From: Candidatus Contendobacter odensis Run_B_J11
Lineage (GTDB): Bacteria > Pseudomonadota > Gammaproteobacteria > Competibacterales > Competibacteraceae
NCBI RefSeq assembly: GCF_000531125.1
Contig: NZ_CBTK010000071.1
Coordinates: 1 to 42,366, forward strand
Reading direction: 5' to 3'
DNA: 42,366 bases
Shown here: in pieces, positions 1 to 42,366 of the stretch
Layout: every line of letters begins with the position of its first letter
Numbering within the stretch: position 1 is the stretch's first letter
The notes under the pieces: model-generated
Database searches by the model: none
Told to the model about the DNA's origin: nothing
The model's input: the letters and a program-made list of their open reading frames with translations, nothing else
Position numbers and translations under genes: made by a program

Positions 1-537
1 GGTCGCAGGGCGAGCGTGCAGACCGTTGGGATAATCCATGATCCAGGTGACTTCGGCATCCGCCGGCCAGGCCGGCGCGGCGGGCGCTTCCAGGGCGGGA
101 GCCGGTTCCGCCGCATCGCCCAAGGCGGCGATCAGCACCAGCGGATTTTCGGCATGAAACAGGACATCCAACGCTTCGGGCTGTTGCATCAGCCGGGTCA
201 GCCGGCGCAGCACGGCGATGTGTTCATCAGACTGGGCGGCGATAGCCACCACCAGATGCGCTTTCTGACCCTCGTTCCATTCGATCCCGTCGCGTAATTG
301 CAGAATGGCGACGCCGGTGTGATGGATCAGATGGCGATCCTCGATCATCCCGTGCGGAATCGCCACTCCGCTGCCGAGAAAGGTGTTCGCCACCTGCTCG
401 CGTTGGCGCAGGCTGTCAATGTAGCCGGGATCAATGTAACCGGCGTCGGCGAGCATCTGCCCGGCGAGGCGGATCGCTTCGTCCTTGTTGTCGGCGCGCA
501 CATCCAGCCGGATGCAGGATTTAGTAATCGTTTTCAT
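1..537 (-). CDS. fruB: PTS fructose-specific EIIA-HPr protein, 5' part (runs off window)
   Basis: Cytoplasmic phosphoryl carrier of the fructose phosphotransferase system, passing phosphate from PEP to the fructose permease. The 179 visible codons begin with an EIIA domain of the mannitol/fructose type (about residues 1-145) containing the phospho-histidine motif GSGVAIPHGM (His62). A linker rich in Ala and Pro follows, then the start of an HPr domain with its active-site histidine in LHARPAT (His174), exactly at the window edge. The ATG at 537 is preceded by a strong GGAGG. In E. coli FruB the order is IIA-HPr, while many other proteobacteria continue into an Enzyme I domain; which applies here cannot be seen. 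A LacI-family operator lies just upstream. Confidence 0.88.
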   Translation of the reverse strand, partial: MKTITKSCIRLDVRADNKDEAIRLAGQMLADAGYIDPGYIDSLRQREQVANTFLGSGVAIPHGMIEDRHLIHHTGVAILQLRDGIEWNEGQKAHLVVAIAAQSDEHIAVLRRLTRLMQQPEALDVLFHAENPLVLIAALGDAAEPAPALEAPAAPAWPADAEVTWIMDYPNGLHARPAT

Positions 538-579
538 ATTTATCCTCCAACTGTTTTTTTAAATTCTAACGATTTTATT

Positions 580-593
580 TGTAATCGTTTACA
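580..593. promoter_or_regulatory. LacI-family (FruR/Cra-like) operator upstream of fruB
   Basis: The 14-mer TGTAATCGTTTACA is a near-perfect palindrome with a central CG step, the hallmark of LacI/GalR-family operators. It sits 43 bases upstream of the fruB ATG, and a partial second copy (TAACGATTTTA) lies at 568-578, between it and the gene. Assignment to a FruR/Cra-type fructose repressor is inferred from the neighbour; the regulator gene is not in the window. Confidence 0.55.
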
Positions 594-781
594 TTTCTGG
601 TGTCAAGCGAAAATTTTGGATGCTGATGGGTGTTTGTGATGGATGAAAGGGTGATGCGGATCGTGTCGAGTGAGCATGGCGGAAAATTATGATTTGAATA
701 GTCGTCATGTTACGATCAATCGTTAGCAACCAATTGTAAGTAAAAGTAGTTTTTCAAGACTGCTTCTAAAAGGAGTCCATT

Positions 782-1234
782 GTGTCGAGCTATTCCATTG
801 GCCTGATCTGGCAGCGCGCAACGCCGGATTTCGACGTAAAAACCTTTAATCGCGACCATGTTTGGCATCTGGCTGGCGGACAGGCCGTGCAAGGATCGGC
901 AGCGCCGGAATATGCCGGCGACGCAAACATGAGCAATCCTGAAGAAGCGTTACTGGCGGCGCTGTCCAGTTGTCACATGCTGACCTTTCTGTCCATTGCC
1001 GCACTCAAGAGACTGGTCGTAGATCGCTACGAAGATGATCCGGTCGCCGAACTCGGCAAGAACGAGAACGGCAAGATGATGGTGGCGCGAATGGTTCTGC
1101 GACCCAAAGTAACTTTTGGCAGTGCCACGATTCCTGACGCCAACGCAGTACGAGAACTGCACCGTAAGGCCAAGGAGAACTGCTTTATCGGCAATTCCCT
1201 GTTGAGCCAACTGGTTCTGGAACCGCGTTTCTGA
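782..1234 (+). CDS. OsmC/Ohr-family peroxiredoxin-like protein
   Basis: A 150-residue protein of the OsmC family, thiol-dependent enzymes that reduce organic hydroperoxides in the cytoplasm. Both family cysteines are visible: Cys64 in LSSCHMLTFL and Cys134 in KENCFIGNS, with the typical N-P-E-E-A-L-L-A-A run just before the first. The start is GTG, chosen because AGGAG lies at 771-775 with proper spacing and no ATG fits. It stands alone between fruB (divergent) and an L,D-transpeptidase gene. The SSCHMLTFL form resembles the OsmC/YhfA-like branch more than Ohr; the exact substrate cannot be read from sequence. Confidence 0.85.
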   Translation: MSSYSIGLIWQRATPDFDVKTFNRDHVWHLAGGQAVQGSAAPEYAGDANMSNPEEALLAALSSCHMLTFLSIAALKRLVVDRYEDDPVAELGKNENGKMMVARMVLRPKVTFGSATIPDANAVRELHRKAKENCFIGNSLLSQLVLEPRF

Positions 1235-1357
1235 CGGCAGGCAGGCACGGGCAGGAGTAAGATCATTCCGGGGAAAGGTTCTGAATCTTGCATCACTGCC
1301 CTGTCTGCCCTATAACTCCATGCCCGATGAGTAGCGGCGAGAGGTGAAAAGATCGGT

Positions 1358-1969
1358 ATGCGGACATTTGGCGAGCGGGTGGTTCTTCTCGGTATTCTGG
1401 CGTGGCTAAGCAGCGGCTGCGCCCCGAATAACCTCCAGGAACCGGTACAGTCGCCGTTGGCAACGAATCGAACGGCAGTGCCGGACGGCTCCTGGCTGCT
1501 GGTGGACACCAAGGCGGACACGCTGAGCATCATGCAGGGTAATCGCCCGGTCGAAGTGTTCCGCAAAATCGCCTTGGGTAGCAGCGGTGCGGGTGTCAAA
1601 TTCAAACGCGGTGATAACAAAACTCCGACCGGCGTATTTCGGGTGGGTTGGGTCAACGACAATAGTCGGTTCAAAACCTTTATCGGTCTCGATTACCCCA
1701 ATCCTGATTACGCGGAGCAGGCGTTGCGCGAGCATCGGATTGACCGGGTGACCTACGAACGCATCCAGACCGCCTGGGCCAGCGGTCATACCCCACCGCA
1801 GGACACGCCGTTGGGTGGGCAGATTGGCATCCATGGCGTAGGCGCAGGCAACCCGCAGGTACACAGTGCTGGTATCAATTGGACCAGTGGTTGTGTGGCA
1901 CTGGATAATCGGCAGATTGACGTACTCAGACCTTGGGTAAAAAAGGGGATGCGGGTCGAAATTCGCTAG
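1358..1969 (+). CDS. L,D-transpeptidase (YkuD domain), putative lipoprotein
   Basis: A 203-residue protein with an N-terminal lipoprotein signal (hydrophobic stretch followed by LSSGC, Cys21), so it is probably anchored in the outer membrane facing the periplasm. The C-terminal half is a YkuD domain with the catalytic signature spread over His159 (GIHGVG) and Cys179 (SGCVAL). Such enzymes form 3-3 cross-links in peptidoglycan or attach lipoproteins to it. The ATG follows GAGAGGTGA. It is followed by the small Lpp-like gene, and a second YkuD gene lies convergent beyond that. Which reaction this copy performs is not decidable from sequence. Confidence 0.85.
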   Translation: MRTFGERVVLLGILAWLSSGCAPNNLQEPVQSPLATNRTAVPDGSWLLVDTKADTLSIMQGNRPVEVFRKIALGSSGAGVKFKRGDNKTPTGVFRVGWVNDNSRFKTFIGLDYPNPDYAEQALREHRIDRVTYERIQTAWASGHTPPQDTPLGGQIGIHGVGAGNPQVHSAGINWTSGCVALDNRQIDVLRPWVKKGMRVEIR

Positions 1970-2111
1970 GTTGGATAATTATGGAATTGTCTGCACGCCC
2001 GAATTTGGTTATATTAAGCTATTGTTGTGTTGTGGCAACTCGGTTGTGCTTTGACAACATCGCTGTCTAGCACCTTTTTTCGTTCGATTTAGATTAATTC
2101 AGGAGTTGAAG

Positions 2112-2354
2112 ATGTCCCTCAAAACTGTAACCAAACTTTCCGCGCTGGCCCTGATTGCCGGGTTGACTGTGGGCTGCGCCAGTACCAGCGATCTGGCGGC
2201 GGTGCAGAAGGATGCCAACGAAGCGAAGGGTATGGCTCGTAACGCGATGGATACTGCTAACACTGCGCTGTCCACGGCTAACGAAGCCAAGTCCGTAAGC
2301 ATGGCGACTGAAGAGAAGATCAATCGCATGTTCAAGAAGTCGATGTTCAAATAA
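2112..2354 (+). CDS. Small Lpp/OprI-like alanine-zipper lipoprotein
   Basis: An 80-residue lipoprotein: basic N-terminus, hydrophobic segment, lipobox LTVGC (Cys22), then a short helix rich in Ala, Asn and Glu (repeats such as ANEAK and NTALSTANEAK) ending in Phe-Lys. The design matches Braun's lipoprotein (Lpp) and OprI, which trimerise as coiled coils and tether the outer membrane to peptidoglycan through the C-terminal lysine. The ATG at 2112 is preferred over an upstream TTG at 2106 because AGGAG (2101-2105) is spaced correctly for it. A TTGACA at 2051-2056 could be a -35 box, but no convincing -10 follows. It is flanked on both sides by L,D-transpeptidase genes, the enzyme class that joins Lpp to the cell wall. 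Confidence 0.75.
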   Translation: MSLKTVTKLSALALIAGLTVGCASTSDLAAVQKDANEAKGMARNAMDTANTALSTANEAKSVSMATEEKINRMFKKSMFK

Positions 2355-2390
2355 TCCAACTGGATCTGTCGAACGCTTGACAGTAGTATA

Positions 2391-2424
2391 AAAAAACCCC
2401 GCGACATATATCGCGGGGTTTTTT
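2391..2424. terminator. Bidirectional rho-independent terminator
   Basis: Perfect stem: AAAAAACCCCGCGA (2391-2404) pairs with TCGCGGGGTTTTTT (2411-2424) around the loop CATATA. The A-tract and T-tract make it usable in both directions, ending the Lpp-like gene on the plus strand and the convergent L,D-transpeptidase gene on the minus strand. Confidence 0.93.
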
Positions 2425-2433
2425 ATTGTCTGG

Positions 2434-3720
2434 CTATAACCGATTGATGGGTGGAGGTTCCATCGGTGCATAACCGGTGGATGGCCGAACCGGTGGAGCG
2501 GCGGGCCTGGAGTAGGGTGTCGGGTTAATCGGATCTGGCCGATACGCCGGTGGTACTGCTCTGGGAGCCTCTACCGGGTAGGAATAGGGCGGCGGCGGTG
2601 GGTAGCTCGCCGCCGGATTGCCGTAGGGCGTGGCGTATCCAGGCGGGTTGGCTGGAGCCGGACGGTAAGCGGGCGGGGACGGATTGTGATAGGCAGGGGG
2701 CGGAGCGGGGATCGGCGTTCGGTTGGCGACCGGGGCGCCAAGCGAGGAATCTGCGGGTCGTGCCCTATCCACCGGTTCAGTAGGATCTGGCCCCGGCTCG
2801 GCGTTAATCGCTACTGGAATACCACTAACCTGTTCCACCGCCACTTCCAGCGCTGCTTGATCTACACCGGGCATATCCGGGCCGGTCTTGGCGATCACCG
2901 CCTGCCGGGCCTGTTCCAGAGAGACCTTGAGCGGTAAATTGTCTTCTTCCAGCGGTTCATGCGATTCGACCATTAACACGCCATTCAGTCGACCGACTTT
3001 CACCGGCTGGTCAATCAGGCGCACCGGTGTGCCGACCGGCACCATGCTGAACAGTCGTTCAATGTCTTCCGGGTACATGCGCACGCAGCCATGCGTCACC
3101 CGCATCCCGATGCCGTAAGGTTTATTGGTGCCGTGGATCAGATAACCGGGCACGCCCAAGCGCATGGCGAAGCGCCCTAACGGATTATCCGGACCGCCGG
3201 GAATCACATCCGGCAGGATGTCGCCTTCAGCAGCGTGTTCAGCTTTGATCGAAGCCGGGGGCCGCCACGGCGGATCGATGTCCTTGGCGACGACCTTGGT
3301 CAAGCCTATTGGCGTATTCCAATCCATCCGGCCAATGCTCACTGGATAGGTGATTACCACCCGCTCTTCGCTGGGATTGGCTTTGGGGTAGTAATAAAGC
3401 CGCATTTCTGCAATGTTGAGGACGAGTCCTTCGCGTGGGGTGTCGGGAAGGATGTGGCGAGTCGGCAGCACGATGGGATTGCCTTCGCCCGGCGCCCAGC
3501 GATCCACGCCCGGATTGGCGTGAACAATTTCGTCATAACCCAAGCCATGACGGCGGGCAATATCAACCAGCGTGTCGTCCTTGGTGGCGTACATCACCTT
3601 AATCTGTCCGATCACGTCGCTGTCCGGGGGCGGCAGTGGATAAACCGTGGCGTGCGCGGCGCTGGTAGTCAGCCACCCCAGCAGTAGCCAATGGCAGCAT
3701 TTCAATGAGGGGTTCGGCAT
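2434..3720 (-). CDS. L,D-transpeptidase with LysM-like domain and proline-rich tail
   Basis: A 428-residue periplasmic enzyme of the ErfK/YbiS/YcfS/YnhG group. A signal peptide ends near AAHA (residue 24). A LysM-like segment for peptidoglycan binding covers about residues 43-87 (DDTLVDIARRHGLGYDEIV...NP). The YkuD catalytic domain runs over about 98-238 with His196 (LIHGTN) and Cys212 in THGCVRM. In E. coli this group includes the enzymes that attach Lpp to meso-diaminopimelate, and an Lpp-like gene lies convergent next door. The last ~125 residues are a low-complexity Pro/Tyr/Ala tail not needed for catalysis, possibly a wall-spanning extension. Its upstream region is shortened by the IS element ending at 3833. 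Confidence 0.9.
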   Translation of the reverse strand: MPNPSLKCCHWLLLGWLTTSAAHATVYPLPPPDSDVIGQIKVMYATKDDTLVDIARRHGLGYDEIVHANPGVDRWAPGEGNPIVLPTRHILPDTPREGLVLNIAEMRLYYYPKANPSEERVVITYPVSIGRMDWNTPIGLTKVVAKDIDPPWRPPASIKAEHAAEGDILPDVIPGGPDNPLGRFAMRLGVPGYLIHGTNKPYGIGMRVTHGCVRMYPEDIERLFSMVPVGTPVRLIDQPVKVGRLNGVLMVESHEPLEEDNLPLKVSLEQARQAVIAKTGPDMPGVDQAALEVAVEQVSGIPVAINAEPGPDPTEPVDRARPADSSLGAPVANRTPIPAPPPAYHNPSPPAYRPAPANPPGYATPYGNPAASYPPPPPYSYPVEAPRAVPPAYRPDPINPTPYSRPAAPPVRPSTGYAPMEPPPINRL

Positions 3721-3825
3721 GGGGTTGTCTCATCTCCAATTCAGTTGTCGGGGAAAAATGCTCAGGTTTTTCCCACAGTCCCGCGATAATACCAGAGCCG
3801 AACGGCCCTGGAGCCATAGGTAGAA

Positions 3826-3832
3826 GAGTTGC
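3826..3832. repeat. Putative target-site duplication, left copy (GAGTTGC)
   Basis: GAGTTGC here is repeated at 5031-5037, directly outside the right end of the IS4-like element. Seven bases is somewhat short for IS4-group duplications, so this is tentative. Confidence 0.45.
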
Positions 3833-5030
3833 CTCACCACCTATCAGTTTTGAATTAGGCTATCTGGCGAGTTTAACTGAGATCGCGAGGGGCTGATGGG
3901 AACGGTTCGGCAATTGGCGACGGAAATCGAACGGGGGTTGCGCGAAGCTCACCCGCAGCTGCGCAAAACCGTGGTGACGAAGGTGGCCTTGGCGGTGAGG
4001 GCGAGGCTCGAGGCGCAGACCCCGAATACGATGGAGCTGGCCCATCGGTTGCCACTCCCGACCGAACGCCAGGACCTGCGCGAGCCGTGGCTGCGGCGGT
4101 TGTTGAAGAATCCGTGGCGGTCGAGTGCGGAATGGCTGGAACCTTGGGCGCGCCAGGCCCTGGCGGGCCAGCACGGGCAACCGGTGGTTCTCAGTAGGGA
4201 CCCAACCGATTGGGGAGACCGCTTTGCGATCTTGATGGTCAGCCTCGGGGTGGGCGATCGGGCCTGACCGCTGGCGTGGGCGGTGGAAGCCGGCCCGGCC
4301 CATCGGGGATTTGACGCCCAGCAGATCCTGTTCGAGCGGGTTCGGGACGGGCTACCGGCCGCCATCGCGATGCTGCGGTTGGCCGATCGCTTCTATCCGT
4401 CGGTGGACGGATTCGAGTGGCTGCCCGCGCAGCCGAATGGGCATTACCGGTTGCGGTTGAAAGGGAATCTGATCGTCGATCCGGGCGTTGGCGATCGGAC
4501 CTCCGCCGGTGAACTCGCTGCGGGCCATGCCGAGCGGTCTCTGCGGGATGTCCGGTTGTTCAACCCCGGCGTACCGACGAACCTGGGGATTCTGCAAGAG
4601 CCGGGGCACCCCGAACCCTGGATCATCGCCCTGAATGACCCGCCGAATCGGGCGACGGTTCGCGATTACGGCAGCCGCTGGGGTATCGAGCCGATGTTCT
4701 CGGACTTTAAGAGTCGCGGTTTTCAACTCGAAGCCACGCAATGGCGTGCCCCGGATCGGCTGGATCGGCTGCGGGTGATCATGGCCTTGGCGATGCACGG
4801 GTGCGTGCGCGTCGGGCCAGAGGAGGCTCGCGAGCCTCCGACGTCATTGGAAAAAAAACTCAAGCGCAGACCGATCCGAACCCTTGGACCTTTACCCAAC
4901 TCGCCCGCAGTGCCGTCTCGTGGTTCAAGCGCGGTCTGCGCGCGCTCCAGCGGCGGCTTCAGATGCAACAACCTTTGCCGCCTTTCTATCGCGTCTGCCC
5001 CGTGATGAGGAACTGATAGGTGGTAAGGAG
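3833..5030 (+). mobile_element. IS4-like insertion sequence, degenerate
   Basis: The element is bounded by a perfect 14-bp inverted repeat, ACCACCTATCAGTT at 3836-3849 and its reverse complement at 5011-5024. The outermost CTC may match on both sides, with a 3-base length difference. Outside it, GAGTTGC occurs at 3826-3832 and again at 5031-5037, a likely 7-bp target duplication. The exact ends are uncertain by a few bases. The cargo is a single broken transposase gene. It landed between the L,D-transpeptidase gene and hoxF, close to both 5' ends. Confidence 0.72.
3896..5016 (+). pseudogene. IS4-family transposase, broken by a stop codon and a frameshift
   Basis: Remnant of a DDE transposase of the IS4 group. 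The opening frame (from ATG 3896) runs to a TGA at 4265-4267 after GVGDRA, and the same frame continues straight on (PLAWAVEAGPAHRGF), so the stop is an internal nonsense change. The DDE residues are probably the Asp in DPTDWGDRF, the Asp in LADRFYPS and the Glu in RWGIEPMFSDFK, which also shows the YREK signature (Y..R...E......K). In a run of eight A at 4851-4858 the frame shifts by -1, and the C-terminus (KTQAQTDPNPWTF to RVCPVMRN) is read in the new frame, ending at 5016. With both defects no full transposase should be made. Confidence 0.85.
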
Positions 5031-5243
5031 GAGTTGCTTACGATTGGATTCATGCAAGACCCGCCATGTTCCGAACAAGGCCCGGAAATTGCGCTCAATC
5101 CCCGTAAAAACAAAACGAATACCAAAAAATTGGCATAAACTACGTTTGGATATGACCTTGATTGAACGGCCTTCCAGATTGAAGCATCACGCTTTCCGCG
5201 CCCTGAATCCAGCGGGTTGGCGGATGAATAACAGAGGTGGTCC

Positions 5244-7127
5244 ATGGCGGAATCCAGTACGCTGGCCCAGACGATCCACGACATCGTCCAGCGCCACAAC
5301 AGTGTGCCAACCCGGCTGCTGCAAATCCTGCGCGAGGTGCAGGATAGCCTGACTTGGCTATCCCCTGAAGCCATAGAGCGAGTGGCCGATGAAATTGGTC
5401 TTTCGCCGGACAAGGTGCAGCGGGTCGCCGAATTCTATTCTTTTCTCTATACCGCACCACGCGGTTCTTACGACATCCTGTTCAGTGACAATATCACCGA
5501 CCGGATGCTGGGCAATCGCCGGTTGCTGCGCTATCTCTGTGACCTGCTGGGGGTTGGAATTGGTCAGACTCGCGCTGATAACCGGGTCAGCATCGGGGTT
5601 ACCTCCTGTACCGGCCTGTGCGATCAGGGTCCCGCTGCGCTGGTCAACGGCTATGCATTGCCCCGCCTTGATAAGCCGCGCCTGGATCGGATCGCGGAAC
5701 TGATCAACAGCCAAACGCCACTTTCGGAATGGCCGCAGGATTTTTTTGAAGTAACCAGCAATATTCGCCGCGCTGATATTCTGCTGGGCCGGCATTTTGC
5801 CGACGGCGCAGCCTTACGGGCGGTATTGAAGCGTGGTTCGCAGGCGATTTTGGAGGAGCTGATCAAATCCGGCTTGCGCGGCCAAGGTGGTGCCGGTTAC
5901 AAGCTGGCCCTGAAATGGATTTCCTGCCACGACGCGCCCGGCGAGGTGAAATATGTGGTCTGCAACGCCGACGAGGGCGAGCCGGGTACCTTCAAGGACC
6001 GGGTGTTAATGCAGGAATACGCCGATCTGGTGTTCGAGGGCATGACCCTGTGTGGCCGGGTAATCGGCGCCCGCCAGGGGTTCGTCTATCTGCGCGGTGA
6101 GTATCGCTACCTGCTGGATTCGCTCAAGGCCACTTTGCAACGGCGGCGCGAGATCGGGTTGTTGGGCCAGAGCATTCTGGGCGAGTCAGGCTTCGATTTC
6201 GACATTGACATCCACCTCGGCGCCGGCGCCTATGTCTGCGGCGAGGAATCGGCGCTGATCGAATCGCTGGAGGGCAAGCACGGGGTGCCGCGCATTCGCC
6301 CGCCGTTTCCGACCACGCATGGCTATCTCAACAAACCCACCGTGGTTAACAACGTCGAAACCTTCGCCGTCACTGCCAAGATCGCCACTGAAGGCGGCGC
6401 CTGGTTCGCCAGTCGCGGCACTGCTGAATCCAAGGGCACCAAGCTGCTGAGTGTGAGCGGCGACTGCGAGCGACCTGGCATCTACGAGTATCCCTTCGGT
6501 GTCACCGTGCGGCGGGTGCTGGAGGATTGCGGCGCGCGGGATGCGCAGGGCATCCAGATGGCGGGCCCGGCCGGGCATACCATTTCCCCCAAACAGTACG
6601 ACCGGCGCATCTGCTTCGATGATCTGGCGACTGGCGGTTCATTTATGGTGTTCGCCAAGCACCGCGACATTCTCGACGGGATGCGCAACTTCGCTCATTT
6701 CTTCGTCCATGAAAGCTGCGGGTTCTGCACTCCCTGCCGAGTGGGTACTTCACTGATGCGCGATCTGGTGGACAAGGTGCATACCGGCCATGGTGCCCGC
6801 GCCGATCTCGACGAGATGCGCCGGCTGGGCCGGATCATGAAGGCGGCCAGCCATTGCGGCCTCGGCCAGACTGCACCTAATTCAGTACTGGACAGTCTGG
6901 ATCAATTCCCGGAAGCCTGGGAACGGCGATTGCGTTCGACGAGCTATGAACCGGCCTTCGATCTGGATGCGGCGTTGAGTGAAGCCCGGCGCTTGAGTGG
7001 GCGGGATGATCCGGGTGCGCATTTGCCCGATGAACAGAGCGATCTGGTGCGCTTGGCCAAACTACTGGCGGATCAGGACGCGCCGATGTCCGATGATGAG
7101 CGGAACTTGCTGGGAGCACTACCATGA
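5244..7127 (+). CDS. hoxF: NAD-reducing hydrogenase diaphorase subunit HoxF
   Basis: A 627-residue flavin subunit of a soluble bidirectional [NiFe] hydrogenase (group 3d type), passing electrons between NAD(H) and the hydrogenase module. The N-terminal ~160 residues resemble NuoE, but only one Cys pair (Cys122, Cys126 in SCTGLC) of the usual four ligands remains, as expected for HoxF-type fusions. The rest is NuoF-like: FMN/NAD-binding GLRGQGGAGY (210-219), NADEGEPGTF (241-250) and GAGAYVCGEES (327-337), then a [4Fe-4S] site at Cys492, Cys495, Cys498 and Cys538. The ATG is preceded by AGAGGTGG. It is the first gene of the hoxFUYHW operon and its stop overlaps the hoxU start (ATGA). Confidence 0.95.
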   Translation: MAESSTLAQTIHDIVQRHNSVPTRLLQILREVQDSLTWLSPEAIERVADEIGLSPDKVQRVAEFYSFLYTAPRGSYDILFSDNITDRMLGNRRLLRYLCDLLGVGIGQTRADNRVSIGVTSCTGLCDQGPAALVNGYALPRLDKPRLDRIAELINSQTPLSEWPQDFFEVTSNIRRADILLGRHFADGAALRAVLKRGSQAILEELIKSGLRGQGGAGYKLALKWISCHDAPGEVKYVVCNADEGEPGTFKDRVLMQEYADLVFEGMTLCGRVIGARQGFVYLRGEYRYLLDSLKATLQRRREIGLLGQSILGESGFDFDIDIHLGAGAYVCGEESALIESLEGKHGVPRIRPPFPTTHGYLNKPTVVNNVETFAVTAKIATEGGAWFASRGTAESKGTKLLSVSGDCERPGIYEYPFGVTVRRVLEDCGARDAQGIQMAGPAGHTISPKQYDRRICFDDLATGGSFMVFAKHRDILDGMRNFAHFFVHESCGFCTPCRVGTSLMRDLVDKVHTGHGARADLDEMRRLGRIMKAASHCGLGQTAPNSVLDSLDQFPEAWERRLRSTSYEPAFDLDAALSEARRLSGRDDPGAHLPDEQSDLVRLAKLLADQDAPMSDDERNLLGALP

Positions 7128-7864
7128 GCGGGGAGCCGAGTTTCACCCTGGATGATCAGCCGGTTCCGTTTCAGGACGGCCAGACCATTATGGAGGCGGC
7201 GCGGGTCGCCGGCGTCTACATTCCGCATTTGTGCTTCAACCCGGACTTCGCCCCACACGGCAGTTGCCGGGTGTGTCTGGTCAAGGTTAATGGCCGCCCC
7301 CAAGCCGCCTGCACCACGCCGGCGGTCGCCGGTCAGGTGGTGCAGAGCGAGATTGAGGAGCTACAGGAAATCCGCCGGGGCATCCTGGAAATGATGTTTG
7401 TCGAGGGCAACCACATCTGCCCGGCCTGCGAGAAAAGCGGCGCCTGTCAGTTGCAGGCGGTGGCCTATTACGTCGGGATGCTGGCGCCGCGCTTCACTTA
7501 CTTTTACCCGCAGCGTACCTTGGATGCTTCACACCCGGATGCGGTCATTGACTTCAACCGCTGCATTCTCTGCGAGCTGTGCGTCCGGGCCAGTCGCGAT
7601 ATTGACGGCAAAAACGTGTTCGCGGTACAGAATCGGGGCCTCAAAGCCCATCTGGTGATCAATACTCCGTCCGGCAAGCTGGGCGCGACTACTTTCAGCA
7701 TCACCGACAAGGCCGCTCAGGTCTGTCCGACCGGGGCGATTCTGATCAAGAACCGGGGTTATGAAACGCCAATTGGCCGGCGGCTGTACGACCGGCAGCC
7801 CGTCAATGTGGTAGGCGATGTAGCGCAAGTGCCGGAAAGCGAAGGAGGACGTCGCCATGAGTAA
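7124..7864 (+). CDS. hoxU: NAD-reducing hydrogenase diaphorase subunit HoxU
   Basis: A 246-residue electron-transfer subunit related to the N-terminus of NuoG. Ligand sets are visible in order: a [2Fe-2S] site with Cys37, Cys48, Cys51 and Cys63; a His-ligated [4Fe-4S] site with His97, Cys99, Cys102 and Cys108; and a further cubane site with Cys147, Cys150, Cys153 and Cys201 (CPTG). It wires HoxF to the HoxYH hydrogenase dimer. Its ATG overlaps the hoxF stop by four bases, and its end overlaps hoxY by eight, indicating translational coupling. Confidence 0.95.
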   Translation: MSGEPSFTLDDQPVPFQDGQTIMEAARVAGVYIPHLCFNPDFAPHGSCRVCLVKVNGRPQAACTTPAVAGQVVQSEIEELQEIRRGILEMMFVEGNHICPACEKSGACQLQAVAYYVGMLAPRFTYFYPQRTLDASHPDAVIDFNRCILCELCVRASRDIDGKNVFAVQNRGLKAHLVINTPSGKLGATTFSITDKAAQVCPTGAILIKNRGYETPIGRRLYDRQPVNVVGDVAQVPESEGGRRHE

Positions 7865-8393
7865 ACTGAAAGTTGCCACCTGTTCGCTGGCCGGGTGCTT
7901 CGGCTGCCACATGTCAATTTTGGATCTCGATGAGCGACTGTTCACCCTGGTTGATTTGGTGGAGTTCGACCGTAGTCCGATTACCGATGTCAAGCAGATT
8001 GGTTACTGCGATGTCGGCATCATCGAGGGCGGCGTCGCCAACGCCGAAAATGTCCATGTGCTGCGGGAATTTCGCGCCCATTGCAAGATTCTAATTTCAA
8101 TGGGCGCTTGTGCGATCACCGGCGGCGTTCCGGCGATGCGCAACCGCTTCACCCTCAAGGAATGTCTGGAGGAATCCTATATCAGCGGGGCCGGGCTGGT
8201 GGACGCGCAAATTCCCAATGATCCGGAAATTCCATTGCTACTCAGTCAGGTTCATCCGATCCATGAAGTGGTGAAAATTGACTACTTCCTGCCCGGTTGC
8301 CCACCGTCAGCGGATGCGATCTGGACCTTTCTGACCCAATTGCTGTCCGGTCAGCCGATTGCCCTGTCCTATACCCAGCTTCACTATGATTGA
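7857..8393 (+). CDS. hoxY: NAD-reducing hydrogenase small subunit HoxY
   Basis: A 178-residue small subunit of the cytoplasmic [NiFe] hydrogenase. It carries the proximal [4Fe-4S] cluster through Cys14 and Cys17 (AGCFGCHMS), Cys85 (MGACAITGG) and Cys148 (PGCPPSADAIW). There is no twin-arginine signal, so the enzyme stays in the cytoplasm, in line with its NAD(H) partners. The start overlaps the end of hoxU, preceded by GGAGG, and hoxH follows 12 bases downstream. Confidence 0.95.
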   Translation: MSKLKVATCSLAGCFGCHMSILDLDERLFTLVDLVEFDRSPITDVKQIGYCDVGIIEGGVANAENVHVLREFRAHCKILISMGACAITGGVPAMRNRFTLKECLEESYISGAGLVDAQIPNDPEIPLLLSQVHPIHEVVKIDYFLPGCPPSADAIWTFLTQLLSGQPIALSYTQLHYD

Positions 8394-8405
8394 ATGAGGC
8401 GAGCC

Positions 8406-9896
8406 ATGAATACATTGGAAACGGTTGCCGAATCGGAAACATTGCAGCGCATCGCTATTGACCCGATCAGCCGGGTCGAGGGCCACGGCAAAGTGACTCT
8501 GCTGCTGGACGAAAACCACCATATCCGCCAGGCGCGGTTGCATATTGTCGAGTTTCGCGGCTTCGAGAAATTTATCCAGGGCCGGCCTTATTGGGAATTG
8601 CCAATTGTGGTGCAACGGCTGTGCGGGATTTGCCCGGTCAGTCACCATCTGGCGGCGGCCAAGGCGATTGATCAACTGGTCGGAGCGCGGGAATTGACGC
8701 CGACCGCCGAAAAGATTCGCCGGTTATTGCATCTGGGCCAGACCCTGCAATCCCACGCTGTGCATTTCTTTCATCTGGCCTCGCCGGATTTCCTGTTTGA
8801 TTTCGATGATCCGGTGGCGCATCGCAATATCGCCGGGGTGATGGCCGATTATCCCGATATCGCCCGCCAAGGGGTGTTGCTGCGCAAATATGGGCAGGAA
8901 GTGATTCGGGTCATTTCCGGCAAGCGGGTTCACGGGGTCGCAACGGTGCCGGGCGGGGTTAACAAGGCGCTGACGACGGCAGAACGTGATTATCTGCTGA
9001 CTGATCTGGATCAGATGATCGAATGGACTCAGGAGGTCATCAAACTGATGCGGCAAGCCTTCGAGCGAAACCCCGCCTATTTCACCTATTTCGCCACCAT
9101 TCGCAGCAACTACCTCAGTCTGGTGCGCGCCGACGGGGCGCTGGATCTCTATCACGGCGGGTTGCGGGCCAAGAACCGGCGCGGCGGGATGATATTCGAC
9201 CATCTCGATTATCAGCGCTCTTTCCAGGTTATTCACGAGCAGGTGAAATCGTGGAGCTATATGAAGTTCCCGTTCATCCACTCGCTGGGACCGGACAAGG
9301 GCTGGTACCGGGTCGGCCCCCTGGCCCGAATCAACAATTGTGATTTCATTCCCACCCCGCTGGCCGAGGAAGAGCGGCGTCAGTTCATGGCAATGGGTCA
9401 GGGGCAACTGATTCATGCGACTCTGGCCTATCACTGGGCGCGGATGATCGAACTGCTGTACAGCGCCGAGGCGATCAAGGAATTGCTGCATGACCCGGAT
9501 ATCCTGGGCGGCGAGCTGGTGGTGCGCGGCGAGATGGCGCAGGAAGGCATTGGCGTGGTCGAAGCGCCACGTGGCACTCTGTTCCACCATTACCGCATCA
9601 ACGAGGATGGGTTGATTGAGAAGGCCAATCTGATTGTTTCCACCACCAATAATAACCAGGCGATGAACGAGTCCATCCGCCAGGTGGCCGAGCGTTATCT
9701 GGACGGCAAGGAACTGACTGAGCCACTGTTGAACCAGATCGAAGTCGCGGTGCGGGCCTACGATCCCTGCCTGTCCTGCGCGACGCACGCCCTGGGCCAG
9801 ATGCCGCTTTACGTGGAGTTGGTGGATGAGGAGAGCGGGGCCATCGTCGACTGCCTGGTGCGGGACGCCGATGGAACTTTCCGCAACCGTCTCTAA
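8406..9896 (+). CDS. hoxH: NAD-reducing hydrogenase large (NiFe) subunit HoxH
   Basis: A 496-residue catalytic subunit holding the Ni-Fe(CN)2CO centre. The N-terminal motif RLCGICPVSHH supplies Cys73 and Cys76, the C-terminal motif DPCLSCATH supplies Cys455 and Cys458, and RVEGHGK is near the start. About 35 residues follow His461 (ALGQMPLYVE...). They are expected to be removed by the HoxW protease after nickel insertion. An ATG at 8394 directly abuts the hoxY stop; the ATG at 8406, with GAGG six bases upstream, is the better start. The gene overlaps hoxW by 26 bases. Confidence 0.95.
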   Translation: MNTLETVAESETLQRIAIDPISRVEGHGKVTLLLDENHHIRQARLHIVEFRGFEKFIQGRPYWELPIVVQRLCGICPVSHHLAAAKAIDQLVGARELTPTAEKIRRLLHLGQTLQSHAVHFFHLASPDFLFDFDDPVAHRNIAGVMADYPDIARQGVLLRKYGQEVIRVISGKRVHGVATVPGGVNKALTTAERDYLLTDLDQMIEWTQEVIKLMRQAFERNPAYFTYFATIRSNYLSLVRADGALDLYHGGLRAKNRRGGMIFDHLDYQRSFQVIHEQVKSWSYMKFPFIHSLGPDKGWYRVGPLARINNCDFIPTPLAEEERRQFMAMGQGQLIHATLAYHWARMIELLYSAEAIKELLHDPDILGGELVVRGEMAQEGIGVVEAPRGTLFHHYRINEDGLIEKANLIVSTTNNNQAMNESIRQVAERYLDGKELTEPLLNQIEVAVRAYDPCLSCATHALGQMPLYVELVDEESGAIVDCLVRDADGTFRNRL

Positions 9897-10386
9897 GCCG
9901 CCATGCCCCAGGGTGCTAATTCTCACCTGCGGCAATCCCAGCCGGGGCGATGATGCACTGGGGTCATTGTTTCTGGAGCGGCTGGAGGCGGCACAGGAGC
10001 CATTCGGCGGGGACGATGTTGAACTGCTCACCGACTTTCAGTTGCAGATCGAACACGTGGTCGATCTGGAAGGTCGGGCGCTGGTGCTGTTTGTAGATGC
10101 CAGCGTGTCCTGTCCGCCGCCGTATCAGTTCACCCGTCTTCAACCCGCTTGTGATACCAGCTATACCAGCCATGCGTTATCGCCGGTCGCCGTGTTGCAG
10201 GTCTACGCGCAAGTCAATCACGCCCCACCGCCGCCCGCGTTTCAATTGGCGATTCGCGGCGAGCGCTTTGAACTGGGCGAACCGCTCAGCGCAGCGGCGG
10301 AAGTGAATCTTGCGGCGGCGCTGGAATTTACCGGTCTGCTATTAACACGGCGCGATGTTGCAGGATGGAGCGAGTTTGAAACCTGA
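9871..10386 (+). CDS. hoxW: Hydrogenase maturation protease HoxW
   Basis: A 171-residue endopeptidase of the HyaD/HybD/HoxW family (M52) that trims the HoxH C-terminus once nickel is bound. The family signature GNPSRGDDALG (from about residue 23) provides the first metal-binding acid. FVDAS and TSHALSP mark the other conserved acid and the histidine region. The ATG at 9871 inside the end of hoxH gives a normal-length N-terminus. The gene closes the operon. No hyp genes for metal-centre assembly are in this window, so they must be supplied from elsewhere. Confidence 0.88.
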   Translation: MELSATVSKPPCPRVLILTCGNPSRGDDALGSLFLERLEAAQEPFGGDDVELLTDFQLQIEHVVDLEGRALVLFVDASVSCPPPYQFTRLQPACDTSYTSHALSPVAVLQVYAQVNHAPPPPAFQLAIRGERFELGEPLSAAAEVNLAAALEFTGLLLTRRDVAGWSEFET

Positions 10387-10393
10387 AGGTAGT

Positions 10394-11503
10394 TTAAGAA
10401 GCACTGCCAGATCGGATTCGTTCTACAAACTGACCTATGCGCTCGAAGGCTTCCTGGGCTTCTGGCAGAATCGGCTCGAACAGATGCCAGACGTGCAGCA
10501 TGTCCGGCCAGGTTTCCAGTTCCACGCGAGAACCGGCAGCACGGGCTTTATTGGTGTAGCGCCAGGCATCGCCCAGCATCATTTCCGCAGTGCTGACCTG
10601 AATCAGCACCGGCGGCAACCCTGACAAATCGCCAAAGACCGGCGAGATCAGTGGATTCGGCGGAGCCATCCGGTTCACCATTCCGATCAGGAGCAGCCGA
10701 ATAGACCGGGGCGCTTGCAGAAACCATCTCAGGCTGGGACCCAGTATGAGATCGGTTTTGAGATTGCTTTTGAGCGTCGGACTGGAAAAGGTCATGTCGG
10801 TACCCGGCGAAATCGCGATGGCTCCGTTAGCCGGGCGCAACCCCGCATCACGCGCCCAGGCAATCAGCATCAGGGTCAAATTGCCGCCCGCTGAATCGCC
10901 AGCCACCCACAATTCCCGAACGGGCGCCAATCCGGCCGGACCGTTATCCAGCAACCAGCGATAACCGGTCTGACCATCGGCGATGATGTCCCGGCGCGAA
11001 TGTTCCGGCATTAACCGATAGTCCAGCGCTAGCACCGAAGCTCGGCTGACTCGCGCCAGTTGGGTGGTGATCACCCGATGACCGTGCGGACAACCGCTGA
11101 TAAAGCTGCCACCATGCAGATACAGCAGGCGGCGATCTGGATCGGAATCCGGTGCCAGCACCCACTCGCCCGGTACCCCGCCGGCGTTCGCAGCCTGAAT
11201 TCGGTATTCTGAAGCGCCCGCCAGCAGGGGCGGTTCGCAAAACCCTCGCGCCATAACCCCCCTGACGGTTTCCAGCCGCTGTTTTCTGGGAACCGAGCGA
11301 ATTTCCGCCGAACTGCGTTCCAGCAGCCGAACCGCTTCCTGATGTTCTGGACTCGCCCGATCCCGCGATCCGGCATGACGATCCAGCGGCGGATTATCGT
11401 AGGCCAGCAGACTTGGCCCCTTTAGAAAGTGCCGGATCAATAGCCATGCCAAAAAGAAGGTCCATAGAAACAGCATCAGGGGTGCCCAGATCCAAATCTG
11501 CAT
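10394..11503 (-). CDS. Alpha/beta hydrolase, HSL (hormone-sensitive lipase) family esterase
   Basis: A 369-residue carboxylesterase-like enzyme. Residues 3-26 form one transmembrane or signal-anchor helix (WAPLMLFLWTFFLAWLLI), so the catalytic part is probably membrane-tethered. The oxyanion motif HGGSF is at 130-134, the nucleophile elbow GDSAGG has Ser204, and the catalytic His is probably His337 in MLHVWHLF; the acid is likely in STAEMMLGD. Family members cleave short-chain acyl or steryl esters, but no substrate is implied here. It lies 31 bases downstream of thiD on the same strand, and its stop is only eight bases from the convergent hoxW stop. Confidence 0.85.
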   Translation of the reverse strand: MQIWIWAPLMLFLWTFFLAWLLIRHFLKGPSLLAYDNPPLDRHAGSRDRASPEHQEAVRLLERSSAEIRSVPRKQRLETVRGVMARGFCEPPLLAGASEYRIQAANAGGVPGEWVLAPDSDPDRRLLYLHGGSFISGCPHGHRVITTQLARVSRASVLALDYRLMPEHSRRDIIADGQTGYRWLLDNGPAGLAPVRELWVAGDSAGGNLTLMLIAWARDAGLRPANGAIAISPGTDMTFSSPTLKSNLKTDLILGPSLRWFLQAPRSIRLLLIGMVNRMAPPNPLISPVFGDLSGLPPVLIQVSTAEMMLGDAWRYTNKARAAGSRVELETWPDMLHVWHLFEPILPEAQEAFERIGQFVERIRSGSAS

Positions 11504-11534
11504 GAATTTTTGCCTCTGCTTGGGTGGTTATCGC

Positions 11535-12335
11535 TCAGTTCCAGGGTTGCACTGTATGTCCATGATTCAGCGGGCCGCAACCCTGACCGAGATTGGGCGC
11601 GGTGCGGATGGCTTCCCGCACATAAGTTAATGCTCGGCGTACCGCTGCATTTAACGGCAGCCCCTGAGCCAATCCGGTCGCTATGGCCGAGGCCAGGGTA
11701 CAACCGGTGCCGTGGGTATTACGACTGGCGAAACGCGGTGCGGTAAACGCTTCCGCGCCCTCGCGCCACACCAGCCAATCGCTAACCGAGTCGCCGGGCA
11801 AATGCCCACCCTTGACCAATACTGCGGCTGGGCCAAGCGTGAGTAATTGATGTGCTGCCGCCGCCAGATCATCGGGGTTGCGAATGGATAAGCCGCTTAG
11901 TGCTTCTGCCTCGCGGATATTAGGCGTAATGACCGCTGCGCGGGGCAATAACCGCTGGATCAAGGTGTCACATGCCGCCGGGTTGAGCAGGGAATCGCCG
12001 CTCTTGGCGTACATCACCGGATCCACCACGACCGGAATACCCGTTGCGAGGGTGTCCAGCGCCTCGACCACAGCGGCGATGACGGCAGCGTTATGCAACA
12101 TCCCGGTTTTGATGCAGTCAGCGCCGATGTCATCCAGCACTACCCGCATCTGTTGGGTGATGAACATCGGATCGACCCCAACAATACTTAATACGCCCTG
12201 GGTATTCTGCGCGGTCAGGGCAGTAATAGCCGTCGCTGCGTAGCCTCCCAGCGCGGTAACCGTCTTCAGATCGGCCTGAATTCCCGCACCGCCGCTGGAA
12301 TCCGAACCCGCTATAATCAGTACCCGCCCGTTCAT
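11535..12335 (-). CDS. thiD: Hydroxymethylpyrimidine/phosphomethylpyrimidine kinase ThiD
   Basis: A 266-residue ribokinase-fold enzyme that phosphorylates HMP and HMP-phosphate to give HMP-PP for thiamine synthesis in the cytoplasm. The N-terminus (IAGSDSSGGAGIQADLKT) and the pattern TALTAQNTQGV are diagnostic. Near the C-terminus, NTHGTGCTLASAIAT holds the anion-hole motif and the catalytic aspartate-position cysteine typical of this family. The length is normal. No other thiamine gene is adjacent. The downstream esterase gene may share its transcript. Confidence 0.93.
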   Translation of the reverse strand: MNGRVLIIAGSDSSGGAGIQADLKTVTALGGYAATAITALTAQNTQGVLSIVGVDPMFITQQMRVVLDDIGADCIKTGMLHNAAVIAAVVEALDTLATGIPVVVDPVMYAKSGDSLLNPAACDTLIQRLLPRAAVITPNIREAEALSGLSIRNPDDLAAAAHQLLTLGPAAVLVKGGHLPGDSVSDWLVWREGAEAFTAPRFASRNTHGTGCTLASAIATGLAQGLPLNAAVRRALTYVREAIRTAPNLGQGCGPLNHGHTVQPWN

Positions 12336-12431
12336 TAACCGGCTTTCTCCTGCTTCAAGGTTTTAACAATTGCGTAATGTTACAAAAGCCAGTAGCGTAC
12401 CGCGTTTTTCACGGACAGTGACGTAATAACC

Positions 12432-12962
12432 ATGCGGATTGAATCCCCCCTGTGCCTGTACACCAGTACGGTGCCGCCCGAGTGGATCGACTACAACGGC
12501 CACATGAATGTTGCTTATTATGTGCTGGCGTTCGATCACGCCACCGACGCTTTCACGGATTCCTTGGGAATGGGGCAGGACTATCGCGATCAGCAGCAAT
12601 GTTCAGCCTTCGTGGTGGAAACGCATGTCAACTATCAACGCGAATTAATCGCCGGCGATCCCATCCGCATTACCACCCAACTGCTCGGCTTCGATAGCAA
12701 GCGCATCCACTGTTTCCATCGCCTGTATCATGCCAGCAAGGGGTTTTTGTCGGCGACCACTGAACTGATGCTGATTCATGTGGACTTGGCCGAGCGGCAT
12801 AGCGCACCGATGGCGTTGCCGGTGCTGGATCGCCTGAGTGCGTTGATGGCGGCGCACATCCAACTGTCGCGTCCGCCACAATCGGGCCGGGTGATGGGGG
12901 TACGCGCCAAAACTCCAACCATTCTGTTTGAAGCGCCGGTCTTGCGCTGGCTGTCCTGCTAA
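12432..12962 (+). CDS. Thioesterase family protein (hotdog fold)
   Basis: A 176-residue single-hotdog protein of the 4HBT thioesterase type. The start of the fold shows WIDYNGHMNVAYY (18-30), the acidic/His motif of acyl-CoA thioesterases, followed by the long helix and the ETHVNYQRELIAGDPI strand. It probably hydrolyses a small acyl-CoA in the cytoplasm; the sequence does not tell which. It is divergent from thiD, with about 96 bases between the starts. Confidence 0.78.
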   Translation: MRIESPLCLYTSTVPPEWIDYNGHMNVAYYVLAFDHATDAFTDSLGMGQDYRDQQQCSAFVVETHVNYQRELIAGDPIRITTQLLGFDSKRIHCFHRLYHASKGFLSATTELMLIHVDLAERHSAPMALPVLDRLSALMAAHIQLSRPPQSGRVMGVRAKTPTILFEAPVLRWLSC

Positions 12963-13064
12963 TCCTTCAGCAGGGACGGATGCTCGCGGTGGCGGTCAGC
13001 GTTCGTTCAGTCTGGTAGCTCTACATTAGTTAGCGATAAGGCTCACTGTGTGGAGAGAACAGCC

Positions 13065-13439
13065 ATGACCAAAACGATACCGACTTTGTGGTTTGTGACG
13101 CTGATCAGCATACCGATAACGCTGCTGGCGGGTGGCAGAGGCGATGCCATTCTAGGTGGCGCGGTGGGCGGCGCATTGGGTGCTGCCGTAGGCTCCGAAC
13201 TGGGCGGGCGCGACGGTGCCATTGTGGGAAGCGCCATCGGGGGGGCGACTGGAACCGCTCTCGCAACCCAGCGCTACCGTCGCCCGCAGCGCGAGGTGAT
13301 CTATGTGGACCGATATCAATATACGAATCGTCCGGTCTATGTGGCTCCCCGCGATTACGATTACGGCCCGCCGCCTTCCTATTATCACCGCCCAGGGCGG
13401 CATCGGGGCCATTACCGGCATTATCACGATTGGGATTGA
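13065..13439 (+). CDS. Glycine-zipper envelope protein
   Basis: A 124-residue secreted or membrane-associated protein. A hydrophobic N-terminal segment (about 5-24) is followed by repeated Gly-zipper units (GGAVGGALGAAVGSELGG and GSAIGGATGTALA). The C-terminus is rich in Arg, Tyr, Pro and His (YDYGPPPSYYHRPGRHRGHYRHYH). Gly-zipper proteins pack helices in membranes. The His/Tyr tail could bind metal, but that is a guess. The ATG at 13065 is preferred over GTG 13050 because GGAGAGA sits at 13052-13058. Confidence 0.7.
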   Translation: MTKTIPTLWFVTLISIPITLLAGGRGDAILGGAVGGALGAAVGSELGGRDGAIVGSAIGGATGTALATQRYRRPQREVIYVDRYQYTNRPVYVAPRDYDYGPPPSYYHRPGRHRGHYRHYHDWD

Positions 13440-13451
13440 TTTGATTTGATG

Positions 13452-13480
13452 ATCGTTCCCGCGTTCTATGTGGGAGCGAT
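13452..13480. repeat. REP-like palindrome
   Basis: ATCGTTCCCGC (13452-13462) can pair with GTGGGAGCGAT (13470-13480), an 11-bp stem with two wobble pairs and a 7-base loop. The CGTTCCC...GGGAGCG form resembles dispersed palindromes common in environmental gammaproteobacteria. There is no T-tract, so it is not a classical terminator. No second copy was seen in the window. Confidence 0.55.
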
Positions 13481-13579
13481 ACAGCATGACAGCCGGTGGT
13501 GCCGCCTGGATCGGAAGCGAAAACTCGAAGCCGATCCGGGCGAAATTTTGTTATCCTCAATCCCGCTAAAATCCCGTGC

Positions 13580-13611
13580 GCTCACTGACTCTATCCATGG
13601 TGATAGTGAGC
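13580..13611. promoter_or_regulatory. Interrupted hairpin upstream of gspC
   Basis: GCTCA and CTATC pair with GATAG and TGAGC, giving a 10-bp stem interrupted by a 6-base bulge, about 40 bases before the gspC start. It could act in the leader of the gsp transcript; no known element was recognised. Confidence 0.3.
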
Positions 13612-13648
13612 AGCGGATGTAGATGGATACCGGCAAACGCCCTTCATT

Positions 13649-14614
13649 TTGATTCCAATTACCCAACGCGCCCTGTCAGCGGCACAGAAACGCATACCCT
13701 CGGTGATCTCCCGCCCTGAAGCCTGGCTGCGGATCGCGGTGGTAGCGGTCAACGCTGTCCTGGTGATTGCGCTGGCCCGTGCGCTTGCCGGCCTGACGCT
13801 GGCGTTCCTGGTCGGATCGTCGGTACCGACCGCAGCAGTGACTGCGCCAGTAGTGGAATCCTCCGCCAGCGCGGGCATCAACCCTACACCGACGGACTAT
13901 ACGGCTATCGTTGCCTGGCACCTGTTTGGTCGGTTGGAAGCAGGTCGTCCGGTGGAAGCGCCGCCTGCACCTCTGCCAGTGACGCCGCTCAATCTGCGCT
14001 TGGTGGGGGTATTTTTCATCGAGCGCGGTGGTGATCGGGCGTTGGCGTTGATCGCCGATGGCAGTGGGCCGGAGCGGGGCTATCGCATCGGTGAGCCGTT
14101 ACCGGGCGGAGCGCGGTTGGAACGGGTGCAACGCGACCATGTAGTGGTGTCCCGCAATGGTCGGCAGGAAGTGCTTAATCTGCCCAAGCTCGGCGATCCC
14201 AACAGCACGCCGTCGCCCGCGTCGCTGCCCGTCCCCGATCAGGAATCCGGCCCGACATCTTCTGTCGAGCCGCGAGTGATTGATGCGAGCGCGATGGCAC
14301 AGCGGTTACGCGGAGAGATGGCGACTCGACCCCAGGCGCTGGAAGATATCGCTTTCGCCAGTTCCTACGTGCAAAACGGTCAGTTTGTGGGCTTCCGCTT
14401 GCGACCGGGGCGCGATCAGCAATTGTTACGTCAGTTGGGATTAAACAGCGGCGATGTGATCACTGAAATCAATGGCAGCCGCCTCAACAATCCGATGCAG
14501 GGCTTCTCCATGTTGCAGGAAGTGATGAGCGCCGATCAGGTGAGCGTGCGCGTGCTGCGCAGCGGCGCTGAGATACCTTTGATCTTTTCCCTGAGCACTC
14601 CATTACCGAGATGA
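13649..14614 (+). CDS. gspC: Type II secretion system protein GspC
   Basis: A 321-residue inner-membrane component linking the assembly platform to the GspD secretin. One transmembrane helix lies at about 30-55. The periplasmic HR domain covers about 95-165 (NLRLVGVFFIERGGDRALALI). A Pro/Ser linker follows, then a PDZ domain at about 235-318 (GFRLRPGRDQQLLRQLGLNSGDVITEINGSRL). No ATG is available in frame; TTG at 13649 (or ATT three bases earlier) is the only reasonable start and the Shine-Dalgarno is weak, so the N-terminus is uncertain. The stop overlaps the gspD ATG. Confidence 0.85.
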   Translation: MIPITQRALSAAQKRIPSVISRPEAWLRIAVVAVNAVLVIALARALAGLTLAFLVGSSVPTAAVTAPVVESSASAGINPTPTDYTAIVAWHLFGRLEAGRPVEAPPAPLPVTPLNLRLVGVFFIERGGDRALALIADGSGPERGYRIGEPLPGGARLERVQRDHVVVSRNGRQEVLNLPKLGDPNSTPSPASLPVPDQESGPTSSVEPRVIDASAMAQRLRGEMATRPQALEDIAFASSYVQNGQFVGFRLRPGRDQQLLRQLGLNSGDVITEINGSRLNNPMQGFSMLQEVMSADQVSVRVLRSGAEIPLIFSLSTPLPR

Positions 14615-16710
14615 ACGCCATGATTTTTCGACGACAAGCACTGCGCCGCCGCGCTTTGGGTGGGTTGTTGCTAAGTGCGATTCTGGCTGTTCCGGTGAAC
14701 GCGGCACCGGTGACGCTGAATCTCAAGGATGCCGAGATCAACGCACTGGTGGAGAGCATGTCGGTACTGACCGGCAAGAATTTCATTGTCGATCCCCGAG
14801 TCAAGGGCCGAGTTACCATTATTTCCGCCAAGCCCATGGATGAGAAGGAACTCTATCAGGTGTTTTTAGCGGTGCTGGGCGTTCACGGCTTCGCGGCGGT
14901 GCCCAGTGGCAATGTGATCAAGATTGTGCCCGCCGCCGGAGCCAAGCAGGAGAGCATTCCCACGGTGGATCAGCGGGGCGGCGTCGAACCCGATCAGATC
15001 GTGACCCGGGTGATTCAGGTCCAAAATGTTTCAGCCGCCCAGATTGTACCGATCCTGCGTCCGCTGATTCCGCCGCAGGGTCATCTGGCCGCTTATACCC
15101 CGACTAATGTGCTGATCATTTCCGACAGCGCCGCCAATGTGGAACGCATCGCCAGCATCATCGCTAGAGTTGATTTGGCCAGTAATGAAGAAGTCGAGAT
15201 TGTGGCCTTGCGTCATGCCTCGGCCACGGAGATCGTGCGGGTGCTGACTGCGCTGGAACAAGGCAAAGCCCGCAACGATCCGGCTGCCGCCGTAGGTACG
15301 CCGCCACGAATGGTGGCGGACGAGCGCACCAACAGCATCCTGCTGAGCGGCGACAAGGCATCGCGGTTGCGGCTGCGGGCGCTGGTGACTCATCTGGACA
15401 CCCCACGGGACGGCGGTGGCAACACTCAAGTCGTCTATCTGCGCTATGCCAAGGCCAAGGATTTGATGACGGTGTTGCAGGGCGTCAGCAAAAGCCTGAG
15501 CGGCGAGGCCGGGCGCAGTGCGCCGCTGCCGGGGCAGGTTCCAGGCGCGGCACCCAGTAGCAGCAGCAGCAGCAGTCTGGTCGATATTCAGGCCGACGCG
15601 GCCACTAATTCCCTGGTAATCACGGCCCCGCCGGAAATGATTCGGTCGCTGCGGACCATCATTGCGCAACTGGATATTCGCCGTGCCCAGGTGCTGGTCG
15701 AAGCGGTGATCGCGGAAATTTCGGCCGAGAAGACCGCTGAATTGGGGGTGCAATGGGCAGTAGGCACCAGCAATGCCATAGGCTTCACCAACTTCGACGC
15801 CGGCACCTCCAGCCTGGCTAATATCATCGGGTTGGCGGCCCAAGCCGATCAAGGTGACTTAACCGCGATCTCGGCGGCGCGAATTCCGCAGGGGATCCAG
15901 ATCGGTGTGGGCGATTTCACCGGCAATAATCGCTTTGGCGCGCTGATCAGCGCCTTGGCCAAGGATGCCGATACCAACGTGTTGTCCACCCCGACCGTGG
16001 TCACGCTGGACAACGAGGAGGCAGAAATCATCGTCGGCCAAAATGTACCCTTCGTCACCGGCTCCTACACTACCGCGACCAGTGGCAACAGTACCTCACA
16101 AGTTGGCAATCCGTTCCAGACCATCCAGCGCGAGGACATCGGCATCAAGCTCAAGGTCAAGCCGCAGATCAACGAAGGCAACGCGGTCAAACTGGAAATC
16201 AGCCAGGAAGTTTCCAATGTGGTGCCATCGGCCAATGCTTCCACCCAGGGACCAACCACCAATAAACGGGCGATTAAGACCAATGTACTGGTAGAAAATG
16301 GGCAGATTCTGGTGTTAGGTGGCTTGATTGACGACAAGCTCGACGAAAGCGCGCAAAAAGTGCCACTGCTGGGGGACTTGCCGCTGCTGGGTGGCCTGTT
16401 CCGCTACCGCAACACTACCAAGCTCAAGCGCAATCTGATGGTGTTCCTGCATCCGGTCATTCTGCGCGATGCCGGGCAGGGAACGCTGCACACCGATAGC
16501 AAATACAGCTATATCCGCGATCAACAACTGGCGGCGCGCACCCGCGAGGTTTCACTGCTGCCCAACGTGCAGTCGCCGGTGTTGAAGCCGGTGGAAGAGG
16601 TCAGGGCGCAAGGGACGATTCTCGATACGCAGCCAGCGGCTCCGCCGTCACCACCCCCGCCGCCACCCCCGCCGCTGGCTCCCGCAGAATCCGGCTTCGG
16701 CAACAAATGA
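14611..16710 (+). CDS. gspD: Type II secretion system secretin GspD
   Basis: A 699-residue outer-membrane secretin forming the exit channel for folded exoproteins. A signal peptide ends near AVPVNA (about residue 31). The N0 domain follows ([33 protein letters not shown]), then the repeated N1-N3 ring domains, with a poly-Ser loop at about 317-322. The secretin core ends in [15 protein letters not shown] (about 584-598). The extreme C-terminus is a Pro-rich tail ([14 protein letters not shown]). A four-base ATGA overlap joins it to gspC on one side and gspE on the other. Confidence 0.95.
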
Positions 16711-18224
16711 GCGCCGAATCGGTGCTGGTCACGGCAGACCAGCGCGATCATCTGCTGCCACGTCACCTGCCCTATGCCTTCGCCAAGCGTCATGGGGTGC
16801 TGGTGCTGGAACAGACCGAGAGCGGCTTCAATGTTGCCTACCGCCCTGGGGTCAGCCCGCACAGTCTGATGGAATTGCGCCGCTATCTGAACGCGCCGTT
16901 ACGTCCAACCCTGGTGCCCGCCGAGCGTTTTGAACGGCTGTTGCAGGATAGCTACGAGGGCGATAGCAACGGCGCGGCGCGGATGATGGAAGATCTGGGT
17001 GAAGAAATGGATTTGAATCAGGTCGCCTTGGCTCTGCCCGAACCGGAAGATTTACTGGAAAGCGCCGATGATGCGCCGATCATTCGGCTGATTAACGCCC
17101 TGCTGACTGAAGCGATCAAGGAGAACGCCTCGGATATTCATATTGAAACCTTCGAGAATCGGCTGCTGGTGCGGTTCCGGGTGGACGGGGTGTTGCGGGA
17201 AGCCTTGCAGCCGCCCCGGGCGTTGGGGCCGCTGCTGGTGTCGCGAGTCAAGGTGATGGCTCATCTCGACATCGCCGAAAAGCGGTTGCCACAGGATGGG
17301 CGGATTTCGTTGCGGGTCGCCGGGCGACCGGTGGATGTGCGGGTTTCGACCTTGCCAACCGGACACGGCGAGCGGGTGGTGCTGCGACTGCTGGACAAGC
17401 GCGAAGGCCGGCTGGATTTGCGCCATCTGGGCATGGAGTCGGAGGACGAAACCCGGCTGCTGAAACTGATCCATCGCCCGCATGGCATCCTGCTGGTCAC
17501 CGGTCCCACCGGTTCCGGCAAGACCACGACGCTGTATGCGGGGCTGACTCAGCTTAACGACCGTAAGCGCAACATCATGACGGTGGAAGACCCGATTGAG
17601 TATTACCTGGATGGCATCAGCCAGACCCAGGTGAATACCAAGGTAGAAATGACCTTTGCTCGCGGCCTGCGCGCTATTCTGCGTCAGGACCCTGACGTGG
17701 TGATGGTTGGTGAAATCCGTGATCTGGAAACCGCTGAAATCGCGGTACAGGCGTCGCTGACCGGCCATCTGGTTCTCTCGACCCTGCACACCAACAGCGC
17801 GGTCGGTGCTATTACCCGCTTGCGTGACATGGGGGTAGAGCCATTTCTGCTGTCGTCCTCGTTAATTGGCGTACTGGCGCAACGGCTGGTGCGCAAACTT
17901 TGTCCCCACTGCAAGCACCCGCATCTCGCCAGCTTGGCGGATTGTGCAGTGCTGGGTATCGATCCGGCGACGCCGCCGACGTTGTATACGCCGGTCGGTT
18001 GCGAGCAGTGCAATCATTCCGGCTTCCGGGGCCGCACCGGCATTTTCGAGCTGGTCACGGTGGACGAGGCGATGCAAACCTTGGTTCACGAGGGCAAAGG
18101 CGAGCAGGAGATGGAACGTCATGCCCGGCGGTCCAGCCGCAGCATCCGCGATGACGGTCGCCGCCGGGTGCTGGCCGGCGATACTGCGCTGGCGGAACTG
18201 GTGCGGGTGACGCGGGAAGATTGA
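16707..18224 (+). CDS. gspE: Type II secretion system ATPase GspE
   Basis: A 505-residue cytoplasmic hexameric ATPase that powers pseudopilus assembly. The Walker A motif [10 protein letters not shown] is at 266-275 (Lys272), the Asp box EDPIEYY follows, the Walker B region is [14 protein letters not shown] (326-339) and the His box is [10 protein letters not shown] zinc-binding C-M domain is marked by Cys399 and Cys402 (CPHC) and Cys432 and Cys435 (CEQC). The length is normal and the C-terminus intact. In most relatives gspF follows immediately; here an AT-rich restriction-modification island comes first. Confidence 0.95.
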
Positions 18225-18496
18225 GGATTTTCTAGCAGAGATTGTTCTCTTTGCGAATGTGAAGACGCGGAAAATTTAATAGGGTTCAGTGTACCTGTTC
18301 GGTGTGAAACAAGTCTCTTTACAGGGTGTTTTCTAATCGTTAAGTGCAACTAAGAGAGTGAAAGTGAAGCCAGAACTGATGATAGAACACATCAAGGATG
18401 AAGCGGCAAAATTCGCTGAAATAGAAACTTCATACGATGAGCCAACCCTTTACGGTATAACCGACGGAAAAGCAGTCGGCACCTATCTTGAACACA

Positions 18497-18504
18497 AATT
18501 TATT
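18497..18504. repeat. Target-site duplication of the MITE, left copy (AATTTATT)
   Basis: AATTTATT at 18497-18504 is repeated exactly at 18648-18655, immediately outside the two element ends. Deleting the element with one copy restores the endonuclease frame. Confidence 0.9.
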
Positions 18505-18647
18505 CCTCCTGTAAATTTTCCTGTGATCGGAACTGTGGGACAGACAGATAAAATAAACATCACCTATTGAAATCAATGAGTTGGATTCAGTCAACACCCT
18601 AGCCTGACGCTACCAACCCTCGCCATCACAGGAAAATTTACAGGACC
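18505..18647. mobile_element. 143-bp MITE-like element with terminal inverted repeats
   Basis: The ends are inverted repeats: TCCTGTAAATTTTCCTGTGA at 18507-18526 and its exact complement at 18625-18644. Similarity extends a few bases each way, giving about 26-bp termini with scattered mismatches. AATTTATT is duplicated on both sides. The interior (~90 bp) has no coding potential. Non-coding body, long terminal repeats and a clean target duplication define a miniature inverted-repeat transposable element moved by a transposase encoded elsewhere. An 8-bp duplication is seen in several IS families (for example ISL3, IS1595, IS66, IS256); I cannot choose between them. Confidence 0.88.
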
Positions 18648-18655
18648 AATTTATT
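18648..18655. repeat. Target-site duplication of the MITE, right copy (AATTTATT)
   Basis: Exact copy of the octamer at 18497-18504. Confidence 0.9.
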
Positions 18656-19171
18656 TCTTATCTGTCAGAAAATTACAGCTACCAACAAGGAAATTCTGCG
18701 TCTGGAATTGATATTCCAGGTCTTGAGATTGATATAAAAGTTACCAGCATTAAACAGCCACAATCTTCTTGTCCTTTCAAATCTGCATCTCAAAAAGTGT
18801 TTGGATTAGGATACCACTTGTTGATATTCGTATATGATAAGTTTGACGATCATGAGAAAAAGACGGGCAGATTGAATATGCAGCACACGATATTTGTTGA
18901 AAAAGAACGCACTGCCGATTTTCAGACCACTAAAGGTTTGTTAGAAATTTTGGAGAGAGAAGGTAATAAAGATGATGTTGTCGCATTTATAACCGAAAGA
19001 AATCTTCCTGTAGATGAAATTGGTGCTGATCAACTTGCTGAACGTATTCTGGAGTCTCCACTACTTCAAGGTTATTTAACAATTTCAAATGCTCTACAAT
19101 GGAGGCTTCAATATGGTCGCGTTATTCAACAGGCAGGTGTCGTTACAGGCATCATAAGGGTTCGATAAATA

Positions 19172-20746
19172 ATGGCGAAGAAATCGATTGATAAATGGCA
19201 GTTTGGTGATTTTCAAACCCCTGAAAATCTTGCTAAAGAAGTGATTGAAACGCTTAAGAGGAATCATGCTATCCAACCCGATGTAATCATCGAACCTAGC
19301 TGTGGAAAAGGTGCCTTTATCCGCGCCGCCGCCTGTGGTTTTAGTGGATCAAAAATCTTAGGATTTGATATTAACGATCAATATGTAGCTGAGGCTAACT
19401 CTTCGGTAAACGGATTTTTTAGCTCAAATGAAATTCAAATCAATCAGTCAGATTTTTTTGATACCAATTGGGAATATCTTATTAAGAATTTGCCAGGTTA
19501 TATTCTGATTCTTGGTAACCCTCCTTGGGTAACAAGCAGTGAACTAGGTTTGCTCAACAGCAAAAATCTTCCTGCAAAATCTAACTTTCAGAATCGCCGG
19601 GGAATTGAAGCAATAACCGGATTGGGTAACTTTGATATTTCGGAGTGGATGTTGCTCAGATATGTTGATTGGCTATCAAATAGGCAGGGCATGATAGCCA
19701 TATTATGTAAATACTCTGTTGCTAGGAAAGTAATGCGCCAAATTAGGCAGGGCCGCGTAACCCAATTTTCAGGCTATATATATCTTATTGATGCTAAAAT
19801 TCATTTTGGCGCGTCGGTCGATGCATGTCTTTTTGTCCTAACTGTTGATATAAAACATTCAGGGTATGAAGTTTATGAACGGCTTGATTTAAAACAGGCT
19901 TCATACGTTATTGATGATAGAGATGGTTTTATTGTTAAAAATGTAGACGCCTACGAAAAGTGGAAACATCTAGTAGGACAAGATCCACACTATATCTGGC
20001 GGTCAGGAGCAAAGCACGATTGTTCAGATGTGATGGAGTTAGAACTGGTAGGTAACTACTTGCGAAACGGGCTTGGCGAACTTGTCGATTTGGAGAGCAA
20101 TTATTTATATCCGCTGTTAAAAAGTTCTGATATTGGAAACAGGCGGGTTAAATTAAATCGAAGAATGGTTTTGATGACTCAAAAATCTGTGGGAGAAGAT
20201 ACAAGTTCTATCTCGGAAAATGCACCAAAAACGTGGCGGTATCTCTCTGAACACAGTAGTTACTTGGAAAAAAGAGCAAGTTCTATCTACAAAAATAAGC
20301 CACCCTTCTCAGTTTTTGGTGTTGGAGAATATACATTTACAGAATGGAAGATCGCTATTTCAGGGTTGTATAAGAAACTGAATTTTGTGGTTGTAGGCCC
20401 AATAAATGATCGTCCAGTAGTATTCGATGATACAGTTTATTTTTTGTCTTTTTATAGCGCAGAAGAAGCAGAGTTTATATATAAACTTGTCTCTTCAAAA
20501 CCTGCATCTGAATTACTTGAATCAATGATTTTCTGGGATGAAAAGAGACCCATTACCTCCGAGATATTGAGGAGGTTATCATTCAAGGCTTTAGCCCAAG
20601 AGCTTGCTATTGAAGAACAGTATTTCCATTGGATTCAAGCAATATCGAAATCCAGTCAGGGCCAGTTAAAACTAAGAATAGCAGAACGCAATTTGGCGTA
20701 TCTTGCACGGCAGAAGGATGACGTTAAAAAAGCGGGCTGCATTTGA
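19172..20746 (+). CDS. Type II N6-adenine DNA methyltransferase
   Basis: A 524-residue SAM-dependent adenine methyltransferase. Motif order: X-like FGDFQTP (11-17), motif I IIEPSCGKGAF (39-49) for SAM binding, acidic Asp66 in GFDIND, QSDFFD (92-97), then the catalytic NPPW at 116-119. N-terminal motif X followed by I and IV indicates a gamma-type enzyme. The C-terminal ~300 residues probably form the target-recognition region. The frame appears full length. The gene begins three bases after the endonuclease stop with AAGGG at 19156-19160, so it was probably co-translated with it. With the endonuclease broken it acts, if expressed, as a solitary methyltransferase. Base composition differs from the flanking gsp genes. 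Confidence 0.88.
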   Translation: MAKKSIDKWQFGDFQTPENLAKEVIETLKRNHAIQPDVIIEPSCGKGAFIRAAACGFSGSKILGFDINDQYVAEANSSVNGFFSSNEIQINQSDFFDTNWEYLIKNLPGYILILGNPPWVTSSELGLLNSKNLPAKSNFQNRRGIEAITGLGNFDISEWMLLRYVDWLSNRQGMIAILCKYSVARKVMRQIRQGRVTQFSGYIYLIDAKIHFGASVDACLFVLTVDIKHSGYEVYERLDLKQASYVIDDRDGFIVKNVDAYEKWKHLVGQDPHYIWRSGAKHDCSDVMELELVGNYLRNGLGELVDLESNYLYPLLKSSDIGNRRVKLNRRMVLMTQKSVGEDTSSISENAPKTWRYLSEHSSYLEKRASSIYKNKPPFSVFGVGEYTFTEWKIAISGLYKKLNFVVVGPINDRPVVFDDTVYFLSFYSAEEAEFIYKLVSSKPASELLESMIFWDEKRPITSEILRRLSFKALAQELAIEEQYFHWIQAISKSSQGQLKLRIAERNLAYLARQKDDVKKAGCI

Positions 20747-20782
20747 AGTCTTTCCATCCTTTCCTACTCGATTTCCATCGCC

Positions 20783-22000
20783 ATGCCTGCCTTTCAATAC
20801 GCCGCACTTGATGATCGGGGTCGCCAGCGCAAGGGGCTGATTGAGGCGGATACGCCGCGCCTGGCCCGTCAAGCATTGCGCGAACGTGGCCTGAACCCGC
20901 TGGGGGTCGAAGAAGTCGCCAGCCAGGAGCGGCGGCGTGGCCGGCAGTGGTGGAGCGGACAGGTGCGGATCAGCGCCACCGACCTGGCGCTGATCACCCG
21001 GCAAATGGCGACCCTGGTTGGTTCCGGCCTGCCGCTGGAAGAGTCGTTGGGTGCAGTGGCGCGTCAGGCTGAGCGGGCGCGATTGAGCGGTCTGTTGCTG
21101 GCGGTGCGCACCCGGGTGCTGGAAGGCCACACCCTGGCCACCGCGCTGGGCGATTTTCCGCAAGTGTTCCCGGAACTGTACCGGGCGACGGTGGCCGCCG
21201 GCGAACAGTCCGGCCATCTGGAAGTGGTATTCGAGCGGCTGGCCGATTACACCGAGGCCCGCCAGCAAATGCGCCAAAAAGTCGGGCTGGCGCTGTTCTA
21301 TCCCTTGCTGTTGACCACCGTTGCCGTCCTGATCGTCGCTGGCCTGCTGACCTATGTGGTGCCGCAAGTGGTTCAAGTCTTCAGCAGCCTCAACCAGCAA
21401 TTGCCCGCCCTGACCCGTGGCCTGATCGCGGTCAGCGATTTTCTGCGTCAATCCGGTTGGCTGGTGCTGGCGGCGCTGGCAGCGGGCACCGCCAGTTGGG
21501 TGTACGCTCTGCGCCGGATCGGATTCCGGCGGCGGGTGCATCAAGTGTTACTGCTCATGCCGCTGCTGGCGCGCCTGATCCGCGGCGCCAATACCGCCCG
21601 CTTCGCCCGCACCTTCAGCATCCTGATGGCCAGTGGCGTGCCGGTACTGGAAGCGATGCGGATTTCCGCCCAGGTGCTGAGCAATCTGCCGATGCGGGAA
21701 GCGGTGGAGCAGGCGGCGCTGCGGGTCAAGGAAGGCGCCAGTCTGTACAAGGCGGTCAGCGCCAGTGGCTATTTTCCGCCGATGACGGTGCAACTGATTG
21801 CCAGTGGCGAGGCCAGTGGCCGGTTGGAGAACATGCTGGAACGGGCGGCGGTGCAGCAGGAGCGCGAGACCGAAACCCTGATCGCGGCGCTGCTGGGCAT
21901 TTTTGAGCCGATGCTGATCCTGGTGATGGGCGGGGTGGTGCTGGTGATCGTGCTGGCGATCCTGCTGCCGATCTTCGATCTCAATCAACTGGTGCGCTGA
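20783..22000 (+). CDS. gspF: Type II secretion system inner-membrane protein GspF
   Basis: A 405-residue polytopic platform protein of the secretion machine. It has two homologous cytoplasmic domains (about 60-170 and 265-375) and hydrophobic segments near 170-195, 220-242 and 375-400 (MLILVMGGVVLVIVLAILL). The N-terminus MPAFQYAALDDRGR is typical. There is no recognisable Shine-Dalgarno before the ATG, which fits a gene once translationally coupled to gspE and now separated from it by the restriction-modification island. No gspG-N genes follow; the next gene is convergent and overlaps its end by 16 bases. Confidence 0.93.
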   Translation: MPAFQYAALDDRGRQRKGLIEADTPRLARQALRERGLNPLGVEEVASQERRRGRQWWSGQVRISATDLALITRQMATLVGSGLPLEESLGAVARQAERARLSGLLLAVRTRVLEGHTLATALGDFPQVFPELYRATVAAGEQSGHLEVVFERLADYTEARQQMRQKVGLALFYPLLLTTVAVLIVAGLLTYVVPQVVQVFSSLNQQLPALTRGLIAVSDFLRQSGWLVLAALAAGTASWVYALRRIGFRRRVHQVLLLMPLLARLIRGANTARFARTFSILMASGVPVLEAMRISAQVLSNLPMREAVEQAALRVKEGASLYKAVSASGYFPPMTVQLIASGEASGRLENMLERAAVQQERETETLIAALLGIFEPMLILVMGGVVLVIVLAILLPIFDLNQLVR

Positions 22001-22464
22001 GCCGCCGCTCGCAAGGCTATGTCGTCAAACAGGTAGGCGCGAGCGAAACCACCGACGAAGCGCACTCGCGCCGGCGTCAGCCGTAGCAGCAGAAAATCAC
22101 CGAACTCGAAGCGCGGGGGCGAATCAGGCAAATGCTCCTGGTAGCGCCGTGAGGTTGCCCGGTAGTCCGCGCTGTCCTTGGCGATGATCTCGACCCGGCC
22201 ATGAATCATCACCCGTGCCAGCGTTTGCGGATCTTCATCGTCCCGCTCTGGTTCGCTGATGGCCAATCCGGCGCGTGAGTCGGCCAGCAGGTTGCGGGTG
22301 TGCGCGGACAAGGTGCTGAGATGCAGCAGAAAACCGCTGAAATCGGCCTCCGGGACATAGGCGACCCAGGAGGCTTCCGGCCCATCGGGGCCGCGCGTGG
22401 CCAGCGCCGCCCAGCGCCGGCTGCGAATGAGGTCCACCATCAATTGCTGTTCCTGAATATTCAT
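21985..22464 (-). CDS. Pyridoxamine 5'-phosphate oxidase-like (HugZ-type) protein
   Basis: A 159-residue split-barrel flavin-binding protein. The N-terminal half (RWAALATRGPDGPEASWVAYVPEADFSGFLLHLSTLSAHTRNL) is typical of the PNPOx-like family that includes HugZ heme-degrading enzymes and general FMN proteins. It probably binds FMN or heme in the cytoplasm. HugZ proteins usually carry an extra C-terminal domain, missing at this length, so a heme role is not established. It is 44 bases downstream of iscS on the same strand, where iscU would be expected. Confidence 0.7.
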   Translation of the reverse strand: MNIQEQQLMVDLIRSRRWAALATRGPDGPEASWVAYVPEADFSGFLLHLSTLSAHTRNLLADSRAGLAISEPERDDEDPQTLARVMIHGRVEIIAKDSADYRATSRRYQEHLPDSPPRFEFGDFLLLRLTPARVRFVGGFARAYLFDDIALRAAAQRTS

Positions 22465-22508
22465 CGATCCTGTTCCTCAACACAGTCACGGGTTGAACGG
22501 CGCGCAGC

Positions 22509-23729
22509 TTATGGCACTGCCGCCCAGTCTACCACGCGCTGGTCCAGTCCCCGCTGGCGCAGTTCCCATAATGGCGATAGCTTCCGAAGCCGATGGATTG
22601 CCGCGCTCACCCTCTGAGCGGTGTATTCAATCTCCTCCGCCGTGGTGAAACGGCCCAGACTGAAGCGCACCGCACCACGCGCCCGAACTGCATCACAGCC
22701 CATCGCCCGTAGCACATGCGAAGGTTCGTTGCCGGCGGAGGTACAGGCGGAACCGGTAGAAACCGCGATCTCTGGAATCGCCGTAAGCAATGCTTCGGCG
22801 GCGATGCCGGTGAAACTGAGGTTGAGAATACCCGCCACGTTGTCGTCGGGATGGCCGTTCAATAGCACATCGCCCAATGCCGCCAAGGCGTACCAAAGCC
22901 GGTCGCGCAAGGCTCGGATTCGAGCTTGTTCAACCGCCATGTTCTCGCTCGCGATGCGGCAGGCTTTACCCATGGCAACGATCTGATGGGTGGGCAAGGT
23001 GCCAGCGCGTAAACCCCGCTCCTGACCGCCGCCGTACAGCAGTGGCTCCAACCGTACCCGGTGAGGACGCTGGCGGACATACAGTGCGCCGATCCCCTTG
23101 GGTCCATACAGTTTGTGGGCGCTCAGGCTCAGCAGATCCACCGGCAGCGTTTGCAGATCGAGCGGCAGTTTGCCCGCGCTCTGGGCGGCATCTACATGCA
23201 ACAGGATGCCGCGCTGGCGGGTGATCTGGCCGATGGTGGCAATATCTTGCACCACACCGGTTTCGTTGTTGACGTGCATCAGCGATACCAGCACGGTATC
23301 TGGACGCAGCGCTGCTGCCACTCGATCCGGCGGAATCAGTCCATTCGGGTCCGGGTCCAGATAGGCGATGACGCAACCGTCCCGTTCCAGCCGCCGACAC
23401 ACATCCAGCACCGCTTTATGTTCGGTTTTGCTGGTGATCAGATGCCGGCCTTGGTGGGCGCAGATACGCAGAGCGCCTTGCAGAGCCAGGTTATTGGCTT
23501 CAGTGGCGCCAGAGGTCCAGATTATTTCGTGGGGATCAGCGTTCAGCAGGGTGGCAACCCGCACCCGGGCGGCTTCAACCGCCCGGGCTGCTGCTTGACC
23601 GAAAGGATGGGTAGCCGAGGAGGGATTGCCGAAAACTCCGCCCCGGCTCAGATGCTGGATCAGGAGATGCGCGACCTGGGGATCAACCGGCGTGGTCGCC
23701 GCATAATCCAGATAGATCGGCAAATCCAT
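22509..23729 (-). CDS. iscS: Cysteine desulfurase IscS
   Basis: A 406-residue PLP enzyme taking sulfur from cysteine for Fe-S cluster and tRNA thiolation pathways. Numbering matches E. coli IscS: His104 (KTEHKAV), Asp180 (HVDAAQ), PLP-lysine Lys206 (SAHKLYGPKG) and active-site cysteine Cys329 in STGSACTSAG. The C-terminal SPLWELRQRGLDQ is IscS-specific and not NifS-like. It is 30 bases downstream of iscR. iscU, iscA, hscBA and fdx do not follow. Confidence 0.94.
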   Translation of the reverse strand: MDLPIYLDYAATTPVDPQVAHLLIQHLSRGGVFGNPSSATHPFGQAAARAVEAARVRVATLLNADPHEIIWTSGATEANNLALQGALRICAHQGRHLITSKTEHKAVLDVCRRLERDGCVIAYLDPDPNGLIPPDRVAAALRPDTVLVSLMHVNNETGVVQDIATIGQITRQRGILLHVDAAQSAGKLPLDLQTLPVDLLSLSAHKLYGPKGIGALYVRQRPHRVRLEPLLYGGGQERGLRAGTLPTHQIVAMGKACRIASENMAVEQARIRALRDRLWYALAALGDVLLNGHPDDNVAGILNLSFTGIAAEALLTAIPEIAVSTGSACTSAGNEPSHVLRAMGCDAVRARGAVRFSLGRFTTAEEIEYTAQRVSAAIHRLRKLSPLWELRQRGLDQRVVDWAAVP

Positions 23730-23759
23730 CGGGTAACGAGTGAGCCGTTCCGGCTGTGG

Positions 23760-24242
23760 TTACATCATGGCCGGTGCGATAAAGCGCTCGGAAGAGCGGT
23801 CGCGCCGCCGGCTGTTCTGATGGCGCACAATATCACCGGTTGTTGGGCGTTCGACGAACTGCGCCAGCGTGATCCCTTCCAGGAAGGAAAATATCTGCCG
23901 GCTGAGGTCAGTCCACAGCTCATGAGTCAAACAGCGCCGACCGTTTTGGCAGTTCTCATTGCCACAACAGCGGGTCGCATCCAGCCGTTCGTCGACCGCG
24001 CTGATGATGTCGGCAACCGTAACCTGATCCGGCGTGCGCGCCAACCGGTAACCACCGCCTGGCCCGCGTACCCCTTCCACCAGCGTGCGCTTGCGTAGTT
24101 TGGCGAACAACTGTTCCAGATAGGACAGTGAAATACCTTGGCACTGGGAAATCTCGGCCAGCGTCACTGGGCCATACTTGTCGTGAATCGCTAAATGCAT
24201 CATCGCAGTGACCGCATAGCGGCCTTTCGTCGAAAGTTTCAT
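23760..24242 (-). CDS. iscR: Fe-S cluster-sensing repressor IscR
   Basis: A 160-residue Rrf2-family regulator. A winged helix covers the first ~65 residues (MKLSTKGRYAVTAMMHLA; GPGGGYRLAR). The [2Fe-2S] ligands Cys92, Cys98, Cys104 and His107 (RCCGNENCQNGRRCLTH) are at exactly the E. coli positions. With a cluster bound it represses its own operon. A plausible type 1 operator overlaps the upstream promoter. It is the first gene of iscR-iscS-PNPOx-like. Confidence 0.94.
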   Translation of the reverse strand: MKLSTKGRYAVTAMMHLAIHDKYGPVTLAEISQCQGISLSYLEQLFAKLRKRTLVEGVRGPGGGYRLARTPDQVTVADIISAVDERLDATRCCGNENCQNGRRCLTHELWTDLSRQIFSFLEGITLAQFVERPTTGDIVRHQNSRRRDRSSERFIAPAMM

Positions 24243-24304
24243 TGTCAGTGACCCCGCTGAGTGGTGTATTGAAAAAAGGTAATTCCTGAGTATTAAGTAG
24301 GGAA

Positions 24305-24333
24305 ACTATATTAACCTATTAGATTAGTCAACT
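24305..24333 (-). promoter_or_regulatory. iscR promoter with overlapping IscR type 1-like site
   Basis: On the minus strand TTGACT (24331-24326) and TATAGT (24310-24305) form -35 and -10 boxes 15 bases apart. The stretch TTGACTAATCTAATAGG resembles the IscR type 1 operator (TTGACTAAWTTACTCGG in other gammaproteobacteria), so cluster-loaded IscR would block RNA polymerase. The second half-site is weaker than the first. Confidence 0.55.
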
Positions 24334-24399
24334 AATTTTGGCGAACAATATCTGCATAATTTCGCGAATTTCCGGGGATATTCCGGCTGATCCGGCAGC

Positions 24400-24870
24400 T
24401 TACTCAGCGAAATAGTGGCCTTGCCGCAGACAGTAAGTGAGCCACTTATAGAGGAAGCGGTTGCTTCGCCAGCGGGCAAAGAGCGAGGCGCTATGGGTCG
24501 GATGGCAGCCGAAAAGGTCAGCGGCAAAGGTGGGCGGGTGGCGCGGCTGAGCTGCCAGCACCTCGGCCACTCGGGCATCATGATATACCCGAATCCGCAG
24601 ATTCGGCTCGGCGATGACCGAACCATCGTCCTGGTCAAACTGGTAGCTCAGGAGCAGTTCGCTGGTATAGCGACAGCGATCAATAACTCGCAGGTGCAGA
24701 TCCAGTCCGCCACAGATCCGTGATACGCGAGCAGTCTGTACTGAGGGCATGACAGGTAGTAGGCGACGCAGATTAATGTAGTTGCGTTCGTATAAGTCCA
24801 TCAGTGCTGCAAAAGTACCGGGGGTATCGTGCTGGATCAGCCCGGTGTGGGAAGGGCGGATCAGAATCAT
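24400..24870 (-). CDS. yqiB: DUF1249 family protein (YqiB-like)
   Basis: A 156-residue conserved protein of unknown function in the family of E. coli YqiB. Its N-terminus reads FAALMDLYERNYINLRRLLP, and the middle shows the conserved YTSELLLSYQFD and NLRIRVYHDARVAEVL. The ATG at 24870 overlaps the lpxH stop (ATGA), so it is the last gene of the ppiA-ppiB-lpxH operon. A longer upstream start would lie inside lpxH and is unlikely. In E. coli yqiB also neighbours a metallophosphoesterase gene (cpdA). Confidence 0.78.
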   Translation of the reverse strand: MILIRPSHTGLIQHDTPGTFAALMDLYERNYINLRRLLPVMPSVQTARVSRICGGLDLHLRVIDRCRYTSELLLSYQFDQDDGSVIAEPNLRIRVYHDARVAEVLAAQPRHPPTFAADLFGCHPTHSASLFARWRSNRFLYKWLTYCLRQGHYFAE

Positions 24871-25607
24871 TGCTGCGCGACGCTGGACGAGGACAGGGAT
24901 TCCAGCCGCCAGCCTGCCGCATCGCAATACAGGACACTGCCTTGCTGATGCCAATCGCCCAATACCGCCCGTCGCGCCGGATGGCCGTCAAGGCTCCAGT
25001 TGTGAATGGCTGGCCGGTGGGTATGGCCGTGAATCAGGCGATGAACCCGGTGGGTGCGCATCACCCGATCAACCTCAGCTACGTTGACGTCGGTGATGTC
25101 AGCCGCTTTTTGCTGGAGAGCCTGCTGGCTGGTTTCCCGCAACTGGCCGGCCAGCGCCCGCCGTTGTTCCAGAGGCAAAGCCAGGGTTCGCGCCTGCCAG
25201 GCCGGGGTGCGGACTTGAGCGCGAAATGCCTGATATTCCATATCGTCAGTGCAGAGGGTATCGCCGTGCAGCAGCAGCACCCGCTCGCCCGCCAGTTCGA
25301 TGGTTACGCTTTCCGGCAACAGTTGGACGCCGCTGGCGGCAGCGAACCGCTCGCCAATTAGGAAATCACGGTTACCATGCAAAAAATAGGTGGGAATGCC
25401 GTGGTCGGTAAGCGCCCGCAGGGCTTTCATGACGGTCCGACCCAATTCTGTATCGTCGTCATCGCCGATCCACGCCTCGAACAGATCGCCCAGGATGTAC
25501 AAAGCCTTGGCTCGCCGCCCCCGCTGCTCCAGAAAATCCAGCAGTAAAGCGGTGATGGCGGGGCGAGCCGGATCGAGGTGCAGATCCGAGATGAACAAGG
25601 TGGTCAT
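24867..25607 (-). CDS. lpxH: UDP-2,3-diacylglucosamine diphosphatase LpxH
   Basis: A 246-residue peripheral membrane hydrolase making lipid X, an early step of lipid A synthesis. Metallophosphoesterase metal ligands are seen at Asp8 and His10 (SDLHLD), Asp41 (GDLFEAW), Asn79 (HGNRD), His114 (LLHGDTL) and the GHTHRP motif near 194-199. Length and motifs match gammaproteobacterial LpxH. The ppiB stop lies seven bases upstream, the arrangement known from E. coli. Confidence 0.94.
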   Translation of the reverse strand: MTTLFISDLHLDPARPAITALLLDFLEQRGRRAKALYILGDLFEAWIGDDDDTELGRTVMKALRALTDHGIPTYFLHGNRDFLIGERFAAASGVQLLPESVTIELAGERVLLLHGDTLCTDDMEYQAFRAQVRTPAWQARTLALPLEQRRALAGQLRETSQQALQQKAADITDVNVAEVDRVMRTHRVHRLIHGHTHRPAIHNWSLDGHPARRAVLGDWHQQGSVLYCDAAGWRLESLSSSSVAQQ

Positions 25608-25613
25608 TGCTGC

Positions 25614-26123
25614 TTATTCACCCACAACTTCGACTTTTTCAATGATCACGTCAGCATCCGGCACGTCCTGATGACCGCGCCGGCTGGTGGTAGCGACGCC
25701 GGCGATGGCGTTGACTACATCCATGCCCTCGACCACTCGGCCAAATACGCAATAGCCCCAACCCTGGCTGTTCGGCGCTTTGTGATCGAGAAAGTCATTG
25801 TCCTTGAGGTTGATAAAAAACTGCGAGCTGGCCGAGTGAGGTTCGGAGGTGCGTGCCATAGCGACCGTGCCGGTCTGGTTTTTTAGCCCATTTTCAGCCT
25901 CGTTGCGAATGGCGGCGCGAGTTGTTTTCGGGTTCATCCCCGCTTCGAGACCACCGCCCTGAATCATAAAGCTGGGGATCACCCGATGAAACAAGGTGCC
26001 CTCATAAAACCCCTCCTTGGCGTACTGGAGAAAGTTGGCGGCGGTAGCCGGGGCGTGGTCAACGTCAAGTTCAATCCCGATAACGCCTAGATTGGTATGC
26101 AGATGGATCATGAGCGTACTCAT
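25614..26123 (-). CDS. ppiB: Cytoplasmic peptidyl-prolyl isomerase B (cyclophilin)
   Basis: A 169-residue cyclophilin without a signal peptide, catalysing proline cis-trans isomerisation in the cytoplasm. Core motifs are [33 protein letters not shown] and GYCVFGRV. The start overlaps the ppiA stop (ATGA); an internal ATG at 26111 gives a more usual N-terminus (MIHLHTNLG), so the first four residues are uncertain. It is about half identical by eye to the preceding periplasmic paralogue. Confidence 0.93.
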
Positions 26124-26740
26124 TTTTGAGGGGTGGGTTCGCCGACGCTGGGCGCTGCCAGGGTCGGGGCCGGGAGAACAGTAACCGCAGTGATGACGAC
26201 CGGGGTGGTCGGTACGTCGGAGAACCGTCCGCTTGGGCCACCATTACCAGTGGGAGTCTGGCGGATTTTGTCCACCACCTCCATGCCACTGATCACCTTG
26301 CCAAATACGGCATAACCCCAACCCTGCGGGGTAGGCGAGCGGTGATCCAGGTTGGGGTTGTCCTGGACGCTGATGAAGAACTGGGCGGTGGCAGAGTTGG
26401 GATCGCTGGTGCGGGCCATGGCAACGCTGCCACGCAAGTTCTTGAGGCCGTTATCGGCCTCGTTGGCAACCGGGGCGCGGGTCGGCTTTTGCTGGAAATC
26501 GGTGCTGAAGCCACCGCCCTGGATCATGAAACTGTCAATAACCCGGTGAAAGATCGTGCCGTTGTAAAAACCTTCACGGGCATAGCCGAGAAAGTTTTCC
26601 ACGGTTTTTGGAGCCTTGTCATCGGCTAATTCCAGGGTGATCGGACCAAGGCTGGTATCCAGCCGAACTTGGGAGCCGGCCAAGGCGATGGAGCAGGCCA
26701 GGCTGAGAGCAGTGGCGAGTAACAGGGATATTTTGCGCAT
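26120..26740 (-). CDS. ppiA: Periplasmic peptidyl-prolyl isomerase A (cyclophilin)
   Basis: A 206-residue cyclophilin with a Sec signal peptide ([22 protein letters not shown], cleavage near residue 22), so it acts in the periplasm. The catalytic core is [35 protein letters not shown] and GYAVFGKV. A short Pro/Ala tail ends the protein. It is the first gene of the operon, divergent from gltX, and sits directly upstream of its cytoplasmic paralogue ppiB. Confidence 0.92.
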
Positions 26741-26842
26741 GGAAAGTCGCTTGGTTACGGAAATGATGGGACATGATAGTCAGTGGATACGTACACCGCC
26801 ATATTTGGTGGCGTGAGCGCTTTCCGATACCATGATTGGACT

Positions 26843-28249
26843 ATGACCATAAAGACCATCAAAACTCGTTTCGCCCCCAGTCCGACCGGCTATTTGCATT
26901 TGGGCAATGTCCGTACCGCACTGTTTAACGCCCTGTGGTCCCGGCATTGGGGAGGGCAGTTTCTATTGCGGATCGAAGATACCGACCAGGAACGCAGTCG
27001 CTCTGAGTATGTCGCGGCGTTGCTGGAGGATTTGCGCTGGCTGGGGTTGGAGTGGCAGGAAGGGCCGGAAGTTGGTGGTCCGCAAGCGCCTTACGCCCAG
27101 TCGGAGCGAGCCGCGATCTATGCGCAATACTATAAATTGCTGGAAACCACGGATCAGGCGTATCCCTGCTTTTGCACCCCGGTGGAACTGGCACTGAGCC
27201 GCAAGCTGCAACTGGCGGCTGGTCGTCCGCCGCGCTATGCGGGGACGTGCGCCCGGTTAAGCGAGGCTGAACGGCAGGCACGGCGAGCGCGGGGTTTACA
27301 ACCGACGCTGCGCTTCCGGGTGCCTATGGCGCAAACGGTGGAATTCACCGACCGGGTGCGTGGCCCGCAGCGCTTCGCCAGCGCCGATATCGGCGATTTC
27401 GTGATCCGACGGGCCGATGACACGCCGCAGTTTTTCTTTGCTAATGCGGTAGACGATGCGTTGATGGAAGTGACCCAGGTTTTGCGCGGCGAAGATCATC
27501 TCACCAATACCCCGCGTCAGTTATTGCTACTGCAAGCGCTGGGTCTGCCGGCGCCGGAGTACGGTCATCTGGCGTTGATCGTCGGCAGTGACGGCGGGCC
27601 GCTGTCCAAGCGAGAAGGCGATCTTAGCCTGCGTGAGTTGCGGGCTGCGGGCTATCTGCCGGAAGCGTTGCTGAACTATCTGGCGCGGCTCGGCCATAGC
27701 TACGAGCGCGATAGCTGGATGGATCCGGCTGAATTAGCCGCAGGCTTTGCGCCTGAACGCCTGGGCCGCGCCCCGGCTCGCTATGATGCGGCGCAACTGC
27801 TGCACTGGCAGAGTGAAGCGGTGCGGCATACTCACCCGGAACGACTTTGGGACTGGATGAGGCTGGCGATCCACGCTAGGGTGCCGCTGGCCTGCCAAGA
27901 GGAATTTATCGCCACGGTTCGACCCAATGTCCGCTTTCCAAGCGATGCCGGCTTTTGGGCAGAACGGTTGTTCGGCGCAGTGTTGACCGCCACTCCTGAA
28001 AGTCAGGCGGTTATTTTTCAGGCCGGTCCTGGATTTTTCACCCATGCGCTGGCTGCGTATGCCGAACAGGGCGCCGCTTATCAACCCTTGGTTGAAGACC
28101 TGCGGCGGCGCACCGGTCTCAAGGGCAAAGCGCTGTTCATGCCGCTGCGGGCAGCACTGACCGGCGAAACCCATGGTCCGGAACTGGCTCGGGTTCTGGC
28201 GCTGCTGTCACCCGAACGGATTCGCCAGCGTCTGCAAGCCTGTTGTTAA
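26843..28249 (+). CDS. gltX: Glutamate--tRNA ligase
   Basis: A 468-residue class I aminoacyl-tRNA synthetase. The HIGH-type motif is PSPTGYLHLGN (12-22) and the KMSKS equivalent is LSKREGD near residue 254. The anticodon-binding part follows, ending in LSPERIRQRLQACC. ATG 26843 gives the standard N-terminus (TIKTRFAPSPTG); an upstream in-frame start at 26783 would add 20 residues without family support. cysS follows 54 bases downstream on the same strand. Confidence 0.95.
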   Translation: MTIKTIKTRFAPSPTGYLHLGNVRTALFNALWSRHWGGQFLLRIEDTDQERSRSEYVAALLEDLRWLGLEWQEGPEVGGPQAPYAQSERAAIYAQYYKLLETTDQAYPCFCTPVELALSRKLQLAAGRPPRYAGTCARLSEAERQARRARGLQPTLRFRVPMAQTVEFTDRVRGPQRFASADIGDFVIRRADDTPQFFFANAVDDALMEVTQVLRGEDHLTNTPRQLLLLQALGLPAPEYGHLALIVGSDGGPLSKREGDLSLRELRAAGYLPEALLNYLARLGHSYERDSWMDPAELAAGFAPERLGRAPARYDAAQLLHWQSEAVRHTHPERLWDWMRLAIHARVPLACQEEFIATVRPNVRFPSDAGFWAERLFGAVLTATPESQAVIFQAGPGFFTHALAAYAEQGAAYQPLVEDLRRRTGLKGKALFMPLRAALTGETHGPELARVLALLSPERIRQRLQACC

Positions 28250-28303
28250 TTCGACCGATATGCTCTGAATCAACCCCTATCGTCATTTATGGAGATTTTG
28301 TCC

Positions 28304-29740
28304 ATGTTGCGGATTTTCAACAGCCTGACCCGCCAGAAGGAAGAATTCCATCCCATTGATGCAGGTCAGGTGCGGATGTACGTCTGTGGCATGACAGTTT
28401 ATGACTACTGTCATGTCGGTCATGCGCGGGTCATGGTGGTGTTCGATGTGGTGCTGCGCTGGCTGCGCGACAAGGGCTATGATGTGACCTATGTGCGCAA
28501 CATCACCGATATTGACGATAAAATCATCCGCCGCGCCCAGGAAAATGGCGAGGATTTCCACGATCTGACCGCTCGCTTTATCCAGGCTATGCACGAGGAT
28601 TTGGCGGCGCTGGGAATTTTGCCGCCGACCCATGAGCCACGCGCCACCGAGGCGATAGCCGATATCGTTGCCCTGATTCAAACCCTGTTGGACAAAAGTT
28701 TTGCCTACGCAGGCGGCAGCGGCGATGTGTACTACGACGTGCGCCGCTTCGACTGTTATGGGCGACTGGCTAACAAGAAACTGGATGATTTGCGCGCAGG
28801 GTCCAGAGTCGAGATCGAGGATGACAAAAATGATCCGCTGGATTTCGTGCTGTGGAAAGCCGCTAAACCCGGTGAGCCGAGTTGGCCGTCGCCGTGGGGT
28901 GCAGGTCGGCCCGGCTGGCATATCGAGTGTTCAGCGATGTCTACCCGCTGCCTGGGCGCGCATTTTGATATTCACGGCGGCGGCATGGATTTGAAATTCC
29001 CTCATCACGAGAACGAGATCGCCCAGTCCGAAGCCGCTAGTGGCCATCGTTATGTCAACATCTGGATGCATAACGGTTTTGTTCAGGTGGACGACGAGAA
29101 GATGTCCAAGTCGCTGGGCAACTTCTTCACGGTTCGCGAAGTGCTACAACGCTACCAACCCGAAGTGGTGCGATTTTTTATTTTATCCAGTCACTATCGG
29201 GGTCCGTTGAATTATGCCAACGAGAATCTGGAACATGCCAAAGCGTCGTTGACCCGGCTGTATACGGCGTTGCGTGGATTGCCCATGGTGGAAGCTCCAG
29301 TTGAAGAAGGTTGGCGCACCCGGTTCGAGCAGGCGATGGACGATGATTTCAACACGCCCGAAGCGCTGGCGGTACTGTTCGATCTGGCGCGTGAGATCAA
29401 TCGCCTACGGGTTGAAGACGAAGCGGCGGCGGCACGATTGGGCATTACGTTAAAGCATTTAGGAGGGGCTTTGGGATTGTTACAAGATGATCCTGAAAGA
29501 CTTCTTCAGGGCAAATCTATTTTTCTGGTTAGTTCCATATTGTCCCGTTCTACGACTTCTGTCGCAGACTTAACAGTTGCCACGATCCCCGAAGAACAGA
29601 TTAATGTGTTGATTGACCAGCGCACCGCCGCCCGAAAAGCGAAAAATTGGGCGGAAGGGGATCGGATTCGTGCCCTGTTGCAAGAAGCGGGGATCCTGCT
29701 GGAGGATACTCCGAAGGGCACAATCTGGCGGCGGGAGTGA
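28304..29740 (+). CDS. cysS: Cysteine--tRNA ligase
   Basis: A 478-residue class I synthetase. Zinc ligand Cys28 lies in [10 protein letters not shown], the HIGH motif is HVGH (37-40) and KMSKS is at 266-270. The ATG at 28304 has GGAGA upstream. Residues 403-430 (29510-29593) form a segment of 28 residues, partly hydrophobic (SIFLVSSIL), where E. coli CysS has only about 11; the DNA there is less GC-rich. The frame remains open and the usual C-terminus ([14 protein letters not shown] to GTIWRRE) is intact, so the enzyme is probably active. Confidence 0.94.
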
Positions 29741-29749
29741 AAAACCCGC

Positions 29750-29778
29750 TTGACGCCAGCCGGGTTCAAAAATAGAAT
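29750..29778 (+). promoter_or_regulatory. Sigma-70 promoter of the tRNA cluster
   Basis: TTGACG (29750-29755) and TAGAAT (29773-29778) are 17 bases apart, close to consensus, and lie about 47 bases before the first tRNA. The promoter begins just after the cysS stop. Confidence 0.75.
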
Positions 29779-29824
29779 CCGCAATCCTGCATGGACGCGT
29801 GGAATCGTTGAGGTGAGTTGGCGA

Positions 29825-29901
<77 letters not shown>

Positions 29902-29944
29902 AAACCAAGTTCGCCTGGAGCAAGGAGTTGTGGTTCGTGACAAT

Positions 29945-30021
<77 letters not shown>

Positions 30022-30049
30022 AACCCGGCTCATTCAGTGAAGTTGCAAT

Positions 30050-30126
30050 GGTGGGCGTAGCTCAGTTGGCAGAGCTCCGGATTGTGGATCCGGTGGTCGT
30101 GGGTTCGAGCCCCATCGCTCACCCCA
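30050..30126 (+). tRNA. tRNA-His (GTG)
   Basis: Acceptor GTGGGCG pairs with CGCTCAC. The extra G(-1) at 30050 opposite C73 is the histidine identity element. Anticodon loop TTGTGGA between CCGGA and TCCGG; CCA encoded. Confidence 0.97.
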
Positions 30127-30179
30127 TTCAAGCCTGTTTTTTTGGTAAGCAATTTTTAGTTTCATTCGCACTCGTTTTC

Positions 30180-30256
<77 letters not shown>

Positions 30257-30421
30257 TCTTCAAAACACCTGCGGTTTTTTGTCTATTCTCATCTGCCACA
30301 GATAGAGCGACCTCGATGACTATCCCGGGGAAGCTCATTGTCTTGTATACTTGTTCTAAAGGGTGGCAGCATTCTGCATGTGGGTGTTTTTTGTTTATTT
30401 TGCGGTGTAGCACGATTCATC

Positions 30422-30506
30422 GCGAGAGTGGCGGAACTGGTAGACGCGCTGGATTTAGGTTCCAGTAGGGTAACCTGTGAGGGTTCGAGTCCCTCCTTTC
30501 GCACCA
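30422..30506 (+). tRNA. tRNA-Leu (TAG)
   Basis: Long-variable-arm tRNA of 85 bases. Acceptor GCGAGAG with CTTTCGC, anticodon loop TTTAGGT between CTGGA and TCCAG, variable arm TAGGGTAACCTGT, CCA encoded. It lies 165 bases after tRNA-Lys. Confidence 0.96.
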
Positions 30507-30530
30507 TTCATGCCGTGCGCTCGGGAGCGG

Positions 30531-30558
30531 TTGACCTAGCTCCTGTCTTTTGGATAAC
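30531..30558 (+). promoter_or_regulatory. Possible sigma-70 promoter upstream of tig
   Basis: TTGACC (30531-30536) and GATAAC (30553-30558) are 16 bases apart, about 50 bases before the tig ATG. The -10 is a moderate match. Confidence 0.4.
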
Positions 30559-30609
30559 AGGCGTTGGCGGGTTCGCTAACACAATGATTGAAAGTTTTGA
30601 GGTGCATCG

Positions 30610-31947
30610 ATGCAGGTTTCAGTTGAGACGCTGAACGATCTGGAGCGCCGGGTGACGGTACAGTTGCCCGCAGAACAAGTCACCAGGGAGATCCAGGATC
30701 GACTGGTATCCATGTCCCGGCGACTCAAAGTGGACGGTTTCCGTCCGGGCAAGGTGCCGCTCAAAGTTATCAGGCGGATGTACGGCGATCAGGCGCGCTA
30801 CGAGGTAGTCAGCGAACTGATGGAGCACAGCCTGCGTGAGGCATTGGTTCAGGAAAAACTGAATCCGTTGGGGGGGCCTAGGCTTGAGCCCAAAATGCTG
30901 GAAGAAGGCCAGGATCTGGAGTACTGCGCCACATTTGAAGTCATGCCCGAGTTTGAATTGTCCGGATTCGAGAATATCAAAGTCGAGCGGCCAGTAGCGG
31001 AAGTCACCGATCAGGATGTGGATCATATGATCGAAACTCTGCGTCAGCAGCGGGTGATCTGGAACGCGGTAGAGCGTTCGGCTTGCATAGGCGACCGGGT
31101 TCGTTTCGATTTTGAAGGTGCCAGCGATGGTCAAGGCTTCGCAGGAGGCAAGGGGGAGAACGCTGATATCGTGCTGGGCAAGGGAACGATGCTCAAGGAT
31201 TTTGAAGATCGCCTAGTTGGTCTAAGCGCGGGTGCTGAAACCGGGTTTGATCTGACTTTTCCAGAAGACTATCAGGCTAAGGAAGTCGCCGGCAAGGTCG
31301 CTCACTTCCAGATCAAGCTGCATAGAGTCGAAGAAGCCCATCTGCCCGAAATAGATGATGCCTTCGCCGAGAGTTTTGATGTCAAGGAAGGCGGTGTTGC
31401 CGCTCTGCGGCAGTCGCTGCGCGAGAATATGGAACGCGAATTACGCCAAGGCATTAATGCGGCAGTCAAGCATCAAGTGCTACAGGGACTGTTGGCTGCT
31501 AATGCCATTCCGCTGCCACGGGTGCTGATCAATAGTGAGATTGAGCAATTGGCCCGCCAATTGCGTCTTCCACCCGGCGCTGACGACGAGCGCACTCAAC
31601 AGCTTAAGACCTACGTGTTCGAGGCCGATGCCCGTCGGCGAGTAGCCTTGGGTCTGCTGATTTCCCGATTGGCAACCGCTCAGGATATCAAGGTGGACGA
31701 TCAGCGGGTTCGAAATCATCTGCATTCCGTCGCGGCTACCTATCAAGAACCCACCGAAGTGGTACGCTGGTACGAGCAGACACCGCAGGCGCTCGATAGC
31801 ATACGTGCTTTGGTGATCGAGGAGCAGGTTGTGGATTGGTTGCTGGAGCGAGCGCAGGTGACCGAAAAAACCAGTACCTTCGCCGAGATTATGACGCCCA
31901 ACAAGGCATCGGCGCTGAATCCGGTGGATCAGGAGTCTGCGGAATGA
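30610..31947 (+). CDS. tig: Trigger factor
   Basis: A 445-residue ribosome-associated chaperone and prolyl isomerase. The ribosome-docking loop GFRPGKVP is at 43-50. The FKBP-type domain lies about 155-245 ([24 protein letters not shown] to FEDRLVGL), and the remainder forms the C-terminal chaperone arms. The TGA overlaps the clpP ATG. tig-clpP-clpX-lon is the standard gammaproteobacterial order, linking folding of new proteins with proteolysis. Confidence 0.95.
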
Positions 31948-32579
31948 ATGAAAATACTGCTTCCACCTCGATCCGGGCGCTCAATCTCGTACCTATTGTG
32001 GTTGAACAGACGGCGCGCGGCGAGCGGGCCTATGACATTTATTCCCGATTGCTGAAAGAGCGAGTGGTGTTCCTGGTTGGACCCGTCGAGGATTACGCTG
32101 CTAATCTGGTAGTAGCGCAACTGCTGTTCCTGGAGGCGGAAAACCCGGACAAGGACATCCATCTCTACATTAATTCGCCAGGTGGATCGGTTAGCGCCGG
32201 TTTGGCTATCTACGACACCATGCAATTTATCAAGCCGGATGTCAGCACCATGTGCGTGGGACAGGCTGCCAGCATGGGTGCGCTGCTGCTGGCTGGCGGC
32301 GCGGCGGGCAAGCGATTTTGCCTGCCGCACTCGCGGGTGATGATTCATCAACCGCTGGGTGGGTTTCAGGGGCAGGCCAGCGATTTTGACATTCACGCCC
32401 GGGAAATTCTGCTGGTTCGCGACCGACTCAATCGTATCTTGACCAAACACACCGGCCAACCCGTCGAGAAGATCGCGGTGGATACCGACCGCGATAACTT
32501 CATGGGTGGCGCCGAGGCAGTCGAGTATGGCCTGATTGATGCCGTGTTAAATCAGCGCATCTCTGCTGTTACCCGTTGA
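31944..32579 (+). CDS. clpP: ATP-dependent Clp protease proteolytic subunit
   Basis: A 211-residue serine peptidase forming the tetradecameric barrel that partners ClpX. The triad is Ser110 ([10 protein letters not shown]), His135 ([10 protein letters not shown]) and Asp184 (TDRDNF). The ATG at 31944 has AGGAG at 31931-31935 and overlaps the tig stop (ATGA). A longer frame reaching back into tig is not supported. Confidence 0.95.
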
Positions 32580-32720
32580 ATAGCCGATTCTTATCCACGC
32601 TGCCGTCGGGGTCGCGTCGCGGTCTGAGTCGCGTTCCGCCGTCGGTTTCAATTCCTGCGGCATCCGTCGCCCCCCTGCATCTGTTGGTTCCCCCGCCAAC
32701 GCGATGATGAGGATTTCACT

Positions 32721-34007
<1,287 letters not shown>

Positions 34008-34020
34008 GGGGGAACCTTTC

Positions 34021-34055
34021 CCACCCCGGTGAATCACGCCGGGTGGCCGCTTTTT
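34021..34055 (+). terminator. Rho-independent terminator after clpX
   Basis: CCACCCCGG (34021-34029) pairs with CCGGGTGG (34039-34046), with one bulged C, followed by TTTTT at 34051-34055. It separates clpX from the lon promoter. Confidence 0.75.
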
Positions 34056-34077
34056 CCGCCCTGTTTGCAGTGGGGGG

Positions 34078-34106
34078 CTTGAAAATGTGCAGTATTGCAC
34101 CCATTC
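34078..34106 (+). promoter_or_regulatory. Heat-shock (sigma-32) promoter of lon
   Basis: CTTGAAA (34078-34084), a 15-base spacer, then CCCATTC (34100-34106) closely match the sigma-32 consensus (CTTGAAA, CCCCATNT). It is 77 bases before the lon ATG and directly after the clpX terminator. lon is a classical heat-shock gene in E. coli. Confidence 0.72.
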
Positions 34107-34182
34107 AGGCTCCAACATTGTCCGGCGCGGTTTGTCAAATTCCTGCCACCGGTTGACCGCGTTCAACTGCGGAGAACTACCC

Positions 34183-36639
34183 ATGAAGCCTAGCGGAACC
34201 CAGTTTGACTATTTGCCCAATGATGTGCCGACGTTAATGCCGGTGTTGCCGCTTCGCGACGTGGTCGTTTATCCGCATATGGTTATCCCGCTGTTCGTAG
34301 GTCGGGAGAAGTCGATTCACGCGCTCGATCAGGCGATGCGGAGCAGTAAGCGTATCGTTCTGGTCGCGCAGAAAAGCGCCGAAGTGGACGATCCAGGAGC
34401 TGACGACGTTTATGCCGTTGGTACCCTATCGAATATTCTGCAATTGCTGCGGTTGCCTGATGGCACGGTCAAAGTACTCGTGGAGGGTAGCCAACGGGTC
34501 TACATCCATCGTTTTACCGAAACCCATGCCTGCTTTATCGCCGAGGTGTCGCCACTGGAGGAGTTGTCCGACGAGGATGCAGCCCAGGAAATTCAGGCGC
34601 TGGTGCGCTCGCTGCTCGGCACCTTCGATCAGTATGTCAAGCTCAATAAGAAAATCCCTGGCGAGGTGCTGACTTCGGTTTCCAGCATCGAGGATCCGGG
34701 TCGGCTAGCTGATACTATTGCTGCGCACATGGTACTCAAGCTGGACGAAAAACAGAAAATACTGGAAATTGAGGATCTGCGAGAACGTCTCGAACATCTA
34801 TTGGCTTTAGTGGAAGGCGAGATTGATATTCTCCAGGTTGAGAAGCGCATCCGTGGCCGGGTCAAGCAGCAAATGGAGAAGAGCCAGCGCGAGTACTATC
34901 TGAATGAGCAGATGAAGGCGATTCAGAAGGAGCTTGGTGATCTGGAGGACGCGCCTAACGAGATTGAGGATCTGACCCAGCGTATCGAGAAAGCCGGAAT
35001 GCCGAAGGAAGCTAAGGCCAAGGCGCAGGCCGAGTTGAACAAGCTGAAAATGATGTCACCGATGTCGGCTGAGGCCACCGTGGTCCGCAACTACCTGGAA
35101 TGGCTGGTCAATGTGCCGTGGAAGAAGCGCACCAAGATTCATCAGAATCTGTCGACTGCCGAGGGGATTCTGGAAACCGATCACTATGGCTTGGAGAAGG
35201 TCAAGGAACGGATTCTCGAATATCTCGCCGTGCAGCAGCGGGCGCGTAAGCTCAAGGGACCGATTCTGTGTCTGGTCGGGCCACCGGGCGTGGGTAAAAC
35301 CTCGCTGGGGCGATCCATCGCCCGCGCCACCAACCGCAAATTTTCACGGATGTCACTGGGCGGGGTGCGTGATGAGGCGGAAATTCGCGGCCATCGGCGC
35401 ACCTACATTGGTTCACTGCCGGGTAAGATCATCCAGAACCTGTCCAAGGTCGGAGTGCGTAATCCACTGTTCCTGTTCGACGAGATCGATAAGATGTCGA
35501 TGGATTTTCGTGGGGATCCCTCGTCGGCCTTGCTCGAGGTGCTGGACCCCGAGCAAAACAACACCTTCAGCGATCACTATATGGAAGTGGATTTCGATCT
35601 GTCTGATGTGATGTTCGTAGCAACCGCTAACTCGCTTAACATTCCACCGCCGTTGCTGGATCGGATGGAGGTCATCCGCATTCCCGGTTATACCGAAGAT
35701 GAGAAGCTCAATATCGCGTTGCGTTATTTGGTTCCAAAGCAGATTGCCAATAATGGTTTGAAGAAGGATGAACTGGAAATCGCTGAGGATGCCGTCCGCG
35801 ATACCATCCGCTTCTATACCCGCGAGGCCGGGGTGCGTAATCTGGAACGTGAGATCGCCAAAATCTGCCGTAAGGTAGTCAAGGAAGTTACCCTGCATCC
35901 CATCGGCCAAAAGACGGTGGTTACGCCTGACATGGTGGATAAATACTTGGGAGTGCGGCGTTTCCGTTATGGTTTGGCCGAGGAACAGGATCAGGTCGGC
36001 CAGGTGACGGGGCTGGCCTGGACCGAGGTGGGCGGCGAATTACTCAGCATTGAAGCGGCGCTGGTGCCTGGCAAGGGCAAACTGATCCATACCGGTCAGT
36101 TGGGCGAAGTGATGCGCGAATCCATTCAGGCAGCAATGACCGTAGTGCGCAGTCGCGCCGAGGTTCTGGGCATCGACCCGGAATTCCATCAAAAATATGA
36201 TCTGCATATCCATGTTCCCGAGGGTGCCACACCCAAAGACGGTCCTAGCGCGGGCATCGGCATGTGTACAGCCTTGGTATCGGCACTCACCCATGTTCCA
36301 GCCCGCGCCAGCGTGGCCATGACCGGCGAGATCACGTTGCGTGGCGAGGTGTTGCCGATTGGCGGGCTGAAGGAGAAATTGTTGGCCGCGCACCGGGGGA
36401 GTATCGCAACCGTGATCATTCCTGAGGAAAATCGCAAAGACTTGGCAGATATCCCGGAAAATATCCTGGCTAAGCTGGATGTACGCCCTGTGCGCTGGAT
36501 CGACCAGGTGCTGGATATCGCATTGCAATCCCGGCCAATACCAAAAATGGGTGATGGAGCGGAACCGGATGAGTCGGTGCCTGCACCAGAATCTACGGCC
36601 AAGGTCGGTGGTGCGTTGGAAGGTGTGCGGGCGCATTGA
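34183..36639 (+). CDS. lon: ATP-dependent protease Lon
   Basis: An 818-residue cytoplasmic AAA+ protease. The N-terminal substrate domain opens with [27 protein letters not shown]. The Walker A GPPGVGKT is near residue 366. The proteolytic dyad is Ser689 (GPSAGIGM) and Lys732 (GGLKEKLL). The ATG at 34183 has GGAGA at 34171-34175 and gives the normal N-terminus; an earlier in-frame start (34087) would lie within the promoter. The tail after residue 785 is Pro/Glu-rich and variable. Confidence 0.95.
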
Positions 36640-36654
36640 TGTCTTCAGCGCCAA

Positions 36655-36684
36655 TTGACACTGCTTCAAACGCCCTGCTATAAG
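36655..36684 (+). promoter_or_regulatory. Sigma-70 promoter of hupB
   Basis: TTGACA (36655-36660) and TATAAG (36679-36684) are separated by 18 bases, about 100 bases before the hupB ATG, immediately after lon. Confidence 0.72.
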
Positions 36685-36781
36685 GATAAATCGCTGTCAT
36701 TCACTGCGTGGCACGGGCTACCGTGCGCCATGCCAAGCAGCTTCAAACCCAATAACGCACAATACCGCACAGGAAGGGGCT

Positions 36782-37054
36782 ATGAACAAGACTGAACTCG
36801 TTGATGCTGTTGCTCAAGCGGCTGAGCTGTCCAAAGTTGCCGCTGGCAAAGCCTTGGACGCCGTACTGGCGACAGTGGGCAAGGCGCTTAGGGAGGGGGA
36901 TTCTGTGGTGCTGACCGGATTCGGCACTTTTTCGGTGCGGGAGCGCCCGGCCCGGACGGGGCACAATCCCAAGACCGGCAAACCGATGGATCTCAAAGCC
37001 AGTAAGACGCCAGTTTTCAAGGCTGGTAAAACGCTTCGGGATGGCTTAAAATAA
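36782..37054 (+). CDS. hupB: DNA-binding protein HU-beta
   Basis: A 90-residue histone-like protein that bends and compacts DNA as a dimer. It opens with MNKTELVDAVAQAAELSKV and shows the HU signature GFGTFSVRERPARTGHNPKTG, whose arms insert into the minor groove with the conserved Pro in HNPKTG. AGGAAGGGG precedes the ATG. It follows lon as in E. coli, and a tRNA-Val begins 14 bases after its stop. Confidence 0.96.
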   Translation: MNKTELVDAVAQAAELSKVAAGKALDAVLATVGKALREGDSVVLTGFGTFSVRERPARTGHNPKTGKPMDLKASKTPVFKAGKTLRDGLK

Positions 37055-37068
37055 TAAGTTCTTTCTTA

Positions 37069-37144
37069 GGGTGCTTAGCTCAGTTGGTAGAGCATCGCCC
37101 TTACAAGGCGAGGGTCGCGGGTTCGAGTCCCTCAGCACCCACCA
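37069..37144 (+). tRNA. tRNA-Val (TAC)
   Basis: Acceptor GGGTGCT pairs with AGCACCC; anticodon loop CTTACAA between TCGCC and GGCGA; CCA encoded. Confidence 0.97.
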
Positions 37145-37157
37145 CGGTTTGGGTATC

Positions 37158-37234
37158 GGAGCGGTAGTTCAGTTGGTTAGAATACCGGCCTGTCACGCCG
37201 GGGGTCGCGGGTTCGAGCCCCGTCCGCTCCGCCA
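37158..37234 (+). tRNA. tRNA-Asp (GTC), copy 1
   Basis: Acceptor GGAGCGG pairs with CCGCTCC; anticodon loop CTGTCAC between CCGGC and GCCGG; discriminator G; CCA encoded. Identical to the copy at 37292-37368. Confidence 0.97.
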
Positions 37235-37291
37235 AATATTATCCTTTTACACTGTGCATAGTCGTGCCTTGTCGATGTTTCGTTGTATCCC

Positions 37292-37368
37292 GGAGCGGTA
37301 GTTCAGTTGGTTAGAATACCGGCCTGTCACGCCGGGGGTCGCGGGTTCGAGCCCCGTCCGCTCCGCCA
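37292..37368 (+). tRNA. tRNA-Asp (GTC), copy 2
   Basis: Same 77-base sequence as copy 1, 57 bases downstream, a recent tandem duplication or gene-converted pair. Confidence 0.97.
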
Positions 37369-37377
37369 AATGTTCAG

Positions 37378-37400
37378 GGTGTCTCCAGACACCTTTTTTT
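37378..37400 (+). terminator. Rho-independent terminator of the tRNA-Val/Asp cluster
   Basis: GGTGTC (37378-37383), loop TCCA, GACACC (37388-37393), followed by seven T. Confidence 0.9.
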
Positions 37401-37458
37401 ATGCGCGCCCGCCGCATTTTCTGCTTCCAACCCTCTGTTCTGACCCTGGGTAGTTGCC

Positions 37459-39381
37459 ATGCTGCTACAGAAAATTCGTGATCATGCTAAAGGCTGGTTT
37501 GCCTATACCATCATTGGTTTGTTGATCATCCCATTCGCCGTCTGGGGCATTAACTATTACTTCGAGGGTGGCGGGCCGACCGATGTCGCCGTAGTGGGCG
37601 ACAGCAAAATTTCACTCCAGGAATTCCAGCGGGCTTACCAGCAGCAACGCCAGCGGTTGCAGGCCATGCTGGGTAGTAACACCGATCCTGCGCTGCTGGA
37701 TGGGCCGCGTTTGAAACAGGAAATGTTGCGGCAACTGATTGATGAGCGGGTATTGAACCAGATAGCCCGCGATCAGCGGCTGCGAATCGGCGATCAGCAA
37801 CTGCATGACGCGGTCATGGCGCTGCCGATTTTCCAGCAGAGCGACGGCTTTAATCGAACTCTGTACGAGCAACTGCTGCGCAATCAGGGCTATACCGCAG
37901 CAATGTTTGAGGAGGGCTTGCGGCAGTCGCTGGCGACGGAACAACTGCGCGATAGCGTGGTAGCTTCGGCGCTGGTTACCCCAGTGGAACTGGAGTCATT
38001 AATTGCTCTCCTCAAACAACAGCGGGAATTGCAGTATGTGGTCCTGTCGTTGGCGAAATATGTGACCCAAGCGACAGTGGACGATGCGGCAATCACGGAT
38101 TACTTCGAGAAAAACAAGGAACGTTTCTTCAACCCTGAACAGGTGCGAGTGCAATTTATCGAATTGAAACTGGCGCAAATCGCTGAAGGCATCGTAGTCA
38201 GTGAGGATGAGCTGAAAGCTGCCTATCAGGAGCAGATCGCCAAGTACGGTCGGCCTGAAGAGCGTTCGGCGTCACATATCCTGATCCCATTGCCGCTGAA
38301 TGCCAGTCAGGACACGGTGGAAAATGCCCGCGCCAAAGCTCAGCAGATTGCCGATAGCATCCATTCCGGTGGCAAGAGCTTCGATCAGGCGTTGCAAGAA
38401 ACCAAGGCCGACCCGGCTGGCGCAGTGGAAGGCGGTGAACTGGGCGTGATCGGCAAGGGAATGTTCGACAGTCCGGCGTTTGAGAACGCGCTGTACGCCC
38501 TGCAAAAAGCCGGTGAGGTCAGCGGGCCGGTGCGAATGCCGTCGGGCTTTCACATCATCCGGCTGGACGCTATCACTCCGGCTCAGGTCAAGCCGTTCGA
38601 GGAAGTGCGTGAGTCCGTAACCAAGGACCTCCGCCAACAACAGGCTGAGAGTCGTTTCTACGAGACTAGCCAGACGCTGACCAATCTTGGCTACGAGCAT
38701 CCAGATAGTTTGGAACTGGCCGCTCAAGCGTTGAAGGTGCCGATCCAGGACAGCGACTGGTTCAGCCGCAAGGGTGGAGAGGGCATCACCGCCAACCCCA
38801 AGGTTACCGAGAGCGCCTTTGGGGAAGAGGTGCTTAAGCGAGGCGTCAACAGCGAGCCGCTCGAACTGGAACCGAGCCATGTGGTAATGATCCGGGTCAA
38901 GGAGCATAAGGACGCCACGCCACGCACTCTGGAAGAATCCCGTGAGGATATCGTCAAGGTGTTGCGTGAGCAGAAAGCCCGCGAGGCTATTGCCAAAGAC
39001 GCCGAGACTTTGAAAACCCGCGCCGCTCAAGGCGGGCATTTGCAAACCTTGGCGAGGGAATTGGGCGGCGAGTTCAAAAATGTCGGGCTGGTGGGGCGCG
39101 ATGCGCCATCAGTAGACGCTGCGGTGCTGGACGTTGCGTTCCGTTTGCCGCAACCGGAGGCGGGTAAGGTAGCGCTCGGCACCGCGGCGCTGGCGAGTGG
39201 CGATCAGGTGGTGCTGGAGGTGGTCCGGGTAGCGCCGGGTCAAAAGGATGCGCTATCCGAGGATGAGCGCAAGGCACTGACGCAACAACTGGCGCAACAG
39301 ACCGGTTCCGGGCAATTTGACAAGCTGCTCGGCAGTCAACGTGTCAAGATCAAGGTTGTGACTCACGCCGACCGGTTGTAG
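37459..39381 (+). CDS. ppiD: Periplasmic folding chaperone PpiD (SurA-like, parvulin domain)
   Basis: A 640-residue inner-membrane-anchored chaperone. One transmembrane helix at about 14-34 (FAYTIIGLLIIPFAVWGINYYF) leaves the body in the periplasm. A SurA-like N-terminal region (GDSKISLQEFQRAYQQQRQRL) is followed by a single parvulin domain starting at SASHILIPLP (about 271-365), then a C-terminal chaperone region. It helps proteins leaving the Sec translocon. It follows hupB as in E. coli, here with tRNAs between. Confidence 0.94.
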   Translation: MLLQKIRDHAKGWFAYTIIGLLIIPFAVWGINYYFEGGGPTDVAVVGDSKISLQEFQRAYQQQRQRLQAMLGSNTDPALLDGPRLKQEMLRQLIDERVLNQIARDQRLRIGDQQLHDAVMALPIFQQSDGFNRTLYEQLLRNQGYTAAMFEEGLRQSLATEQLRDSVVASALVTPVELESLIALLKQQRELQYVVLSLAKYVTQATVDDAAITDYFEKNKERFFNPEQVRVQFIELKLAQIAEGIVVSEDELKAAYQEQIAKYGRPEERSASHILIPLPLNASQDTVENARAKAQQIADSIHSGGKSFDQALQETKADPAGAVEGGELGVIGKGMFDSPAFENALYALQKAGEVSGPVRMPSGFHIIRLDAITPAQVKPFEEVRESVTKDLRQQQAESRFYETSQTLTNLGYEHPDSLELAAQALKVPIQDSDWFSRKGGEGITANPKVTESAFGEEVLKRGVNSEPLELEPSHVVMIRVKEHKDATPRTLEESREDIVKVLREQKAREAIAKDAETLKTRAAQGGHLQTLARELGGEFKNVGLVGRDAPSVDAAVLDVAFRLPQPEAGKVALGTAALASGDQVVLEVVRVAPGQKDALSEDERKALTQQLAQQTGSGQFDKLLGSQRVKIKVVTHADRL

Positions 39382-39389
39382 AAAATCCT

Positions 39390-39412
39390 CCCTCTCCGTT
39401 GGGGGGAGAGGG
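39390..39412. repeat. GC-rich palindrome between ppiD and fabI
   Basis: CCCTCTCC (39390-39397) pairs with GGAGAGGG (39405-39412) around a 7-base loop. It lies between the convergent ppiD and fabI genes and may help end both transcripts, although no T-run follows on either strand. Confidence 0.5.
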
Positions 39413-39427
39413 TTGGGCTGAGTATGT

Positions 39428-40213
39428 TTATTCCATCGCGCCCGGCGCGACGGTGTTGAAGCCGCTGTCCACATACACAATCTCGCCGGTGATGCCAGAG
39501 GCCAGATCCGAGCACAGAAACGCTGCGGTGTTACCCACTTCTTCAATGGTGACGCACTTGCGCAGCGGGGCGGTGTGTTCAAAAGTGTCCAGCATCTTGC
39601 GGAAATTCTTGATGCCGGACGCGGCCAGAGTGCGAATCGGGCCGGCGGAAATGGCATTGACCCGAATCCCTTCCGGCCCCAGCGCTTGGGCCAGATAGCG
39701 GACGCTGGCATCCAGACTGGCCTTGGCCAAGCCCATGACGTTGTAGTTGGGCACCGCCCGCACTCCGCCCAGATAGGTCATGGTGATCAGCGCGCCCCGC
39801 CGGCCCTTCATCAGTGGTCGGGCCGCCTTGGCCAGCGCTGCGAAGCTGTAAGCGCTGATGTCATGAGCGATGCGAAAATTTTCGCGGCTGATACCTTCCA
39901 GAAAGTCACCTTCCAGCGCTTCACGCGGCGCGTAAGCCACCGAATGCACCACGATGTCCAGCCCGTCCCAGTGTTGCCCCAAGTGCGCGAATACCGCGTT
40001 AATATCGGTGTCGCTGGCCACGTCGCAGGGCAGGATGATGGAACTGCCCAGTTCGATAGCCATCTTCTCGACTCGGGATTGCAACTTGTCATTCTGATAG
40101 GTGAAAGCCAATTCAGCACCTTCCCGGCGCATGGCTTGGGCGATGCCCCAAGCGATAGAACGGTTGCTGGCGATGCCTACGATCAAGGCACGTTTACCGG
40201 CGAGAAAGCCCAT
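39428..40213 (-). CDS. fabI: Enoyl-[acyl-carrier-protein] reductase (NADH) FabI
   Basis: A 261-residue short-chain dehydrogenase fold enzyme completing each fatty-acid elongation cycle. The FabI-specific cofactor motif [16 protein letters not shown] is at 13-28. The catalytic residues are Tyr147 (TYLGG), Tyr157 and Lys164 in YNVMGLAK, spaced Y-x6-K. It is the usual target of triclosan-type inhibitors. It is convergent with ppiD and divergent from the solute-binding protein gene. Confidence 0.95.
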
Positions 40214-40280
40214 AATGAACTCCTAATGCTGTTTTGGTATCGTTTCGACGGGTCATTTCACAAGCTGTAAAGGATACTGC

Positions 40281-42137
40281 ATGACGTGCGCAAAATACTG
40301 TTTTCGGCGTAGGTGGGTAGCGGGCTTGTTCGGCTTGGGCGGCGCATTGCTAACCGCAATGGTCATTGCGGCGCCGACGCATGGTATCGCCCTGCACGGT
40401 CAACCTAAATACGGGCCGGAGTTTTCCCATTTCGATTACGTCAATCCCAATGCACCCAAGGGCGGCGAGGCCCGGTTTGCTACCATTGGTAGCTTTGATA
40501 CCTTTAATCCCTTTAACATCAAGGGTCAAGCTGCTGCGGGCATCGGTCAGTTATTCGAGAGCCTGCTGACCGGTAGCGCCGATGAACCATTCAGTGAATA
40601 TGGGCTGATTGCTGAAAGTGTGGAGGTCGCTGAGGATCGCGGCTCGGTGATTTTTGTGCTGCGACCGCAGGCCAAGTTTCACGACGGCAGCCCGATCACC
40701 GTTGATGACGTGCTGTTTTCTTTCGAGACGCTGAAAACCAAAGGCAGCCCGTCGTTCCGTTTTTATTACACCAACATCGCCAAGGTCGAGAAACTGGGCG
40801 AGCGGCAGGTAAAGTTCAGCTTTAACCCCGGCGAAAACCGCGAACTGCCATTGATCATCGGCCAGATGCCGGTGCTGTCGAAAAAATACTGGCAGGGCCG
40901 CGAGTTCGGCGCGACGACTCTGGAGATACCGGTGGGCAGCGGCCCGTACCGGCTGGAGCGCTTTGAACCTGGCCGCTTCGTGGTGTACCAGCGCGACGAC
41001 CAGTACTGGGGCAAGGATCTGCCCGTCAACCGGGGACGGTATAACATTGACCGGCTGCGCTACGATTACTACCGCGATGTCACAGTGGCGCTGGAAGCCT
41101 TCAAAGCGGGGAATTATGACCTGCGGATGGAGAATGTCGCCAAGCTATGGGCCACCGGTTACGACTTCCCGGCCTTGAGCAAGGGTCTGGTGAAGAAGGA
41201 GAATTTCCCGCATCAGATGCCATCCGGGATGCAGGGCTTTGCCTACAACCTGCGCCGTCCGCTGTTCCAGGATGCCAAGGTGCGCCAGGCGCTGGCTTAC
41301 GCCTTTGATTTCGAGTGGAGTAACCGCAATCTGTTCTTTAGCCAGTACACCCGCACCCGCAGCTATTTCGACAATTCGGAACTGGCAGCGCGCGGCTTGC
41401 CGTCGCCGGAGGAATTAGCGGTCTTGGAACCGCTGCGCAAGGAATTGCCGCCGGAGGTGTTCAGCGCCGCTTATGAACCGCCGACCGCGAACGATGACGC
41501 CCAACTCCGCGCCAATTTTCAGAAAGCGTTGCAATTGTTGCAGGAGGCCGGCTGGATGTTTCGGGATCGCAAGCTGGTCAATGCGAAAACCGGCGAGCCA
41601 TTCCGCTTCGAGTTGCTGATTGATGAGCCGACCTGGGAACGCATCGCGCTACCGTTCGCGCGCAATCTGGAGCGGTTGGGGATTGAAATGACGGTGCGCA
41701 GCGTGGATTCGGCTCAGTATGAAAATCGGGTGCGCGATTTTGATTTCGACATGATCGTGAATGTCTGGGGTCAATCGCTGTCACCCGGCAACGAGCAGCG
41801 GGAATTTTGGAGCAGCGCCGCCGCCAACGAACCGGGTAGCCGCAATCTGGCCGGTCTGAAAAATCCGGTCGTTGACCGGTTGGTGGATCAGCTCATCGCC
41901 GCTCCCGACCGCGTTAGCCTGGTGACTCGGGTGCGGGCGCTGGATCGGGCGCTGCAATGGAATTATCTGGTCATCCCGCACTGGCATCTTCCGTATGCCC
42001 GCATCGCGTTCTGGGACAAATTCGGTTATCCGCCGGTGACGCCGATGCAGGGCGTGCAACTGGAAGCCTGGTGGATTGACCCAGCCAAGGATGCGGCGCT
42101 GAGCCAAAGTGGTTCGGGGTCGGGAAAGGCCAATTAA
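40281..42137 (+). CDS. Extracellular solute-binding protein, family 5 (YejA-like)
   Basis: A 618-residue periplasmic substrate-binding protein of a peptide ABC transporter. A signal peptide covers about 1-31 (long basic start, then LFGLGGALLTAMVIAA). Hallmarks of the YejA/microcin C-binding subgroup are HGIALHGQPKYGPEFSHFDY and NPNAPKGG at the mature N-terminus, FHDGSPITVDDVLFSFETL, and ANVWGQ-like DMIVNVWGQSLSPGNEQREFW near the C-terminus. It probably binds oligopeptides. Permease and ATPase genes (yejBEF order) do not follow within the 229 bases left; a hairpin and a mobile-element repeat do. Confidence 0.88.
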   Translation: MTCAKYCFRRRWVAGLFGLGGALLTAMVIAAPTHGIALHGQPKYGPEFSHFDYVNPNAPKGGEARFATIGSFDTFNPFNIKGQAAAGIGQLFESLLTGSADEPFSEYGLIAESVEVAEDRGSVIFVLRPQAKFHDGSPITVDDVLFSFETLKTKGSPSFRFYYTNIAKVEKLGERQVKFSFNPGENRELPLIIGQMPVLSKKYWQGREFGATTLEIPVGSGPYRLERFEPGRFVVYQRDDQYWGKDLPVNRGRYNIDRLRYDYYRDVTVALEAFKAGNYDLRMENVAKLWATGYDFPALSKGLVKKENFPHQMPSGMQGFAYNLRRPLFQDAKVRQALAYAFDFEWSNRNLFFSQYTRTRSYFDNSELAARGLPSPEELAVLEPLRKELPPEVFSAAYEPPTANDDAQLRANFQKALQLLQEAGWMFRDRKLVNAKTGEPFRFELLIDEPTWERIALPFARNLERLGIEMTVRSVDSAQYENRVRDFDFDMIVNVWGQSLSPGNEQREFWSSAAANEPGSRNLAGLKNPVVDRLVDQLIAAPDRVSLVTRVRALDRALQWNYLVIPHWHLPYARIAFWDKFGYPPVTPMQGVQLEAWWIDPAKDAALSQSGSGSGKAN

Positions 42138-42184
42138 TCGCTATTTTGTGAGCTTGAAGGCCAGTCGTCATGCGCTTTTTCAAT

Positions 42185-42215
42185 ACTGCCGGTCCGGTCA
42201 AACCGGGCTGGCAGT
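42185..42215. terminator. Strong hairpin after the solute-binding protein gene
   Basis: ACTGCCGGTCCGGT (42185-42198) pairs with ACCGGGCTGGCAGT (42202-42215), a 14-bp stem with two wobble pairs and a 3-base loop. No T-tract follows, so this is only a possible terminator or transcript-stabilising structure. Confidence 0.5.
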
Positions 42216-42273
42216 GTTATGACTGAAACGGAATACCGAATACTCCATGCACCACGAACCGCGCGAAAAACTC

Positions 42274-42295
42274 CCTCCTGTAAATTTTCCTGTGA
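42274..42295. repeat. Third copy of the MITE terminal repeat
   Basis: Twenty-two bases identical to 18505-18526, containing TCCTGTAAATTTTCCTGTGA. The bases after it differ from the 143-bp element's interior, so this is the end of a different element with the same termini, whose other end lies beyond the window, or a solo end. It is enclosed by an 11-bp inverted repeat (AATACCGAATA at 42232-42242 and its complement at 42301-42311). Confidence 0.8.
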
Positions 42296-42327
42296 CGTGA
42301 TATTCGGTATTTTGGTATAGCTCTCCT

Positions 42328-42366
42328 ATGCAGGTTGTGGAATTTTTAGATACCATTCTATTTTTC
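42328..42366 (+). CDS. Possible start of an open reading frame at the window edge
   Basis: ATG 42328 opens a frame of 13 codons (MQVVEFLDTILFF) that runs off the window, 32 bases inside the terminal repeat copy. It could be the start of the gene carried by the element, but no clear Shine-Dalgarno is present and the stretch is too short to recognise. Confidence 0.25.
   Translation, partial: MQVVEFLDTILFF

Follow-up and report, generated by a model that had tools for sequence, protein, structure and literature searches.

In Anabaena sp. 90, 147 complete or partial MITEs are described, 15 of which lie in disrupted chromosomal ORFs and were counted as pseudogenes (PMC3542288), and insertions of IS and MITEs are described in cas genes (PMC10359306). 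MITEAba12 of Acinetobacter, mostly 113 bp in length, is described as retaining a target duplication in 40% of 90 copies (PMC6382973). MITEs are thus described as a source of pseudogenes (PMC3542288) and mobile elements as inactivating defence genes (PMC10359306). Loss of restriction with retained modification belongs to this known kind of decay. In the titles and abstract openings of the literature on MITEs combined with restriction genes, hsdR or precise excision, no MITE-interrupted restriction gene is reported.

The locus described here lies on contig NZ_CBTK010000071.1 of Candidatus Contendobacter odensis Run_B_J11 (GCF_000531125.1); the whole 42,366-nt stretch of DNA analysed is called the window. 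Its MITE resembles MITEAba12, as far as the latter's published account was used, in having AT-rich targets, in disrupting a gene and in sharing its ends with an IS, which in the case of MITEAba12 is a resident one. MITEAba12 differs by its 9-bp duplication, by its IS relative and by its target, hns, for which a phenotype is described (PMC6382973). The Anabaena MITEs also disrupt genes, and the part of that report drawn on here mentions no restriction gene among them (PMC3542288). The cas insertions likewise place small mobile elements in anti-phage defence, but in CRISPR-Cas rather than in R-M systems, in what is cited here of that source (PMC10359306). Type II R-M systems with an NF052465 or related endonuclease occur on plasmids of Nostoc cf. 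commune SO-36 and Klebsiella quasipneumoniae (pmS1O1-GES24), with the endonuclease gene directly before or overlapping the methyltransferase gene. The Nostoc endonuclease matches NF052465 over its whole length, and that of Klebsiella is 54.8% identical to the C-terminal piece of the protein from the window. In both, unlike in the window, the endonuclease gene is uninterrupted.

Results

A MITE splits a restriction endonuclease gene

The features of the locus are listed below with their coordinates in the window.

18225..20782, + strand: whole R-M cassette, between gspE (16707-18224) and gspF (20783-22000), recognised by synteny in relatives and by GC content
18364..18504, + strand: N-terminal piece of the restriction endonuclease gene (NF052465 profile positions 1-42; start from the comparison with G021), with GTYLEHKF and its Glu45 (numbering from 18358)
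18497..18504, no strand: target-site duplication, left copy, AATTTATT
18505..18647, no strand: 143-bp MITE with inverted ends and stops in all three forward frames (from the sequence and a copy search)
18648..18655, no strand: target-site duplication, right copy, AATTTATT
18656..19168, + strand: 3' portion of the endonuclease gene, stop codon included, carrying the putative catalytic Asp68, Asp75 and Lys77 (GID...DIKVTS), TISNALQWRLQY (NF052465, PADLOC and invariant residues)
19172..20746, + strand: partner DNA methyltransferase gene, 524 aa, uninterrupted, with an NPPW motif (PADLOC MTase_II, 1.2e-170, residues 2-472)

The inverted ends of the MITE are perfect over 21 bp inside two mismatched outer bases, and as single-stranded DNA the element is predicted to form a hairpin (z = -5.5). 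The endonuclease frame runs into the MITE and terminates at a TGA at 18568. When 151 bases (the MITE and one copy of the 8-bp repeat) are omitted, the two parts form a single frame of 219 codons with no internal stop, which ends at 19168, 3 bases 5' of the methyltransferase ATG at 19172. The gene carries no frameshift or stop other than the MITE. Given the local base composition, an exact 8-bp repeat at the borders of the element is expected by chance with a probability of about 2.5e-5. As a control, left and right flanks were taken from different MITE copies: none of 870 pairs from 30 loci matched at 8 of 8 positions, and in a wider set of copies 8 of 6035 cross-copy pairs did so, two of these involving the same contig-end flank (L154). 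A search for outward promoters between 18225 and 19400 gave no match on the + strand and a single one on the - strand; shuffled sequences gave more.

The two pieces of the protein were scanned separately against profile NF052465 (type II restriction endonuclease). Residues 7-48 of the N-terminal piece (49 aa) match profile positions 1-42, and residues 2-166 of the C-terminal piece (170 aa) match positions 45-209, at 285.8 bits against a cut-off of 290. The C-terminal piece is also a PADLOC REase_II (2.6e-80). A Pfam search at E 0.1 returned no family for either piece, and sequence searches against solved structures returned nothing relevant. The set of homologues comprised 90 loci, 80 kept from the 444 relatives found in a one-genome-per-species scan and 10 from a viral scan; three of the proteins (L134, L135 and L136) are identical. 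In 88 of the 90 loci an open frame crosses the junction without a gap, and the remaining two (L100 and L142) are without that part of the protein. The 151 bases are not part of the coding sequence in any of these 88, and each of the 88 matches the joined frame through the junction. An uninterrupted gene is present in G021, a genome of the same bacterial family, where a 217-residue endonuclease (218-codon frame, Met at codon 2) is encoded beside the methyltransferase.

From these comparisons the gene encodes a type II restriction endonuclease and has been interrupted by the insertion of a MITE. The first-pass annotation, made from the letters of the window, had reported a 143-bp MITE between direct repeats that split a restriction endonuclease gene, had stated that removal of 151 bases would restore one frame, and had suggested a search of related genomes for the uninterrupted gene. 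The exact duplication and inverted ends, the colinear NF052465 halves and the joined frame bear it out, and G021 has such an uninterrupted gene. It had also given the product as a 219-residue protein. The frame is correct; translation more probably began at GTG 18364 than at 18358, because the former lines up with the initial Met of the uninterrupted G021 gene, and the protein was probably of 217 residues.

The insertion divides a putative active site

Forty-four of the 90 homologues were aligned, with L056 as the first sequence. Glu43, Asp66, Asp73 and Lys75 (L056 numbering) are invariant throughout; their counterparts in the window, Glu45, Asp68, Asp75 and Lys77, are putatively catalytic. 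The MITE insertion separates residue 45 from residue 68, and neither piece carries all four.

The predicted model of L056 has a pLDDT of 91.3. Foldseek gave no significant match to it (best E 0.21). In a second structure comparison, 49 of the 50 rows shown were restriction enzymes or MutH, with many repeats of EcoRV and HincII. The best match was EcoRV, with Z 8.0, rmsd 4.0 and 144 residues aligned; in comparisons of this kind a Z below 8 may signify merely a common arrangement. We take the matched restriction enzymes and MutH to share the PD-(D/E)xK fold, and it is likely, from the model, that the endonuclease has this fold as well. The PD-(D/E)xK core proposed at the outset thus agrees with the invariant residues and with the predicted model, the structure scores being middling.

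State and age of the interrupted gene

The window sequence deviates at 2 of 78 strongly conserved columns (at least 95% agreement). For comparison, 85 homologues were scored at the same columns, each excluding itself, after L066, L100, L135, L136 and L142 had been dropped: 45 had no deviation, 22 had one, 9 had two and 9 had three or more. Relative to G021, dN/dS is 0.15 and 0.057 for the endonuclease pieces and 0.104 for the methylase. These ratios cannot date the insertion, since synonymous sites are near saturation in the comparison with G021, the nearest uninterrupted relative found.

Four MITE copies, that of the window included, are identical across 143 bp. This identity is a weak clock, because the three other copies lack a target duplication; gene conversion between MITE copies is a possible reason for identical copies without duplication. 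An empty site for one of them (on C261) was looked for in seven congeners. In five of them its left flank aligned, the alignment stopping about 83 bp before the element is reached, whereas the stretches on its right side aligned only elsewhere; the site is therefore not comparable. Recombination between copies was also considered as a reason for missing duplications; flanks of different copies pair as duplications would in the 8 of 6035 cases given above.

The insertion had initially been called recent, and the gene had been said to have kept its frame and motifs since. The latter holds, the conserved columns being intact and both halves open. As to the former, conserved columns as intact as those of uninterrupted homologues, together with a perfect duplication, fit a recent break; the identity of MITE copies does not add to the case.

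The methyltransferase and the origin of the cassette

The NPPW motif of the partner methyltransferase presumably places it among N6-adenine enzymes. NCBIfam profiles gave weak, below-cut-off matches only. The cassette has a GC content of 38.9%, compared with 58.2% in the remainder of the window, where a type II secretion operon surrounds it. In relatives, gspE and gspF are adjacent: among the matches listed, their spacing is -1 to 42 bp in 11 of the 11 relatives' loci compared (gspF was matched in 35 of 36 genomes, and spacing was taken from the 12 loci listed, one being that of the window). Because of this adjacency and of the low GC content, the cassette was probably acquired by horizontal transfer. 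Two tRNA clusters lie further along the window, at 29825-30506 (five genes) and 37069-37368 (three genes, two of them tRNA-Asp).

A search of 58 other genomes for the methyltransferase gave a strong match in three (G021, G011 and G013). That of G021 is 76% identical over residues 1-514. In G011 the methylase frame is open over 516 codons, with TGA stops at and after its end, and the endonuclease gene is broken: residues 1-127 are spread over two frames where contig C12 ends (L277 and L280) and residues 141-217 are found where contig C71 ends (L279), which looks as if a repeated element lay between the pieces. In G013 (L278, on C110), only residues 177-216 of the endonuclease (L056 numbering) remain beside the methylase. 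The endonuclease stretches of G011 and G013 contained no MITE end motif.

The annotation of one Nostoc relative of the methylase reads 'type II restriction enzyme NspV homolog', and we take TTCGAA to be the NspV site. TTCGAA occurs once in the window, against 14.1 expected, and six of the 64 palindromes rank lower. As a specificity for the methylase this sequence is a lead only.

The MITE family and its candidate parent

The genome of the organism (a 4.6-Mb draft in 319 contigs) contains 55 matches to the MITE, fragments and single-end matches included. The end motifs, with up to two mismatches, occur 114 times, against 0 for a reversed control motif. Pairing by end motif gave 46 elements; two were alternative pairings and one was without a full flank, leaving 43 distinct copies with measurable flanks, 12 of which carry an exact 8-bp duplication. 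This proportion is not strange, because MITEAba12 retains a duplication in fewer than half of its copies. From four relatives 20 stretches were taken, five without a measurable element, and one of the 15 distinct copies measured has the duplication. The element thus presents the features of a MITE: it is short and non-coding, has terminal inverted repeats and many copies, has, for the window copy, a target duplication, and shares its ends with transposase-bearing elements of relatives.

In G032, G005 and G013, matching ends enclose transposase frames of 413, 406 and 418 codons, respectively. Profile scanning covered the G032 frame, whose best match is NF033572 (ISKra4 family; E 4e-34, 118.4 bits against a curated cut-off of 205); those of G005 and G013 show 59% and 53% identity with this frame. 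The right end of the MITE also has additional bases in common with an end of the element in G032. By its NF033572 match the latter resembles the ISKra4 family and p-MULT 4 transposases, as the cited part of their description presents them, but the match is below the cut-off (PMC3942029). Several elements of the ISKra4 group are described in the same source as inserting upstream of promoters, with which the position of many MITE copies, outside long frames, agrees (PMC3942029).

The organism's own draft yielded no intact ISKra4-like transposase between matching ends, and a draft of this kind can miss repeated elements. Contig C299 holds an N-terminal fragment of an ISKra4-like transposase adjoining one end. 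Two further ISKra4-family matches fall below the cut-off, and the stretches examined around them contain no MITE-type end. The mobilising transposase is uncertain, because an ISL3-like fragment (C28) and an IS4-like fragment (C31) also adjoin one MITE-type end each; among the ISL3-like relatives, the end motif is nearby only at the C28 copy and at one beside a MITE copy. On balance, mobilisation of the MITE in trans, through a transposase of the ISKra4-like type, is probable.

Several other repeats and ends were seen. The last bases of the window, 42274-42366, belong to an element that is cut off by the contig end. It has the same inverted end, after which a reading frame may start, and is perhaps an IS of the same end type. 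Four contig ends (L154, L155, L164 and L165, on C101, C276, C41 and C281) have more than 40 bp of one element end in common. Two of them bear complementary 8-mers, as if bordering one insertion, perhaps of a longer element whose inverted ends are themselves long. At L023 (own genome, C68, near 60241), a frame that is free of stops over 1488 bp passes through a MITE copy and may be coding or due to chance. A different repeat of about 115 bp (L002, about 1795-1909) has many copies in the own genome and in the congener G003.

The same MITE family splits an hsdR gene

A second restriction gene of the same genome is split by the same MITE family, again with an exact duplication, which is new here.

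Contig C87 of the own genome (L248), 1717-4999: type I hsdR gene split by the MITE family, exact 8-bp duplication ATTTTTGA

This copy, whose site falls within about 4250-4460 of the contig, is identical to that of the window at 132 of 143 bases. The first part of the interrupted gene is hsdR (TIGR00348, E 1.5e-138). Relative to a 1048-residue homologue from Synechococcus PCC 7502, the N-terminal piece (855 residues) aligns to positions 1-859 and the C-terminal piece (187 residues) to 862-1047. Loss of activity is less certain here than for the type II enzyme, since the helicase and the other named domains are all in the N-terminal piece. No hsdM was found on this 5.9-kb contig; upstream of hsdR are a PIN-domain gene and a weak HsdS-like match. 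On contig C101, another HsdR-like gene (L255) is apparently split between overlapping frames, in a stretch with no MITE end.

Removal of the element restores a stop-free span of at least 600 bp at 7 of the 12 duplication-bearing copies. The restored genes include the endonuclease gene of the window, hsdR, a gene in which DUF6056 lies downstream of the insertion and a GGDEF gene; the remaining ones include a possible RibD_C (below cut-off) and one without a family, the family scan having covered six of the seven. The presence of two restriction genes among the seven, noted post hoc, is suggestive, and AT-rich, dispensable targets would produce the same.

Discussion

We consider it highly probable that the locus records the arrival of an R-M cassette by transfer, a MITE insertion, and the loss of restriction while the methylase was kept. 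A type II cassette, probably acquired horizontally, came to lie between gspE and gspF, and a MITE, from a family of dozens of copies, afterwards entered the endonuclease gene and duplicated 8 bp. Translation would then end 21 codons into the MITE, dividing the putative active site and leaving no nuclease, while the intact methyltransferase gene should provide modification without restriction. The insertion, the duplication, the identity of the gene and the open frames of both halves and of the methylase are directly visible, whereas the loss of restriction, the continued methylation and the choice of transposase are what we infer.

The flanks of the MITE could have been brought together by the assembly itself, a short-read assembler having bridged unrelated contigs through a 143-bp repeat. 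The draft is in many contigs and the repeat is present in four identical copies, which would favour such an error; however, the flanks are consecutive parts of one gene and repeat a single 8-bp target, which a chance join would not yield, and we regard an artefact as extremely unlikely. A biological alternative, raised in the first-pass annotation with excision as speculation, is that precise exit of the MITE is frequent enough for a small share of the cells to restrict, the methylase protecting the genome at all times. The exact repeat, the two halves that make one open frame once 151 bp are taken out, the strong single-stranded hairpin, the uninterrupted methylase and an hsdR gene split likewise are all compatible with a reversible switch of this kind. 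Yet many MITE copies are without the duplication, and in place of an intact ISKra4-like transposase with matching ends the draft shows the C299 fragment and two below-cut-off matches. Precise excision by slippage between short repeats that flank inverted repeats is known from Tn5 and Tn10, where it is rare. Reversion might in principle occur here by rare slippage between the 8-bp repeats, aided by the hairpin, or through a transposase, and would not be expected to be frequent. A frequent, selected switch is accordingly very improbable in our view, and we give just as little credence to its extension to the whole genome, in which the MITE family would hold restriction off (type II and hsdR) and modification on, rare precise excision giving a few restricting cells that could survive a phage epidemic with no danger to their own DNA. 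Ordinary loss of restriction with the methylase retained is most likely.

That loss may have been selected. If restriction is costly or self-damaging, insertions in nuclease genes would be favoured, and methylases would be kept since losing them first is lethal. This proposal is compatible with the transfer and insertion set out above and adds a selective reason to it. Two types of restriction gene have been struck by one MITE family, and G011 and G013 also have a broken nuclease gene beside a methylase, with an open frame for the latter in G011. On the other hand, the numbers are small, the G021 nuclease gene is uninterrupted, the G011 and G013 stretches are without the MITE end motif, and the G011 break falls at contig ends. 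Moreover, in an AT-rich cassette with AT-rich duplications, target preference or dispensability explains the insertions equally well. We therefore treat selection as a tentative addition, rather less likely than not.

Returning to the transfer and insertion reading, if the MITE did nothing beyond breaking the gene, the locus would be a clean case of the origin of an orphan methyltransferase, with the nuclease gone and the methylase kept. If excision were true, it would be a reversible restriction switch, safe as the methylase is never off. Even an ordinary gene break gains interest from the second restriction gene split by the same family in the same genome, and the hsdR case raises the question whether MITEs hit restriction genes more than other accessory genes.
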